From assembly GCA_013361475.1 (NCBI GenBank), contig JABFYB010000700.1, positions 1 to 38,041 on the forward strand: DNA of 38,041 bases, in the 5' to 3' direction. Origin of the DNA: Hamadaea sp. Its GTDB lineage: Bacteria > Actinomycetota > Actinomycetes > Mycobacteriales > Micromonosporaceae. The notes beneath the pieces are model-generated. The model searched no databases. It was not told where the DNA came from and saw only the letters and a list, made by a program, of their open reading frames with translations. Position 1 is the first letter of the stretch. Each line of letters starts with the position of its first letter. Below are positions 1 to 38,041 of the stretch, in pieces. The position numbers and the translations under genes are program-made.

Positions 1-962
1 TAAGGCCGAGCGTGTGCGAGGAAGGCGGCCAGGCCGTCGAGCATCCGGCCCAAGCCGAACTCGAACAGCTTGTCCAGATCGAAGTCGAAGTCGACGGCCT
101 TCGTGAACTCCAGGAACCGCTTCAGGTGCCCGGAGCTGACGAAGTCGTGGAACGACTGTTCCTGGGTCTGCATCCACTCGTCCTCGGTCAGCCCGGTCTC
201 GCGCTGGGCCTCCTGTTCCGGTTCGAAGGCGGTGGCGATGCCGCGGACGAAGCTGAACATCGTGATGTGGATGAGCATGCGGGTCAGCATGTCGAGGTCT
301 TCCTCGTCGAACGCGCCGAGGATCCACTCCGTGTGCTGCAACGCGTTCGGGGCGAGTTGCGGGCGGGTCAGCGACAACACCGGGGCGAGCCACGGATGCC
401 GGTGGAACAGCCGCCATTGGAGGCGGGCGGCCAACTCGAGCTGGGCACGCCAGCCGGCCGGGCGTTCGGGCGGGAAGTTGTCCTCGCCCATGACGAGATC
501 GATCATGTGCAGGATCAGGTCGTCCTTGCTCGGCACGTAGCGGTACAGCGACATCGTCGCCGCCCCGAGTTCGGCCGCGATGCGGCGCATCGAGACCTCG
601 TTCATCCCTTCGGCGTCGGCGATCTCGACCGCCTTGCGGACGATCTTGTCGCGGGTCAGCTCGCCTTCGGACCGCCGGGCCGACGCCCGTGAAGCCGCCG
701 CGTTCGTGGGCTCAGTGCTGGAGGCCGCCGTGTTCGCCGGGGCCGCGTCGATGTCCGCGACGATGGTGCCGATCCCGGGCACGACGGTGACGACGCCGTC
801 CTGCTGGAGCACGGCGAGCACCTTGGTCGCGGTCGCCAGCGCCACACCCCATTCGCGGGTGATCGCGCGTGCGGACGGCACTCGGTGCCCCGGTTGCAGC
901 TCCCCGGTGGTGATGCGGTGCCGGATCTGGTCGGCGATGCGCTGGTAGGGCGGGACGCTCAC
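1..962 (-). CDS. GntR-TetR fusion transcriptional regulator (3' end at window edge)
   Basis: Reading the minus strand from GTG at 962 gives at least 320 codons, open to the window edge; the last two bases are TA, so a stop may follow immediately. Residues about 1-70 are a GntR-type winged helix (VPPYQRIADQIRHRI, then PGHRVPSARAI, ending GIGTIVAD). A Ser/Ala/Thr-rich linker covers about 72-98. Residues about 100-150 are a TetR helix-turn-helix (LTRDKIVRKAVEIADAEG, then SMRRIAAELGAATMSLYRYV) followed by a TetR C-terminal ligand domain. Fused GntR-TetR regulators are known in actinobacteria. It is divergent from the FAD monooxygenase at 1186, which, together with an operator-like array between them, suggests that it represses that gene and itself. 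The ligand is unknown. Confidence 0.85.
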   Translation of the reverse strand, partial: MSVPPYQRIADQIRHRITTGELQPGHRVPSARAITREWGVALATATKVLAVLQQDGVVTVVPGIGTIVADIDAAPANTAASSTEPTNAAASRASARRSEGELTRDKIVRKAVEIADAEGMNEVSMRRIAAELGAATMSLYRYVPSKDDLILHMIDLVMGEDNFPPERPAGWRAQLELAARLQWRLFHRHPWLAPVLSLTRPQLAPNALQHTEWILGAFDEEDLDMLTRMLIHITMFSFVRGIATAFEPEQEAQRETGLTEDEWMQTQEQSFHDFVSSGHLKRFLEFTKAVDFDFDLDKLFEFGLGRMLDGLAAFLAHARP

Positions 963-986
963 GGCTCCTCCGTCACATTGTCTGGC

Positions 987-1127
987 TGTACTAGTACACC
1001 ACTGTCCGCGACTGGACTTTCTGCGGCTAGCTGTCGGCTCCCGGCAGCTCCGCTCGTACCTGGGTGTTCTAGTACAGTGACGAGCTGAAACGCCCGGTGT
1101 TCTAGGCACTTGCGCTGTTCTAGGCGG
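987..1127. promoter_or_regulatory. Array of four CTAG-centred operator-like repeats
   Basis: Four copies of a 12-bp element lie between the divergent regulator and monooxygenase: TGTACTAGTACA at 987-998 (perfect palindrome), TGTTCTAGTACA at 1065-1076, TGTTCTAGGCAC at 1098-1109 and TGTTCTAGGCGG at 1116-1127. A fifth CTAG is at 1027-1030. CTAG is generally rare in high-GC actinomycete DNA, so this density is unlikely to be chance. The obvious candidate to bind is the adjacent GntR-TetR protein, which carries two DNA-binding domains. That assignment is inference. Confidence 0.6.
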
Positions 1128-1137
1128 CGAACGTATG

Positions 1138-1166
1138 GTGTACGCATCACGATGTACAGCGTACAC
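1138..1166. promoter_or_regulatory. Inverted repeat in front of FAD monooxygenase
   Basis: Perfect 8-bp arms GTGTACGC (1138-1145) and GCGTACAC (1159-1166) flank a spacer that contains the palindrome TGTACA (1153-1158). It differs in sequence from the CTAG elements just upstream and lies about 20 bp before the ATG at 1186, where it would block transcription or early elongation. The layout resembles a TetR-type operator; it could serve the TetR half of the fusion regulator while the CTAG sites serve the GntR half. Confidence 0.55.
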
Positions 1167-1185
1167 GAGACACCCTGGGGGAGTC

Positions 1186-2403
1186 ATGAGCAAGACGGTC
1201 CTGATCTCCGGCGCCAGCATCGCCGGACCGGCCCTGGCCTTCTGGCTGAAGCGGTACGGCTTCACGCCGACGGTGGTCGAGATCGCGCCGACGTTCCGGC
1301 CCGGCGGCCAGGCCGTCGACCTGCGCGGCGCCGGTAAAGAGGTCACCGAGCGCATGGGCATCATGCCCCGCGTCAAGGAACTGTGCGTCGACGAGCGCGG
1401 CCTCGCCGGCGTCAACGCCAAGGGACAGCGCACGTACGCGATGCCCGCCGACATGTTCGGCGGCGAGGGGATCGTCGCCGAGATCGAGATCATGCGCGGC
1501 GACCTGACGCAGGTGCTGGCCGAGGCGACGACCGACGTCGAGTACCTGTTCGACGACCGGATCGTCGAGCTGACCGAGGTCGGCGACGGCGTCCAGGTCA
1601 CCTTCGCGAGCGGGCTCACCCGCCGGTTCGACTTCGTCGTCGGAGCCGACGGCGTGCACTCGGGCGTACGCCGCCTGGCCTTCGGCCCGGAGGAGCAGTA
1701 CGTGACGCCGCTGGGCGCGTACACGGCTTATTTCACCGTGCCGGACCCGGGCGACCTGGACCACTGGTTCCTGATGTACAACGAGCCCGGCGGCCTGTGC
1801 GTGGGCATCCGCCCGGAGCGGGGCGGCACCGCGAAGGCGATGATGACGTTCCTGTCGCCGCCGCTGCGCTACGACCGCCGGGACATCGCCGCGCAGCAGG
1901 AGATCCTGCGGCAGAAGTTCGGCCGCGCGGGCTGGAAGGTGCCGGCGATGCTGGCCGCGATGCCGCACGCCGACGACTTCTACTTCGACACCATGTGCCA
2001 GGTGCACGTGGACAAGTGGTGGCAGGGCCGTACGGTTCTGCTGGGCGACGCCGGCTACTGCGCCTCGCCGCTCGCGGGGCTCGGTACCAGCCTGTCGCTG
2101 GTCGGCGCGTATGTGCTGGCCGGTGAGCTGGCGGCGTCCCCGGACGACCACGAGGCGGCGTTCGCGCGGTACCAGCAGGAGCTGGCCGCCTACGTCAAGC
2201 AGGCCCAGGAGCTGCCGCCCGGCGGGGCGAAGGGGATGGCGCCGGGATCCGCCTTCATGATCTCGATGCGCAATCTCTCCATGCGCATGAGCACGCACTG
2301 GCCGATGAAGAACGTCATGGCCAAGTTCATGTCGAAGGCGGACGCGATCACCCTGAAGGACTACCGCCGATCCGTCGCGGCGGTGTCGTCCGTGGCGAGG
2401 TAG
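1186..2403 (+). CDS. FAD-dependent monooxygenase (PHBH/TetX-like fold)
   Basis: A 405-residue flavoprotein monooxygenase. The FAD-binding Rossmann motif is at the N terminus (ISGASIAGPALAFWL, glycines at 9 and 14), the second FAD/NADPH motif is GADGVHSGVR at about 143-152, and the GD motif is in GRTVLLGDAGYCASP (about 271-285). The length is normal for single-component class A hydroxylases such as TetX. An in-frame ATG exists at 1135, but ATG 1186 is preferred because it follows GGGGGAG at a proper distance and starts directly at the Rossmann strand. The substrate is unknown; divergence from a ligand-responsive regulator suggests that a xenobiotic or small aromatic induces it. Confidence 0.9.
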   Translation: MSKTVLISGASIAGPALAFWLKRYGFTPTVVEIAPTFRPGGQAVDLRGAGKEVTERMGIMPRVKELCVDERGLAGVNAKGQRTYAMPADMFGGEGIVAEIEIMRGDLTQVLAEATTDVEYLFDDRIVELTEVGDGVQVTFASGLTRRFDFVVGADGVHSGVRRLAFGPEEQYVTPLGAYTAYFTVPDPGDLDHWFLMYNEPGGLCVGIRPERGGTAKAMMTFLSPPLRYDRRDIAAQQEILRQKFGRAGWKVPAMLAAMPHADDFYFDTMCQVHVDKWWQGRTVLLGDAGYCASPLAGLGTSLSLVGAYVLAGELAASPDDHEAAFARYQQELAAYVKQAQELPPGGAKGMAPGSAFMISMRNLSMRMSTHWPMKNVMAKFMSKADAITLKDYRRSVAAVSSVAR

Positions 2404-2414
2404 CACCCGTCGCC

Positions 2415-2449
2415 CGCAAGAGGATACGACTCTGTCGTATCCTCTTGCG
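2415..2449. promoter_or_regulatory. Perfect 16-bp inverted repeat with 3-nt centre (operator or terminator)
   Basis: Arms 2415-2430 and 2434-2449 are exactly complementary around TCT. The repeat lies between the monooxygenase stop (2403) and the exonuclease ATG (2463). As RNA it would be a strong hairpin, but no T-run follows. As DNA, the core ATACGAC-TCT-GTCGTAT looks like a TetR-family operator. It also covers an upstream in-frame TTG at 2445, so that codon is an unlikely start. Confidence 0.6.
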
Positions 2450-2462
2450 ACAATCGGACGCG

Positions 2463-3830
2463 ATGGAGCTTTTCGCGTATGCCGAACTGGGCGCCGACGG
2501 TCACGAGCTGCCACGCGGCCCCTACGTCGTCATCGACCTGGAGACCACCGGGCTGTTCCCGGCGGAGGACCGGATCGTCGAGATCGCCATGGCCCGGGTC
2601 GAGGATGACCGGATCGTGGAGGAGTGGGCGACGCTCATCGATCCCGGCCGCGACCCCGGCCCCACCTTCCTGCATCACATCAGTCAGGACATGGTGACCG
2701 GCGCGCCCACGTTCCGGGAGATCGCGGGGGAGATCCTCGCCCGGCTCGACGGGGCGATCGTAGTCGCCCACAACGCCGCGTTCGAGGAGGGCTTCCTCGC
2801 CGCGGAACTCGCCCGGCTGCCGATCGAGGTGCCGCCGATCCCCGCGTTCTGCACCCTGCGCGTCGCCCGGGAAGTCCTGGCCTCGCCCAACTATCGGCTG
2901 GCCACCTGCTGTGAGGTCTGCGGCATCGACCTGCGGGACGCGCATACCGCGCTCGGTGACGTCCGGGCGACCGCCGAGCTGCTGCCTCGGCTCGTCGCGG
3001 CGGCGCCCGGCCTGCGGTACCCGGTCGCTCCGGCCGCGTTGCCGCGGCTGCGGCGACTGGCCGGGCCGCGTACGCGGGTGACCCGGTTGCGGAAGGGCGA
3101 GGACGGCTGGATTCGGTCGATCGTCACCAAGCTTCCGGTGTCGATGTCCGACCACGACCCGATCGGGGCGCAGCCCTACCTCGACTACCTCGCCGAAGCG
3201 CTGGCCGACGGCCGGCTCACCGGCGACAAGGCCCGTCGACTCGGCCGTCTCGCCGGTCGGGCCGGGATGGGCGCCGAGCAGGTGCGCGAGCTGCACCGGC
3301 GGTTCCTCGACGGCGTACGCGACGCCGCGCTGGGCAGCGGAGTGCTGACGCGGCAGGAGCAACTGCGGCTGACCACCATCGCGCAGTTGCTCGACCTGCC
3401 CGATTACTTCGCCGACGTCACCCCCGACCTGCCCGCGCAGCCGACCGGCACCGGTCCCCGCGTCTGGTGCAGCCCGCAGGTGCCGCGCCAGATCCGCGTA
3501 CGCCTGGAGGACGCCGGTTACCAGCTCGCCACGAACCTGACCCGGACGGTCGCCGCCGCTGTGCTCGCCGACACCGACATACGCCTTCCGCAGGCCCGTC
3601 GAGCGGGCGAACTCGGCGCCCGGCTGGTCCCACTGGACGATGTGGACACGTTCATCGACGGCGGGGCGGCGGTCGTGCCCGAACGGGACCGGCTGCCCGC
3701 CCCGATCGCGCCGTCCGGCTGGTACCCCGACCCCACCGGCCGGCACGTGTACCGGTTCTGGAACGGTTCGAGCTGGACCGATCGGGTCAGCCCCGGCGGG
3801 ACGGCGATCTTCACCGACCCGCTCCGCTGA
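2463..3830 (+). CDS. DnaQ-like DEDDh 3'-5' exonuclease with BRCT-like and DUF2510 domains
   Basis: A 455-residue protein. Exo I is at VVIDLETTG (D25, E27), Exo II at VVAHNAAFEEGFL (H103-E108) and Exo III at HTALGDVRATAELL. In Exo II the usual Asp of the HNxxFD motif is Glu. The exonuclease core spans about 20-180, a helical stretch about 230-310, a BRCT-like segment about 320-395, and a DUF2510 motif (SGWYPDPTGRHVYRFWNG) about 418-443. Start choice: ATG 2463 sits just outside the palindrome, while TTG 2445 is within it. The family includes DNA polymerase proofreading and RNA-trimming exonucleases such as RNase T. It is convergent with the tRNA array; a role in tRNA 3'-end turnover would be speculation. 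Confidence 0.85.
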   Translation: MELFAYAELGADGHELPRGPYVVIDLETTGLFPAEDRIVEIAMARVEDDRIVEEWATLIDPGRDPGPTFLHHISQDMVTGAPTFREIAGEILARLDGAIVVAHNAAFEEGFLAAELARLPIEVPPIPAFCTLRVAREVLASPNYRLATCCEVCGIDLRDAHTALGDVRATAELLPRLVAAAPGLRYPVAPAALPRLRRLAGPRTRVTRLRKGEDGWIRSIVTKLPVSMSDHDPIGAQPYLDYLAEALADGRLTGDKARRLGRLAGRAGMGAEQVRELHRRFLDGVRDAALGSGVLTRQEQLRLTTIAQLLDLPDYFADVTPDLPAQPTGTGPRVWCSPQVPRQIRVRLEDAGYQLATNLTRTVAAAVLADTDIRLPQARRAGELGARLVPLDDVDTFIDGGAAVVPERDRLPAPIAPSGWYPDPTGRHVYRFWNGSSWTDRVSPGGTAIFTDPLR

Positions 3831-3864
3831 TCCGCCGCAAGCCGAGCAGCGCCTGGCTGCGGTG

Positions 3865-3920
3865 GGTTGACCTTGAACGTTTTCCGTCGCCAGGGCAGCG
3901 GAAACCGTTCAAGATCGACC
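3865..3920. terminator. Long hairpin between exonuclease and tRNA array
   Basis: Arms 3865-3886 and 3899-3920 form a 22-bp stem with two mismatches and one G-U pair around a 12-nt loop. It lies between two convergent units and probably stops transcription from both sides; there is no long T-run on either strand. It could also be a small repeat element, which a genome-wide copy count would decide. Confidence 0.55.
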
Positions 3921-3932
3921 TGCCGACCAAGA

Positions 3933-4008
3933 TGGTGCCCTCGGCTGGACTCGAACCAGCGACCCCCGAGTTCGGAACCCGGTGCTCTCTCCGCTGAGCT
4001 ACGAAGGC
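3933..4008 (-). tRNA. tRNA-Arg (anticodon CCG)
   Basis: A normal cloverleaf read on the minus strand. The acceptor GCCTTCG pairs with CGAGGGC (one G-U), U8-A9 is present, the D stem is GCTC/GAGC, the anticodon stem CCGGG/CTCGG encloses loop TTCCGAA, and the T arm is GCTGG-TTCGAGT-CCAGC. The discriminator A is followed by an encoded CCA, the only member of the array to have one. It reads CGG and is the last gene of the array. Confidence 0.93.
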
Positions 4009-4021
4009 TTGTCAATTCCAG

Positions 4022-4095
4022 TACGCCTGGCAGGACTCGAACCTGCCACCTCCCGCTTCGTAGGCGGGCGCTCTATCCCGATGAGCTACAGGCGT
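4022..4095 (-). tRNA. tRNA-Arg (anticodon ACG)
   Basis: A normal cloverleaf: acceptor ACGCCTG/CAGGCGT fully paired, U8-A9, D stem GCTC/GAGC, anticodon stem CCCGC/GCGGG with loop CTACGAA, T arm GCAGG-TTCGAGT-CCTGC, discriminator A, CCA not encoded. The A34 would be edited to inosine by TadA, so it reads CGU, CGC and CGA. Only 13 nt separate it from tRNA-Arg(CCG). Confidence 0.93.
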
Positions 4096-4112
4096 GTGTT
4101 CAGTTGTGGCAG

Positions 4113-4185
4113 TACCCGGCGAGGGATTCGAACCCCCAACCTGCGCGTTCTAAGCGCGCCGCCTCTCCCGTTGGGCCAGCCGGGC
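4113..4185 (-). tRNA. tRNA with Leu anticodon UAG but short variable loop
   Basis: Seventy-three bases fold well: acceptor GCCCGGC/GCCGGGT (a G1-U72 wobble, otherwise paired), U8, a 3-bp D stem GCC/GGC with GGG in the loop, anticodon stem GCGCG/CGCGC with loop CTTAGAA, a 5-nt variable region, T arm GGGGG-TTCGAAT-CCCTC, and A73. The anticodon at 34-36 is TAG, which reads the leucine codon CUA. Bacterial leucine tRNAs are class II with a long variable arm, and that arm is missing here. Whether LeuRS charges it is doubtful. CCA is not encoded. Confidence 0.75.
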
Positions 4186-4189
4186 ATCG

Positions 4190-4258
4190 TGGACAACCGG
4201 GGTATCGAACCCCACCCGCGATGTTTGCAAGACATCGCTGCGCACCTGCGCGTCGCCC
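4190..4258 (-). tRNA. Aberrant alanine-type tRNA (anticodon UGC) with reduced D arm
   Basis: Sixty-nine bases. The acceptor GGGCGAC pairs with GTTGTCC; the third pair is G-U, the classic G3-U70 alanine identity element, and the discriminator is A. The anticodon stem can extend to 7 bp (GCGATGT/ACATCGC) around loop CTTGCAA with anticodon TGC. The T arm is TGGGG-TTCGATA-CCCCG. Between acceptor and anticodon stem there are only 13 bases, which form GCGC-AGGT-GCGC plus A in place of a normal D arm, and U8 is missing. AlaRS mainly needs the acceptor, so charging is plausible, but use on the ribosome is uncertain. It is separated from the next tRNA by only 4 nt. It might instead be a degenerate tRNA. 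Confidence 0.6.
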
Positions 4259-4264
4259 GAGTAC

Positions 4265-4314
4265 GCGCCCGCCCCCCACGGGTACGCCGTGGCGTACCCG
4301 CCCCCGTCGGGCGC
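4265..4314. other. Nested hairpin in the tRNA spacer
   Basis: The spacer between the Ala-like and Pro tRNAs folds into a nested hairpin. The outer stem GCGCCCG (4265-4271) pairs with CGGGCGC (4308-4314), and a perfect inner 10-bp stem covers 4279-4288 and 4291-4300 around GT. It lacks T-loop and anticodon-loop features, so it is not another tRNA. It may guide processing of the tRNA transcript. Confidence 0.5.
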
Positions 4315-4319
4315 GTCAG

Positions 4320-4391
4320 TCCGGAACCTCCGAGTCGAACGGAGTGTCTCGCGTTCCCAAAACGCACGGGTTGCCGTCTCCCCCGTTCCGG
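4320..4391 (-). tRNA. tRNA-Pro (anticodon UGG), lacking U8
   Basis: Seventy-two bases: acceptor CCGGAAC/GTTCCGG fully paired with C1-G72 and discriminator A, both bacterial proline identity elements. The anticodon stem TGCGT/ACGCG encloses TTTGGGA with anticodon TGG followed by G37, as usual in tRNA-Pro. The T arm is CTCCG-TTCGACT-CGGAG. The D arm is unusual: a 3-bp GGG/CCC stem, loop AGACGGCAA, and G instead of U at position 8. CCA is not encoded. It reads CCA and other CCN codons. Confidence 0.78.
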
Positions 4392-4396
4392 TCGCA

Positions 4397-4414
4397 CTGC
4401 AATTCGAATTGCAG
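4397..4414. other. 18-bp perfect palindrome in AT-rich tRNA spacer
   Basis: CTGCAATTCGAATTGCAG is a perfect palindrome in the 56-nt spacer between tRNA-Trp and tRNA-Pro. The spacer is strikingly AT-rich for this genome. It may be a protein-binding site, a processing hairpin or an internal promoter element; nothing decides between these. Confidence 0.5.
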
Positions 4415-4447
4415 CATCCACTATGGAATTAAGAATGCGTTGATAAG

Positions 4448-4520
4448 CACGGGCGGTAGGAGTCGAACCCACGGCCGCCGGATTTGGAGTCCGGTGCTCT
4501 ACCAGCTGAGCTACACCCGC
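4448..4520 (-). tRNA. tRNA-Trp (anticodon CCA)
   Basis: A normal cloverleaf: acceptor GCGGGTG/CGCCCGT with a G1-U72 wobble, U8-A9, D stem GCTC/GAGC, anticodon stem CCGGA/TCCGG with loop CTCCAAA, T arm GTGGG-TTCGACT-CCTAC, and G73, the tryptophan discriminator. The common bacterial tRNA-Trp starts with A1-U72, so this may be a second, divergent tryptophan tRNA. It is the first gene of the array; its 5' end lies just after an intrinsic terminator. Confidence 0.9.
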
Positions 4521-4525
4521 AGGGA

Positions 4526-4563
4526 GCAAGAAAAAGCCGTCCGCCGGAGTGCCCGGGGACGGC
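4526..4563 (-). terminator. Intrinsic terminator immediately before tRNA-Trp
   Basis: Reading the minus strand, GCCGTCC (4563-4557) pairs with GGACGGC (4542-4536), and an inner CCGG/CCGG pairing extends the stem to about 11 bp with one bulge. The run TTTTTCTT follows at 4535-4528. This is a textbook rho-independent terminator, rare in such GC-rich genomes. It ends 5-10 nt before the mature 5' end of tRNA-Trp, so array transcription starting upstream must read through it. Confidence 0.8.
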
Positions 4564-4583
4564 GAAAGCCGAATGTGGCGCGC

Positions 4584-4676
4584 TTAGCGGCGCCAGCCAA
4601 CCCGGGTGAGCGAGCCCCGTCGGGGGCACGGCAGTGCGGCGGCGAGTGAGGCTCGGCGCCAGTGTCGGCTTCGCAT
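4584..4676 (-). CDS. Putative 30-residue leader peptide upstream of tRNA array
   Basis: ATG at 4676 to TAA at 4584-4586, 30 codons, with a strong Shine-Dalgarno AAAGGGG (4689-4683) 6 nt before the ATG. The product is very basic: nine Arg (four as CGA), four Ala, three Leu, two Pro and two Trp, i.e. 20 of 30 residues belong to the amino acids of the tRNA array downstream. It starts MRSRHWRRASLAAALP and resembles no family I know. The stop lies 21 nt before the terminator stem, a layout typical of leader-peptide attenuation. It may instead be an independent microprotein or a chance ORF in GC-rich DNA; the ribosome-binding site is the best evidence for translation. Confidence 0.5.
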   Translation of the reverse strand: MRSRHWRRASLAAALPCPRRGSLTRVGWRR

Positions 4677-4737
4677 GTCGTTCCCCTTTCTCATCGGGCT
4701 CGCTGGACTGAAGACAACGATAAGGCGTCCACGCGAA

Positions 4738-4764
4738 TTGCGCAATGAATTAAAGCGGTAGGCT
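4738..4764 (+). promoter_or_regulatory. Promoter of threonine/serine dehydratase gene (leaderless)
   Basis: TAGGCT at 4759-4764 lies 7 nt before the GTG at 4772, so transcription should start at or next to the start codon. A TTGCGC at 4738-4743, part of the palindrome ATTGCGCAAT (4737-4746), could serve as -35 with a short 15-bp spacer. No Shine-Dalgarno is present. Confidence 0.5.
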
Positions 4765-4771
4765 GAACGCC

Positions 4772-5716
4772 GTGACTACTCTGGTGACTCTGGCCGACGT
4801 TCGGGCCGCCGCGGACCGCGTCGAGGGGGTCGTCGTGCGTACGCCGCTGGTGCCCGTGCCCGGGATCGGCCCGGATCTGTGGCTCAAACCGGAGAGTCTG
4901 CAGCCGACCGGCGCGTTCAAGCTGCGCGGCGCGACCAACGCCGTCCGTTCCCTGCCGGCGGAGTCGCTTCGAGCGGGCGTGGTCACCCACTCCTCGGGCA
5001 ACCACGGCCAGGCTTTGGCGTACGCCGCCCGCTCGGCCGGGATCGCCTGTTGGGTGGTCGTCCCCGAAGGCGCGCCGAGCGTCAAGGTCGAGGCCATCCG
5101 GGCCCAGGGCGCCGAGATCGTGCTCGTCCCGCCCGCCCAGCGGCTGCCGGAGGCGGAGCGGATCGCCGCCGAACGCGGCGCCGCCCTCGTGCCGCCGTTC
5201 GACGATCCGGCGGTCATCGCCGGTCAGGGCACGCTCGGCCTGGAGATCGTCGCGGATCTGCCCGACGTGGACGTCGTGCTGGTGCAGGTCGGCGGCGGTG
5301 GGCTGATCTCCGGTGTCGCCGCGGCGGTGAAGGCGCTCAGCCCGTCGGCCCGCGTCATCGGCGTCGAGCCGGAGCTGGCGGCCGAGACCGCCGAAGGGCT
5401 GCGTACCGGGACCCTGGTGCCCTGGCCGGTGGAGCGGACCTACCGGACCATCGCCGACGGGGTCCGCACCAGCCCGTCCGAGCTGACCTTCGCCCATATT
5501 CAGGCCTATGTGGACGACATCGTCACCGTCACCGAGGAGCAGATCCGGGCGGCGGTCGGCGTACTGGCGCACCAGGCGCGGATCGTCGCCGAGCCCAGCG
5601 GCGCGCTCACCACCGCGGCGTACCTGGCGGGGAAGGCGCCCGCCGGGCGTACCGTCGCGATCGTGTCCGGGGGAAACGCGGACCCGGCGCTGTTGCACGA
5701 GCTTCTCCGCCCGTAA
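4772..5716 (+). CDS. PLP-dependent threonine/serine dehydratase family protein
   Basis: A 314-residue fold-type II PLP enzyme. The PLP lysine is K50 in TGAFKLRGATNA, the substrate-loop motif is SSGNHGQALAYAAR (about 72-85), the phosphate-binding glycine loop is GGGGLISGV, and SGGNADP lies near the C terminus. There is no C-terminal ACT domain, so it resembles catabolic threonine dehydratase or serine racemase/dehydratase rather than isoleucine-regulated IlvA. The expected reaction is conversion of L-threonine to 2-oxobutyrate and ammonia, or of serine to pyruvate. The transcript looks leaderless. Confidence 0.9.
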   Translation: MTTLVTLADVRAAADRVEGVVVRTPLVPVPGIGPDLWLKPESLQPTGAFKLRGATNAVRSLPAESLRAGVVTHSSGNHGQALAYAARSAGIACWVVVPEGAPSVKVEAIRAQGAEIVLVPPAQRLPEAERIAAERGAALVPPFDDPAVIAGQGTLGLEIVADLPDVDVVLVQVGGGGLISGVAAAVKALSPSARVIGVEPELAAETAEGLRTGTLVPWPVERTYRTIADGVRTSPSELTFAHIQAYVDDIVTVTEEQIRAAVGVLAHQARIVAEPSGALTTAAYLAGKAPAGRTVAIVSGGNADPALLHELLRP

Positions 5717-5734
5717 GCGGGATAATCAGACCCC

Positions 5735-6508
5735 GTGGGGTGGACGGCGGGGGCTGTGCGGATCGCGCGCGACGTGCTGCGACGGATGGCGCAGGTCGAG
5801 TTGCTCGACCGGGTCTACGTGATCGCGGCCGGCACGTTCGTCTCGGCGTTGCCGTTGTTGTTGCTGCTCACCGGGGCGCTGGGGTCGTCGCGGCGCAGCG
5901 AGTCGGTGTTCGCGACCCAGCTGATCGGGCGGCTCGGCCTGGGCGGCGCGGCTGCCGACGCGGTGCGCACCCTGCTGCCCGCGAGCCGGTTGCGCCTCTA
6001 CGTCGTCGGTCTGGCGATCAGCCTCTTCGGGCTCTACTCGCTGACCCGGCGGGTCGCCCGGGCGTACTCGGCGATCTGGCAGATCCCGGACCTCCCGCGG
6101 AGCCGGTGGTGGCGCGCGGGGGTCTGGCTACTCGTGGAACTCGCCGCGATCGTGTCGGTCGCGGTCGCGCGCGACCTGGCGCGCGAGTCGGCGCCGGTCG
6201 CGCGAGTCGCGCTGTTCGTGCTCGGGGTCGTCATCTGGTACGCCGCGGAGCTGGCCGGTCAGCGCTTGATCACCGACGGCCGGGTGCCGTGGCGAGCGTT
6301 GCACCTGGCCGCCGGGCTGACGGCGGCCGGACGCCTCGGTGTCGCGATCTGGGCCGCGGTCTATCTCGGCACCTCCCTGACCCGGCAAGCCGAGCTGTAC
6401 GGTCCGATCGGTGTGGTGTTCGCCCTATTTACCAGCCTGTTCGCGTCGATCGCGGCGACCTTGGTGGCGACGCTCATCGCGGCCACCGTCACCGCGGAGA
6501 AGGCATGA
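5735..6508 (+). CDS. YihY/BrkB-type integral membrane protein
   Basis: 257 residues from GTG 5735, 18 bp after the dehydratase stop. The -10-like GATAAT at 5721-5726 ends 8 nt before the start and there is no Shine-Dalgarno, so this gene may be leaderless as well. About five to six hydrophobic segments are visible, for example FVSALPLLLLLTGAL, LYVVGLAISLFGLYSL and WLLVELAAIVSVAV. The order and the SALPLL segment near the N terminus match the YihY/virulence factor BrkB family, whose function is poorly defined; older claims that members are RNase BN are not supported. Confidence 0.7.
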   Translation: MGWTAGAVRIARDVLRRMAQVELLDRVYVIAAGTFVSALPLLLLLTGALGSSRRSESVFATQLIGRLGLGGAAADAVRTLLPASRLRLYVVGLAISLFGLYSLTRRVARAYSAIWQIPDLPRSRWWRAGVWLLVELAAIVSVAVARDLARESAPVARVALFVLGVVIWYAAELAGQRLITDGRVPWRALHLAAGLTAAGRLGVAIWAAVYLGTSLTRQAELYGPIGVVFALFTSLFASIAATLVATLIAATVTAEKA

Positions 6509-6530
6509 TCACCGCCGGTACGCTGGCGTG

Positions 6531-7250
6531 ATGGACGTCTACGGCGCGGTCCTGACGCGGCAGTCGATTCGCCGGTTCACCGGCCGGCCCGTGCCCCGCG
6601 AAGCGTTGGAACGGGTCCTGGCGGTCGCCGCCCACGCTCCCTCCGGCAGCAACCTCCAGCCGTGGCACATCTACGTCCTGTCGGGCGAACCGTTGGCGGA
6701 CTTGAAGAAGCGGGTCGCCGTCCGCGTGGCGGCCGGGGACACCGGCGATCCCCGTGAGTTCGCGATCTATCCGCCGGAACTGCGGCCGCCCTACCTGGAA
6801 CGCATGGCGGCGCTCGGTGAGGGCCGATACGGCGCACTCGGCATCGCCCGCGACGACGCCGCGGCTCGTGCCCGCCTCCGTGCTGAGAACTGGGACTGCT
6901 TCGGAGCCGGCACCGCGCTGTTCTGTTATCTCGATCGGGACATGCCGCTGCCACGCTGGTCCGACGCGGGGATCTACCTGCAGACTGTGATGCTGCTGTT
7001 GCGCGCCGAAGGGCTGCACAGCTGTACGCAGGAGGCCTGGGCGGAATACCACCGCAGCGTCGCCGAGGTCATCGCGCCGCCGCCGGAACGGATGCTCTTC
7101 TGCGGCATGTCCATCGGGTACGCCGACCCGGCCGTCGCCCATCCGCGCATCCGCCGGGCCGAGTTGTCGGAGACTGTGACCTTCCTCGGCGGCCCCACGG
7201 GAGCCGTATCGTGCGAGGTCAGTCCGCCGGTCGATCGGCCCAGGCGTTGA
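6531..7250 (+). CDS. Nitroreductase family FMN oxidoreductase
   Basis: 239 residues. The N terminus has RQSIRRFTGRPVP and APSGSNLQPWHIYVLSG, the FMN-phosphate-binding and signature regions of nitroreductases; the mid part GIYLQTVMLLLRAEGLHSCTQE and the late FCGMSIGYADP are also typical. Start ATG 6531 is set by a TACGCT -10 box at 6519-6524, giving a leaderless message; a longer upstream reading frame runs into the preceding gene. The last 32 bp overlap the 3' end of the convergent PEP-mutase-like gene. Likely reaction: NAD(P)H-dependent reduction of nitro compounds or quinones. Confidence 0.88.
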   Translation: MDVYGAVLTRQSIRRFTGRPVPREALERVLAVAAHAPSGSNLQPWHIYVLSGEPLADLKKRVAVRVAAGDTGDPREFAIYPPELRPPYLERMAALGEGRYGALGIARDDAAARARLRAENWDCFGAGTALFCYLDRDMPLPRWSDAGIYLQTVMLLLRAEGLHSCTQEAWAEYHRSVAEVIAPPPERMLFCGMSIGYADPAVAHPRIRRAELSETVTFLGGPTGAVSCEVSPPVDRPRR

Positions 7251-7962
7251 CCTCGGCGTACGCCGGAAGCCCGGAGTCGACGTCGGTTCCGTCGCGGACG
7301 GCCGTCGCGATGCGCAGCGTCGCCGCGAGTGCGGCCCGGAACAGCAGCGAACCGGTGCTGATCCGGCGTACGCCCAGGCCGGCCAGGCCCGCGACGGTCA
7401 TGCGGCCCGGCAGGAACAGGATGTTGACGGGGAGGTCGACCGCGGCGACGACGGCTTCGATGTCGGACGGGTCGGCCAGGCCGGGGACGAAGACGCCGTC
7501 GGCGCCCGCGTCGGCGTACAAGCGGACTCGCCGCAGAGTTTCGGGGAGGCCGGCCGAGCGAAGCCAGTAGGTGTCGGTTCGCGCGTTGACGAACAGGCCG
7601 GGCGCTTCCCGTTTCACCGAGCGGATGAGGTCGGCGTGCGCGTCGGCGGGGCCGAAGGCGTCCTCCACGTTGACCCCGACCGCACCGGCATCGGCCACGG
7701 CGACCGCGGCGGCGACCGATCCGCCCTCGATGTCGGCGGTGACGTACGCCGGTAGTCCGGCCAGGTTCCGGACCAGCTCCAGCGTCGCCGCTTCGGCGGC
7801 GCCGACCCCGTCGGGCAGCCCGGCGGCGGCGGCGACGCCGAGGCTCGTCGTGCCGACGGCCGGGAATCCGGCTTCGGCGAGGCAGCGGGCGGACGCGACG
7901 TCCCAGGCGTTGGGCAGGACCAATGGGTCGCCCGAACGGTGCAGCTCGGCGAACGTCGTCAT
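7219..7962 (-). CDS. Isocitrate lyase/PEP mutase superfamily protein
   Basis: 247 residues with the alpha/beta-barrel features of the ICL/PEP-mutase superfamily: LVLPNAWDVASARCLAEAG at the N terminus, the metal-binding GVNVEDAFG (about 95-103), VNARTD, and GADGVFVPGL. It probably cleaves or forms a C-C or C-P bond in a 2-oxo acid, like oxaloacetate or methylisocitrate lyases; the substrate is not deducible. Its ATG overlaps the stop of the P450-like gene (ATGA at 7959-7962), so the two are translationally coupled. Its 3' end overlaps the nitroreductase gene. Confidence 0.85.
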   Translation of the reverse strand: MTTFAELHRSGDPLVLPNAWDVASARCLAEAGFPAVGTTSLGVAAAAGLPDGVGAAEAATLELVRNLAGLPAYVTADIEGGSVAAAVAVADAGAVGVNVEDAFGPADAHADLIRSVKREAPGLFVNARTDTYWLRSAGLPETLRRVRLYADAGADGVFVPGLADPSDIEAVVAAVDLPVNILFLPGRMTVAGLAGLGVRRISTGSLLFRAALAATLRIATAVRDGTDVDSGLPAYAEVNAWADRPAD

Positions 7963-8639
7963 GACGATGCTCCTTCCACGAGTGCGAGCGCGTGCGCGCG
8001 ACCGGGGCAGACGCGAGGGCCGGCGCCGAACGCGAGGTCACCGGCGAGCTGCACCTGGACGATTTCGCCGGCGGCCACGGTGACCTCGCCGACCGTCGTC
8101 CGCGCCAGCGACTGCCGTTTGGTGAACGGCACCGGCGGCTGATCGCGGAGGACGTCGTCGAGCGCAGCGTGGCGCGTACGCTCGATGAGGGTCGCTGTCG
8201 CGTCACAGGCCTGCACGAGTACGCCGATCCGCGCCGCCGTCGGCTCGTCGAAGCCGCCGCCGAAGACCGCGACGAGGCGATCGACCGCGGCGTCGGCGCG
8301 CGCCTCGTCACCGGTCCCCGGCTGGTACGCCTGCGCGACGTCCCGCACGCGGTCCACGACGTCGGCGAGATCGTGCTCGGTGACTCCCAGCGCTTCGGCC
8401 AGAACGGCGACGGGGTGACGCGTACGCGTACCGGTGTGCCGCAACGCTTCCAGCGGGATGCCGTCGAGCACGCCGACCGACAGCGCCCGCCGGCGGGCGT
8501 ACTCGTCGCCCGAGCTGAATCGCCCGACGGCCGACCGCAGCCAGGCGATGCCATGTGTGCCGGGCGGCACCGGTGGGACGACGAACCCGGGATCGTGCAG
8601 GACGGCGAGCGCGGCATCGTGTCCGCGAATCTGCTGCAT
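7959..8639 (-). CDS. Miniature cytochrome-P450-like protein
   Basis: 226 residues, about half the normal P450 length. The C terminus carries FGAGPRVCPGRAHALAL, the P450 heme-thiolate signature with Cys at about 211. Before it, PPVPFTKR and GEVTVAAGEIVQVQLA match the post-K-helix region and beta sheet of P450s. The K-helix ExxR is degenerate (DVLR) and the usual PxxFxPxR meander region is missing between VQLA and DLAFG. The N-terminal part (DPGFVVPPVPPG, then RRRALSVGVLD) matches the substrate-entry and C-helix parts of P450s. TAGCGT at 8646-8651 gives a leaderless start. It may be a reduced heme protein or a degenerate P450 kept intact; it is coupled to the PEP-mutase-like gene. Confidence 0.7.
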   Translation of the reverse strand: MQQIRGHDAALAVLHDPGFVVPPVPPGTHGIAWLRSAVGRFSSGDEYARRRALSVGVLDGIPLEALRHTGTRTRHPVAVLAEALGVTEHDLADVVDRVRDVAQAYQPGTGDEARADAAVDRLVAVFGGGFDEPTAARIGVLVQACDATATLIERTRHAALDDVLRDQPPVPFTKRQSLARTTVGEVTVAAGEIVQVQLAGDLAFGAGPRVCPGRAHALALVEGASS

Positions 8640-8658
8640 ACCTCGACGCTACGGCCCC

Positions 8659-8686
8659 GAGACTTCGGCGTACGCCGAACCGTCTC
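8659..8686. terminator. Hairpin at the 3' end of the 8685-9053 gene
   Basis: A 16-bp perfect palindrome TTCGGCGTACGCCGAA (8664-8679) is flanked by GAGAC (8659-8663) and GTCTC (8682-8686), with CC bulged. It overlaps the stop codon of the small membrane protein and lies just upstream of the P450-like promoter, so it is either a terminator or an operator of the P450-like operon. Confidence 0.5.
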
Positions 8687-9053
8687 AGCGGAGCCAGGGG
8701 CGTACGCGTCGCGCCGTGAGCAGGACACCGGCCGCCATGGCCGTGATGACGGCTTGCGAGATCACCGCCAGCGCCGGAGCCTTGCCCAAACCGTAGACCG
8801 CGTAACCGTTGGCGGCCGCGTCGGTGACGAAGATGAAGGCGCTCAAGAACAGACCGGCCCGTCGGCGGAGCCACAGCAGGACGGCGGCCAGCGGATCGAG
8901 CAGAGTCAGCGCGGTGAAGTACGCGGCGAGCCAGCCCGGCGCCCAGGCGTACGGGGGCCAGCCGCCGGTCGCGAGCTGAACGATGTGCACGACGCCGCCG
9001 TAGCACAGGATCGCGATCTGGAGACCGAGGATCCACCGGACGTCCCGAGGCAC
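8685..9053 (-). CDS. Small integral membrane protein (four predicted TM segments)
   Basis: 122 residues from GTG 9053; TATCGT at 9061-9066 lies 7 nt upstream, so it is probably leaderless. Hydrophobic segments: WILGLQIAILCYGGVVHIVQ, WLAAYFTALTLLDPLAAVLLW, GLFLSAFIFVTDAAANGYAV and ALAVISQAVITAMAAGVLL. There is no catalytic motif and no family I can name with confidence. A terminator separates it from the MFS gene upstream, so it is an independent unit. Confidence 0.7.
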   Translation of the reverse strand: MPRDVRWILGLQIAILCYGGVVHIVQLATGGWPPYAWAPGWLAAYFTALTLLDPLAAVLLWLRRRAGLFLSAFIFVTDAAANGYAVYGLGKAPALAVISQAVITAMAAGVLLTARRVRPWLR

Positions 9054-9069
9054 GCGTACGACGATAGCC

Positions 9070-9103
9070 GGACGGCCCGGAGCGACGATGCTCCGGGCCG
9101 TCC
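9070..9103. terminator. Terminator hairpin after the MFS gene
   Basis: Perfect 14-bp arms (9070-9083 and 9090-9103) with loop GACGAT, located 13 bp beyond the MFS stop. There is no T-run, as is usual for GC-rich actinomycete terminators. Confidence 0.7.
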
Positions 9104-9115
9104 CGCGTGGACGGA

Positions 9116-10549
9116 TCAGACGGCCGCGTGCTCCTCCGCCGGCCGGGCCTCCGTAGATCCACTCTGGACCTTCCGGCCCCGGAGCGTGAGCGCCGCCAGC
9201 AGTGCCCCGGCCAGGGCCACCGCCGCCGTCACGGTGAACGCCGTCGTGTAGCCGCTCGTCAACTCGACCGGATCGGTGGTCTGCCCCGCACCGTTGGCGA
9301 CCGCCACGGCGGTCATCGCCGCCAGGCCCAGCGCCGAGCCCACCTGATACGTGGTGTTGACGATGCCGGAGGCGAGACCGCCCTCGGCCGGGGCGACGCC
9401 GCCGATCGCGGTCATCGTGGCCGGGATGAAGGCCAGCGCCATGCCGGCCGCGGCGACCAGCGAACCGGGCAGGACGTCGGCCACGAACGATCCCTGCGGA
9501 TCGGCCAGCGCCAGCAGACCCAGTCCGGCCGCGAGGACCAGCAGCCCGGTGACGACGAGCGGACGGGCGCCGAACCGCATCAGCAGACGACCGGTGATCC
9601 CGATCATGCCGATCATGATGAGCGCGGTCATCGGCAGCAGCGCCGCGCCGCTGGCGAACGAACCGAAGCCGAGCACCTGCTGGATGTAGAGGTTCAGGAA
9701 GTACCACATCGGAATCCAGGCCGCGCCGAGCAGCGCCATCGAGACGTTGGCCGCCGCCAGTCCCGGCGTACGCCAGATGCGCAACGGCATGAGCGGTGCG
9801 CGTACCAGTCGCTGAAGCAGCAGGAACCCCGCGATCAGGGCGACCGACGCGATCAGCTGGCCCAGGGTGGCGGCCGAGGTCCAGCCGTTGGCCGGCGCGG
9901 TGACCAGCGCCGCGACGGCGAGGGCGAGACCCGCGGTGACCGCGAGCGCGCCCGCCAGGTCGGTGCTGCTCCGGCGACCGGGCACCGCGGGCAGCGTGGC
10001 CGGGGTGAGGGCGAGGGTGATCAGGCCGATGGGCACGTAGATGACGAACACCCACGGCCAGGTGAGCCATTCGGTGATCACGCCGCCGAGGAAGACCCCG
10101 GCGGTGCCACCGGCCGGTGCGGCGGCCCCGTAAAAGGACAACGCCTTCGGCAGTTCGGCCGGCTGACCGGCGAACAGCACCATGAGCAGGGTCATCGCGG
10201 CCGGGGCGAGCAGTGCGGCGCCTACGCCCTGGACGGCGCGGCCCGCGACCTCGACACCGGGCGTTCCGGCCGCCGCGGCCAGGACGGACCCGGCGATGAG
10301 GACCAGCCAGCCGGTGGCGAAGACGCGCCGCGCGCCGAACAGGTCGGACAGCCGCCCGCCGAGCAGCAGCAGGCCGCCGAAGGCGACCGCGTAGCCGTTG
10401 AACACCCACTGCAGGCCGCTGGGGCTGAAGCCCAGGTCTTCCTGCATCCGGGGGAGCGCGACGGCGATGATCGAGGTGTCCATGATGACCATGAACTGGG
10501 CGGTGGCGAGGACGGCGAGCGCCCACCAACGCCGGGGATCGGGATTCAT
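9116..10549 (-). CDS. DHA2-family MFS drug transporter (EmrB/QacA type)
   Basis: 477 residues with about 14 transmembrane segments. It starts RRWWALAVLATAQFMVIMD, typical of DHA2 proton-drug antiporters, with the D/P motif TSIIAVALP in TM1, motif A GGRLSDLFGARRVF, and the motif C region GAAAPAGGTAGVFLGG. Its ATG overlaps the stop of the CopZ-like gene (ATGA at 10546-10549), so it is co-translated with a metallochaperone. Substrates of this family are usually organic cations, antibiotics or metallophore-like compounds; the context hints at a copper-linked substrate. Confidence 0.9.
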   Translation of the reverse strand: MNPDPRRWWALAVLATAQFMVIMDTSIIAVALPRMQEDLGFSPSGLQWVFNGYAVAFGGLLLLGGRLSDLFGARRVFATGWLVLIAGSVLAAAAGTPGVEVAGRAVQGVGAALLAPAAMTLLMVLFAGQPAELPKALSFYGAAAPAGGTAGVFLGGVITEWLTWPWVFVIYVPIGLITLALTPATLPAVPGRRSSTDLAGALAVTAGLALAVAALVTAPANGWTSAATLGQLIASVALIAGFLLLQRLVRAPLMPLRIWRTPGLAAANVSMALLGAAWIPMWYFLNLYIQQVLGFGSFASGAALLPMTALIMIGMIGITGRLLMRFGARPLVVTGLLVLAAGLGLLALADPQGSFVADVLPGSLVAAAGMALAFIPATMTAIGGVAPAEGGLASGIVNTTYQVGSALGLAAMTAVAVANGAGQTTDPVELTSGYTTAFTVTAAVALAGALLAALTLRGRKVQSGSTEARPAEEHAAV

Positions 10550-10806
10550 GACAAGCCTTCCGAGGTTTCGAGGTGGTAGCCGGCCGCGCCGACGGCGGCG
10601 GCGATCGCTGAGGTGGAGGCGAGGCCTCCGACGGTGACGCGTCCGGCGCGGAGGTCGACGCTGACGCCGGTGACACCGGGTACGCCGCTGACGGCGTCGG
10701 TCACCTTCGTCGCGCAGGACTGGCAGGTCATGCCGGCCACGCTGAACTCACGACCGTCCACGACGGCGGGAGTGGCGGATTCGCTTGTCTGGCAACAGGT
10801 GCACAT
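10546..10806 (-). CDS. CopZ-like heavy-metal-associated (HMA) metallochaperone
   Basis: 86 residues. The HMA motif GMTCQSCA places Cys at 28 and 31, followed by the usual ferredoxin-like fold ending AAAVGAAGYHLE. An additional N-terminal cluster MCTCCQ (Cys 2, 4, 5) is unusual and may add a second Cu(I) site. Start ATG 10806 follows GAGGAGG (10819-10813) at 6 nt. It is first in an operon with the DHA2 transporter and lies under two CsoR-like palindromes. The usual partner, a copper P-type ATPase, is absent here. Confidence 0.85.
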   Translation of the reverse strand: MCTCCQTSESATPAVVDGREFSVAGMTCQSCATKVTDAVSGVPGVTGVSVDLRAGRVTVGGLASTSAIAAAVGAAGYHLETSEGLS

Positions 10807-10823
10807 GGCATGCCTCCTCGGGA

Positions 10824-10844
10824 AGATACCCCCCATGGGTATCT
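10824..10844. promoter_or_regulatory. CsoR-like operator 1
   Basis: AGATACCC-n5-GGGTATCT, perfect 8-bp arms, in the 5' leader of the CopZ-like gene just before its Shine-Dalgarno. G/C-tract palindromes with flanking TAC/GTA match known CsoR/RcnR-type copper operators. No csoR gene is in the window. Confidence 0.6.
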
Positions 10845-10858
10845 GGCTCGGAGACAGT

Positions 10859-10883
10859 AGCATACCCCCGGGGGGTAGGCAAA
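10859..10883 (-). promoter_or_regulatory. Copper operon promoter with CsoR-like operator 2
   Basis: On the minus strand TATGCT (10864-10859) is a good -10 box. Directly upstream the palindrome TACCCCC-GGGGG(G)TA (10863-10877) overlaps its edge and fills the spacer towards TTTGCC (10883-10878), a weak and closely spaced -35. A repressor bound here would occlude polymerase; release by Cu(I) is the expected logic for CsoR. Confidence 0.6.
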
Positions 10884-10942
10884 GATCGTTTGCGGGCAGG
10901 CGGACGTCGGCCGGGGCAGTGCACCCGGCCGGATCTCGGCGG

Positions 10943-13900
10943 CTAGGGCTGGGCCAGCTCGGCGAGGGTGGTGCGGACCTCGTCCGCCTCCGGCATACGC
11001 AGCGCGGTGTAGAGCTTGAGCGAGGTCTCGAGGTGGGCGCGAGCGCGGTCGGCCTCGTTCAGCGCGTGGAGGACCCGGCCGAGCCCGAGGTGGGCCTGGG
11101 CCTGCTGGTGGAGCCCCTTGGTCTGCTCCGCCATGGCCAACGCCTCCTGGTGGTGCGCCAGGGCCTCCTCGAGCCGGCCCTGACGCATCGCCGCCTCACC
11201 GAGGCCGTTGAGCGAGCCCGCCTCGGCGGCCGGCACGCCGACCTGATGGAAGAGCCGGACCGCCTGCCGGAACCGTTCGGACGCCGCCGGGGCGTCGCCG
11301 AGGCGCAGCAGCAACATTCCCAGTTTGTCCAGGGTGTGCGCCTCCACGATCGGCGTGCTCAGCTCGTGGAGGATGCCGAGCGACGCGTCGAAGTGGCCCG
11401 CGGCCGCGGCGAGATCACCGAGTCTGGTCTCGATGACCCCGAGGTTGGTCAGCGCGTTCGCCTGGAAACGCCGGGCGTCGAGCGCCTGGAAACGGCTCAG
11501 CGCCTCGCGTAGGTGCTCGCCGGCCTCGGCGTACCGGCCGTGCTGCTGCTCGAGGACGGCGACGTTGTTGAACGCGATGGCCTGACCCAGCGCGTCCGCC
11601 GCCTCGGTCGCGACGGCGATCGCGTCGCGCGTGCGTTCGATCGCCTCCTCACCCCGGCCGAGATGACTCAGCGCGACCCCGAGGCCGAGGTACGCCAGCG
11701 TCTCGGCGAGCGGGTCGGCGGCTCGGCGCGCCTCAGCCAGCGAAGCGAGCTGACACTCGAGGGCCAGGTCGACCTGACTCATCCGGCTGTACGCCGCCCC
11801 GAGCAGGCGTAACGCGTGAGCCAGCGCGCTCGGGTCGTCGGTGCCCTCGGCCGACCGCCGGGCCTGGTCGCTGAGCGCGATCGCCTCGGTGAGGTGAGTG
11901 TCGATCAGGTAGCGGTGCACGGTCCGGGTGAGCGAGACGACGTACGCGTAGTCGCCACCGGCCGCGGCGTGGGCGGCGACGGCGATCAGGCAGAAACGTT
12001 CGGCGTCGAGCCAGGCGGCCGCCGCCTCCGGCGTCGTCAGGTCGGGAATCGTCGCACTGGACGGCATTCGCGACGGCCGGTGCGGCGCTTCGGCCGGGTG
12101 CAGGCAGTCCATCGCCGCCGTGGCGGCCGCCCGGTAGTAGTCCAGCAACCGTCGCGAGGCGTGCTCTCGCTGCTCCCCGGTCACCTCCCGGGTCGCCAGG
12201 CCGGCCGCGTACGCCCGCAGCAGATCGTGCAGGCCGTAACGGTTCGGCCCCGACCGGTGCACCAAATGCGCCCGGGCCAGGACGGCGAGATTCCGGCGCG
12301 CCTGGTCGACCGGCACACCCGCCAGCGCGGCGACGGCGTACGGGTCGATGTCGGGTCCGGGATGCAGACCTAGCAGCCGAAACGTTTCGAGAGCGGCCGT
12401 CGGCAGGTGATGAGTCGACCAGGAGAACACCTCCCGGACCGCGGCGTACGGGTCGCCGCCGGGATCGAGCAGGTCGAGCCGGGACTGCCGATCGGTCAGC
12501 TCCGCGCTGAGGTCGGCCAGCGTGCTGTCGGGCCGGGAAACGGCCAGCTCCGCCGCCACCCGCAGAGCCAACGACAGTCGCGCGCACTGTTCGGCGAGCA
12601 GCGCGGTGGCGACCGGTTCCGCCTCCGCCCGGCGGCCGATGAGGCGGTTCAGCAGGTCGACCGCCTCCGTGACGCTCAGCAGCCCCAGATCCAGCCGGTA
12701 CGCGCCGTCCACCGCGACCAGCCCGGCCAGGCTGTCCCGGCTGGTGACCACGACCAGACACGAGCCTGATCCGGGCAGGAGCGCCCGGACCTGCCGTACG
12801 CCCGCCGCGTTGTCGAGCACGATCAGCATCCGTTTGCCGGCGACCTCGCTGCGGAACCGGGCGGCCCGATCCTCCTCGCCGAGTGGGATGTTGTGGCCGG
12901 TCAAGCCGAGCGCGGTGAGGAACCGGGCGAGGGCGTCGCCGGTGGCCATCGGCTGCTCGGGGTCGTAGCCACGCAGGTTCACGTAGAGCTGGCCGTCCGG
13001 GAACCGGGCGCGTACGCGATGAGCCCAGTGCACGGCCAGCGTGGTCTTGCCGACGCCGGCGGTACCGCCGATCACCGCGATCTTCATCGCCTGCTCCGGT
13101 GCGCCCGTCTCCGGGGTCAGGAAGGTGTCGAGTCTGTCCAGTTCGGCGGTTCGCCCGGTGAATCCGGCGACGTCCGCCGGAAGCTGTGCCGGCACGACCG
13201 TCGAGGTGACCGAGGTGCGTTCGCGCGGCGTCTCCGGATCTCCGGGAACCAGGTGCGGATCCTGCCGGAGGATGCGGTGATGGAGCTCCCGAAGGGCGGG
13301 TCCCGGTTCGCTGCCGATCTCGTCGACCAGCCGTCGCCGCAGCGTCCGGTAGTGGGCCAGGGCGTCGGCCTGGCGACCGGCCGCGTACAGGGCGAGGAGG
13401 TATTGCCCGGCGACGCGTTCGTCGAGGGGATGATCGTCCGACGCCAGGGTGAGCTCAGCGAGGATCGCGGTGTGCTCGCCGGTGCGGAGCAGGACGTCGT
13501 TGCGGTCGAGGACGGCGGACCAGCGTTCACCTTCGAGCCCGGCGGCGACGGAGCGCAGCCAATCACTGTCGAGGTCCTCGAACGGCGTACCGCGCCAGAG
13601 CGTGAGCGCCTCGGGCCACAGCCGGGCCGCTTCGGTGTCGCCGGCAGCTCTCGCGGCGTCGGCGAGCCGCCGGAACCGGTGCAGGTCGACGGCGTCGGGA
13701 TCGGCGTCGATCAGGTAACCCCGGCCACGCCGCGCGGGCGTCGGGCCGCCGGCCGCTTCCAGTGTCGTACGCAGGCGGGACAGGTAGCTGTGCAGGGTTT
13801 CCCGGGCTCGTTGCGGCGGTCGCTCGCCCCAGACCCGGTCGACCAGTTGCTCAGGCGTGACCGCCGTCCCGGATTCCACCAGCAGGATCGCCAGCACCGT

Positions 13901-13978
13901 TCGCTGCCGAGTCGGTCCTAACTCGACAGCGCCGTCGAGTCCAAACGCCGTGACCGGCCCCAAGACGCCGAACCGCAA
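10943..13978 (-). CDS. AfsR/SARP-family regulator (BTAD, NB-ARC, TPR)
   Basis: About 1011 residues. Residues 1-90 are an OmpR-type winged helix (LRFGVLGPV, LVDRVWGERPP, LHSYLSRLR); about 95-245 is the bacterial transcriptional activator domain; about 300-550 is an NB-ARC ATPase with P-loop GGTAGVGKTTL, LIVLDNAAG and VVTSRDSLAGL; about 690-1000 are TPR repeats. This is the architecture of AfsR, a global activator of secondary metabolism. TTG 13978 is chosen because GGAAGGAG lies 5 nt upstream and because TAGGGT (14021-14026) is a likely -10 box; an in-frame GTG at 14020 directly touches that box. No biosynthetic cluster is beside it. Confidence 0.88.
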   Translation of the reverse strand: MRFGVLGPVTAFGLDGAVELGPTRQRTVLAILLVESGTAVTPEQLVDRVWGERPPQRARETLHSYLSRLRTTLEAAGGPTPARRGRGYLIDADPDAVDLHRFRRLADAARAAGDTEAARLWPEALTLWRGTPFEDLDSDWLRSVAAGLEGERWSAVLDRNDVLLRTGEHTAILAELTLASDDHPLDERVAGQYLLALYAAGRQADALAHYRTLRRRLVDEIGSEPGPALRELHHRILRQDPHLVPGDPETPRERTSVTSTVVPAQLPADVAGFTGRTAELDRLDTFLTPETGAPEQAMKIAVIGGTAGVGKTTLAVHWAHRVRARFPDGQLYVNLRGYDPEQPMATGDALARFLTALGLTGHNIPLGEEDRAARFRSEVAGKRMLIVLDNAAGVRQVRALLPGSGSCLVVVTSRDSLAGLVAVDGAYRLDLGLLSVTEAVDLLNRLIGRRAEAEPVATALLAEQCARLSLALRVAAELAVSRPDSTLADLSAELTDRQSRLDLLDPGGDPYAAVREVFSWSTHHLPTAALETFRLLGLHPGPDIDPYAVAALAGVPVDQARRNLAVLARAHLVHRSGPNRYGLHDLLRAYAAGLATREVTGEQREHASRRLLDYYRAAATAAMDCLHPAEAPHRPSRMPSSATIPDLTTPEAAAAWLDAERFCLIAVAAHAAAGGDYAYVVSLTRTVHRYLIDTHLTEAIALSDQARRSAEGTDDPSALAHALRLLGAAYSRMSQVDLALECQLASLAEARRAADPLAETLAYLGLGVALSHLGRGEEAIERTRDAIAVATEAADALGQAIAFNNVAVLEQQHGRYAEAGEHLREALSRFQALDARRFQANALTNLGVIETRLGDLAAAAGHFDASLGILHELSTPIVEAHTLDKLGMLLLRLGDAPAASERFRQAVRLFHQVGVPAAEAGSLNGLGEAAMRQGRLEEALAHHQEALAMAEQTKGLHQQAQAHLGLGRVLHALNEADRARAHLETSLKLYTALRMPEADEVRTTLAELAQP

Positions 13979-14052
13979 GACGTCTCCTTCCCGCCCGGGA
14001 CTGCGGGCGTTCGCGCTCACACCCTAGGCGACGGCCGCCAGGGTGGAGTTCG

Positions 14053-14571
14053 CTACGCCGGGAGCAGCTTGGCGACGTCGGGGGCGTACACGGTCATCCA
14101 ATGCGGATGGAGGCGGTAGTAGACGACCTCCTCGTCCCAGTCGAAGGCGTCCGCACCGTAGAAGTCCTGGAAGTACGCCAGCAGCTCCGGCCAGTCGGCG
14201 GCAGGTTCGCCGCCGGCCGGGTTGAGGATCTCGACCGTGCCATGGGTGAACACACCCAAGTCCTCGCCGCGCATGTGTGCCACGCTGGCCGCCGGGCGGG
14301 CGCCGAGGTGGTGGGCCTTGGCAGCCGTGCGCGCGGTGCCGAAGTGCCACTTGCCATGCAGGAAATGGCCGTCGGCGCCGCTGATCCGGGGTTCGCCCTT
14401 CGCGGTGACGGTGGCCAGCGCGAGCGTGCACATGCCGGTCAGGATCTGGGTCACCTGCGGTGCGGTGATCGTGCGGTCCACGACAATCGATCGCAAGTGT
14501 GCGGTGGATCCGGCGAGGGACCGGTCCAGCAGGGCTTGCAGTTCGGCGAGTTCTCCGGCGGTTTCGCGCAT
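14053..14571 (-). CDS. Pyridoxamine-5'-phosphate-oxidase-like FMN-binding protein
   Basis: 172 residues of the split-barrel flavin/F420-binding family: MCTLALATVTAKGEPRISG, then HGKWHFGTARTAAKAHHL and ASVAHMRGEDLGVFTHGTVEIL. Family members oxidise PNP or reduce biliverdin or F420-linked substrates; the cofactor cannot be decided here. TAGAGT at 14578-14583 and a 6-nt gap to the ATG indicate a leaderless gene. Confidence 0.8.
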   Translation of the reverse strand: MRETAGELAELQALLDRSLAGSTAHLRSIVVDRTITAPQVTQILTGMCTLALATVTAKGEPRISGADGHFLHGKWHFGTARTAAKAHHLGARPAASVAHMRGEDLGVFTHGTVEILNPAGGEPAADWPELLAYFQDFYGADAFDWDEEVVYYRLHPHWMTVYAPDVAKLLPA

Positions 14572-14655
14572 CCCGTCACTCTATCGGCGCCGCACTGGTA
14601 CGCCTTGAACCCGGCGACTCGTCAGCCGTCACGCCAGTGGCGAGCGATCGCCGGC

Positions 14656-15090
14656 TCAGTCGGCGGGGAACCGCCGGACGAAGCGGCGCTGCCAGGGCGT
14701 CTCGACCGCTCGCCGTGAGTAATGCCCACGGACGAACGCGACCGCGTCTTCGCCGGGTACGCCGTCGAGCACGGCGAGACAGGCCAACGCGGTGCCGGTG
14801 CGGCCGAAGCCGCCGCCGCACGCGACCTCCACCCGCTCGGTCGCGCTCCGTGTCCAGGCTTCGCGTAACGCTTCGGCGGCCGCGGTGGGATCGGAGGGCA
14901 GCCAGAAGTCGGGCCAGCGAATCCAGCGGTGCTGCCACGACGTCGGCGGCGGTTCGTAGCCCAGCAGGTACAGCGCGAAGTCCGGGGACGGCCCGGGCGG
15001 AAGGGGTCGTCGCAGCCCGCGTCCGCGCACCAGTCGCCCCGAAGGAAGGCGCAGTACGCCGTCGGCGGCGGGCTCCCAGAGGACGGCCAT
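14656..15090 (-). CDS. Compact protein-tyrosine-phosphatase-like protein
   Basis: 144 residues. The P-loop VACGGGFGRTGTALA gives the CX5R signature with Cys 91 and Arg 97; upstream RWPDFWLPSD matches the WPD loop with Asp 61 as general acid. The spacing fits a minimal PTP or dual-specificity phosphatase. ATG 15090 is set by TACGCT at 15097-15102, 6 nt upstream (leaderless). A much longer upstream frame on the same strand lies over the divergent TetR gene and is not real. The substrate is unknown. Confidence 0.82.
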   Translation of the reverse strand: MAVLWEPAADGVLRLPSGRLVRGRGLRRPLPPGPSPDFALYLLGYEPPPTSWQHRWIRWPDFWLPSDPTAAAEALREAWTRSATERVEVACGGGFGRTGTALACLAVLDGVPGEDAVAFVRGHYSRRAVETPWQRRFVRRFPAD

Positions 15091-15116
15091 CGGGCGAGCG
15101 TAGCCGTCGGCCAATT

Positions 15117-15148
15117 TTTGCGGATCACGCATCTTTGCGGAACACGCA
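15117..15148. promoter_or_regulatory. Tandem 15-bp direct repeats in the TetR/phosphatase divergent promoter
   Basis: TTTGCGGATCACGCA (15117-15131) and TTTGCGGAACACGCA (15134-15148) match at 14 of 15 positions with a 17-bp period. The second copy supplies a -35-like TTTGCG (15134-15139), 17 bp before the TACGCT -10 box at 15157-15162 of the TetR gene. They are probably operator sites for the TetR protein, acting on both divergent genes. Confidence 0.6.
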
Positions 15149-15168
15149 GTTTTGTGTACGCTGGACGC

Positions 15169-15783
15169 ATGGGGCTCCGCGAACGCAAGAAGCAGGCGAC
15201 TCGGGCTGCGCTCAGCTGGGCGGCGATCCAGCTCGTGGTCGAGCGGGGCTTCGACAACGTCCTGGTGGAAGACATCGCCAACGCCGCCGGGGTGTCTCCG
15301 CGTACTTTCAACAACTACTTCTCCAGCAAGGCCGAGGCGGTGGCCGCCCGGCACCTCGACCGGTCGGCGAAGATGGCCGAGGATCTGCGTGAACGGCCGG
15401 CTGACGAGCCACTGTGGACAGCCATCCGGCATGCCCTGTTGGCGCAGCTCGAACCCGGCCCGGAAGTCGCCGATCATCCGGTCGGCGACCGTGAGCGCTG
15501 GGCCGCCGGCATCAGCGCGATGATGGCCGCGCCGTCGCTGCAGGCCGAGTTCCTGCGAGCGGGGGCGACCGCCGAGACCGAAGTCGCCGCCGCCGTCGCG
15601 GAACGCACCAAGACGGTCGTCGGCCGAGATCTCTACCCGAGCCTGGTCGCGGCGGCGGTCAACGCCGCGAACATGGTCTGCCAGCAGCAGTACCTCCAGG
15701 GCGATGCCCAGGCGGACATGAAGTCCCTGCTGATCGAGGCGCTCGACCTGATCGAGGCGGGACTGCCCGACCCCAGCGCCTGA
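15169..15783 (+). CDS. TetR-family transcriptional regulator
   Basis: 204 residues. The helix-turn-helix is VEDIANAAGVSPRTFNNYFSSKAEAV (about 38-63), preceded by ERKKQATRAALSWAAIQLV. The C-terminal domain is helical and ligand-binding. TACGCT at 15157-15162 ends 6 nt before ATG 15169, so the gene is leaderless. It precedes an FAD monooxygenase on the same strand by 74 bp; TetR plus hydroxylase pairs commonly control resistance or modification of aromatic compounds. Confidence 0.9.
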   Translation: MGLRERKKQATRAALSWAAIQLVVERGFDNVLVEDIANAAGVSPRTFNNYFSSKAEAVAARHLDRSAKMAEDLRERPADEPLWTAIRHALLAQLEPGPEVADHPVGDRERWAAGISAMMAAPSLQAEFLRAGATAETEVAAAVAERTKTVVGRDLYPSLVAAAVNAANMVCQQQYLQGDAQADMKSLLIEALDLIEAGLPDPSA

Positions 15784-15857
15784 TCGTCCGTTCCACCACC
15801 CGTCGTCCGCGTCGCGTCGACGGGCGATCCCTCCTACCCGTGAACGGGAGATTTGTC

Positions 15858-17345
15858 ATGGAAGATGTCGTTATCGTGGGCGGCGGCCCCAACGGGCTCA
15901 TGCTGGCCTGCGAACTGGCCCTCGCCGGCGTACGCCCGGTCGTGGTGGAGAAGCTGACCGAGCCGCGCACCGAGCAACGGGCCAACGGCATGGTCGGGCA
16001 GATCGTCCGGATGATGGATCGCCGTGGCCTCTTCGAGCGCCTGACCGGCACCGCCGGTCCGCCTCAGCCGGCCCCGCACTTCATGTTCGCCGCGTATCCG
16101 ATGCCGTTCGGGGAACTCGCCGACAACCCGGTATACGTCCAGCTCGTGCCACAGGCCAAGGTCGAGCAGGTGCTCGCCGGCCGGGCCGCCGAGCTCGGCG
16201 TCGAGATCCGTTACGGCTACGAGCTGGTAGGTCTGTCGCCGTTGGACGAGTCGGTGACGGCACGGTTCGCCGGGCCGTCCGGGCCGGTGGAGATCGCCGG
16301 GCGCTATCTCGTGGGCGCCGACGGCGGGCACAGCGCCACTCGCAAACTGGCCGGCATCGGCTTTCCCGGGATCACCAACGATCGAACGGTCAGCCGGACC
16401 GCGAATGTCGGCGTACAAGCTGAATTCCGTGATCCCCGCGGCGGCCTCGTGGTGCCGGGTTACGGAGTGATCCCGCCGTTCCGGCACACGCGGACGGAGC
16501 ACGGCATGGTCTCCTTCGCGGCCTTCCCGGACGGCCGGGTGCTGCTGAGCGTCTCCGAGCAGGCCGACGTCGACGAGTCAGGTCCGATGGACTTCGCCGA
16601 GCTGACGGCGGCGTTCCGCCGGGTGGTGGGCGCGGAGGCGCCGGTCGAGGAACTGCCGGCGCCTGGCCTGATGCGCCGCGTCGTCGGGGGCAACACGCGG
16701 CTCGCCGAGCGGTATCGGGACGGGCGGGTCTTCCTCGTCGGCGACGCCGCGCACGTGCACTCGGCCATCGGCGGCAACGGCCTCAACCTCGGCCTGCAGG
16801 ACTCGATCAACCTGGCCTGGAAACTGGGCGCCGAACTGCACGGCTGGGCGCCGGCCGGACTGCTCGACACGTACGAGTCGGAACGCCGGCCGGCCGCGGA
16901 GAAGGTGACCACGCAGACCATGGCTCAGGGCGTGCTCGTCGGCCCGGGGCCGGAGATCACCGCGTTGCGGTCGTTCTTCGGCGACCTGCTCAGCGAGCCC
17001 GCTGTGCTGCGACACATCGCCGACCTCATCTCCGGCGCGGACATCCGGTACGCCGACATGGGTGCCTGGGCGCCGGACCTCACTGTCGACGGCCGCCGCC
17101 TCGCCGAGCTGACCCGCGACGCACGTCCGTTGCTGCTCGACCTGACGGCCGACGGCGGATTGGCCTCGGTGGCCGCACCCTGGCGGGACCGCGTCGAGGT
17201 CGTCACCGGGACCAGCACGGACACCAAGGCGACCGGGCTGCTGCTGCGGCCGGACTGCTACGTGGCCTGGGAGTCGCACGACGCCCGGCCCGACCCGCTC
17301 GCGTTGCGGGCCGCGTTGACCCGGTGGTTCGGCCCGGGCGTCTGA
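15858..17345 (+). CDS. FAD-dependent aromatic hydroxylase (PgaE/RdmE-like)
   Basis: 495 residues. Rossmann motif VVIVGGGPNGLMLACELAL at the N terminus, the GADGGHSATRKLAG segment, and GDAAHVHSAIGGNGLNLGLQDSINLAWKL in the FAD ribityl-binding region; the C-terminal about 110 residues resemble the thioredoxin-like domain of polyketide and phenol hydroxylases. Start ATG 15858 follows GGGAG; the alternative GTG 15840 is less well placed. The family hydroxylates polyphenolic substrates such as anthracyclines or inactivates rifamycins. It probably forms a unit with the TetR regulator upstream. Confidence 0.9.
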   Translation: MEDVVIVGGGPNGLMLACELALAGVRPVVVEKLTEPRTEQRANGMVGQIVRMMDRRGLFERLTGTAGPPQPAPHFMFAAYPMPFGELADNPVYVQLVPQAKVEQVLAGRAAELGVEIRYGYELVGLSPLDESVTARFAGPSGPVEIAGRYLVGADGGHSATRKLAGIGFPGITNDRTVSRTANVGVQAEFRDPRGGLVVPGYGVIPPFRHTRTEHGMVSFAAFPDGRVLLSVSEQADVDESGPMDFAELTAAFRRVVGAEAPVEELPAPGLMRRVVGGNTRLAERYRDGRVFLVGDAAHVHSAIGGNGLNLGLQDSINLAWKLGAELHGWAPAGLLDTYESERRPAAEKVTTQTMAQGVLVGPGPEITALRSFFGDLLSEPAVLRHIADLISGADIRYADMGAWAPDLTVDGRRLAELTRDARPLLLDLTADGGLASVAAPWRDRVEVVTGTSTDTKATGLLLRPDCYVAWESHDARPDPLALRAALTRWFGPGV

Positions 17346-17417
17346 CTGTAACCAAGATCACGAATTGGCGGCTGGGCTAGGGTGGCCGGACAGATCCGCT
17401 GAAAACGGGAGTCACTC

Positions 17418-18398
17418 GTGCCCAACCACACCGCCGCGTCCTACCACTTCGTGCCTGGCGACGGCGAGGAACTGGATCGAACGTTGGCCCTCTCGTCGAG
17501 CGAGCCGGTATGGCGGCTGCCCGCCGACCGCTATCGGGCCGAGGCCGCCGAACGGCAATACCGTCCGGAGTGGACTTGGGTGGCCGAGGACGGCGACGGC
17601 GGACTGCTGGCGCGTGCGCTCTGGTGGGGGCAAAGCGACAGCGCCCATCCACTGGCGCTGGACTGCTTGTCGGTCGCCGACGAAGTCCCCGCCGCCGAGC
17701 GTGCGACCCTCGCGGCGGCGCTGCTCAGCGCCGGGCACCAGTCGTTCCGGGACGCCGGGGCAGCGGCCCCACCGTTGTACAACCTCCTGCAGTTGCCCGG
17801 CGGCTGGCATGCCGACGCCGCGTACGCGACCGCAGTCGCCTGGCGGCGGGAGGCAGCGCAGCGGGCGGGATTGACGGTCGAGGTGGAACGGCTGCAGTTC
17901 GAGTGGACGCCGGACGCGGGTCTGCCCGACGCGCCCGGACGGCTGGAGTTCCGGCCCGAGCCGGACGACGAGGTGTTCCTGGCCGCGATGCTGCGCGTGG
18001 CCGAGGGCACGCTCGACGCGCATACCCTGGAGAGCGAACAGTCTCAGGGCGCGGAATCCACCGCCCGGGAGTCGCTGGCCTTCTACCTCGATCGCCCGGG
18101 CCTGCGCGAATGGTGGCGGCTCGCGTACACCCCGGACGGTGCGCTGGCCGGGCTCGCCATCCCGTCGGCGACGCCCTACCACCGGAACGTCGGGTACCTG
18201 GGAGTCGTCCCCGAGCTGCGGGGACGGGGCTACGTCACCGAGATTCTGGCCGCGATCACCCGGTTCCACGCCGCCGACGGAGCCGAGCGCGTCACCGCGA
18301 CGACTGATCTGGCCAACCGCCCGATGGCCGCCGCGTTCGAACGGGCCGGGTATCGCAACACCGAGGTGCGCTTGATCTTCTCCGCCCCGATCGGCTGA
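17418..18398 (+). CDS. GNAT-family N-acetyltransferase
   Basis: 326 residues, twice the size of a single GNAT domain. The C-terminal half has the acetyl-CoA-binding motif VGYLGVVPELRGRGYVTEILAAI, followed by ATTDLANRPMAAAFERAGYR. The N-terminal half looks like a degenerate second GNAT fold. GTG 17418 follows ACGGGAG at about 7 nt; TAGGGT at 17378-17383 is the likely -10 box. The acetylated substrate is unknown. Confidence 0.85.
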   Translation: MPNHTAASYHFVPGDGEELDRTLALSSSEPVWRLPADRYRAEAAERQYRPEWTWVAEDGDGGLLARALWWGQSDSAHPLALDCLSVADEVPAAERATLAAALLSAGHQSFRDAGAAAPPLYNLLQLPGGWHADAAYATAVAWRREAAQRAGLTVEVERLQFEWTPDAGLPDAPGRLEFRPEPDDEVFLAAMLRVAEGTLDAHTLESEQSQGAESTARESLAFYLDRPGLREWWRLAYTPDGALAGLAIPSATPYHRNVGYLGVVPELRGRGYVTEILAAITRFHAADGAERVTATTDLANRPMAAAFERAGYRNTEVRLIFSAPIG

Positions 18399-18417
18399 GC
18401 CGGACCCGCCGGATCGA

Positions 18418-19110
18418 TCAAGAGTCCGCTCGGGCCGCCTCGGCCAGCTCGACCAGGCGCAAGGTCGCTGCGACGGCGGCGGACAGCTCCGGCTCGGTCA
18501 CCGAGACGGCCATGGCGTGCAACCGCGCGGCAGTCTGATCCAGCCGGAGTCCGGCGGTTTCGGGGATCTTCGCGGCCAGCTTGGCGGCGTCGGATCGGGC
18601 GAGGTACTTCGCGGCCACCGCCACCCGCAGCAGAACCGCCGCGCCGCCGGACGCACCGGGCGCGGTCGGGTCGCTGTGCTCGGTGATGAGCGGAATGAAC
18701 GCCAGCGGGCTGGCCGGCAGCCCGAGGTCGTCGTGGATCGCCGTCGCGTCCGTGGGGATAGCCGCCGTGGTGATCGGCCAGTGATACCAGTCCAACCAGA
18801 GGACGCCGTCGGCGATCCCCAGGCATACGCCACGGTAGGAGCCGCCGACCGGGGCCTCTCGCGGGGCGTCCACCGTCGCGAGGACTCGGTCGCCGAAGAC
18901 GTTCGCGAGGTCGAACGACGGATCGGCGGTGTCGCCGACCGCGATGAGGTCCAAGTCGGACCAGGCGTCGCCGCCGCCCCGGCCGAGCGACCCGATCAGC
19001 AGCAGAGCGCCCAGGTTCGCTCGACGAGCGGCCGCCGTGGTCGTGTCCAGGGCGGTCTGGCGGTCCATCGTCATCCGCCGGAGTCGGTCGGGCAGGGCGA
19101 GTGTCGGCAT
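18418..19110 (-). CDS. Nucleotidyltransferase-domain protein (aminoglycoside-nucleotidyltransferase-like)
   Basis: 230 residues. The pol-beta-type motif GSLGRGGGDAWSDLDLIAVGD (about 44-64) supplies the GS and D-x-D metal ligands; the C-terminal part is helical. ATG 19110 follows GAAGGA at a good distance; an ATG at 19149 in the same frame is possible. Relatives modify aminoglycosides or act as MNT-type antitoxins; the size and single-gene setting favour a stand-alone transferase. It is convergent with the GNAT gene and divergent from the AlkD-like gene. Confidence 0.75.
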   Translation of the reverse strand: MPTLALPDRLRRMTMDRQTALDTTTAAARRANLGALLLIGSLGRGGGDAWSDLDLIAVGDTADPSFDLANVFGDRVLATVDAPREAPVGGSYRGVCLGIADGVLWLDWYHWPITTAAIPTDATAIHDDLGLPASPLAFIPLITEHSDPTAPGASGGAAVLLRVAVAAKYLARSDAAKLAAKIPETAGLRLDQTAARLHAMAVSVTEPELSAAVAATLRLVELAEAARADS

Positions 19111-19205
19111 GGCCCCATCCTTCCCGGCCCGGATCGGAGGCGTCATCACCGGTCCTATGCTGCGGCTACGCTGATCGGCAGACGGCGACCGACGAGGAGG
19201 CTGAC

Positions 19206-19886
19206 GTGGCGGGAAGAACTGCGGCCGAGCTGACGGTGGCGGGGGTGATGGCCGAGCTGGCCGCGCTGGAAGACCCGAAGGCCCGGGCGGTGAACGAACG
19301 GCACGGCGACGACCACGGAGTCAACCTCAGCCGGCTGCGTACGCTCGCGAAGGAGCTGAAGACGCAGCACGACCTCGCCCGCGACCTCTGGGCGACCGGC
19401 GACACCGCCGCGCGGCTGCTCGCCCTGCTGATCTGCCGCCCGAAGGCGTACGACCGGGATGAACTGGACAGCATGCTGCGCGCGGCGCGTACGCCGAAAG
19501 TGCATGACTGGCTCGTGAACTACGTCGTGAAGAAGAGCCCGTACGCCGAAGAGCTGCGGCAGGCCTGGTTCGCCGACCCGGATCCCGTGGTGGCGAGCGC
19601 CGGGTGGGCGTTGACCACCGAACGAGTCACGAGAAATCCGGCGGGCCTCGACCTGCCCGGGCTGCTCGACCTCATCGAGGCGGAGCTGAAGGACGCCCCG
19701 GATCGGCTGCAGTGGGCGATGAACCACTGCCTGGCCCAGATCGGGATCGACCATCCGGCGTACCGGGCGCGGGCCATCGACATCGGCGAGCGCCTGGAAG
19801 TGCTCAAGGACTATCCGACGCCGCCCAACTGCACCTCGCCGTACGCCCCGATCTGGATCACCGAGATGGTGCGCCGGAAGGGATAG
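19206..19886 (+). CDS. DNA alkylation repair protein (AlkD-like HEAT-repeat fold)
   Basis: 226 residues, almost entirely helical with HEAT-like repeats. RLRTLAKELKTQHDLARDLWATGDTAARLLAL and the later VHDWLVNYVVKKSPYAEELRQAW are typical of AlkC/AlkD-related DNA glycosylase proteins. GTG 19206 follows GAGGAGG (19194-19200) by 5 nt. Candidate -10 boxes are TATGCT (19156-19161) and TACGCT (19167-19172). AlkD-type enzymes excise bulky or cationic alkylated bases; activity here is inferred from the family only. Confidence 0.75.
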   Translation: MAGRTAAELTVAGVMAELAALEDPKARAVNERHGDDHGVNLSRLRTLAKELKTQHDLARDLWATGDTAARLLALLICRPKAYDRDELDSMLRAARTPKVHDWLVNYVVKKSPYAEELRQAWFADPDPVVASAGWALTTERVTRNPAGLDLPGLLDLIEAELKDAPDRLQWAMNHCLAQIGIDHPAYRARAIDIGERLEVLKDYPTPPNCTSPYAPIWITEMVRRKG

Positions 19887-19890
19887 CCGG

Positions 19891-19927
19891 CAGCCGCCCC
19901 GGCGACCGATGATCGCCGAGGCGGCTG
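19891..19927. terminator. Bidirectional terminator hairpin
   Basis: CAGCCGCC (19891-19898) pairs with GGCGGCTG (19920-19927), and CGGCGA (19900-19905) with TCGCCG (19913-19918), with one internal mismatch. It lies between the convergent AlkD-like and ABC-permease genes. Confidence 0.65.
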
Positions 19928-19952
19928 GGGGAGGGGCGCAGGCTCGCCGCGG

Positions 19953-20702
19953 TCACGCGCGCTTCGTGAAGGTCGACCGCGCCCACAGGTAACCGATGAG
20001 GGCGATGGCGACGCACCAGGCGAGGGCGGGGATGACATCACCGGCGGACGGCGCCCCGTTGATCAGCCCGCGCAGGGTTTCGATGATCGGCGTGAACGGC
20101 TGGTACTCCGCGAACTGCCGCAGGCCGGGACCCATCTTCTCGGCCGGCACGATCGCGCTGCTGAAGAACGGCAGCATGACCAGCGGCACCGCCGCCATGC
20201 CGGCTGTCTCCGGAGACTTCGCCGACAACCCGAGGGCGACGGTGAACCATCCGGCGGCGAAGGCCAGCAGCACGACCACCCCGACGACGCCCAGCCACTG
20301 GGCCAGGTTCGCCTTGGGGTCGAAGCCCAGCAGGAACGCCACCCCGACGAGGGCCGCGATGGCCACCAGGTTGGTCAGTACGCTCGCGACGACGTGCCCG
20401 GTCAGCACCGCGCCCCGCGAGACGTCCATGACCTTGAACCGGTTGATGACGCCCTTGGTCATGTCGGCGTTCACCGAGGTCGCGGTCGCGCCGAGGCCGT
20501 AGCAGACGGCCAGCAGCATGAGGCCGGGTGTCGCGTAGTCGATGTAGTCGACGCCGACGTCGAACGCGTCGCCGAACATGTAGACGAACATCAACATGAT
20601 GACGATCGGCATGAGGACGGCGTTGAACACCGAGGTCGGGTTCCGCGTGATGTGCTTGGTGTTGCGTCGCAGCATGACCAGCGAGTGGGACTTGGCGCTC
20701 AT
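19953..20702 (-). CDS. ABC-2 type transporter permease (DrrB-like)
   Basis: 249 residues with six hydrophobic segments and the daunorubicin-exporter signature layout (MLRRNTKHITRNPTSVF, LMPIVIMLMFVYMFG, GLMLLAVCYGLGATATSV). Its ATG overlaps the stop of the ATPase gene (20699-20702), so both are made together. It forms the membrane half of a drug or lipid exporter. Confidence 0.9.
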   Translation of the reverse strand: MSAKSHSLVMLRRNTKHITRNPTSVFNAVLMPIVIMLMFVYMFGDAFDVGVDYIDYATPGLMLLAVCYGLGATATSVNADMTKGVINRFKVMDVSRGAVLTGHVVASVLTNLVAIAALVGVAFLLGFDPKANLAQWLGVVGVVVLLAFAAGWFTVALGLSAKSPETAGMAAVPLVMLPFFSSAIVPAEKMGPGLRQFAEYQPFTPIIETLRGLINGAPSAGDVIPALAWCVAIALIGYLWARSTFTKRA

Positions 20703-21637
20703 TTGGCGGCCTCCGTGGTGTGGCCCGTCAGGGCGAGGAAAACATCGTCGAGGTCAGGGGTGTGTACCGAGCACTCCTCGGCGCTGAGGGAGTGCTCGTC
20801 GAGCCGGTCCAGCAGCGCGCGCAGCGACTTCGTGCCGCCGTCGCCGGGTACGCGCAGCGCCAGCGCCTCCGGCTCACGTGTGGCGTCGGTGAAGACCCGG
20901 GCGGCGGCGTCGAGTTCGGCGGCGGAGCTGAAACGCAGCCGGATGTGCGTACCGGGGATCTGGCGCTTGAGTTCGTCGGGGGTGCCGTCGGCGACCAGGC
21001 GACCGCCGTCGAGCACCGCGACCCGGTCGGCCAACTGGTCGGCTTCTTCGAGGTACTGGGTGGTGAGGAAGATCGTCACGCCGTCGGCCACGAGATCGCG
21101 GATGATCGCCCACATCGTGTGCCGGCTGCGGGGGTCCAGTCCGGTGGTCGGCTCGTCGAGGAAGATGATCCGCGGATTGCCCACGAGCGTCATCGCCAGA
21201 TCGAGCTTGCGGCGCATGCCGCCGGAGTAGGTCGACGCCGGCTTGGCCGCCGACTCCGTCAGCTCGAACCGCTCCAGCAGCTCGGCGACGACGCGCTTGC
21301 CGTCCTGGGCGGGCACCCGGCTCAGGTCCACCATGAGCTGCAGGTTCTCCTGCCCGGTCAGCAGCTCGTCCACCGCCGCGAACTGGCCGGTGACACCGAT
21401 CGCCGCGCGTACCGCCTTGGCCTCGGTCGCGATGTCGTGACCGGCGACGCGGACCGTCCCGCCGTCGGCCCTCATCAACGTCGTCAGCACGTTCACCGTG
21501 GTGGTCTTGCCCGCGCCGTTCGGGCCGAGCAGGGAGAACACCGAGCCGGCGCGGACCTCGAAGTCGATGCCGTCGAGGACGACCTTGTCCTTGTACGCCT
21601 TCCGCAGCCCGGAGACTGTGATCGCTGAAGTTGTCAT
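20699..21637 (-). CDS. ABC transporter ATPase (DrrA-like)
   Basis: 312 residues with Walker A GPNGAGKTTTV, signature YSGGMRRKLDLAMTL, Walker B IIFLDEPTTGLDPRSRH, and the C-terminal extension typical of DrrA, ending before the permease ATG. GATAGT at 21644-21649 lies 6 nt before the ATG (leaderless). Four phased TGTCAC/TGACAC elements upstream suggest regulation by a dimeric activator or repressor. It powers export, probably of an antibiotic-like compound. Confidence 0.92.
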   Translation of the reverse strand: MTTSAITVSGLRKAYKDKVVLDGIDFEVRAGSVFSLLGPNGAGKTTTVNVLTTLMRADGGTVRVAGHDIATEAKAVRAAIGVTGQFAAVDELLTGQENLQLMVDLSRVPAQDGKRVVAELLERFELTESAAKPASTYSGGMRRKLDLAMTLVGNPRIIFLDEPTTGLDPRSRHTMWAIIRDLVADGVTIFLTTQYLEEADQLADRVAVLDGGRLVADGTPDELKRQIPGTHIRLRFSSAAELDAAARVFTDATREPEALALRVPGDGGTKSLRALLDRLDEHSLSAEECSVHTPDLDDVFLALTGHTTEAAK

Positions 21638-21660
21638 GCGGCCACTATCGAGACGGGGAC

Positions 21661-21700
21661 TGTCACCCTCCTGTCACGGCGCTGACACCGCCCCTGACAC
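21661..21700. promoter_or_regulatory. Helically phased TGTCAC/TGACAC repeats before the ABC transporter operon
   Basis: TGTCAC begins at 21661 and 21672, and TGACAC at 21683 and 21695: four hexamers at 11-, 11- and 12-bp steps, on one face of the helix. They cover the -35 region of the minus-strand ABC promoter and probably bind a regulator that is not encoded in this window. Confidence 0.5.
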
Positions 21701-21760
21701 CGTGACGGGCAGGGGGCTGCGTCGCTCTTGCGGCGCACAATAGCAATTTGGCAAAGATTT

Positions 21761-21799
21761 ATCGATATCTTGCGTTGATGTATCGACAAGGCTACGTTT
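21761..21799 (+). promoter_or_regulatory. Promoter and operator-like palindrome of the GH87 gene
   Basis: TTGCGT (21771-21776), a 17-bp spacer and TACGTT (21794-21799) make a good sigma-70-type promoter. The palindrome TATCGATA (21761-21768) abuts the -35 box, and a second TATCGA copy (21782-21787) lies in the spacer. Repression by a sugar-responsive LacI- or ROK-type regulator would fit a polysaccharide-degrading enzyme but is inference. Confidence 0.55.
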
Positions 21800-21859
21800 C
21801 TCCCGACACGCCTGCCCGCGTCGCCGATCCCTTGGCCTCCCACCCAAAGGAGCCGCGAG

Positions 21860-24800
21860 ATGTCCCTATCGTTTCGTCCGCGCAACCGCAGAGCCGCGGT
21901 TCTCTCCGCCGGCGCGCTCGTCGCCGCCTGCCTGGTCGTCCTGCCCGCCGCACCGGCGGCGGCCGCCGCCACCGGCGGGGTCGGCGCGACGCTGCCCTAC
22001 GTCGAGGTCCAGGCGGAGAACGCCACCACCAACGGGAGCGTGATCGGGCCGAGCACGGCCTATGGCACGCTGCCCGCCGAGGCGTCCTCTCGCAAAGCCG
22101 TGACCCTGCAGGGCACCGGCAAGTACGTCGAGTTCACCGCGCCGGTCGCGACGAACTCGATCGTGTTCCGCTACAGCATCCCCGACACCGGTAACGGGTC
22201 GGTCTACTCCACCCAGTTGTCGTTGTACGTCAACGGAACCAAGCAGCCGAACTTCACCCTGACCAACGCCTACAGCTGGTACTACGGCGGCTATCCGTTC
22301 AGCAACACGCCGGGCGGCAACCCTCATCACTTCTACGACGAGGCGCACCGCCTGTTCACCACCACGTACGCCGCCGGCACGAAGTTCCGCCTGCAAGTGG
22401 ACTCGGAGGACACCGCCGGGTCGTACACGATCGACTTCGCCGACTTCGAGAACGTCGCCGGGGCGCTCGCCCAGCCCGCCGGGTCGATCTCGGTGACCAG
22501 CCGGGGCGCCGACCCGACCGGGGTCAACGACTCCACCGCGGCGTTCGCCGCCGCGATCTCCGCCGCGGGCGCCGGCGGCACCGTGTGGATTCCGGAGGGG
22601 ACCTTCCGGATCCCGGGCAGCACGCCCGGTTGTGGCATGTCGTGCAGCCACCTCGTGCTGAACAACGTCACCGTCAAGGGCGCCGGGATGTGGCGCTCGA
22701 CGATCGTCGGCAACGCGCCCGGCTTCTACGGCGGGTGGGCGCCCAACGGGGGCAGCGGCGTACACCTGGCGGACTTCGCGATCTTCGGCAACGTCCAGGA
22801 GCGCAACGACGGAGACCAGGTCAACGGCATCGGCGGCGCGCTGAGCAACTCCACCGTCGACCGGGTCTGGATCGAGCACATGAAGGTCGGCGCCTGGCTG
22901 GACGGGCCGATGACCAACCTGGTCCTGTCCGGGATGCGCATCCGCAACGTGACCGCCGACGGCGTCAACTTCCACAACGGCGTCACGAACTCCAAGGTCA
23001 CCAACAGCGACCTGCGCAACCTCGGCGACGACGGCCTGGCCACGTGGTCGGACACGAACGCCGACGTCAACGACTCGTTCGACCACAACACGGTGCAGTA
23101 TCCGATCCTGGCGAACGGGATCGCGATCTACGGCGGCCACGACAACTTCGTGACCGACAACCGGGTCGTCGACGCCGGGCTGGCTCAGGGCGGCGGCATC
23201 CACGTGGCGCAGCGGTTCGCCTCGACTCCGCTCGGCCGTACCGACGTGCTGCGTAACACGATCATCCGGTCCGGCAGCCTCGACCCGAACTGGAACTTCG
23301 GCGTCGGCGCGTTGTGGTTCGACGCCCGCGACGCCGCCATGTCGGGTCTGACCAATGTCGACAACATCCTCATCCAGCAGAGCCCGTTCGAGGCGATCCA
23401 GTTCGTCTCCGGATCGAGCATCTCCAACGTGAAGATCAACAACGCGACGATCCAGAACACCGGCACCTGGGTGGTCCAGGAGCAGGTCGGCGGCTCGGCC
23501 ACGATCACCAACAGCACCGCCACCGGCACGCAGGCGCCCGCGGCCGTCTACAACTGTGGAGTCGGGTTCACCCTCACCGACGGCGGCGGCAACTCCGGCA
23601 TCTTCGGGTCGACCGCGTGCCAGAACATCACCACTCCGGCGTTCCCGCCGTACCTGCCGGACAACGGGTCGCAGATCTCCGTCAGCCCGACCGCGCTCGG
23701 CTTCGGCTCGGTGGCGACCGGATCGTCCAGCGCTCCGCAGCCCGTGACGGTCACCAACAGCGGCACCGCGGCCGCCCCGGTCGGCTCGATCGCGACCTCC
23801 GGCGACTTCAGCCAGACCAACACCTGCGGCTCCTCGATCGCCGCCGGCTCCTCGTGCACCGTCAACGTCGTCTTCACCCCGACAGCATCTGGTACGCGTA
23901 CCGGAACGCTCGCCCTGACGGCTTCCGGAATCACGAACACCGTGCCCTTGTCGGGAACGGGCGTCGCGCCCGGACCGGTCCTGAGCCTCAACCCGGCGTC
24001 GCTGACCTTCGGCGCGACCGTCGTCGGCAGCCCGGCCGCCACCCAGACCGTGACCGTCACGAACACGGGCACCACCACGGCGACCGTCTCCGGGGTCACG
24101 GCCTCCGGCGACTTCAGCCAGACGAACAACTGCTCGTCGTTGGCGGTGAACGCCTCGTGCACGGTGACCGTCGGATTCACCCCGACCGCCGCCGGTACGC
24201 GTACCGGGACGGTGACGCTGACCAGCAACGCGACCAACAACCCGGCCACCGTGGCGGTGTCCGGCAGCGGCATCGGCACCACGACCAACCTCGCCCTGCA
24301 GAAGCCCGCCACCGCCAGCAGCCAGGCCAACGGGTCGCTGACCCCGGCGCTGGCCGTCGACGGCGACGCCAACAGCTACTGGGAGAGCGCCAACAACGCC
24401 TTCCCGCAGTGGCTGCAGGTCGACCTGGGCGGCGCCTACTCCATCGGCAAGGTCACGCTGAAGCTGCCGCCGTCCAGCGCCTGGGGCACGCGTACGCAGA
24501 CCCTGTCCGTCCAGACCAGCACCAACGGCTCCACCTTCACGACCGCCGTCGGGTCGGCGACCTACACGTTCACCTCGCCGGCCAACGTAGTGAACGTCGC
24601 CGTCCCCGCCACCAACGCCCGCTACGTCCGGGTGACCTTCACCGCCAACAGCGGCTGGCCGGCCGGGCAGGCGTCCGAACTGGAGGTCTACCCGAGCGGC
24701 GGCGGCAGCACCTCGCCGGTGCTGAGCACCGCGCCGGGTTCGCTCACCTTCGCCAACCAGGCGCTGAACACCACCAGCCCGGCCCAGGCGGTGACGGTGA

Positions 24801-25435
24801 CCAACACCGGCAGCGCCACGGCGACCGTGTCCGGCGTCGCGACCACCGGCGACTACAGCCAGACCAACAACTGCACCACGCTGGCGGCGGGCGCGTCCTG
24901 CACGGTCAACGTCAGCTTCCGGCCGACGGCGTCCGGTACGCGTACCGGCGCGCTCACGATCACCAGCAACGCCGCCAACAGCCCGGCGACGGTCTCGTTG
25001 ACCGGCACCGGAACCGGGGGCAGCACCGAGCTGGCGACCGGCAGGCCGACCACCGAGTCCAGCCACAATGACGTCTACCCGTCGTCGAACGTGACCGACG
25101 GTAACCAGAACACCTACTGGGAGAGCGCCAACAACGCCTTCCCGCAATGGGTTCAGGTCGACCTCGGCTCGGCCCAGAGCGCGAGCCGGATCGTCCTGCA
25201 ACTGCCCGCCACCTGGGGCGCGCGTACGCAGACCCTGGCGGTCCTGGGCAGCACGGACGGCAGCACGTTCAGCACGGTGAAGGCGTCGGCGGCGTACGCC
25301 TTCGATCCGGCGAGCGGCAACACCGTGACGATCACGTTCACCGCCACCAGCCGGCGCTACTGGCGGCTGAACTTCACCGCGAACACGGGCTGGCCCGCGG
25401 GGCAGTGTTCCACCTTCCAGCTCTGGACCAGCTGA
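21860..25435 (+). CDS. Secreted alpha-1,3-glucanase (GH87, mycodextranase-like) with modular C terminus
   Basis: 1191 residues. A Sec signal peptide spans 1 to about 37 (RNRR, hydrophobic core, ending AAPAAAAA). About 45-195 is a CBM35-like galactose-binding domain; about 205-595 a right-handed beta-helix of GH87 type (starting VTSRGADPTGVNDSTAAF, with many Asn/Asp-rich turns). Then come ASH/choice-of-anchor-D Ig-like units at about 605-700 and 708-800, an F5/8C discoidin (CBM32-type) domain at about 808-947, a third ASH unit at about 950-1050 and a second F5/8C at about 1055-1191. The Shine-Dalgarno AAAGGAG precedes the ATG by 7 nt. It is expected to cleave fungal cell-wall or bacterial alpha-1,3-glucan outside the cell. 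Confidence 0.88.
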   Translation: MSLSFRPRNRRAAVLSAGALVAACLVVLPAAPAAAAATGGVGATLPYVEVQAENATTNGSVIGPSTAYGTLPAEASSRKAVTLQGTGKYVEFTAPVATNSIVFRYSIPDTGNGSVYSTQLSLYVNGTKQPNFTLTNAYSWYYGGYPFSNTPGGNPHHFYDEAHRLFTTTYAAGTKFRLQVDSEDTAGSYTIDFADFENVAGALAQPAGSISVTSRGADPTGVNDSTAAFAAAISAAGAGGTVWIPEGTFRIPGSTPGCGMSCSHLVLNNVTVKGAGMWRSTIVGNAPGFYGGWAPNGGSGVHLADFAIFGNVQERNDGDQVNGIGGALSNSTVDRVWIEHMKVGAWLDGPMTNLVLSGMRIRNVTADGVNFHNGVTNSKVTNSDLRNLGDDGLATWSDTNADVNDSFDHNTVQYPILANGIAIYGGHDNFVTDNRVVDAGLAQGGGIHVAQRFASTPLGRTDVLRNTIIRSGSLDPNWNFGVGALWFDARDAAMSGLTNVDNILIQQSPFEAIQFVSGSSISNVKINNATIQNTGTWVVQEQVGGSATITNSTATGTQAPAAVYNCGVGFTLTDGGGNSGIFGSTACQNITTPAFPPYLPDNGSQISVSPTALGFGSVATGSSSAPQPVTVTNSGTAAAPVGSIATSGDFSQTNTCGSSIAAGSSCTVNVVFTPTASGTRTGTLALTASGITNTVPLSGTGVAPGPVLSLNPASLTFGATVVGSPAATQTVTVTNTGTTTATVSGVTASGDFSQTNNCSSLAVNASCTVTVGFTPTAAGTRTGTVTLTSNATNNPATVAVSGSGIGTTTNLALQKPATASSQANGSLTPALAVDGDANSYWESANNAFPQWLQVDLGGAYSIGKVTLKLPPSSAWGTRTQTLSVQTSTNGSTFTTAVGSATYTFTSPANVVNVAVPATNARYVRVTFTANSGWPAGQASELEVYPSGGGSTSPVLSTAPGSLTFANQALNTTSPAQAVTVTNTGSATATVSGVATTGDYSQTNNCTTLAAGASCTVNVSFRPTASGTRTGALTITSNAANSPATVSLTGTGTGGSTELATGRPTTESSHNDVYPSSNVTDGNQNTYWESANNAFPQWVQVDLGSAQSASRIVLQLPATWGARTQTLAVLGSTDGSTFSTVKASAAYAFDPASGNTVTITFTATSRRYWRLNFTANTGWPAGQCSTFQLWTS
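23675..25432 (+). repeat. Internally duplicated ASH + F5/8C modules in the glucanase gene
   Basis: The tail consists of ASH-ASH-F5/8C-ASH-F5/8C. The ASH units share GTRTG-type strands, each encoded by the same 12-bp palindrome GGTACGCGTACC (23891-23902, 24194-24205, 24935-24946). The two F5/8C units share an almost identical DNA stretch of about 40 bp (near 24371-24412 and 25111-25152, encoding YWESANNAFPQW). This points to recent duplication or gene conversion. Confidence 0.8.
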
Positions 25436-25446
25436 GCAGCAAGGGT

Positions 25447-25483
25447 CTACGCGGTCCCGCCGTCGTCCGGCGGGACCGCGTAG
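25447..25483. terminator. Strong bidirectional terminator hairpin
   Basis: Perfect 16-bp arms (25447-25462 and 25468-25483) with loop TCGTC, between the convergent glucanase and reductase genes. No T-run. Confidence 0.8.
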
Positions 25484-25486
25484 GGA

Positions 25487-26104
25487 TCAGCTGAAGCTCG
25501 GGACGGCGGTGCTCGGGTCGACCCCCTTGCCGTAGAGGCTCATCACGAAACCGGCGGCCTCCTCCAGCTGCCGGGCGCGGTCCAGCCTGCCGATCGCGAC
25601 CGGCGTACCGCCGAGATCGGTGACCAGTCGCCCGGCGACGTCGAGCGCGGCCTCGTCGTCACCGCACATCGCCACCGCCCGGGTCTTGTCCTGGGCGGTC
25701 AGCCACATCTGGCCGGCGTACATGTGGAGGGCTTTGACGACGGCGGCTCCGGTGGCCTGAGCCGCGATCGTCTCCGCCGCCGAACCCTCGGCCAGCCGAT
25801 GCGCACCCGTGCTGAATTCGAGTGGGTTGGTGCAGTCGAGGACCGGTACGCCCCGCAGCGATCCGCCCGGACCGCCGGCCAGGTCCAGGATCTCCGATAC
25901 GCCCTCCCACAGCACCGCCACGACGACGGCGTCCGCCCCGGCTGCGGCGTCGGCCGGCCGCGCTGCCACGGCGTTGACACGGTTCGCCAGCTCCGTCGTC
26001 TTGGCCTCGGAGCGTCCCGCGATCGTGACCGTGTGCCCGGCCGCGATCCAGGCCTGTGCCAACGTCGCCGCCATGTTCCCTGACCCCAGAATGGAAATCT
26101 TCAT
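25487..26104 (-). CDS. NAD(P)-binding F420-reductase-like oxidoreductase
   Basis: 205 residues with an N-terminal Rossmann motif ISILGSGNMAATLAQAW and the AGRS segment that usually marks NADP preference; DAVVVAVLW and VLDCTNPLEF follow, as in NADPH:F420 oxidoreductase and related NAD-binding domain proteins. TAGCGT (26112-26117) lies 7 nt before ATG 26104 (leaderless). It is divergent from an HxlR regulator with a shared palindrome, the usual arrangement for redox- or electrophile-inducible reductases. Confidence 0.85.
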   Translation of the reverse strand: MKISILGSGNMAATLAQAWIAAGHTVTIAGRSEAKTTELANRVNAVAARPADAAAGADAVVVAVLWEGVSEILDLAGGPGGSLRGVPVLDCTNPLEFSTGAHRLAEGSAAETIAAQATGAAVVKALHMYAGQMWLTAQDKTRAVAMCGDDEAALDVAGRLVTDLGGTPVAIGRLDRARQLEEAAGFVMSLYGKGVDPSTAVPSFS

Positions 26105-26126
26105 GCCGTCGACGCTAGGGAGCCGG

Positions 26127-26146
26127 TTCCTACCGATCGGTGGGAA
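26127..26146. promoter_or_regulatory. Operator-like palindrome in HxlR/reductase intergenic region
   Basis: TTCCTACCGATCGGTGGGAA is palindromic except for one base pair, centred on CCGATCGG. It lies 10 bp upstream of the reductase -10 box and 22 bp before the HxlR ATG, so the HxlR protein is the likely binder, controlling both directions. Confidence 0.6.
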
Positions 26147-26168
26147 ACCGCCTGGCAAGATCGGAGGC

Positions 26169-26519
26169 ATGGCGCACGACGACTGCTATGGCTTCGTCTC
26201 CGACTGCCGGATCCGGGCCGTCACGGAGCTGCTCTCCCACACGTGGGACCCGGTCGTGCTGATCGCGCTGCGCCCCGGCCCGCAACGCCGCAGCACGTTG
26301 ATCACGGCGATCGGTGACATCAGCGACAAGGCCCTGACCGAGTCGCTGCGGCGGCTGACCGACCGCGGACTGGTGACGCGTACCAGCGAGTCGACCGCCC
26401 GGAACGTCGAATACCGCCTCACCCCGGTGGGGGCGTCCCTGGTGCAGGGCCCGCTCGCCACGATCGGCCAGTGGGCAATGGACCACGGCGACGAACTCCT
26501 GGAGCCCGCCGCCGCTTAG
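26169..26519 (+). CDS. HxlR-family transcriptional regulator
   Basis: 116 residues: the winged-helix pattern LLSHTWDPVVLIALRPGPQRRSTLITAI, then SDKALTESLRRLTDRGLVTRT, is diagnostic of HxlR (DUF24). Cys 6 and Cys 13 near the N terminus resemble redox-sensing cysteines of some relatives. It is divergent from the reductase and overlaps the convergent VOC gene by 4 bp at the 3' end. Confidence 0.9.
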   Translation: MAHDDCYGFVSDCRIRAVTELLSHTWDPVVLIALRPGPQRRSTLITAIGDISDKALTESLRRLTDRGLVTRTSESTARNVEYRLTPVGASLVQGPLATIGQWAMDHGDELLEPAAA

Positions 26520-26956
26520 CGGAGCTGTTCCGCCAGGCCGACGATGACCCCCGACGGCCCGCGGAGATAACACAGCAGGAAGATGTCCTCGAAGCGGGAG
26601 ATCTCGCCCACCAGCTCCCCGCCGTGCTTCCGCAACCGGGCGACGGTGTCCTCGATGTCGTCGACGGCGAACATCACGCGATGCAGACCGATCGTGTTCG
26701 CCGGCGAGATCCTCGGCTCGGGAGTGATCGACGCCGGTGCGTGATACCGCATCAGCTCCAGCTTGCCGTGACCGTCCGGCGTCACCATCATCGCGATCTC
26801 CGACCGCATCCCGTCGAGCCCCACGACCTTCGCCGCCCAGGCCCCCTCGATCTGCGAGCGGCCCTCCAGCTCCAGGCCCAGCTCCGTGAAGAACGCGATG
26901 GCAAGGTCGAGGTCTTCGACGACGATGCCGACGTTGTCCATCCGCTGAATCGCCAT
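26516..26956 (-). CDS. VOC-superfamily (glyoxalase/dioxygenase-like) protein
   Basis: 146 residues, two beta-alpha-beta-beta-beta halves: MDNVGIVVEDLDLAIAFFTELGLELEG, then IGLHRVMFAVDDIEDTVARLRKHGGELVGE. Candidate metal ligands include His in GLHRVMF and Glu in the first half. The function could be glyoxalase-like detoxification or drug binding. TATGCT at 26963-26968, 6 nt before ATG 26956, makes it leaderless. Confidence 0.85.
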   Translation of the reverse strand: MAIQRMDNVGIVVEDLDLAIAFFTELGLELEGRSQIEGAWAAKVVGLDGMRSEIAMMVTPDGHGKLELMRYHAPASITPEPRISPANTIGLHRVMFAVDDIEDTVARLRKHGGELVGEISRFEDIFLLCYLRGPSGVIVGLAEQLR

Positions 26957-27001
26957 CACCGCAGCATACGGGCCGGCGGGCGGCATGGCAGGATCCGCTG
27001 C

Positions 27002-27622
27002 ATGGCTGATCGCAAGCACGGGCACGCGCCGCCGCCGACCGAGTCGACGCTGCGGGGCCTCGACTGGTACGGAGAGGACCTCTCCGGGCAGACGCACACG
27101 CGGGTGGCGTTCGTCGAGATCGACCTCACCGAGGCCATCGTGCAGAACGCGACCTTCACCGAATGCACGTTCCGGGGCGTGAAGTTCAACGCTTCGGCGC
27201 ACACCGACGCCGCGTTCATCAACTGCACCTTCGTCCAATGCGGATTCTTCGACGTCGCGTTCGCCGGCTGCAAACTGGTCGGCAGCATGTTCGACGGCTG
27301 CGCGTACGACCTGATGACGGTGACCGGCGGCGACTGGTCCTTCGTCGGCCTGCCCGGCGCCGACCTGCGCCGCACGAAGTTCGAGGGCGTACGCATGCGG
27401 GAGGCCGACCTCACGGGCGCCCGTCTCGACGGCGGCAGCTTCCGCCGGGTGGACCTGTCCGGCGCTTGGCTGGCCAAGGCGAGCATGCTCGGCAGCGACC
27501 TGCGGGGGAGTGACCTGACGGCCCTGGATCCGTTGACCGTCGCGCTGGCCGGCGCGATCATCGACGTCGATCAGGCCTGTGTCCTCGCCGCCCGCCTCGG
27601 ACTCGACGTACGCGCCGAGTGA
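27002..27622 (+). CDS. Pentapeptide-repeat protein
   Basis: 206 residues of A(D/N)LxX-type repeats: EDLSGQTHTRVAFVEIDLTE, then ADLRRTKFEGVRMREADLTG and SFRRVDLSGAWLAKASMLGS. They form a right-handed quadrilateral helix. Some members (Qnr, MfpA) mimic DNA and protect DNA gyrase from quinolones; at about 200 residues this is in that size range, but the function is not proven. Confidence 0.85.
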   Translation: MADRKHGHAPPPTESTLRGLDWYGEDLSGQTHTRVAFVEIDLTEAIVQNATFTECTFRGVKFNASAHTDAAFINCTFVQCGFFDVAFAGCKLVGSMFDGCAYDLMTVTGGDWSFVGLPGADLRRTKFEGVRMREADLTGARLDGGSFRRVDLSGAWLAKASMLGSDLRGSDLTALDPLTVALAGAIIDVDQACVLAARLGLDVRAE

Positions 27623-27642
27623 TCGGCCGGCCCCACGGTCCA

Positions 27643-27670
27643 CAGCCCGATCCGTTTCGAGATCGGGCTG
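27643..27670. terminator. Terminator hairpin between convergent genes
   Basis: Perfect 10-bp arms CAGCCCGATC (27643-27652) and GATCGGGCTG (27661-27670), loop CGTTTCGA, between the pentapeptide and CBS genes. Confidence 0.7.
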
Positions 27671-27691
27671 GTGGGTGAGGCGTTCCCGCCG

Positions 27692-28111
27692 TCAGTGGTT
27701 CGGCGTCGCCGAGCTGATGTCGGCCAGCGCGGAATGCGGATCGCGTTCGACCGCCATGTCGCCGAGCGAGACGACACCGACGAGCTTGCCGCCGTCGGTC
27801 ACCGGGAGGCGGCGGATCTTCTTGCCGCGCATCAGCTCCACGACGCGCTGGGTGCCGTCGTCGGGCTTCACGGTGATCAGCTCCTGGCTGCACACCTCGC
27901 CGACCGTCGTGGTCAGGTCCCGGCCCTCGGCGATCGCCCGGACGATGATGTCGCGGTCGGTCAGGATGCCGACCGCGCGGTCGCCGTCGGTCACGATGAC
28001 GTCGCCGATGTCGTAGTCCCGCATCATCGTCGCCGCGCCGATCAGCGTCTCGCGCGTGCCGATGGTCACCGGCTCCCGGGTCATCACCTCATGAACCTTT
28101 TGTCCGTTCAT
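27692..28111 (-). CDS. CBS-domain-pair protein
   Basis: 139 residues containing two CBS motifs: VHEVMTREPVTIGTRETLIGAATMMRDYDIGDVIVTDG, ending GILTDRDI, and VCSQELITVKPDDGTQRVVELM, ending GVVSLGDMA. CBS pairs bind adenine nucleotides such as AMP, ATP or SAM; similar stand-alone proteins are common stress-linked genes of actinomycetes. A long AGGAGGAAGGA precedes the ATG. It lies 52 bp downstream of the DUF6766 gene and may share its transcript. Confidence 0.9.
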   Translation of the reverse strand: MNGQKVHEVMTREPVTIGTRETLIGAATMMRDYDIGDVIVTDGDRAVGILTDRDIIVRAIAEGRDLTTTVGEVCSQELITVKPDDGTQRVVELMRGKKIRRLPVTDGGKLVGVVSLGDMAVERDPHSALADISSATPNH

Positions 28112-28163
28112 CCTGGTTCCTTCCTCCTCTCAGGTGCCGTTCGGGTACCCGCGTCACGGAGGA

Positions 28164-28826
28164 CTACTCATCACCGGTCTGGTCATGTGGCGCGGTGACC
28201 GGTTTCGACTGCGGCGAGCCGTGCTGGCGCAGCACGACCGAGAGGAGAACCAGCGCCCCGACTGAGAAGAACTCGCTCTGCCAGTTCTGCATGGACTGGA
28301 ACCAGAAGTCGGGCGTGCCGGCGAACTGCCAGACGCCGATCGCGGCGGCTCCGGTCTGGAGTTTCTGCTCCTCGTTGTACGCGGCCGTCCCCGCGATGAG
28401 GTGCCCCAGGAAACTCAGCGCGAAGAAGAGGAGCAGTACCAGCGCGAGACTGTTGCGATACATCACCTGACGCCAGCCGGGGCGTCGTGACCAGCTGGGC
28501 GAGTCGTCACCGGCATGATCCGGATCGTCGCCGGGGCGGTCCTTGCCGTCCAGCGGCTTGGACTCCGGCGAGCCCTTTTGCACCAGGTACGCCGTCAGCA
28601 GCACATAGGCGCCCATCTGCAGGAACTCGGACTCCCAGTTCTCGAGCAGTGCTTCGCCGAAGTGGCCCGAGCCCAGGTAGGCCCAGAGGGAGTCGGCGGC
28701 CTGGCCCGCCTGGGTGAGCTCCTCGTTGCGGACTTGCCAGCCGGCCAGCGCCTGGCCCGCCACGAAGACGACGAACGCCGCCAGCATGACGATCGACAAG
28801 CTGTTCGACCACAGCCACCGCCGCAT
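28164..28826 (-). CDS. DUF6766-like membrane protein with internal duplication
   Basis: 220 residues with four transmembrane segments in two repeated halves. Each half has a first helix (IVMLAAFVVFVAGQAL; ALVLLLFFALSFLGHLI), then ENWESEFLQMGAYVLL or QNWQSEFFSVGALVLL, and ends GSPESKP or GSPQSKP. The linker between the halves is charged. The function is unknown; it clusters with a CBS stress protein. Confidence 0.8.
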   Translation of the reverse strand: MRRWLWSNSLSIVMLAAFVVFVAGQALAGWQVRNEELTQAGQAADSLWAYLGSGHFGEALLENWESEFLQMGAYVLLTAYLVQKGSPESKPLDGKDRPGDDPDHAGDDSPSWSRRPGWRQVMYRNSLALVLLLFFALSFLGHLIAGTAAYNEEQKLQTGAAAIGVWQFAGTPDFWFQSMQNWQSEFFSVGALVLLSVVLRQHGSPQSKPVTAPHDQTGDE

Positions 28827-28835
28827 CAGGCGGCC

Positions 28836-28875
28836 ACCCGGAGCGCGTTCACGGGCCTGGGCTACCCGGAGCGCG
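28836..28875. repeat. 12-bp direct repeat upstream of DUF6766 gene
   Basis: ACCCGGAGCGCG at 28836-28847 and again at 28864-28875, a 28-bp period, within the promoter region of the DUF6766 gene. It could be a regulator site; its significance is uncertain. Confidence 0.4.
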
Positions 28876-28902
28876 ATGATCGCAAACTACTGAGGAGTCC
28901 GG

Positions 28903-29631
28903 TCAGCGGGGGGTGAGGAGGCAGAACTCGTTGCCCTCGGGATCGGCGAGAACCTTCCACGAGATGTCGCCGACATCGATGGAGGTGGCGCCGAGACCAC
29001 GCAGTCTGGCCGCCTCGGCCTCCAGGTCGTCACCGGGGTAGGGGCGGATGTCGAGATGGACGCGGTTCCAGCCGGTCTTGACGTCGGCGGTTCGGACGAA
29101 CCGCAGGTAGGGGCCGACGCCCTGCGCGGAGCGCAGGACCGCGCTGTCGTCGGTCACGGTGTGCACGGTCCAATCCGTGGCCTCGCCCCAGAAGCGGGCC
29201 ATGGCTCGCGGATCCGCGCAGTCGACGACAACCGACGCGATGGGACCGGTCTCGTCGTAGCCGGAGTCCACGACGCAGAACTCGTTGCCCTCCGGGTCGG
29301 CCAGGACCGTCCACGAGACGTCACCCTGGCCGATGTCGATCGGCGTCGCGCCGAGTTTCCGCAGGCGTGCGACCAGCTCGGCCTGATGGGCCGCCGAGGT
29401 GGCGGCGAGATCCAGGTGCACGCGGTTCTTCACCGTCTTGGGTTCCGTCGACGTGACGAGGTCGACGCAGACCGCGACCGGGTCAGGGTAGACGTAGCCG
29501 CCCTGGGGTTCGAGGTTGGTCACGCCGGGCGCCTCGCTGTCGACGCCCCAGCCGAGCGCCTCCGCCCAGAAACCGCCCAGGGCGGCATGGTCATGGGCCT
29601 TCATATTGATCTGCACGAGCCGGGTCGCCAT
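28903..29631 (-). CDS. Tandem VOC-domain protein
   Basis: 242 residues made of two homologous VOC halves. The first ends WTVLADPEGNEFCVVDSGY, the second WKVLADPEGNEFCLLTPR, each with RVHLD in the middle. ATG 29631 is preferred over an upstream in-frame codon at 29688 because TAGCAT (29639-29644) stands 7 nt before it. Relatives include bleomycin-binding and glyoxalase-like proteins; no specific role is deducible. Confidence 0.85.
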   Translation of the reverse strand: MATRLVQINMKAHDHAALGGFWAEALGWGVDSEAPGVTNLEPQGGYVYPDPVAVCVDLVTSTEPKTVKNRVHLDLAATSAAHQAELVARLRKLGATPIDIGQGDVSWTVLADPEGNEFCVVDSGYDETGPIASVVVDCADPRAMARFWGEATDWTVHTVTDDSAVLRSAQGVGPYLRFVRTADVKTGWNRVHLDIRPYPGDDLEAEAARLRGLGATSIDVGDISWKVLADPEGNEFCLLTPR

Positions 29632-29684
29632 TCCGACGATGCTAGCCCGACCCGTTCCGCCCTGACCTGGGCGGGTACGCGTTG

Positions 29685-30422
29685 TCACTGCGCGGTGTAG
29701 CCGCCGTCGGTCAGGTAGTAGGACCCGGTGGTGTTCGACGCCCGGTCGGAGGCCAGGAACGCCACCACCTCGGCGACCTCCTCGGAGGTGCCGAGCCGCT
29801 GGACGGGGTGCAGTCCGGAGACGGCCCCGATGATCTCCTCCGTCAGCAGCGGCGTACGGATGAAGCCCGGTCCCACGCTGTTGACCCGGATGTTCTGCGC
29901 GGCGTACTCCAGGGCGGTGGCCTTCGTCATGCCGAGGACGCCGTGCTTGGCCGACACGTACGCCACGGACTGGGCGAAGCCGACCGAGCCCAGAATGGAG
30001 GCGACGTTGACGATCGAGCCCCCGCCGGCCGTCAGCATCGCCGGGATCTCCGAGCGCATGCAGTAGAAGACGCCCGTCAGGTTCACCCCGATCACGGCGG
30101 CCCAGCCGTCGACCGGATACTCGCCGGTCGGGGCCTGCGGGCCGCCGATGCCCGCGTTGTTCACGGCGACGTCGAGCCGGCCGAACGCCTCGACCGCCCG
30201 GGCGACCATCGCCTCGCAGGACGACAGGTCGCTCACGTCCGTCTGATGGGCGAGGGCGGCCGCGCCGATGCCCTCCGCCACCTTGGTGGCCGCCGGCAGG
30301 TCGAGGTCGGCCACCAGCACCTTGGCCCCACGCTGAGCGAGCAGCACCGCGCAGGCCTCACCGATGCCGGAGCCGCCGCCGGTCACCACTGCGACTTTGC
30401 CCGCAAAGTCCGGTTCTGTCAT
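29685..30422 (-). CDS. Short-chain dehydrogenase/reductase (SDR)
   Basis: 245 residues, classical SDR: cofactor loop TGGGSGIG (14-21), NNAGIGG, a catalytic Ser in NVASILGS, and YVSAKHG (Tyr about 155, Lys about 159), ending GSYYLTDGGYTAQ. The acidic LVADLD after the second strand suggests NAD preference. Substrate unknown. ATG 30422 starts right before the first beta strand; upstream in-frame codons add a non-conserved tail. Confidence 0.9.
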   Translation of the reverse strand: MTEPDFAGKVAVVTGGGSGIGEACAVLLAQRGAKVLVADLDLPAATKVAEGIGAAALAHQTDVSDLSSCEAMVARAVEAFGRLDVAVNNAGIGGPQAPTGEYPVDGWAAVIGVNLTGVFYCMRSEIPAMLTAGGGSIVNVASILGSVGFAQSVAYVSAKHGVLGMTKATALEYAAQNIRVNSVGPGFIRTPLLTEEIIGAVSGLHPVQRLGTSEEVAEVVAFLASDRASNTTGSYYLTDGGYTAQ

Positions 30423-30493
30423 AAGGCCGATGCTGCCACCGGCGACCGGCGCGGCGACGGCAGATTCCCACATCCGCACAGATCAGCGGCGGC

Positions 30494-32056
30494 TCAGGAC
30501 TGCTGGTACCGCACCTCGCCGCCGACGACCGTGGACAGGACCCGCGTACCGAGGACGGCGGCGGGCGAATCGGCGTACGGGTCGACGTCGACCGCGATGA
30601 AGTCGGCCAGCTGCCCCGGCGCCAGCAGCCCCTTGCGGTCCTCCTCACCGGCGGCGTACGCCGCGCCGAAGGTGTGCGCGCGGATCGCCTCGGCCATGGT
30701 GATCCGCTGCTCCGGCTGCCAGCCCCCGATCGGGCTGCCGTCCGGCCGCGTCCGGGTCACCGCCGCGTACAGGGCTGCGAACGGATTCGGGTCCTCGACC
30801 GGCGCGTCCGAGCCGAAGGCGACGGCCGCGCCCGCGTCGAGCAGGCCGCGCCAGGCGTACGAGGCGAGGTCGTGCCCGGCCAGCAGCGAGTCCACCAGGT
30901 CCATGTCGCTCGTGCAGTGCACCGGCTGCATCGACGCGACGACGCCGAGCCGTGCCATGCGCGCCACGTCGCCCGGCTGCAGGTGCTGCGCGTGCTCGAT
31001 CCGGTGCCGTAGCCCCGGCGTCGGGCCGATCTGCTCGTACGCGTCCAGCACGAGATGGTTGGCCTGATCGCCGATCGCGTGGGTGGCGACGGCGATGCCG
31101 GCCTGCGCCGCCGTCCGGAACAGGCGTACCAGCTCCTCGTAGGGCTGGACGGCGATGCCCTGGTCGCCACCGGTCATCGGCCGGCTCGTGTGGCACGTGT
31201 GCGAGCCGAGCGCGCCGTCACTGAAGACCTTCAGCGGCCCGATCCGGTACCAGTCGTCGCCCTGCCCGGTCCGGCGGCCTTCGGCGAGCGCGAGGTCGAA
31301 GTGCGGCAGCCGGATCGCCTTGTGGACCCGCAACTTCAGCTCCCCGGCCGCCTTGAGCTCCAGGTACGCCTGATGGCAGTCCTCGCCGTCGATGTCGTGG
31401 ACGCTGGTGATGCCGAGCGCGAGCAGCTTGTCCTGACCGACGCGGAGCAGCCGGCCCAGATCGGTCGCGGCCATGAACGGATTCAGCGGATGCATCGCGG
31501 TCTCGCGGAGAATCCCGGTCGGCTCACCGGAGGCGTCCCTGACGATGTGCCCGCCGACCGGATCCGGCGTGCTCGCGTCGATCCCGGCCACCCGCAGCGC
31601 CGCCGAGTTCGCCCAGCACGTGTGGCCGTCCACGGTCGGCAGCGCCACCGGGTTCTCCGGGCACACCGAGTCCAGGGCGTACCGGTCGGGCTGGACGGGC
31701 GGGTCCCACACGTTGCTGTTCCAGCGGCCGCCGAGCAGCCACTCGCCGGGACGCAGCCCGGCCGCGCGTTCGGCGATCATCGCCAGCGCCTCCGCCAGCG
31801 ACCGCGTCCCGGCCAGGTCGACCGTGGTGAGGCTGTGGGCGTACTGGGCGGTGTGGATGTGCGCGTCGTAAAGGCCGGGGATGATCGCCGCCCCGTCGAG
31901 GTCGACGAGGTCCGCCGCCGGACCGGCAGTCGCGCGTACCTCGGCTTCGGAGCCGACCGCGAGGATCACCCCGTCCTCGACGGCGATCGCCTGGGCGGCC
32001 GGACGATGCCCGTCCCCGGTGTGGATGGCGGCATTGCGAAAGACCCGGATGCTCAT
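30494..32056 (-). CDS. YtcJ-like amidohydrolase
   Basis: 520 residues. The metal-binding GLYDAHIHTAQ places the HxH ligands at His 66 and His 68; later HAIGDQANH, HRIEHAQHL and FGSDAPVEDPNP supply further ligands. The layout matches amidohydrolase_3 (YtcJ, AepA-like) metal-dependent hydrolases. TACGGT at 32065-32070 lies 8 nt before the ATG. It may deacylate an N-acyl or cyclic-amide compound; not determined. It is 71 bp upstream of the SDR gene on the same strand and may share its transcript. Confidence 0.88.
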   Translation of the reverse strand: MSIRVFRNAAIHTGDGHRPAAQAIAVEDGVILAVGSEAEVRATAGPAADLVDLDGAAIIPGLYDAHIHTAQYAHSLTTVDLAGTRSLAEALAMIAERAAGLRPGEWLLGGRWNSNVWDPPVQPDRYALDSVCPENPVALPTVDGHTCWANSAALRVAGIDASTPDPVGGHIVRDASGEPTGILRETAMHPLNPFMAATDLGRLLRVGQDKLLALGITSVHDIDGEDCHQAYLELKAAGELKLRVHKAIRLPHFDLALAEGRRTGQGDDWYRIGPLKVFSDGALGSHTCHTSRPMTGGDQGIAVQPYEELVRLFRTAAQAGIAVATHAIGDQANHLVLDAYEQIGPTPGLRHRIEHAQHLQPGDVARMARLGVVASMQPVHCTSDMDLVDSLLAGHDLASYAWRGLLDAGAAVAFGSDAPVEDPNPFAALYAAVTRTRPDGSPIGGWQPEQRITMAEAIRAHTFGAAYAAGEEDRKGLLAPGQLADFIAVDVDPYADSPAAVLGTRVLSTVVGGEVRYQQS

Positions 32057-32113
32057 GCGACGACACCGTACGCTTTTCGCCGCGATGTGATCACCCCCGA
32101 GGCCGCCCTCGAT

Positions 32114-32968
32114 TCACTCCGCCGGGCCGAGCTGGAGCTCACCGCCGGTGATGATCACGTTGGCCGGCAACGGGCCGATGCGGGCGGCGAGCTCTTCGAT
32201 CGCGACCAGGATCTGATCGACCTTCTCGGCGAGGACCTTCTGCTCCGCCTGGATCTGGGCGACCGTGGCGAGGGTGTTCTTGGCGTCGCGGGACTGCGAT
32301 CCCAGGGGCCGGTCGTTCGTGTCGTTCTTGAACATCGCGTAATGCAGATCGCTGATCTTCTGGTCGGTCTCGACGGACATCTCGTCCACTCCCCACTGGC
32401 CGTAGTCGGCCGGCTCGGCTCGGTTGAGGTCGACCGTGCCGCCGCCCAGCGACACGCCGTTTCGGTACTGCTCGATGTGGTTGCCCGGGTACCACTGGCC
32501 GCCGGACCACGCGTAGGTCTGCCAGAACCACCGGGCCCGGCCGTTCCCGGCGAGGTGCCGGACGATCGAGTACTCGCCGTAGACGCCGGTGCGGTCGCGG
32601 CCGATCACCGACGCGATGCCGTCGAAGGCCGCGTCGAGCACCGCCCAGTCGCCGGAGGTGGTGTCGAAGTCGACCGAGAAGTAGATCGGCCGATCCGAGG
32701 GCATGCCCAGCGCCCGGAAATGATCGGCGGCCGAGGTCGCCCACGCCACCCCGGCGGCACGGCCCCCCAGCAGGCCGTCGGCGGTGCCCTCGGCGTTGGC
32801 GACGATCGCGATCCCGGCCGCCGTCAGCTCGCGTACCTCGGCCAGATCGATGTGCTTCCACGCGCCGCCCGGCCCGCCGTAGCGGCAGGCGAACACCTTC
32901 CCGGCCGCCTTGAGTGACGCGACCGTGGGCCGCTCGGGGGTGGTGTAGTCGACGCCCTCAACGCTCAT
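32114..32968 (-). CDS. DUF1906 glycoside-hydrolase-like protein with coiled-coil tail
   Basis: 284 residues. The N-terminal TIM-barrel-like domain (about 1-200) begins EGVDYTTPERPTVASLKAAGKVFACRYGG, with an acidic residue at Asp 7, FSVDFDTT in the middle and VYGEYSIVRHL later, as in DUF1906 lysozyme-like proteins. The C-terminal 80 residues contain a probable coiled coil (AQIQAEQKVLAEKVDQILVA) and a tail LPANVIITGG. No signal peptide is visible. ATG 32968 is favoured because it overlaps the stop of the small upstream ORF (ATGA); ATG 32983 is possible. Relatives act on peptidoglycan or occur in phage-like or contractile particles. Confidence 0.75.
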   Translation of the reverse strand: MSVEGVDYTTPERPTVASLKAAGKVFACRYGGPGGAWKHIDLAEVRELTAAGIAIVANAEGTADGLLGGRAAGVAWATSAADHFRALGMPSDRPIYFSVDFDTTSGDWAVLDAAFDGIASVIGRDRTGVYGEYSIVRHLAGNGRARWFWQTYAWSGGQWYPGNHIEQYRNGVSLGGGTVDLNRAEPADYGQWGVDEMSVETDQKISDLHYAMFKNDTNDRPLGSQSRDAKNTLATVAQIQAEQKVLAEKVDQILVAIEELAARIGPLPANVIITGGELQLGPAE

Positions 32969-33171
32969 GATCGAAGATCCCATCCGGCCGCCCCCGCGCC
33001 ACCGGCACCGTAACCGACGATCCCCGCGACGCGCCCGTTATGTCGCTCCAACGTGTCGCGAACGGTGTCGTTCAGCCGGCCGGCCGGGACGAGCCAGGCC
33101 GAGTTCTTCGTCGCCTGGTCTGCCAGACCCGGGCGCCGTTTCCACCAGATCACGGATATCCCGGCCACCAA
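32965..33171 (-). CDS. Small ORF coupled to the DUF1906 gene
   Basis: Up to 68 codons from TTG 33171 (GTG 33168 also possible), ending in a TGA that overlaps the DUF1906 ATG in ATGA (32965-32968). The product begins ISVIWWKRRPGLADQ and continues KNSAWLVPAGRLNDTVRDTL and GYGAGGAGAAGWDLRS; it has no signal peptide and no family I recognise. The coupling overlap supports translation. It may be the remnant of a longer gene, because the region upstream is closed by a stop at 33181-33183 in this frame. Confidence 0.4.
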   Translation of the reverse strand: MVAGISVIWWKRRPGLADQATKNSAWLVPAGRLNDTVRDTLERHNGRVAGIVGYGAGGAGAAGWDLRS

Positions 33172-33202
33172 CGCCCATGATCACATGGATATCCGTGATC
33201 TG
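33146..33202. promoter_or_regulatory. 16-bp inverted repeat with 25-nt spacer
   Basis: Arms 33146-33161 and 33187-33202 are perfectly complementary, with core GGATATCCGTGATC. It lies between the permease stop (33219) and the small ORF. It could end the exporter operon as a large stem-loop or bind a regulator of the DUF1906 unit; the AT-containing arms are unlike the GC-only terminators elsewhere in the window. Confidence 0.55.
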
Positions 33203-33218
33203 CCGCTAGGAAGGGGCG

Positions 33219-34412
33219 TCAGGTTCCGGCGAGCGCCTCGGTGGGGGAGAGTCGCGAAGCCCGCCACGCCGGATAGATCCCCGCGCATACCCCGATGATC
33301 AGGGTGGCGGCGAGACCACCGGCCGAGGCCCACGGCGGCACGACCGCAGGCCAGTCCTGATAGGACGCGTACGCGGTCGTCACCGTGATGCCGAGCAGTG
33401 CTCCGCCGGCTCCGCCGAGCCCGGACAGCAGCAGCGACTCGGCGAGGAACTGCAACCGGATGTGCCGCCGGGTCGCGCCGAGGGATCGCCGCAACCCGAT
33501 CTCCGCCCGCCGTTCGAGGACGGAGATGACCATCGTGTTGGCCACGCCGACCCCACCGACCAGGAGGGCGACCGCGCCCAAGCCCAGCAGCAGCGCGGTC
33601 AGTGTGGCGTTGGCGGCCTGTTTGGCGGTCAGCGCGTCCGAGGGCCGCGAGACCTGCACCTCGTTCGGATGCTCCGGATTCGCCGTACGCGCCAGGACAC
33701 CCTTGACGGCGAGCACGGACTCGTCCCGCGTACGCGTGTAGATGGTCACCGGGAAGCCGTCGAACCGCAGCCGGGCCACGGCGACCGGCCAGCCGACCAG
33801 CGCGCCGTAGTCCAGCTCGGTGGCCAGCGGCACCGGGTTCAGGATGCCGACCACGGTGAACCACTGCCCGGCTAGCCACACCTTCACGTCGGGCGTGGCC
33901 CGGGTGATGCTGAGCCGTTGGGCCGCGGCCGCTCCGAGCACGACCGCCGGGAACTTCCCGATGGCCGGGTTGAGCCACGCCCCGCTGGCGAGCGAGCCGC
34001 CGACGGTGTCGAGCAGATCGTCGCGGGCGGCGAAGACCGTGAGGTTCCCGGTTTCCCCGACGCCGATCTTGTCGCTGCGGTACACGTGCACGTCCGGCAG
34101 CCGGGCGGTGGCGCTGGCCGACTCGACCGGGCCGATGCGCTGCACCATGTCGACCGACTCGGCGGGCAGATGCGACGCGTCGCCGTGAATCGTCTGGCCG
34201 GGTTCGACGCGCAGCAGATTGGTGCCGAGCACGGCGAGCTGCCGGTCGAGTCCGGCCCGGCTGGAACTGGCGATGCCGACGACGCACACCATGGCGGCGA
34301 TGCCGATCGCGATGCCCAGTGCGGACAGGAACACCCGCAGTGGACGGGTGCGCAGGCCGGCCGCGCCGACACGGAGCACGTCGCGCGGCAGCAGACGAGA
34401 CGGCGCGGTCAT
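33219..34412 (-). CDS. MacB/FtsX-type ABC transporter permease
   Basis: 397 residues: an N-terminal transmembrane helix ([19 protein letters not shown]), a large extracytoplasmic MacB-PCD domain (about 45-260), and three C-terminal helices within the FtsX domain ([60 protein letters not shown]). Its ATG overlaps the ATPase stop (ATGA at 34409-34412). It is the permease of a mechanotransmission-type exporter; last gene of the operon. Confidence 0.92.
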
Positions 34413-35062
34413 GCGAGCACCTGCCCGTCGCGTACCTTGATCTGCCGGTCCAGCCCGGCCGCCACCTCCTGGTCGTGCGTGATCACCACGACGGTGGTGC
34501 CGTCCGCGTTCAGCTCCCGCAACAACCCCATGACCTCCGCGCCCGCCGCCGAGTCCAGGTTGCCCGTCGGCTCGTCCGCCAGCAGCACCTCCGGCCAGCC
34601 GATCACGGCCCGCGCGATCGCGACCCGTTGCCGCTCCCCGCCGGACAGCTGATGCGGCCGATGCTCCAGCCGATGCCCGAGGCCCACCCGCTCCAGCGCC
34701 TCGGCGGCCTGGCGCCGTCGTTCTCGCTGCCCGACCCCGGCATACAGCAGACCGTCGGCGACGTTCTCCAGCGCTGGTACGCCGGAAGCCAAGTGGAACT
34801 GCTGGAACACGAAGCCGATGACGCGACCCCGCAACGCCGACAGGTCGGCGTCGGACAGCCGGGCGACGTCGGCGTCCTTGATGTGTATGGAGCCGGTGGT
34901 GGGAGTGTCGAGCGCGCCCAGCAGGTGCAGCAGCGTCGACTTGCCCGAACCCGACGGGCCGACCACCGACACCAGCTCGCCGGCGTCGATCGACAAGGAC
35001 ACGTCGCGCAACGCCGTCACGCCACCGGGATAGGTCTTGCCGACCTGATCGAGGACGATCAC
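34409..35062 (-). CDS. MacB-type ABC transporter ATPase
   Basis: 217 residues: Walker [17 protein letters not shown]-loop FVFQQFHL, signature [15 protein letters not shown], Walker [15 protein letters not shown]-loop ITHD. GTG 35062 overlaps the adaptor stop (GTGA at 35059-35062). A longer upstream frame lies over the adaptor gene and is not used. It drives the FtsX-like permease rather than translocating across a pore itself. Confidence 0.93.
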
Positions 35063-36102
35063 GACGGCACCCCCACCTTGGTCTGCTCCGACAGGCCGTC
35101 GCCGGTGACCTCGACCCGGCCGTCGGCGAACATGCCCAGCTGGACGCTCACGTAATGGCTGCCCGCGCCGTCGACGACCTGTACGCCGTAGCCGCCCTCG
35201 GCCAGCGCGACCAGCGCGGCGACCGGCACGGTGAGTACGTTCTCCGCCTTCGCGGCGGTGATCGCGACTACGACGGGGGCCTCGTCGAGCCCACCGAGCT
35301 TCGACTGGTCGGCGACGGTGGCGGTCACCGCGATGGTGGCCGGCTGGTTGTCCACTCCCGGCGTGGCCACCGTTCCGACCGTGGCCAGCACGCCGTCGAC
35401 GGTCTGCCCGCCGGGCAGCGTGACCCTCGCCGGGTTTCCCGGCTTCACCAGGTTCTGCAGGGCGACGTCGAGCGCGACGCTGACGACGCGCCGGGTCCCG
35501 TTGTAGGACAGGATCGGGCCGTCGGCGTGGTCGCCCGGGTGGGCCTGGACGGCCGCCACGCGGATCGCGCCCGGGGCGACGACGACCGCCGCCGGGTCGA
35601 GCACGCCGGTCTGGGTCAGTCCCACCGCCTTCTGCCATTTCTTCACGGCGGCGGCGGTCGCCGCGGTGTAGCGACTGTCCACAGTGATCCCCGAGTAGCC
35701 GAGCGCGGCGAGGTTGCGTTCGATCTCCCGGACGTCGTCGCCGATGTCGCCGGCGTGCAACGGCCGGTAGAGCGGCAACGTGCCGTAGAACAGCACGACC
35801 GGCCGGTTGTCCGCGCGGTAGACGGCCCGGCCCCGGATGATGGTCGCGCCCGGCGTGGGTAGCCAGGTCAGCACCGCCCCCGTGGCGGTGCTGACCGGCG
35901 TCGGGGTGCCGTAGCCGAGGGTCCCGTTGACCTCCTGGGTCTGCACCAGCGTCGTCCGCGTGACGGGTGCGGTCGCCTGCTGCGGCGCCTGAGCCGCCGG
36001 AGTGCCCGTCCCACCGCCGATGCCCAGGGCCGCGGCAGCCACGGCGGCGGTGGCCAGCGCGGCCGACCCGGTCACCAGACCGGTACGCAGCGGGCGCCTC
36101 AT
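35059..36102 (-). CDS. HlyD/MacA-like adaptor with peptidoglycan-binding domain
   Basis: 347 residues. An N-terminal signal anchor ([20 protein letters not shown]) is followed by a lipoyl-like part ([19 protein letters not shown]), then a PG_binding_1 domain at about 115-175 ([30 protein letters not shown]), and the beta-barrel and membrane-proximal parts of membrane fusion proteins ([26 protein letters not shown]). In Gram-positives such adaptors reach from the membrane into the wall. Its ATG overlaps the lipoprotein stop (36099-36102). Confidence 0.87.
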
Positions 36103-36623
36103 TTCTTCTTCCCGTCGTCGACGGGCAGCAGGTGCTTGCAGGCGTCCTCGGCCGCCCGGAACTGCGGATCGGCGTTGAGCTGCGTACGGTTCAACTGACC
36201 CAGCCGGCCGTTGATCTTCATGTTGCCGTCGGGCAGTGGGTCGGTCATCTCGATGCCGTGCTCGCGCATGCACACCGCGAAGGCCCGCAGCTTCTCCATC
36301 TCCTGGGGCGACGGCGGCTGGCCGAGGAGGTTCTCGCCGAGGAAGCTCTGGCAGGTTCGCACCGCGGCCTCGAACTGCTCGCGGGTCACCTCCCTCGGCT
36401 TGTCCGGCCGCCACTCCTGGCCGGGCACCGGATCGGGGATGTTGACGTGGTGGTCGCGCATGCATTTGGCGAAGGCCGCGGGGTCCGGCTGGAACGACGC
36501 GGTCGGGCTCGGCGTCGCCGTGCCCTGAACGGTCGCGATGCCGTCGCCGTCACTGCTCTTGCACGCGGCCAAGGCGAGCGTCGCGAGCGCCGCGGCGGTG
36601 GCGATGAGGAGGATTCGTCTCAT
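36099..36623 (-). CDS. Lipoprotein with duplicated CMRxH motif
   Basis: 174 residues with a lipobox LALAACKSS, lipidated Cys at about 21. Two repeated units follow: [18 protein letters not shown] and [19 protein letters not shown], with two further cysteines (in VRTCQSFL and EDACKHLL), giving four Cys that could form two disulfides. Such proteins sit in front of MacAB-type operons in many actinomycetes. It is first gene of the four-gene exporter operon and could be a substrate-binding or sensing component. Confidence 0.85.
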
Positions 36624-36710
36624 GCGTCGGTGTCTACGCGTACGCCGGTGACACGGGCGCTACTCGTCGTGTCGGACGGATGTCATCCCGCCCGGCGCAC
36701 AATTGCCCGC

Positions 36711-37355
36711 ATGCGGGTGCTGGTCGCCGAGGATCACGTGACATTGGCCGTCCGCGTCGCCGAAGGACTGCGCGACGCCGGGATGGCCGTCGACCTCGTC
36801 CATGACGGGGCGAGCGCACTGGCCGAGGCGGGGCTCACGGCGTATGACGTGATCATCCTGGACCGGGACCTGCCCGCGGTGCACGGCGACCAGGTGTGCC
36901 GCACGCTCGCGGGCGGCCCCGCGCGGATCCTGATGCTGACCGCGGCGGCCGAGGTCGACGACCGCGTCGACGGCCTGGAGCTGGGCGCGGACGACTACCT
37001 GGGCAAGCCGTTCGCCTTTCACGAGCTGGTGGCCCGGGTACGCGCGCTGGCCCGTCGCGCGCCGTCGGCGCCACCGCTGGTACGCCGCGGCGATCTGGTG
37101 GTGGACCGGGCGCGGCACCGGGCCAGCCGCGGTACGCGCGCGTTGTCGTTGACCCGCAAGGAGTTCGGCGTGCTGGAGATGCTGGCGGCGGCCGACGGCG
37201 GAGTGGTCAGCGCCGAGGATCTGCTGGAGCACGTGTGGGACGCGCACGCCGATCCGTTCAGCAACATCGTGTCGGTCACGATGACCCGGCTGCGCCGCAA
37301 ACTCGGCGACCCACCGCTGATCGAGACCGTCGTCGGACGGGGGTATCGCCTGTGA
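36711..37355 (+). CDS. OmpR-family response regulator
   Basis: 214 residues. Receiver domain 1 to about 115 with the acidic pocket VAEDH, phospho-acceptor Asp 51 in VIILDRDLP, Thr in MLTAA and Lys in LGKPFAF; DNA-binding winged helix about 120-214 (LTRKEFGVLEMLAA, then NIVSVTMTRLRRKLG, then VVGRGYRL). CACAAT at 36698-36703, 7 nt upstream, suggests a leaderless start. It is divergent from the exporter operon, which it probably controls. Confidence 0.93.
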   Translation: MRVLVAEDHVTLAVRVAEGLRDAGMAVDLVHDGASALAEAGLTAYDVIILDRDLPAVHGDQVCRTLAGGPARILMLTAAAEVDDRVDGLELGADDYLGKPFAFHELVARVRALARRAPSAPPLVRRGDLVVDRARHRASRGTRALSLTRKEFGVLEMLAAADGGVVSAEDLLEHVWDAHADPFSNIVSVTMTRLRRKLGDPPLIETVVGRGYRL

Positions 37356-38041
37356 ACCGGCTGTCGATCCGGGTACGCCTGACGCTGCTGTACTCCGCGG
37401 TGTTCTTCGTCTTCGGCGCGATCGTCGTGGGCGTCAGTTACGCGCTGGTCGCGAGTCTGTCGGCCGTCGCACCGCCGTCGTCGACCGCCCCGGCCGGGAA
37501 GGCTGCCGAGGGTCAGGACGTCTACTTCATGGAGCATCCCGAGGCATTCATCGACTACTGTCGGCAGATCCTCGACACCACCACGGACGAGAACCTGCGG
37601 CACAAGTGCGAGTCGGCGTTCCGGGAAGGCGTGCGGGCGGGAGCCGTGACGCAGCGCGATGCCACTCTGGCGCATCTCCTGCAGTACTCGGTGATCACAC
37701 TGGTGGTGGTGACGTTGCTGGCGGCGCTGGCTGGGTGGCTCGTCGCCGGGCGGGTGCTGCGTCCGGTCCACCGGATAACGGCGGCCGCGCGGGCGGCGTC
37801 GGAGCACAACCTGTCGGCCCGGGTCGGGCTGGCCGGCCCGCACGACGAGCTGCGCGAACTCGCCGACACGTTCGACGCCATGCTGACCCGGCTGGAGGCG
37901 TCCTTCGTCAGTCAGCGGCGGTTCATCGCCAACGCCTCGCACGAACTGCGTACGCCGCTGGCGGTGATGGGCGCGTCCGTCGACGTGGTGCTCGCCAAGG
38001 CCGCGCCGACCCCGGAGGAGCTGCTGACGATGGGGCGGGAT
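37352..38041 (+). CDS. Sensor histidine kinase (5' part, truncated by window)
   Basis: GTG 37352 overlaps the response-regulator stop (GTGA at 37352-37355). The visible 230 residues show TM1 (about 10-33), an extracytoplasmic loop with two Cys (FIDYCRQIL, LRHKCESAF), TM2 (about 110-133), HAMP (VLRPVHRITAAARA), and the H box FIANASHELRTPL with His at about 197. The catalytic ATPase domain lies beyond the window. It probably senses envelope stress or a compound exported by the MacB-like system; inference. Confidence 0.92.
   Translation, partial: MNRLSIRVRLTLLYSAVFFVFGAIVVGVSYALVASLSAVAPPSSTAPAGKAAEGQDVYFMEHPEAFIDYCRQILDTTTDENLRHKCESAFREGVRAGAVTQRDATLAHLLQYSVITLVVVTLLAALAGWLVAGRVLRPVHRITAAARAASEHNLSARVGLAGPHDELRELADTFDAMLTRLEASFVSQRRFIANASHELRTPLAVMGASVDVVLAKAAPTPEELLTMGRD

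Follow-up and report, generated by a model that had tools for sequence, protein, structure and literature searches.

A putative ribosome-mediated attenuator of spare tRNA arrays in Hamadaea and its relatives, with a leader ORF resembling a checklist of the tRNAs behind it

Comparison of a tRNA array from Hamadaea sp. (Micromonosporaceae) with those of its relatives makes it probable that this array is controlled by a ribosome-mediated transcription attenuator, whose leader ORF would be a codon checklist of the spare tRNAs encoded behind it. The stretch analyzed, hereafter the window, comprises 38,041 nt (contig JABFYB010000700.1). What can be read from the sequence is a conserved architecture, the lack of a recognizable promoter after the terminator, and a match between leader codons and array tRNAs; that the leader is translated, how the array is switched and what the system serves for are inferences, there being no expression, translation or structure data. 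The system is conserved, with the window as one case of it, and is apparently undescribed so far. An earlier note on this DNA had proposed leader-peptide attenuation of tRNA genes, which remains the best reading of the comparative data, with the regulatory step as an inference; what it seems to have overlooked is the scope, since control would extend beyond Trp or Arg to the whole array.

The leader locus in the window and in related genomes

The window array contains six tRNAs in 588 bp, a dense run that fits a tRNA array unit, and its features, all on the minus strand, are as follows.

4717–4745, minus strand: promoter-like site TTGCGC (4745–4740), 17 nt, TATCGT (4722–4717), from the sequence, between the leader and a divergent gene for a PLP-dependent enzyme (PF00291)
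4683–4689, minus strand: Shine-Dalgarno (SD) sequence AAAGGGG, from the sequence; duplex with the anti-SD, −12.6 kcal/mol
4584–4676, minus strand: leader ORF (putative checklist leader), 30 codons plus TAA stop, ATG at 4676, MRSRHWRRASLAAALPCPRRGSLTRVGWRR
4591–4606, minus strand: CCCGGGTTGGCTGGCG, candidate for the antiterminator strand, located at the ORF end, with complementarity to the 5′ arm of the terminator (−16.7 kcal/mol, z −0.6)
4531–4563, minus strand: intrinsic terminator, with hairpin 4563–4536 GCCGTCCCCGGGCACTCCGGCGGACGGC and T tract 4535–4531 (−21.3 kcal/mol)
4447–4520, minus strand: tRNA-Trp (CCA), heading the array (ARAGORN and Rfam)
4411–4435, minus strand: rrn-leader-like (boxA-like) element TTCTTAATTCCATAGTGGATGCTGC, with a core common to related arrays
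4319–4391, minus strand: tRNA-Pro (UGG) (ARAGORN; under the Rfam cut-off)
4189–4258, minus strand: tRNA-Ala (UGC) (ARAGORN; under the Rfam cut-off)
4112–4185, minus strand: tRNA-Leu (UAG) (ARAGORN and Rfam)
4021–4095, minus strand: tRNA-Arg (ACG) (ARAGORN and Rfam)
3933–4008, minus strand: tRNA-Arg (CCG) (ARAGORN and Rfam)

This layout bears out the description given in the earlier note: the SD lies 6 nt from the 30-codon ORF, and the ORF ends shortly before an 11-bp terminator stem followed by TTTTTC (at a distance of 20 nt as measured here, rather than 21), with tRNA-Trp close behind, the T tract ending at 4531 and the tRNA starting at 4520. A simple terminator scan of the window missed the hairpin at 4563–4536, probably owing to a bulge in its stem. 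Searches for a T-box riboswitch, limited to the window and not extended to relatives, returned no Rfam match, nor did the region 3500–5200 at E up to 1. Four of the six tRNAs exceed the Rfam cut-off whereas those for Pro and Ala do not, and the array thus appears partly decayed; the window copy is probably a small, decaying example of a type of array that reaches up to 37 tRNAs in relatives. Right after the last tRNA there is a long imperfect inverted repeat (3855–3928), with weak, sub-cut-off Rfam matches on both strands, which is perhaps the end of the array transcript. Convergent with the array, on the plus strand, is a gene (2445–3827) whose protein combines an exonuclease domain (PF00929) and a DUF2510 domain.

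The relatives were obtained by a search with the window array and by a search of 150 genomes of the family with its Trp-Pro segment, together with the surrounding regions. Fifty-three Trp-headed arrays were analyzed, one of them (G048) from another family of the same order, and a leader was found in 51; G005 is truncated by the contig end, G081 has no ORF of 25–55 codons, and for G071 an ORF of 43 codons was used instead of the one chosen automatically. Under strict criteria, demanding an SD, 28–55 codons, and a stop 10–26 nt before a hairpin of at most −17 kcal/mol with a T tract, 51 of 52 usable array upstream regions passed, in comparison with none of 29 single tRNA genes and none of 208 dinucleotide shuffles. 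The leaders have a median of 42 codons and a median gap of 18 nt between stop and stem, and in these 51 arrays the median hairpin energy is −23.7 kcal/mol and the median distance from hairpin end to tRNA-Trp is 23 nt. An ORF with an SD directly 5′ of an intrinsic terminator is one criterion for an attenuator, and it is met here, translation itself not being shown. Among 18 array starts without a detected tRNA-Trp, 17 were testable and 15 of them had leader and terminator; the exceptions were L070, with a terminator but no ORF, and L054, with neither, while L094 offered too little sequence. As a separate observation on array structure, an HNH endonuclease gene (PF14279) lies in the roughly 510 nt that separate tRNA-Gly(GCC) from tRNA-Gln(CTG) at L057:1724–2239 and L059:1492–1998, and in the arrays surveyed there are 30 instances in which more than 250 nt separate this pair of tRNAs.

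The earlier note had argued that there is almost no room for a promoter after the terminator, so that the array would probably be fed by read-through, and the distribution of promoter-like sites agrees with this. In 47 of 51 arrays a SigA-like pattern (TTGnnn-N16..19-TAnnnT) precedes the leader (mean of 1.1 and maximum of 7 in mononucleotide-shuffled sequences), vs. none of 51 with the pattern between terminator and tRNA-Trp, a space that spans at most 35 nt in 42 of the 51; judged by this consensus pattern, in the absence of mapped start sites, the promoter arrangement expected of an attenuator is present. Downstream of tRNA-Trp, at up to 160 nt and with a median of 43 nt, 50 of the 53 arrays carry the core of a boxA-like element, typically TTGAnAACTCCACAGTGGATGGCAT, similar to a sequence of rrn leaders. 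The related TTGAGAACTCAACAGGG precedes each of the eight 16S genes in G003 (three), G013 (four) and G106 (one) by 98–127 nt; in G035 there are three TTGAGAACTCAACAGGG sites, none coinciding with the 16S matches found. From this we infer, without data on Nus-factor binding, that antitermination of the rrn type may act on the long untranslated array, whose transcript the element may protect. One further boxA-like sequence, TTGACAACTCCACAGTG (G106:C1:4195286–4195302), is distant from the rrn operon of that genome and also from its tRNA array.

When named genomes, which overlap partly with those above (some are of the same species), were scanned for the boxA-like element only, 56 stretches with 57 sites were obtained, 50 of which fall in arrays of at least three tRNAs. 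Leader plus terminator were present in 43 of these 50 arrays, including ones from Micromonospora, Salinispora, Asanoa, Plantactinospora, Phytohabitans, and Actinoplanes; no leader was found in the other seven, of which L151 and L170 are near locus ends.

For its own hypothesis the earlier note had called for a comparison of the leader in relatives, naming loss of ORF and terminator where the array persists as a refutation, and the outcome is divided. In two genomes of the genus Hamadaea (G002 and G003) the orthologous loci align across the leader, and promoter, SD, in-frame ORF, and terminator are all kept. Both arrays have lost tRNA-Trp by deletion: according to ARAGORN the window has Trp, Pro, Ala, Leu, Arg, Arg, whereas G003 has Leu, Arg, Arg and G002 has Pro, Arg, Arg. 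The leaders of the window, G003 and G002 contain two, zero and one Trp codons, respectively. A third genome of the genus (G001) carries an array of 12 tRNAs behind a leader of its own; conversely, the 700 nt upstream of its two-tRNA remnant L054 (only tRNA-Pro and tRNA-Ala) contain no leader and no terminator.

Leader codons and the tRNAs of their own array

Twenty of the 30 residues of the window leader correspond to amino acids of the array, and it includes two Trp and four CGA codons, as the earlier note had correctly counted; that note cautioned that such residues are common in GC-rich ORFs, and the correspondence turned out to be the key feature of the system. Each of the six tRNAs in the window array can decode at least one codon of the leader. 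In all, we examined the 77 complete arrays of a total of 85, excluding eight that were cut (in preliminary versions of the test, arrays truncated at locus ends had been included and the chaining distance was short). Particular weight was given to 11 rarer amino acids (Asn, Asp, Cys, His, Ile, Lys, Phe, Tyr, Trp, Gln, and Glu), a set chosen before the final totals but after the preliminary test.

Where the array includes the corresponding tRNA, the leader contained these rarer amino acids in 368 of 391 cases, compared with 238 of 456 where that tRNA is absent; the figures for 19 amino acids (Met excluded) were 96.9 vs. 65.0%. Null ORFs of similar length (4017 ORFs) contained the rarer amino acids in 54% of cases, and swapped leaders gave 76.4 ± 1.7%, with 83.4% as the highest of 2000 swaps. 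Individual amino acids behaved likewise, with counts for tRNA in the array vs. not of 25/28 vs. 14/49 for Ile, 33/34 vs. 23/43 for His, 34/37 vs. 19/40 for Tyr, 29/29 vs. 34/48 for Cys, 25/27 vs. 25/50 for Asn, 28/37 vs. 12/40 for Lys, and 9/12 vs. 27/65 for Phe (p 0.056). Of 801 tRNA amino acids in these arrays, 25 are uncovered, having no codon in their own leader, compared with 70.8 ± 4.9 in shuffles that fixed array sizes and tRNA frequencies (minimum of 57 in 2000 shuffles). A cluster of 37 leaders dominates the sample; using one leader per 45%-identity cluster (29 clusters) the values were 95.4 vs. 49.6%, with 6.0 vs. 29.2 uncovered, and these controls remove shared ancestry only in part. 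The 32 nearest disjoint pairs differing in a tRNA gave 26 concordant, 6 discordant, and 88 unchanged cases. The match is also specific to the reading frame, with 47.2 vs. 46.1% (tRNA present vs. absent) in frame +1 and 54.7 vs. 48.5% in frame +2.

The correspondence extends in part to the codon. Excluding anticodon CAT (Met/Ile), 105 of 1090 anticodons had no decodable codon in the leader, vs. 188.3 ± 8.0 expected from the margin-preserving shuffles; allowing only Watson-Crick matching, in the preliminary test, the effect was smaller and in the same direction (68.1 vs. 60.4% for swapped leaders). Isoacceptor-matched codons occurred, with tRNA present vs. absent, in 12/15 vs. 15/62 leaders for Arg-CCU (AGG), 19/29 vs. 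12/48 for Leu-CAA (TTG), 15/17 vs. 18/60 for Val-UAC (GTA, GTG), and 44/48 vs. 15/29 for Glu-CUC (GAG). The counts for Val-CAC ran in the opposite direction (7/21 vs. 25/56), and for many codons of common boxes there was no difference. Exceptions also exist at the amino acid level: in 20 of the 77 complete arrays the leader has no codon for one or more of the tRNA amino acids, Lys being the most frequent. A further criterion for an attenuator, namely control codons that match the product of the operon, is hence met, and in our view the match between leader and tRNAs is established, insofar as sequence statistics can do so.

A Trp codon lies upstream of the last seven codons in 62 of the 63 unique leaders from Trp-headed arrays (46% in null ORFs); over the 85 arrays, the codon is present in 62 and absent in one of those with tRNA-Trp, compared with 13 and 9 among the 22 without a detected tRNA-Trp, two of which (L141 and L177) hold a Trp-like tRNA according to BLAST. 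Likewise, the Hamadaea array in G003 has neither tRNA-Trp nor a Trp codon in its leader. These counts would fit an attenuator in the style of the trp operon, in which only the Trp codons matter, with the remaining tRNAs as passengers. The same kind of match is seen, however, for Ile, His, Tyr, Lys, Asn, Cys, Asp, Gln, and Glu, as well as for several isoacceptor codons, and arrays with at least 14 amino acid types have leaders averaging 18.4 distinct amino acids, vs. 14.0 in null ORFs. As most amino acids show the same pattern, we dropped control by Trp alone, which we now regard as very unlikely, in favor of a checklist of the whole array.

The peptide sequence of the leader drifts almost freely, yet its composition tracks the array. 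Estimates of pN/pS were 0.78–1.25 in five groups and 2.05 in the group of the window's own genus, which rules out amino acid conservation as a signal of translation; values near or above 1 also make a function of the peptide unlikely. The conservation of SD, length and stop position of the ORF could otherwise be explained if it encoded a functional small protein, with the terminator merely separating an array transcribed independently. Besides the pN/pS values in the five groups, this explanation is opposed by the lack of promoter-like sites from terminator to tRNA-Trp and by the match to the tRNAs, which has no evident meaning for the function of a protein, and we find it scarcely credible next to the codon checklist.

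Leaders of comparable composition occur in other lineages. Seven plasmids from Micrococcales, from Paenarthrobacter YJN-5, Pseudarthrobacter chlorophenolicus A6, Pseudarthrobacter BIM B-2242, Arthrobacter zg-Y1110, Arthrobacter caoxuetaonis, Curtobacterium pusillum, and Curtobacterium MCSS17_016, carry tRNA-Trp-headed arrays with an SD-led ORF and a terminator. Six of the seven leaders include all 20 amino acids in 44–52 residues, as do only 10 of 592 null ORFs (1.7%); the seventh, from A. caoxuetaonis, lacks only Cys, and its array has no tRNA-Cys in the fetched stretch. Within the fetched stretches, some of which perhaps end in mid-array, no tRNA was found for the leader amino acids His (L239), Cys (L240), Cys, Gly, and Lys (L246), and Phe (L247). 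These leaders are strongly diverged from those of Micromonosporaceae, although the alignment displays a similar short CG...LP...KP/RP stretch in several; neither of two pairwise BLASTP comparisons was significant (E 0.37 and 1.1). A common origin is thus undecided, and we do not claim the Micrococcales leaders as independent inventions. Three IMG/VR contigs have the boxA-like element, two of them with a leader by the SD criterion, and the third (L249, 32 tRNAs) with a GTG-initiated ORF of 44 codons and 19 amino acids that has almost no SD. The Mycolicibacterium plasmid arrays L131 and L134 show a boxA-like TTTGAGAACTTCACAGTGG directly 5′ of the first tRNA, but over 800 nt of upstream sequence they lack a leader ORF followed by a terminator; no leader was found for the Tsukamurella plasmid array L132 either. 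The Streptomyces plasmid L244 (two tRNAs) and the Prescottella plasmid L245 (one tRNA) contain no array, a Miltoncostaea array (L236) with a doubtful ORF was left uncounted, and L243, from a Tsukamurella ribosomal-gene region, was outside the scan.

The proposed switch

In the mechanism that we propose, RNA polymerase would start upstream of the leader. With all the listed tRNAs available, the ribosome would reach the stop codon and cover the end of the ORF, allowing the terminator to fold and leaving the array off. If any listed tRNA were missing or uncharged, the ribosome would stall earlier, the end of the ORF could pair with the 5′ arm of the terminator, and polymerase would enter the array, so that the spare set would be made.

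Complementarity between the end of the ORF and the 5′ arm has a mean z of −1.43, with 27 of 51 arrays below −1, in comparison with +0.16 for the 3′ arm; the value for the window alone is only −0.6, the trend being stronger in the family. When leaders were folded with the upstream RNA masked by a ribosome, simulated sequestration of the 5′ arm averaged about 0.76 for ribosomes at least 11 codons before the stop and 0.17–0.27 within six codons of it; shuffled ORF ends gave 0.58, and the real ends were higher in 47 of 51. In eight Micromonospora-type leaders the upstream Trp is only eight codons before the stop, and simulated antitermination was intermediate (0.30–0.65). Pairing of leaders with their own arm (−19.35) was barely better than with swapped ones (−18.43), 44 of 77 unique leaders surpassing their swapped mean, and the antiterminator has therefore little support from covariation. 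Pairing is weaker than chance in the two Curtobacterium plasmids (z +1.7 and +2.0), equal to chance in A. caoxuetaonis and at z −0.8 to −2.6 in the other four Micrococcaceae leaders. The simulated antiterminator forms also without any ribosome, while the full-length fold usually favors the terminator, so that the outcome would rest on kinetics; folding gave no sign of a strand sequestering the antiterminator in the ribosome-free leader.

That simulated antitermination is flat for all stalls at least 11 codons before the stop, and persists in the ribosome-free leader, is what would be expected if the leader were a general sensor of translation stress, similar to those of whiB7 and erm, in which any slowing of the ribosome opens the array without a coded list; the pN/pS values near 1 within groups agree with this too. 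Such a sensor does not, however, require any match between codons and its own array, and the match survives swaps, margin-preserving shuffles, and frame controls. We consider a pure stress sensor unlikely, if less so than control by Trp alone, and retain the codon checklist as the preferred reading.

Relation to known systems and possible function

The attenuators of amino acid operons, such as the trp, his, leu, and ilv leaders, are ribosome-mediated and contain a run of codons for one amino acid. The arrays described here share with them a short SD-led ORF, a terminator next to it and, by inference, control by ribosome position; complementarity of the ORF end to the 5′ arm is seen as an average trend that the Curtobacterium plasmids do not follow. 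They differ in having tRNA genes as targets, with at least one control codon for each tRNA of the array, and in that folding revealed no strand that sequesters the antiterminator in the absence of a ribosome. All attenuation known to us acts on protein genes, usually with control codons that report one or a few amino acids. The whiB7 and erm leaders respond to translation stress, and we know of no leader of the whiB7 or topAI type with a coded list of the products of its own operon. The topAI uORF of E. coli is another translation-stress leader (PMC12121999). The whiB7 and topAI leaders resemble the present system in that a uORF reads ribosome stalling and gates the genes downstream, and differ from it in having protein genes as targets.

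Array units of tRNA genes have been reported from genomes, plasmids and phages of Mycobacterium and share with those analyzed here a dense organization, diverse isotypes and HNH endonucleases inside (PMC5966550); at least in its main text no words starting with "leader", "attenuat", "terminator" or "promoter" occur. Leader peptides or attenuation of tRNA arrays had no recognizable report in the open-licence literature, which leaves most subscription papers uncovered.

The arrays add to the housekeeping tRNAs, as in the complete genome G106, where 10 of 61 tRNA matches are in the array at 1275176–1276523. Three tested Micrococcales plasmid arrays encode a HAD_SAK_2 protein (PF18143, RNA-repair HAD), and in Curtobacterium MCSS17_016 an annotated ATP-dependent RNA ligase is within or adjoining the array; these RNA-repair genes were noted at L237:3275–3796, L238:10996–11544, and L246:16667–18073. 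Phage tRNAs are reported to evade tRNA-targeting defences (PMC10264068), and tRNAs are cleaved under stress in Salmonella (PMC7790460). Together, RNA-repair genes, evasion by phage tRNAs and stress-induced tRNA cleavage lead us to infer that the most likely purpose is the replacement of tRNAs destroyed by tRNA-cutting toxins or defence nucleases. The resemblance to phage tRNAs lies in a spare tRNA set on mobile DNA, possibly directed against tRNA nucleases; evasion in phages is reported to proceed via mutations of the anticodon loop (PMC10264068), unlike the arrays described here, in which a sensor apparently reads which tRNAs are scarce.

With more reserve than for the attenuator as such, we lean towards a fuller picture of a self-referential regulator, in which the leader of each array would hold an inventory of its own tRNAs down to the isoacceptor codon and act as a many-input OR gate releasing the whole set whenever any one tRNA is missing, thus providing a mobile, inducible replacement of tRNAs against tRNA-destroying toxins or defences, with RNA-repair proteins in some plasmid versions. 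The composition of the leader carries a testable prediction, in that a tRNA in the array should have a codon in the leader. Attenuation appears here to govern tRNA genes, behind a leader that resembles a coded inventory of them, and this suggests a reason for the large spare tRNA arrays of bacteria and plasmids: they may be an emergency set, turned on when a tRNA is lost.
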